Assembly: GCA_015492395.1 (NCBI GenBank)
Contig: WGFD01000326.1
Coordinates: forward strand, 1-10,415
DNA length: 10,415 bases
Direction: 5' to 3'
Source of the DNA: Deltaproteobacteria bacterium
Lineage (GTDB): Bacteria > Desulfobacterota > GWC2-55-46 > S146-70
Position 1 is the first letter of the stretch, and every line of letters begins with the position of its first letter. Of the stretch, positions 1 through 10,415 are shown one piece after another. The position numbers were made by a program, and so were the translations under genes. The notes under the pieces were generated by a model. It did not search any database, had not been told where the DNA came from, and saw only the letters and a program-made list of their open reading frames with translations.

Positions 1-162
1 AAAGGAGGCCCGGAAAACCCTTGAGTAGCAAACCTTTTATCACATTTACAGAAAAATGTTGACAGTATCCTTTGAACCAACCGGAGTATTTCGCTGAATC
101 TACTTCCTTGATTATAAAGTTGTATTGCTTTGCAACGTTTTGCATATTCATTTTGATCATTC

Positions 163-209
163 ATCGCCTCTTGCTCCTTCCAAATGTTTTTGGAAGAAGT
201 TTAGGCGAT
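163..209 (+). repeat. long imperfect inverted repeat (hairpin) upstream of the cytochrome-porin gene
   Basis: The outer arms ATCGCCT (163-169) and AGGCGAT (203-209) pair perfectly, as do the inner arms CTTCCAAA (177-184) and TTTGGAAG (189-196) around a TGTT loop. CTT/AAG (170-172 with 197-199) may bridge them. No T-run follows, so it does not look like a standard intrinsic terminator. It could be a structured 5' leader element or the end of an upstream transcript. The pairing is seen directly; the function is unknown. Confidence 0.6.
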
Positions 210-223
210 CTTAAATTTGGTTC

Positions 224-264
224 ACGATGTTATTACATTTTTTTGGTATACGATGTTATTACAT
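224..264 (+). repeat. twin 15-bp direct repeat, operator-like
   Basis: ACGATGTTATTACAT occurs exactly twice, at 224-238 and 250-264, with a 26-bp period (about two and a half helical turns). The copies lie 100-140 bases before the start of the cytochrome-porin gene. Exact tandem copies in an otherwise unremarkable AT-rich upstream region suggest a binding site for a dimeric or oligomeric regulator, or a recent local duplication. I saw no convincing sigma-70 promoter nearby; the extended -10-like TGGTATACG at 244-252 has no matching -35. The rest of the 29-364 region shows nothing else I can name. Confidence 0.55.
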
Positions 265-364
265 AAACCCATTAATCACTGGAATTGCTGTCGATTGCCG
301 CCTTGTAAAAGACAGGGCAAGGACAGGGTCAAGCAGTCGAATATCGAAAGAGTAGGGCGCTATT

Positions 365-1651
365 ATGACAAGGTATGCCACCAGGAACCTGCTCATAGCT
401 ATTTTCCTGCCTGCAATACTTCTTGCACTATGTAAGGCAGAGGTGGAAGCAACCCCCGTCTTCGCGAGAAAGCACAAGACGAGTTGTATGACCTGTCACG
501 AGGCCTTTCCAAAGCTCAACCCCTTCGGTGAATCATACAGAAGGAGGGGTTATCACTTTCCCGGAAACGACAACAAATATGTAAAAGAAAAACCCCTAAA
601 ACTCGGGGCGGATGCCTGGAAAAATGTATGGCCGTACGGTGTGTGGCCAAGTGATATACCAGGGGTTCCTCCGGTCGCTCTCCAGGCAAACTTCTTGTAC
701 AGATACAAGAACGATGCTCCGGTCAAGCATGACCTCACATTACCGGATGAAATCGAACTCCTATCAAGTGGCACCATTGGTAACGCTATCTCTTTCTTTG
801 CGACCATTGCCCTCGTAGAAGAGGGGAGTGAATTCGGCGGCATCGAGAGGGTATTCATCAGATTCAATGATCTCTTTATGGGAAGTTCTTCCAAGAGCCG
901 TGTCAATCTGACTATGGGTCAATTCGAACCGGCCTTTATAATCCTCTCCAACTTCCGCAGACTGACACATACACCATATATGTCCAATACCTCCCAGGTC
1001 GGCAAAAATAACTTCCAGTTCACAAGTCAGAGAGGCCTGGAAGCCAACGGCATATTCAGCGGACGTATTGACTATGCCGTCGGGGTCGTGAACGGGAACG
1101 GTACCGAAACACCCGGCAATACCTCCGACAACAACTCCATGAAGGACGTCTACGCATACATAGGCTATAAGTTGGGCGGTTTGACCCTGGACGGCTCAGG
1201 CATGACGGAAGAGGATCTGCTGTCCACGCACAGGGACGAGAGGTCAATCCATATGAAGGCCTTCGGTTACATCGGTGAAAACAGATTGGACATGCAACAA
1301 GAGGTAAATGACAGGTTCAACCGTTATGGTCTCGGAGTCGATCTGCGTTACGACAACGTAAACCTGCTTGGCACCTTATCCATAGGAAACCATAAAAACC
1401 CGAACAACGATTCCAGAAGATACGGCATATTTTCATATACAGTTGAAGCCGACGTCGTGATCTATCCATGGTTGATCGGAATCGCAAGGTATGAGAATGT
1501 TGACGTGGATTACTCACCCATGAGAGATGAGGTTGTTCTTGCCGTCGCCGCGCTCCTACGCGCCAATCTGAAGTTGACTATTGAAGGTTCCTTACACACG
1601 ATGGGTAACGATGGTGACACCGCCATTGCCAGGTTGGATCTTGTATTTTGA
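365..1651 (+). CDS. fused monohaem cytochrome c / outer-membrane porin, Cyc2-like
   Basis: Probably an outer-membrane electron-transfer protein in which a single c-type haem is attached to a beta-barrel. Seen: a basic then hydrophobic signal peptide (about 1-29), then one CxxCH haem motif (C41, C44, H45) inside TPVFARKHKTSCMTCH, followed by FPKLNPFG and RRGYHFPG. The rest (about 90-428) has alternating polar/hydrophobic strands typical of a barrel and ends in Phe, as outer-membrane barrels do. Known: Cyc2 iron oxidases share a single N-terminal haem motif of the PxFARxxxxxCxxCH type joined to a porin of 400-550 residues, so the 428-residue length fits. The start ATG has only a modest AGGG ribosome binding site. 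The next gene encodes a periplasmic cupredoxin-like protein, a pairing reminiscent of cyc2 and rusticyanin in the Acidithiobacillus rus operon. The substrate cannot be read from sequence; other porin-cytochromes with this N-terminus are uncharacterised. Confidence 0.75.
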   Translation: MTRYATRNLLIAIFLPAILLALCKAEVEATPVFARKHKTSCMTCHEAFPKLNPFGESYRRRGYHFPGNDNKYVKEKPLKLGADAWKNVWPYGVWPSDIPGVPPVALQANFLYRYKNDAPVKHDLTLPDEIELLSSGTIGNAISFFATIALVEEGSEFGGIERVFIRFNDLFMGSSSKSRVNLTMGQFEPAFIILSNFRRLTHTPYMSNTSQVGKNNFQFTSQRGLEANGIFSGRIDYAVGVVNGNGTETPGNTSDNNSMKDVYAYIGYKLGGLTLDGSGMTEEDLLSTHRDERSIHMKAFGYIGENRLDMQQEVNDRFNRYGLGVDLRYDNVNLLGTLSIGNHKNPNNDSRRYGIFSYTVEADVVIYPWLIGIARYENVDVDYSPMRDEVVLAVAALLRANLKLTIEGSLHTMGNDGDTAIARLDLVF

Positions 1652-1698
1652 TACTTTTATTTTTTGGGCTTTACCGATTATACTGCGAGGGGGAAGAT

Positions 1699-2331
1699 AT
1701 GTGTAATCCATGGAATCTGTTAAATAGGAACTGCAATTTGCTGAGGATAACCTTCTTTGTTCTATCCGTTATCTTGGGATTGGAACTTTGCATTCTCAAC
1801 GGTCGTACATTTTCAGAGACGATAACGGGTACGGTAAGTTACAAATCCCAGGACGACATAGGCAAGGCCGTGGTCTACATCAAGAAGGCGCCTGGGACCT
1901 TCTTTCCTCCGAAAAAACACCCAATAATGGACCAGATAGATCTTACCTTCGTCCCATATGTCCTGCCGATTGTCATTGGAACAACGGTCGATTTCCACAA
2001 CAGTGATGACGTATTGAACAATATATTCACACCATCATGGACCGGTCGCTACTTCAATCTCGGCACCTACCCAAAGAGCGTTGTCAGGTCCTTCACATTT
2101 GACCGCTTAGGCGAAGCCGTCTTGCTCTGCAAGATCCATCCTGAAATGGAAGGCTATATTCTGGTTCTCCAAAATCCCTACTTCGCCGTGCCGGATAAGC
2201 ATGGTCTATACAGGATAGATGGGGTACCGCCTGGTACATATAAGATCACAATGTGGTATAATAGGAAACCGGGACCGTTAATCAAGATAACCGTTAGCTC
2301 AGGCAAAGAGCTGGTAGTGGACTTCAAATAG
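1699..2331 (+). CDS. periplasmic cupredoxin-like (plastocyanin/amicyanin fold) protein with C-terminal beta-sandwich
   Basis: A 210-residue protein with a hydrophobic export segment (about 14-34), then a cupredoxin domain (about 40-160) and a short carboxypeptidase-regulatory-like stretch (161-210, with VPPGTYKITMWY). The C-terminal copper loop is present as C144-x2-H147-x2-M150, the amicyanin spacing. In related proteins the motif VxFxNxDxxxHNVF supplies the first His ligand; here the same place reads VDFHNSDDVLNNIF, with N107 where His is expected and a non-canonical H100 four residues into the motif. It may therefore bind copper differently or not at all. The start was chosen at ATG 1699 because GAGGGGGA lies just upstream; an in-frame TTG at 1648 overlapping the previous stop would add 17 residues but has no good ribosome binding site. 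It lies 47 bases after the cytochrome-porin gene, so probably the same operon; a role as its periplasmic electron acceptor is inference. Confidence 0.7.
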   Translation: MCNPWNLLNRNCNLLRITFFVLSVILGLELCILNGRTFSETITGTVSYKSQDDIGKAVVYIKKAPGTFFPPKKHPIMDQIDLTFVPYVLPIVIGTTVDFHNSDDVLNNIFTPSWTGRYFNLGTYPKSVVRSFTFDRLGEAVLLCKIHPEMEGYILVLQNPYFAVPDKHGLYRIDGVPPGTYKITMWYNRKPGPLIKITVSSGKELVVDFK

Positions 2332-2340
2332 ATTATTGTG

Positions 2341-2351
2341 ACCGTCACGGT
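2341..2351. repeat. ACCGT-N-ACGGT palindrome
   Basis: ACCGT C ACGGT lies ten bases after the cupredoxin-like gene and overlaps a second palindrome GTGAC C GTCAC (2338-2348). The same half-sites recur at 2493-2505. It may be an operator or a small transcript-end hairpin; no T-run follows directly. Confidence 0.4.
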
Positions 2352-2492
2352 TTTCAGTCGATGGTTGAAAAACACGCTTATATCTCACAAACATTCACTT
2401 GCCTCATACAGCGTGAAGAAGGCGACCCCGGAAACAAAACGGCGCTGATATGAGAGGACGAAAATGCATTAATAGTACCGTGGTTCATTTAA

Positions 2493-2505
2493 ACCGTAAA
2501 ACGGT
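2493..2505. promoter_or_regulatory. ACCGT-N3-ACGGT palindrome before the sensor gene
   Basis: ACCGT AAA ACGGT sits 36 bases before the sensor start, with extra half-sites TACCGT (2476-2481) and AACGGTTA (2513-2520) around it. The cluster of the same half-site in one short intergenic region suggests a regulator site, perhaps autoregulatory. The remainder of the 2332-2541 gap shows no gene and no clear sigma-70 promoter. Confidence 0.35.
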
Positions 2506-2541
2506 AGCCGCGAACGGTTACAATTTAATGGAGTATATGCC

Positions 2542-3729
2542 TTGAATCTTACCATAAGGATAAAGCTGATGCTAGGTTTCTTGGCAGTTCTAAGTCTTAT
2601 GATTCTGGCGAGCGGACTGGCCTATTTTTCATTAACCAATATCAATAATTCCGTAAGCCGGATCCTGGTCCACGCACACAAGTATGACATGGTAGACGGG
2701 TTAAGACATGCAATCAAACAGTTTCTCGAAGTCAATGACTCCCTGATCAAGGGACAGATAAAGGATCTTGAGTATTACAACTCATTGGCAACGGGTGTGG
2801 AAAAGAGGATTACGTATGTCGGAAAGTTGCACCTCCAGGACGATGAAAAGGCCACACTCATGGCGGTCAACGAGGCATTTGTTTATATTAAAGAAACCAC
2901 CTACCGGTCATTAAAGAGTGCAACATCTCATAAGACGAATGGAATCACGAAGCTTTTGCGGGATGTCGACAAGTATAAATCCATACTATTGGACAGTGTC
3001 GAGGGGCTCTACGATAAGGCATGGCGGGATCTGGACGACATTACACTAATGGTCGATAGAAACATGAAAAGCGGTACACGCCATATTGTTACCTTTGCCT
3101 TGATTGCGATCGTCGTAGGGATAGGGATATCGATCTATATATCACGGAAGATAACAACACCACTTCGCACCTTATCAAGAGCGGCAAGCAGCGTAGCCAA
3201 AGGAGACCTCGATCAAAAAGTCGCAATAACCACAAGGGATGAGGTCGGAGAGCTGGTAGCCTCTTTCAACCAGATGCTATCCGACCTCAGGGCATCCAGA
3301 AGGCAGATAGAAGAGTATAACAGGAAGCTTCAAGAGATGGTTGACGAGAGAACCGTGGAACTTGAAAAAACCAAAGAGTACCTGGAAAATATACTCGAAC
3401 ACTCCGAAGACATGATAATTACCACCACACTCTTCGATGAGATCGTCCAGTTCAATCGGGGAGCCGAACAGAAACTGGGTTACGACAGGAAAAGCATCCT
3501 CGGCGCTAGTATCGAGCACCTCTTCATAAATAAGAATATGTACCGCAAGGCAAGAAATAGTGTAATAGAAGAAAATGAGGTGGCCAATTTCGATACGGCA
3601 CTCATGCAAAAGAACGGCCACATAGTTGGTGTCAACCTGACACTCTCAGCCCTGCGTGACAATAACGGCAATACCATAGGTCTTATAGGCATAGGCCGCG
3701 CAACAGGGCAGATAGTCCATGAAAGTTGA
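2542..3729 (+). CDS. membrane sensor protein, 4-helix-type periplasmic domain, HAMP and PAS, no kinase
   Basis: Inner-membrane signal receiver of 395 residues. Order seen: TM1 (about 10-30); an all-helical periplasmic domain resembling methyl-accepting-protein four-helix sensors (31-181); TM2 (182-200); HAMP (about 201-254, with P207 and the DEVGELVASFNQM segment); a coiled coil (250-285); and a PAS domain (about 283-386) ending GIGR. The chain stops eight residues later, exactly where a histidine kinase core or GGDEF domain usually follows. No His-box, ATPase, GGDEF or methyl-accepting region is present. The start is TTG at 2542, supported by GGAG eight bases upstream and by an intact TM1; in-frame sequence above it soon meets a stop. 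It lies 81 bases before a full histidine kinase, so it may signal through that kinase by HAMP/PAS contacts, or it may be a truncated kinase. The ligand is unknown. Confidence 0.8.
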   Translation: MNLTIRIKLMLGFLAVLSLMILASGLAYFSLTNINNSVSRILVHAHKYDMVDGLRHAIKQFLEVNDSLIKGQIKDLEYYNSLATGVEKRITYVGKLHLQDDEKATLMAVNEAFVYIKETTYRSLKSATSHKTNGITKLLRDVDKYKSILLDSVEGLYDKAWRDLDDITLMVDRNMKSGTRHIVTFALIAIVVGIGISIYISRKITTPLRTLSRAASSVAKGDLDQKVAITTRDEVGELVASFNQMLSDLRASRRQIEEYNRKLQEMVDERTVELEKTKEYLENILEHSEDMIITTTLFDEIVQFNRGAEQKLGYDRKSILGASIEHLFINKNMYRKARNSVIEENEVANFDTALMQKNGHIVGVNLTLSALRDNNGNTIGLIGIGRATGQIVHES

Positions 3730-3810
3730 TCTTGACCGCACACTTTATAACAAGAAGATCGGAACCTCTTCCACTCCACATTATAGCTAGTAGAGGTAAG
3801 GGGAAGGCTT

Positions 3811-5799
3811 ATGTCAAGGGGAATTCACCAGAGAATAGCGATCACGATTTTGGCTGTCGGCATGTTTCCTATAATACTAGGGACTTCCTTCTTTTATCTG
3901 CAGGGAAGAAAAGAGCTCATGGAATCCGTAGGTCAAGACTTCGCGGTGGTAGCGGAAGAGATCGCCAACAATATTGAAGGCATCATAGATCACTCCATCA
4001 ATAACGTCCATACCATCGCCTTTTCACCAGTTTTAAGAGAGACACTCAAAAAGGCGAACAGATCATACGGCGGAAAAGAGTCAGATGGCATCCATAGCAG
4101 AGCACAAAAACTCGAATCACAATGGATAAGAGATAAACTAAGTGGGGACCTGTTGAAGAGGTATCTTGGAAACCCTGCCGCAACATATCTGGCACATGTA
4201 CGAAACAACTCAAATGACTTCGAAGAGTTGTTCATAACCGATAATAAGGGCCTATTAGCCGCTTCAGCCAACAAGACCAAATACATCTTTTTTGGCGAGG
4301 AGCCATGGTGGCGCGCCGCCTATAGCGACGGCGAAGGAGACACATACGTGGGCGAGATATATCTTGATCCCGATAAAAACCGGTATCTTCAACGCATCGC
4401 CCTTCCCATACGGGATGAAGACAGTACCATACTCGGTATTATACATGCAGCAATAACGATCGATAGGATATCGCAGGTCATCCAGAAATTCAGGATCGGC
4501 AAGACAGGGCATGCCATGCTGATTAATTCAGCGGCCGTTATTCTTATATGCCCCATCTTCCCTCCGCGGAGCCATAAGGTAACAAACGACTTGATGAAGA
4601 ATATCACTACACCATCGCATGGCTGGTCAATTGTAAAGGACAACGCCCACGGAGGCAAGAATGCGATCGCCGGTTTCGATTCGATATCCTATTCAATCAA
4701 AGACTCCAAAGGTTCTTATGGCGACAGATGGTATATCTTTGTGAGTCAATCGCCTTCGGAGAGTTTTGCGCCCATTCATACCCTCCTGAAAAGGCTGGCA
4801 TCAATACTATTCTTGTCCGTTATCGTACTATCCGGAATGGGCTTCCTGGCCGCAAGGAGGATTGTGCAGCCTATAAAATCCCTGCAAAAGGGCACGGAAA
4901 TCATTGGCGACGGCAACTTAAACTACCGTATTGACGTGAGGACCGGAGACGAAATAGAGGCCCTAGCCAATGACTTCAACAAAATGGTGGAACGGATACA
5001 TATATCCTATTCGGAGCTGGAGCAACGTGTTGCAGACAGAACAAAAGAACTTCAAAGAGGCTATCAGGAGATGGAAACCATTAACCGGCTTAAATCGGAG
5101 TTTCTTGCAAATATGTCGCATGAGCTGAGAACACCTCTAAATTCAATACTGGGGTTCTCTGAGATGCTGCAGGAAAGCTTGATGGGAGAACTGAACGATA
5201 AACAGCGGGAATACATAGGATATATACACAAAAGCGGTAAACACCTCCTTGAGTTGATCAATGACATCCTTGATCTCTCGAAGATAGAGGCAGGCAAGAT
5301 GGAAGTAACCCCGGAACAATTTTCTGTGCGGAAGTCGATCGACGAAGTATACTCCATCATCCATCCCCTCGCCAGCAAAAAGAGGATCTATATACACCTG
5401 GATATATCAGACAGTGTCTATGACATCGTGGCGGATAAGAGGATGTTTAAGCAGATCATGTACAACCTTTTGAGCAACGCAGTCAAGTTTACGGGGGAAG
5501 GGGGGAATATAAGGATCAACGCGACATCCAACGACTTCTTCTTCCAAGCCTCTGTCATAGACAACGGTATAGGCATCAAAGATGATGATCTGGATATGAT
5601 ATTCCATGAATTTACCCAGGCAGACAGCTCCGCAACCAGGGAGTATGAGGGAACGGGCCTTGGTCTCACCTTAACGAGGAGATTCATAGAGATGCAGGGC
5701 GGAACCATGACAGTCGAGAGTAAAGTCGGAGTCGGCAGCAACTTTACATTCAGGATTCCGGTAAACGTCGCAGCCACTAATATCAAAACGGCGTCGTAA
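3811..5799 (+). CDS. Cache-HAMP sensor histidine kinase
   Basis: Membrane-bound sensor kinase of two-component signalling, 662 residues. Seen: TM1 (about 9-30); a large periplasmic double-Cache-like domain (31-320, with the EPWWRAAY segment and the YLQRIALPIRDEDSTILGI strand region); TM2 (about 328-347); HAMP (348-400); a short coiled coil; HisKA with phospho-acceptor H437 in FLANMSHELRTPLN; and a HATPase_c domain with N box (N552, N556), G1 box DNGIGI from D584, F box near FHEFTQ and G2 box GTGLGL (614-619). All catalytic motifs are intact and there is no receiver domain. The ATG has AAGGGGAAGG just upstream. No response regulator is encoded in the window, so it is an orphan here; the partner may lie elsewhere. 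The neighbouring PAS sensor and the cytochrome-porin operon suggest it reports on a redox or small-molecule signal, which is inference. Confidence 0.93.
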   Translation: MSRGIHQRIAITILAVGMFPIILGTSFFYLQGRKELMESVGQDFAVVAEEIANNIEGIIDHSINNVHTIAFSPVLRETLKKANRSYGGKESDGIHSRAQKLESQWIRDKLSGDLLKRYLGNPAATYLAHVRNNSNDFEELFITDNKGLLAASANKTKYIFFGEEPWWRAAYSDGEGDTYVGEIYLDPDKNRYLQRIALPIRDEDSTILGIIHAAITIDRISQVIQKFRIGKTGHAMLINSAAVILICPIFPPRSHKVTNDLMKNITTPSHGWSIVKDNAHGGKNAIAGFDSISYSIKDSKGSYGDRWYIFVSQSPSESFAPIHTLLKRLASILFLSVIVLSGMGFLAARRIVQPIKSLQKGTEIIGDGNLNYRIDVRTGDEIEALANDFNKMVERIHISYSELEQRVADRTKELQRGYQEMETINRLKSEFLANMSHELRTPLNSILGFSEMLQESLMGELNDKQREYIGYIHKSGKHLLELINDILDLSKIEAGKMEVTPEQFSVRKSIDEVYSIIHPLASKKRIYIHLDISDSVYDIVADKRMFKQIMYNLLSNAVKFTGEGGNIRINATSNDFFFQASVIDNGIGIKDDDLDMIFHEFTQADSSATREYEGTGLGLTLTRRFIEMQGGTMTVESKVGVGSNFTFRIPVNVAATNIKTAS

Positions 5800-5801
5800 C
5801 A

Positions 5802-5830
5802 TCCTTGGCACCCACACTGAAATCCAAGGA
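5802..5830 (+). terminator. weak hairpin after the histidine kinase gene
   Basis: TCCTTGG (5802-5808) and CCAAGGA (5824-5830) form a seven-base stem with a 15-base loop right after the kinase stop codon. There is no T-run, so termination is doubtful. Other small palindromes (GGTCTAGACC at 5880-5889, repeated CCGGCC) lie in the same gap; I see no gene between 5800 and 6042. Confidence 0.3.
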
Positions 5831-5939
5831 ATAACCGATGGTATTCGCCGTTTTTCATCCCGGCCGTTGCCAGGAGTCCGGTCTAGACCTGCTGCTACCT
5901 TCAGCTCCGGCCGGAACGGAGATCGATGGCGGAATTTCT

Positions 5940-5968
5940 TTGACATGCCAGGCGTATTTATATATACT
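5940..5968 (+). promoter_or_regulatory. near-consensus sigma-70 promoter for the DUF2299-like gene
   Basis: TTGACA (5940-5945), a 17-base spacer and TATACT (5963-5968): perfect -35, five of six at -10, ideal spacing. Predicted start is near 5975, giving a leader of about 68 bases that carries a small hairpin GCAGA-TTATC-TCTGC (about 5999-6013) and the AAGGAGG ribosome binding site (6029-6035). Confidence 0.7.
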
Positions 5969-6042
5969 TTATTGTTACTATCTAAGCTGCAGTGAGAGGC
6001 AGATTATCTCTGCGGCTACAAACATCACAAGGAGGTTTTATA

Positions 6043-6554
6043 ATGTCGATTACAACAGCTGCAGACGCTAAGGAAGCTGTAAACAGGTGGCTTAGGGAGA
6101 ATGGCCATACAGTCAATGACTCGAGGACCCGAGGGCAAACTTCCACTTCGAGGTGGACTATCCGATAGGAACCTTAAAGAGGCAGAGGGTCATTCAGCCG
6201 AAGGAGTTTCCCGGGCTTTGCGTGATATTGAGCGGTGTTGCCATAGCCGACGAACACAAGGAGAAGTTGAATGGGCTTGGTGAGGAGGAAAGAAGCACCT
6301 TCTACGACAAGATCAGAAAGGATCTCATCTTCCTGGACAACAGCTACGACATGGATATCGGCGAAGACGGTATCGCTCAGCAGATACAGTTCTCATACGA
6401 GTTTTACTTCGATGCCCTGACAAAGACCCAGATGTTCAAGGGGCTCTTATTGAACCACCGGACCCTTCTCTATATAGTAACGGTATTCAACGAGAAATTC
6501 GGTGTTCCGGTACTGGCTTCCCATCCGCAGGAGACGGTAGAAACCGTGCAATAG
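6043..6554 (+). pseudogene. DUF2299-like protein gene interrupted by a -1 frameshift
   Basis: Function unknown. The ATG at 6043 follows an excellent AAGGAGG site, but that frame runs only 41 codons to TAG at 6166-6168. From about 6126 the next frame continues the protein as DPRANFHFEVDYPIG, then VIQPKEFPGLCVILSGV, and on to TAG at 6552-6554. The two pieces would join into roughly 170 residues. The shift must fall after the TGA at 6117-6119 in the second frame, so within about 6120-6128; one missing base would explain it. The N-F-H-F...YP...IQPK...SGV pattern and the later YFDALTK segment match my memory of the DUF2299 family, best known from archaea. No classical slippery heptamer is visible, so a real mutation or an assembly error is likelier than programmed frameshifting. 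It has its own promoter upstream and a terminator downstream. Confidence 0.7.
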
Positions 6555-6587
6555 AAGAACGCATAAAGAAGCAGTATAACAAAAAAC

Positions 6588-6618
6588 AAAGGGCCTTATG
6601 CTTTACAAGGCCCTTTTT
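6588..6618. terminator. bidirectional intrinsic terminator
   Basis: AAAGGGCCTT (6588-6597) pairs with AAGGCCCTTT (6607-6616) around a nine-base loop. On the plus strand it ends in a TTTTT run (6614-6618). On the minus strand the stem is followed by TTTGTTTTTTGTT. It sits between the convergent DUF2299-like and hemerythrin genes and can serve both. Confidence 0.88.
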
Positions 6619-6666
6619 ATATTTATTTGTTAACCGCATTAAAAAGTACGGTGAAAGCGGATTATC

Positions 6667-7503
6667 TCAGTGGTGATCGCAGCTGCTGCCCTCCTGCCCG
6701 GATATATTCTGCTTTAACGCCATGATCTCGGCATCCATCCTCTTTCGCGCCTCCGAATAGAGAGACGGGCTGTTCAATCTGTCACCAGGTTCCACAGGAA
6801 CATGCGCCTCTTCCAGCCTCTCCATATCACGCAGGAGCGACCTCTTCTTAGCCGGATCGATATGTTCGTTTATCATACCGAATAGCTCATTGTTCTCCTT
6901 ACTGATATGGTTCTTGAGGTTAGCTACAATAGATCCCAGGATACCATCCTGTATATCCCCATCCTGCAGGGCGCCCCTTACAGAGTGAAGAAGGGCGATG
7001 AACTCCTCATGGTCTTCGTGCATTATCGCCAGAAGAGAAGGGCCCATGGGGATCAGATCGCGAACGGCCGGGAACAGTACCTTCTCTTCCTTCGTCATGG
7101 AGTGGAGCATGATATCATTCTCAACCGCAGCCGTTGTAATCCATAGACCGTCCACGTCCCTCTTGCGAACCTGTTCCTCTATGCGGTCGAGCTTCTTCAA
7201 TACTTCACCGTGTTCGGCCATCAGAACCTCTAACGGATCCTCGCTCTTGCTATCCTCAACGCCGGCCTCGGCACCACCGGTCTCTGCTGCCGTACCTTCA
7301 CCTTCGATGGATACAACGCTGAATGGCTGTGAAAAGCCAAGGCGGCAGACATCCCGGGGACTCTTGAAGGTATCCCCCGCCTCCAAGGCAGCCGATAACT
7401 CGCTAAAGACCGACTCCTCCAACAACAGCTCTCCCTTCTTGCAGAAGACCTGGCATGAGGGGTGAAGACACCTGTATTTTACCTTTATCATACTATCGGC
7501 CAC
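6667..7503 (-). CDS. hemerythrin (HHE) domain protein with Cys-rich N-terminus and Cys-His tail
   Basis: Probable cytoplasmic di-iron protein of 278 residues for O2 or NO sensing, binding or iron handling. The hemerythrin-like core spans about 88-230: EHGEV (H98), H134 with E139/E140 in KEEKVLFP, HEDHEEF (H162, H165), and NHISKE (H199, E203). The N-terminal 60 residues hold C12, C17, C21 and C53, a possible metal site not part of the core, and are joined by a Gly/Ala/Glu-rich linker (68-88). The chain ends SSCDHH. The start is GTG at 7503, preceded by GGAGG seven bases away; the ATG at 7491 is too far from it. A promoter of its own lies at 7546-7574. It follows narK on the same strand, which fits a role in nitrogen-oxide or oxygen stress. 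The ligand cannot be inferred. Confidence 0.8.
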   Translation of the reverse strand: MADSMIKVKYRCLHPSCQVFCKKGELLLEESVFSELSAALEAGDTFKSPRDVCRLGFSQPFSVVSIEGEGTAAETGGAEAGVEDSKSEDPLEVLMAEHGEVLKKLDRIEEQVRKRDVDGLWITTAAVENDIMLHSMTKEEKVLFPAVRDLIPMGPSLLAIMHEDHEEFIALLHSVRGALQDGDIQDGILGSIVANLKNHISKENNELFGMINEHIDPAKKRSLLRDMERLEEAHVPVEPGDRLNSPSLYSEARKRMDAEIMALKQNISGQEGSSCDHH

Positions 7504-7527
7504 GGTGAAACCTCCATGATCTTTATT

Positions 7528-7566
7528 GTACTCCGTTTTACATCAAGTATAGCAGATGGTACTCCG
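7528..7566 (-). repeat. direct repeats flanking the hemerythrin -10 box
   Basis: On the minus strand CGGAGTAC occurs at 7566-7559 (inside the spacer) and 7535-7528 (just after the start site), extended as CGGAGTACNAT. The 31-base period is about three helical turns, so both copies face the same side of the DNA. The placement over promoter elements suits a repressor site; this is inference. Confidence 0.4.
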
Positions 7567-7574
7567 GCTTGCAA
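7546..7574 (-). promoter_or_regulatory. sigma-70 promoter of the hemerythrin gene
   Basis: On the minus strand: TTGCAA (-35, 7574-7569), a 17-base spacer, TATACT (-10, 7551-7546). Four of six and five of six consensus matches with ideal spacing; predicted start near 7539, about 36 bases before the GTG. Confidence 0.6.
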
Positions 7575-7584
7575 GGTTTTCCAA

Positions 7585-7622
7585 GATAAGAGACCCCCCA
7601 AAAAAAGGGGGGGTCTCTTATC
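7585..7622 (-). terminator. strong hairpin between narK and the hemerythrin gene
   Basis: GATAAGAGACCCCCC (7585-7599) pairs with GGGGGGTCTCTTATC (7608-7622), a perfect 15-base stem around AAAAAAAG. It lies 14 bases after the narK stop. On the minus strand the loop is CTTTTTTT, but no T-run follows the stem, so it is not a textbook terminator. It may stop transcription, block 3' decay of the usp-narK message, or both. Confidence 0.6.
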
Positions 7623-7635
7623 AATCCGCCGATAA

Positions 7636-9117
7636 TTACATATGTCCTTCTTTCATCAGTTCACGGTCAACCGACGAAAGGTGATATTCCTCGGAGAAGC
7701 CGCCATGGGGCTCCTTGAGAAAGATAAGGCAGAAGATGAAGCTGAAGAACGCGCCCGCGGCAATGATGAAGAAGAACTGGTTGGGGGTAACAAATGTGAA
7801 CACGGTAAGATAGAAGACCGCCCCCACGTTACCGTAGGCCCCCGCCATACCCGAGATCTGGCCGGTAATACGCCTCTTTATCATGGGTATGATGGCGAAT
7901 GTGGCGCCCTCGGCGCCCTGAACGAACATCGAGCAGGCGATTGTGAGTATAACCGCCAGGACTATAGGCCAGCTTGAGTTGATCAGCCCCATGCCGAAGA
8001 ATCCCGCGGAGATACCGAACATGTAGATAAGCATGATCAATTTACGGCTGCTCAGTTTATCCGAAAGGACGCCCCCCAAAGGCCTTGCGAAGAGGTTCAC
8101 GAAGGCGAACGAGGCGGCGACCAGACCCGCCTTGTGGGGATCGATACCGTAGATCCCTTCGAAAAATGCCGGGAGCATGGAGACGACAGCCAGCTCCGCG
8201 CCGAAGTTACAGAAGTAAGTTGTGTTAAGGGCGGCCACCTGGTTGAAGTTGTACTTGTCATCCTCTGGCACGCCCTTTCTAAGTATCGGCATGTTCACCA
8301 TGAAGATCTGCACGATCTGGTACAGGACGATCAAGGCGATGGCAACATATGCTATGGCAGCGCCTGTCGCACCAAGGAAATCCATGCTGTTCAACCTCCA
8401 TACCAGTATGGACAGAATCCCTACTGGCGGAATCGTGAAGATGATGAGCTTGATCATGTCGGCCCAACTGCTCACCTCCATGGCCGCGACCTTTCTTGGT
8501 TTGTGCAGCATGGTGCCCTTAGGCCCATCCGTTATGGCAAACCGGTAGAATATCCCGTAAAGAAGCATGATCACGCCGCTTGTCGCGATGGCGTACCTCC
8601 AGCCGTTCGCGCCGCCGAATATATTCAAGGCTATGGTGGGTATGGTCATAGCGGCGGCGGCGGAACCGAAGTTGCCCCAGCCCGCGTAGAAGCCCTCGGC
8701 AAAGCCTATATCCTTCGGTTTGAACCAGAGAGCCGTCATATGAATACCGACGACAAAGCTGGCGCCCACGGAACTGAGGATTAGACGGGATACCAGGAGC
8801 TGAACGAAGGAGTTGCCGAAGGCGAAGAAGAAGGTCGGGATCGCCATTATGATCATTAATGTAGAAAAGACCCTCCTCGGACCATACCTGTCCTGGGCCA
8901 TGCCTACTATGAGGCGCGCTGGGATAGTTAAGGCGACGTTACAGATGGCGAAGACCTTCAACTCCCTTGATGTCAGCCACCCGACCTCCTTGATCATAGT
9001 GGTGGCGAGGGGCGCCATATTAAACCATACATAAAAGGTTATAAAGAATGCTATCCAGGTAAGATGTAGTGCCCTGATCTCCGGGTTGGACACTTTAAAG
9101 AGTGATGATACCTTCAT
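7636..9117 (-). CDS. narK: NarK-family nitrate/nitrite transporter (major facilitator superfamily)
   Basis: Inner-membrane porter of 493 residues moving nitrate and/or nitrite. Seen: twelve hydrophobic helices; the MFS signature after helix 2 (GMAQDRYGPRR, 72-82); R68 (PARLIVG) and R345 (FARPLGG), in the places of the two substrate-binding arginines of E. coli NarK (R89, R305); and both glycine-rich nitrate signatures, GWGNFGSAAA (146-155) and GMAGAYGNVGAVFY (423-436). The N-terminus NPEIRALHLTW is common to NarK proteins. Length is usual for single-domain NarK. The ATG has GAAGGAGGA upstream. It lies 69 bases after the universal stress gene, probably in one transcript from the promoter at 9811-9839. 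Direction (uptake, nitrite export or exchange) cannot be decided from sequence, and no nitrate reductase is in the window. Confidence 0.9.
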   Translation of the reverse strand: MKVSSLFKVSNPEIRALHLTWIAFFITFYVWFNMAPLATTMIKEVGWLTSRELKVFAICNVALTIPARLIVGMAQDRYGPRRVFSTLMIIMAIPTFFFAFGNSFVQLLVSRLILSSVGASFVVGIHMTALWFKPKDIGFAEGFYAGWGNFGSAAAAMTIPTIALNIFGGANGWRYAIATSGVIMLLYGIFYRFAITDGPKGTMLHKPRKVAAMEVSSWADMIKLIIFTIPPVGILSILVWRLNSMDFLGATGAAIAYVAIALIVLYQIVQIFMVNMPILRKGVPEDDKYNFNQVAALNTTYFCNFGAELAVVSMLPAFFEGIYGIDPHKAGLVAASFAFVNLFARPLGGVLSDKLSSRKLIMLIYMFGISAGFFGMGLINSSWPIVLAVILTIACSMFVQGAEGATFAIIPMIKRRITGQISGMAGAYGNVGAVFYLTVFTFVTPNQFFFIIAAGAFFSFIFCLIFLKEPHGGFSEEYHLSSVDRELMKEGHM

Positions 9118-9186
9118 TTATAATTATCCTCCTTCTAGATGGATTTCAGTGGACCTATGATAAACCCACAGGCAGCCTCCGATCTG

Positions 9187-9603
9187 CTATCGTTTCAGAG
9201 TCATAACCAGAACAGGACGCTCCGAATGGCGAACAACAAAGGCACTCACACTACCCAGTATCATCCTTTCCATCTCGCTCTTGCCCCTTCGCGCCACCAC
9301 GACCAGATCAGGTGATTTTTTCCGTATCGCCTCGGTAATCATCTGCCTCGGGTCACCTACCGCAAGCACGGCATCCACTTCAAGACCACACTCGGCAACC
9401 CACTCCGCCTCCCTCCTGAGCTCGTTATGGCACTGTTCACGCCATTGCTCCAGTATGGCCTCATTTTCCATGCTGGCATCGAGCGGTTCTTGGGCGACGG
9501 TCAGGAGTATTATGGTAGGTTTCTGAGATTTAAAATATTCGATAGTCTTCTCCAGCGCCTTATGAGACCTCTCCGAACCGTCATGACAGACCATTATATT
9601 CAT
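9187..9603 (-). CDS. universal stress protein (UspA family)
   Basis: Small cytoplasmic nucleotide-binding stress protein of 138 residues. Seen: first strand NIMVCHDGSERS with D8, the conserved acidic residue near the adenine; and the C-terminal loop A104-R-R-G107-x9-G117-S118, matching the ATP-binding G-x2-G-x9-G-S/T motif except for Ala in the first place. The final strand RPVLVMTLKR is typical. ATG 9603 was chosen because GGAGG (9616-9612) lies eight bases upstream and the family fold begins there; the open frame runs on to a GTG at 9702, but the extra 33 residues look unlike the family and contain the hairpin and ribosome site. It is the first gene of the usp-narK unit. UspA genes beside respiratory genes often respond to anaerobiosis; here the FNR-like box supports that. 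Confidence 0.88.
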   Translation of the reverse strand: MNIMVCHDGSERSHKALEKTIEYFKSQKPTIILLTVAQEPLDASMENEAILEQWREQCHNELRREAEWVAECGLEVDAVLAVGDPRQMITEAIRKKSPDLVVVARRGKSEMERMILGSVSAFVVRHSERPVLVMTLKR

Positions 9604-9622
9604 TATTAATACCTCCGTCACT

Positions 9623-9640
9623 CCTGATCCAAGAATCAGG
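9623..9640 (-). repeat. hairpin just upstream of the usp ribosome binding site
   Basis: CCTGAT (9623-9628) and ATCAGG (9635-9640) form a perfect six-base stem with a six-base loop, six bases before GGAGG on the minus strand. It may influence translation of usp or be a processing site. Confidence 0.45.
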
Positions 9641-9698
9641 CTATTTCCTGCGATGAGAGCACACTTCTTATAAAACAATCTTATATATCTCTCTCGAC

Positions 9699-9710
9699 TC
9701 ACCTCCTTTC
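9699..9710 (-). promoter_or_regulatory. very strong Shine-Dalgarno-like sequence without a start codon in range
   Basis: GAAAGGAGGTGA on the minus strand is almost fully complementary to the 16S rRNA 3' end. No ATG, GTG or TTG lies at normal distance after it; the only GTG overlaps it. The true usp start is about 100 bases downstream with its own GGAGG. It could be a ribosome standby site or a relic. Confidence 0.4.
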
Positions 9711-9762
9711 ATTTCATTACAGCCGACGACCAAAACAACACGGCAACCCGTAGAGCACCCCC

Positions 9763-9782
9763 TGCCGGGCGCCTGGCCGGCA
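9763..9782 (-). repeat. GC-rich hairpin in the usp leader
   Basis: TGCCGG (9763-9768) and CCGGCA (9777-9782) pair around an eight-base loop. It falls in the first 50 bases of the predicted usp-narK leader. No T-run follows, so I do not call a terminator or a known riboswitch. Confidence 0.35.
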
Positions 9783-9794
9783 CCGCATGGAAAC

Positions 9795-9808
9795 ATGATT
9801 TTTATCAA
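9795..9808 (-). promoter_or_regulatory. FNR/Dnr-type palindrome over the usp-narK start site
   Basis: On the minus strand TTGAT-AAAA-ATCAT matches the FNR consensus TTGAT-N4-ATCAA at nine of ten positions. It is centred at 9801.5, about +3 relative to the predicted start, and begins two bases after the -10 box. Binding there would be expected to repress. A CRP/FNR-family regulator such as Dnr or NnrR could use the same motif. Confidence 0.6.
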
Positions 9809-9810
9809 TA

Positions 9811-9839
9811 ATTATAGCGAGCTTACGGATTCCTGTCAA
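9811..9839 (-). promoter_or_regulatory. exact-consensus sigma-70 promoter for usp-narK
   Basis: On the minus strand TTGACA (9839-9834), exactly 17 bases, TATAAT (9816-9811). All twelve consensus bases match with optimal spacing. Predicted start near 9803-9806, giving a leader of about 200 bases before usp. Such strong promoters are usually held in check, in line with the palindrome at the start site. Confidence 0.8.
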
Positions 9840-9959
9840 GTTACATTTTTCTTCTTCAAGGCGCCGTTCTATCACCGTATCCCCATAAAACCAAACAGGG
9901 AAACCGCCTTATGTCATTACCGTGTGTTTAGACGGAACAGCAGAGAGATCAAGAGATTA

Positions 9960-10295
9960 TTACGAGGGCAGGTGAGTAAAGATGGCAACTATCCATGTAA
10001 TGAGGATCGTGGCGCCCAGATAACCGCCATACCTTAATCCCAGTCTTTTTCTGACCAGAAATATCTTCAGGCAGTAGAGGGCAAGGCCGATGACCCAGAA
10101 AAAGACATAGAAGACAGGGGTGCCATGCATTATCGCGATAACAGCGAGAACTATATAAAAGGATAGTGATATGTATCCGTTCACGCGGTGCATCAAGCCC
10201 TCGGCCCGTTGCTCCGGCTTTTTTACCATCCTGAAACCGCTTATGAATGTCATTACGGTTATTACAAAACCTATCGAGGCTATGACTGAGATCAT
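9960..10295 (-). CDS. small four-helix membrane protein of unknown function
   Basis: A 111-residue inner-membrane protein. Four hydrophobic segments are visible at about 2-20, 40-57, 60-80 and 90-108. Three His sit near membrane borders: H36 in MHRVNGY, H57 in IMHGTP and H108 in FTHLPS. The HRxNGY segment before a helix recalls small b-type cytochrome membrane proteins, so haem binding is possible but not shown. Basic loops at 22-30 and 82-88 suggest the short loops between helices 1-2 and 3-4 are cytoplasmic. The start ATG at 10295 has GGAGAAGG seven bases upstream. It lies 45 bases after the end of an upstream gene cut by the window edge, likely the same operon. No clear terminator follows; 9840-9959 holds nothing I can identify. 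I do not recognise the family with certainty. Confidence 0.65.
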   Translation of the reverse strand: MISVIASIGFVITVMTFISGFRMVKKPEQRAEGLMHRVNGYISLSFYIVLAVIAIMHGTPVFYVFFWVIGLALYCLKIFLVRKRLGLRYGGYLGATILITWIVAIFTHLPS

Positions 10296-10340
10296 TTGGC
10301 TGCCTTCTCCGGATATCTGTTCTCGCCTGCCATTACTCCA

Positions 10341-10415
10341 TCACTTCCTCATCAGTTTGAAGTATAAAATGAATAACTTTCTCTCAACGAGGTAAAAGAA
10401 TATGCCCATATATAC
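10341..10415 (-). CDS. C-terminal end of an unidentified, probably membrane, protein (partial)
   Basis: The minus-strand frame starting at the window edge is open for 24 codons to TGA at 10343-10341 and reads as a hydrophobic-aromatic stretch followed by a basic tail (YFKLMRK). The other two frames stop early or run out into stops without protein-like composition. The spacing to the following gene fits an operon. Too little remains to name it. Confidence 0.4.
   Translation of the reverse strand, partial: VYMGIFFYLVERKLFILYFKLMRK

Follow-up and report, generated by a model that had tools for sequence, protein, structure and literature searches.

A Cyc2-like cytochrome-porin and an altered cupredoxin are encoded with sensor genes in a deltaproteobacterial lineage

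Introduction

To our knowledge, it is an open question which periplasmic protein acts with Cyc2-type proteins in bacteria that are neutrophilic or uncultured. It is raised by a deltaproteobacterial contig on which the gene for a Cyc2-like cytochrome-porin is followed by one for an exported cupredoxin and then by two sensor genes. Do these genes form a respiratory module, or could they serve to sense redox conditions outside the cell? A sequence-only reading of this DNA had proposed a path from a porin haem to a periplasmic carrier, citing rusticyanin of Acidithiobacillus as the known parallel, with sensory genes attached downstream.

In the available text on the Acidithiobacillus rus operon, the gene order is cyc2, cyc1, coxBACD, rus (PMC10654088), and partial texts describe a cupredoxin cluster in Sideroxydans (PMC12016527) and a putative complex containing a cupredoxin in Tenderia (PMC5371394). 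The accessible portions of a mainly open literature on Cyc2 with plastocyanin, cupredoxin and histidine kinase (including PMC12442345, PMC10367259 and PMC9040806) held no description of a Cyc2-like/cupredoxin pair.

Results

The window, that is, the whole stretch of DNA analysed, is one entire contig of 10,415 bases from a draft genome of 2.09 Mb that is 93% complete (Table 1). The positions, the CMTCH haem motif and the gap of 47 bases between the Cyc2-like and cupredoxin genes given by the sequence-only reading were all correct, and its observation is confirmed. A frameshift artefact was rejected on the open reading frames, and a chance pairing on the loci of relatives, which keep the pair. 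In the whole 10,415-base window no response regulator was found, and neither open reading frames nor domain search revealed a recognisable cyc1, cox or other further electron-transfer gene. On the minus strand, the NarK-family transporter scored 312.3 bits against a cut-off of 311.7, and a small protein has a Pfam match only below cut-off. The tRNA search of the window found none, and scans for promoters (12 against 9.6 in shuffles) and terminators (4 against 5.5) did no better than shuffled sequence.

Table 1. Features of the window, with the evidence for each.
Feature	Position	Strand	Evidence
Cyc2-like cytochrome-porin, 428 aa	365..1651	+	ORF, homologues, AlphaFold2
Residues 29-37, ATPVFARKH, counterpart of Cyc2 motif AXPXFAR[Q/K][T/Y]	449..475	+	sequence
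Haem-binding CMTCH, residues 41-45	485..499	+	sequence, alignment
Predicted 16-strand beta barrel, residues 105-427	677..1645	+	AlphaFold2/DSSP, Foldseek
Exported cupredoxin with C-terminal CarboxypepD_reg-like domain, 210 aa, Asn-type copper site	1699..2331	+	
Cupredoxin domain, residues 71-157	1909..2169	+	
Asn107, codon AAC, at place of first His copper ligand	2017..2019	+	alignments, codon
Cys144, His147, Met150, other three type-1 copper ligand positions (C-x2-H-x2-M)	2128..2148	+	
CarboxypepD_reg-like domain, residues 163-209	2185..2325	+	Pfam match below cut-off
HAMP + PAS membrane protein, 395 aa	2542..3729	+	domain search
dCache-HAMP-HisKA-HATPase_c histidine kinase, 662 aa	3811..5799	+	domain search; gene order repeated in relatives
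DUF2299 protein, after sensor genes	6153-6554		64.8 bits, cut-off 22.8
Hemerythrin-domain protein, NarK-family nitrate/nitrite transporter, universal stress protein	6667-9702	minus	

The hallmarks of Cyc2, in the available text of Keffer et al. 2021 (PMC8406198), are AXPXFAR[Q/K][T/Y] before a CXXCH, PXL after it, a length of at least 365 residues and a fused porin, which in PV-1 Cyc2 is a 16-strand barrel. The haem region of the window protein reads ATPVFARKH-KTS-CMTCH-EAF-PKL. The stretch A29-x-P31-x-F33-A34-R35-K36 follows AXPXFAR[Q/K], CMTCH near the N terminus is the sole CXXCH of the translation, and P49-K50-L51 supplies the PXL. Like Cyc2 as described there, the protein thus has one CXXCH and exceeds 365 residues, and its model places a 16-strand barrel behind a short cytochrome; it differs at the last motif position, where His37 replaces Thr or Tyr, and in its setting, with a CarboxypepD_reg-type cupredoxin as partner and sensors next. 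Among 71 aligned relatives, position 37 is Tyr in at least 90%. Homologues were retrieved from E 4.6e-226 downwards, and C41, T43, C44 and H45 are invariant in a 22-row alignment. The AlphaFold2 model, built from 71 sequences, has a pLDDT of 85.7 and led Foldseek to porins, so that a reading without a barrel was rejected; confidence is low at residues 21-40, which leaves the position of the haem in the model uncertain. NCBIfam held no match for either the Cyc2-like protein or the cupredoxin, and a sequence search of the PDB with the former gave nothing useful.

A paralogue in the same genome (G000:C348) carries the canonical motif AVPAFARQT. Comparison of its family profile with that of the Cyc2-like protein aligned 354 columns, most of the length of both families, with a probability of 99.8 and an E-value of 8.6e-29. 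On these sequence grounds we regard the window barrel protein as Cyc2-like and homologous to the canonical-motif paralogue. The single-haem outer-membrane barrel proposed earlier is therefore borne out by the haem motif and the predicted 16 strands, and its likeness to Cyc2 by agreement at all but one of the hallmark positions and by this homology. The paralogue gene itself (L114:268-1587), a second Cyc2-type gene of the genome with the motif AVPAFARQTG...CNTCH, has counterparts of the same FARQT type at L117 and L119-L122; a gene for a protein of about 300 residues follows in five of these six loci (L117 ends), and the cupredoxin is absent from all six.

The second gene encodes a protein with a cupredoxin fold, in which the Cys, second His and axial Met of a type-1 copper site stand at their expected places and Asn107 occupies that of the first His. 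Among the 120 homologues listed of 242 found, the first-ligand residue is His in 64, Asn in 55 and Pro in 1; the alignments indicate a change from His to Asn in this clade, with Cys, His and Met kept. These three residues are invariant in 55 distinct Asn-type domains, which is moderate evidence only, because 26 of 84 columns are equally invariant. Glu151, adjoining Met150, is found in 66 of 67 Asn-type rows against 72 of 137 other rows, and could act as a substitute copper ligand. Across the 205 aligned rows, no new conserved His or Cys appears in the Asn-type domain. His100, in 'FHNSDD', was rejected as a replacement ligand, being His in 50 of 67 Asn-type rows and Ile in 12. The counts for Glu151 and His100 take in all 205 aligned rows, duplicates included; one comparison used 195 of the 205, with duplicates and short rows dropped. 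In three proteins of the Asn clade (P0115, P0116 and P0122), the first ligand position is His, as though it had been regained and the site could still be used.

Database names of the cupredoxin's relatives are 'plastocyanin' or 'methylamine utilization protein', and the clade has lost the first His ligand; a likeness of the copper protein to rusticyanin thus found no support. Rusticyanin is absent among the matches listed in the cupredoxin-domain comparisons, lists that leave room for it. Compared with plastocyanin, amicyanin and the purple cupredoxin 5fc9, the window protein has Asn for the first His and a C-terminal CarboxypepD_reg-like domain. The accessible parts of the literature searched for such an Asn-type site held no description of it. 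Another cupredoxin of the same genome (L115:121-774, G000:C187), a weak family match at 19.6 bits, has His at the first ligand place, as judged by eye.

We surveyed the pair in the best 80 of 312 confirmed stretches of a genome collection, whose labels include Deltaproteobacteria, Nitrospinae, Bacteroidetes/Ignavibacteria, Zixibacteria, Neomarinimicrobiota, Omnitrophota, Planctomycetes, Acidobacteria and others. Taking the nearest same-strand cupredoxin per locus, we found one in the DNA flanking the Cyc2-like gene in 72 of these best 80 of 312, counting L071, where it is cut by the contig end, and L076, where the fourth place is Glu. It lies at most 1.5 kb from the best-scoring cyc copy in 66 of the 80 (62 downstream, 4 upstream) and further away in L041, L046, L058, L059, L068 and L098; L041 has a second cyc copy 0.6 kb from the cupredoxin. 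Eight loci have no same-strand cupredoxin (L048, L051, L053, L055, L067, L070, L088, L110). Three of them (L053, L067, L110) carry one on the opposite strand, and four stretches (L051, L055, L070, L088) end no more than about 0.5 kb after the Cyc2-like gene. The first ligand is Asn in nine of the 72 paired loci (L032-L039 and L064) and His in 63.

Distances among the Cyc2-like proteins correlate with those among their cupredoxins (70 pairs; Mantel r 0.43, 0 of 2000 permutations as high), also for the 59 His-type pairs alone (r 0.34, 0 of 2000 as high), a pattern that inheritance along the species tree alone can give. The 70 pairs, 59 His-type and 11 Asn-type, were drawn from the 80 loci, the window and L168-L170, with less than 1.5 kb between open-frame ends, a cupredoxin score above 100 and a cyc score above 350; L170 and L032, equal in length and gene order, are probably one contig counted twice. 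As a control, other Cyc2-type genes of the class were examined at eight loci, and none of these showed a family cupredoxin at E<=1. In a phylum sample of 297 genomes, a strong Cyc2-like match (>300 bits) occurred in six, all with a cupredoxin, and the two genes were adjacent in five; in the sixth, G249, the Cyc2-like match is partial (profile positions 1-282) and on a different contig from the cupredoxin. At the limits used, nine genomes of this sample with weaker Cyc2-like matches (118-257 bits) had no cupredoxin match, and 14 of 20 cupredoxin-bearing genomes had no Cyc2-like match. In the 77 genomes of Nitrospinae, the phylum of L039, only the genome already known has either gene at the limits used.

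The pair is thus conserved in related genomes and in many phyla, far from the case of genomes that never keep the two genes together, and this conservation supports the outer-membrane haem-porin and the periplasmic cupredoxin as probable partners. A search of plasmids gave no match with the Cyc2-like protein and only four partial matches with the FARQT paralogue. One of the four, a Caballeronia 'cytochrome C' gene, was set aside (family profile probability 25%, haem region not covered by the match); it adjoins HiPIP and c-type cytochrome genes, with no cupredoxin annotated in 10.3 kb.

Beyond the pair, the Asn-type clade keeps the sensor genes. The domain search found no kinase domain in the HAMP-PAS protein; the next gene product has the make-up of a two-component kinase, with HisKA and HATPase_c behind a periplasmic dCache_1 sensor domain and HAMP. 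The order cupredoxin, HAMP-PAS protein, dCache kinase recurs in seven of the nine Asn-type loci (L032, L034-L038, L064), in the window and in L166. The L033 stretch ends after the cupredoxin, and in L039 a dCache kinase precedes the pair, while two further kinases follow it, one a HAMP hybrid and one of receiver-PAS type. Upstream of the module in L037 (3536-9504), and also in L035 and L036, are proteins resembling Cas1 and Cas4; a 747-aa RuvC-type protein of L037 may, we presume, be a compact Cas9.

Of the 63 class genomes examined, nine carry the Asn-type cupredoxin (scores of at least 260 bits, next 108), and exactly these nine carry the HAMP-PAS protein (at least 422 bits, next 121). The two are adjacent in eight; the exception is G001, whose cupredoxin lies close to the end of one contig and whose HAMP-PAS protein is on another. 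The Cyc2-like gene (at least 449 bits, next 63; 59 genomes) is present in eight of the nine. It was not found in the ninth, G005, which is listed as 100% complete, nor in the 16 kb around its cupredoxin, where the cupredoxin, HAMP-PAS and kinase genes form a tight, intact row, the last two overlapping by four bases. L166:8124-11938 comprises genes for an Asn-type cupredoxin, a HAMP-PAS protein and a kinase without a Cyc2-like gene. The loss in G005 says which genes stay together: in the class examined, the cupredoxin goes more strictly with the HAMP-PAS protein and the dCache kinase than with the Cyc2-like protein, a dissociation that represents one loss in one draft genome, and the agreement of the nine genomes does not amount to nine independent events because they are related. 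The sensory genes noted earlier as attached downstream are indeed there, and mere attachment describes them poorly, with the HAMP-PAS protein accompanying the cupredoxin in nine of nine genomes and the Cyc2-like protein in eight.

We counted neighbours on the same strand among the three preceding and the five following genes, in the window and in 78 of the 80 loci (all but L086 and L100, which lack a gene model; 79 loci in total); labels were assigned by similarity to seeds, without a background rate. Histidine kinases occur in 35 loci, response regulators in 31, Rieske proteins in 14, GltD-like flavoproteins in 10, cytochromes b in 9 and octahaem cytochromes in 9; His-type pairs therefore often lie in what looks like a respiratory operon. 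In L083, L089, L096, L111 and others, the pair is followed by a GltD-like flavoprotein, Rieske protein, cytochrome b, and eight-haem and one-haem cytochromes, and several such sets, which look like electron-transport operons, have a kinase and regulators upstream; the neighbours in L111 were checked by Pfam.

A His-type cupredoxin directly precedes kinase genes in L054, L061, L063, L072, L075 and L082 (by Pfam for three of the six). On the plasmid of Caballeronia sp. SBC2 (L171:6001-8986), one ends 10 bases before a dCache-HAMP-GGDEF-EAL gene. This 'methylamine utilization protein' is related to the window cupredoxin (30.5% identity over 88%, E 2e-16) and shares with it the CarboxypepD_reg match and a dCache signalling gene next to it; it differs in its His-type site and GGDEF-EAL partner, and no cytochrome is annotated in its 12.6 kb stretch. 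A Sinorhizobium relative has no signalling neighbour annotated.

Discussion

This set of genes probably serves either to transfer or to sense electrons from outside the cell. To the reading that, in this lineage, the outer-membrane-to-periplasm relay is an extracellular-redox sensing or sensor-gated electron-transfer unit we give about an even chance. The Cyc2-like protein, presumably loaded with haem, would exchange electrons with a small extracellular redox partner, for which, going by the Cyc2 family, dissolved Fe(II) is the first candidate. The periplasmic cupredoxin, if it holds copper, would be its electron partner and would report the state of the relay to the two inner-membrane sensors. 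Inward flow of electrons from Fe(II) is what we infer by analogy with Cyc2. In a bolder form, the cytochrome-porin would read the outside redox state and the cupredoxin, with an Asn-Cys-His-Met site to which Glu151 perhaps contributes, would be a redox-switched messenger for a split sensor made of the HAMP-PAS protein and the dCache kinase, and not a respiratory carrier; this we propose only tentatively and consider somewhat unlikely. Several observations weigh against the favoured reading: no response regulator was found in the window, two-component genes often just control a neighbouring respiratory module, the pair has respiratory neighbours in other phyla, genomes of the phylum sample have one of the two genes without the other at the limits used, the Sinorhizobium relative has no annotated signalling neighbour, and His37 departs from the Cyc2 motif.

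We favour a sensing or sensor-gated role in this lineage, and the main rival is a plain respiratory module regulated by its neighbours, a real possibility if one short of even. The Cyc2-like protein would oxidise Fe(II) or something similar, the cupredoxin would pass electrons to a periplasmic cytochrome and on to an oxidase or nitrate reductase encoded elsewhere, and the sensors would only regulate the operon. Cyc2 homology and motif speak for it, as do the respiratory neighbours of the pair in other phyla. The genome has four COX1 (Pfam) matches, all over cut-off and two below 50 bits, and encodes a narG-type nitrate reductase, so that respiration with oxygen or nitrate is possible; the NarK-family transporter of the window fits as well. 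However, the window offers no further recognised electron-transfer gene, the sensors stay with the cupredoxin where the Cyc2-like gene has gone (G005), and the loss of a copper ligand would be odd for a pure carrier. The rus operon (PMC10654088), as far as its available text goes, likewise encodes a Cyc2-type protein with a small protein of blue-copper fold; the window differs in that no cyc1 or cox gene is recognised in it, sensors come next, and the copper protein is plastocyanin/amicyanin-like, with an extra domain and Asn at the first ligand. The earlier path from porin haem to periplasmic carrier is partly supported: its fold, motif and conserved pair stand, and a likeness of the carrier to rusticyanin lacks support.

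Could the Asn-type cupredoxin lack a type-1 copper centre altogether and serve the sensors as a folded adaptor or docking protein? The exchange of the first His for Asn, in a domain that gained no other conserved His or Cys, would suit this rather unlikely alternative, whereas the invariance of Cys144, His147 and Met150 (moderate evidence), the near-fixed Glu151 as a possible substitute ligand and the three members of the clade with His at the first place argue for a site that may still bind copper. That electrons leave through the Cyc2-like protein towards an extracellular acceptor is improbable: the Rieske and cytochrome b neighbours in other phyla are compatible with either direction, but the experimentally studied Cyc2 proteins are, in the available text of two reports, Fe(II) oxidases (PMC8406198, PMC7029218).

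The favoured sensing or sensor-gated role bears on annotation, since a search with Cyc2 HMMs would probably assign such genes to iron oxidation, and a sensory variant would therefore matter for the reading of metagenomes. The pair, retained in many phyla, offers a testable candidate for the periplasmic partner of Cyc2-type proteins. Within this lineage, the natural loss of a type-1 copper ligand throughout a clade, if tied to the sensor genes, would show how an electron carrier can turn into a signalling protein.
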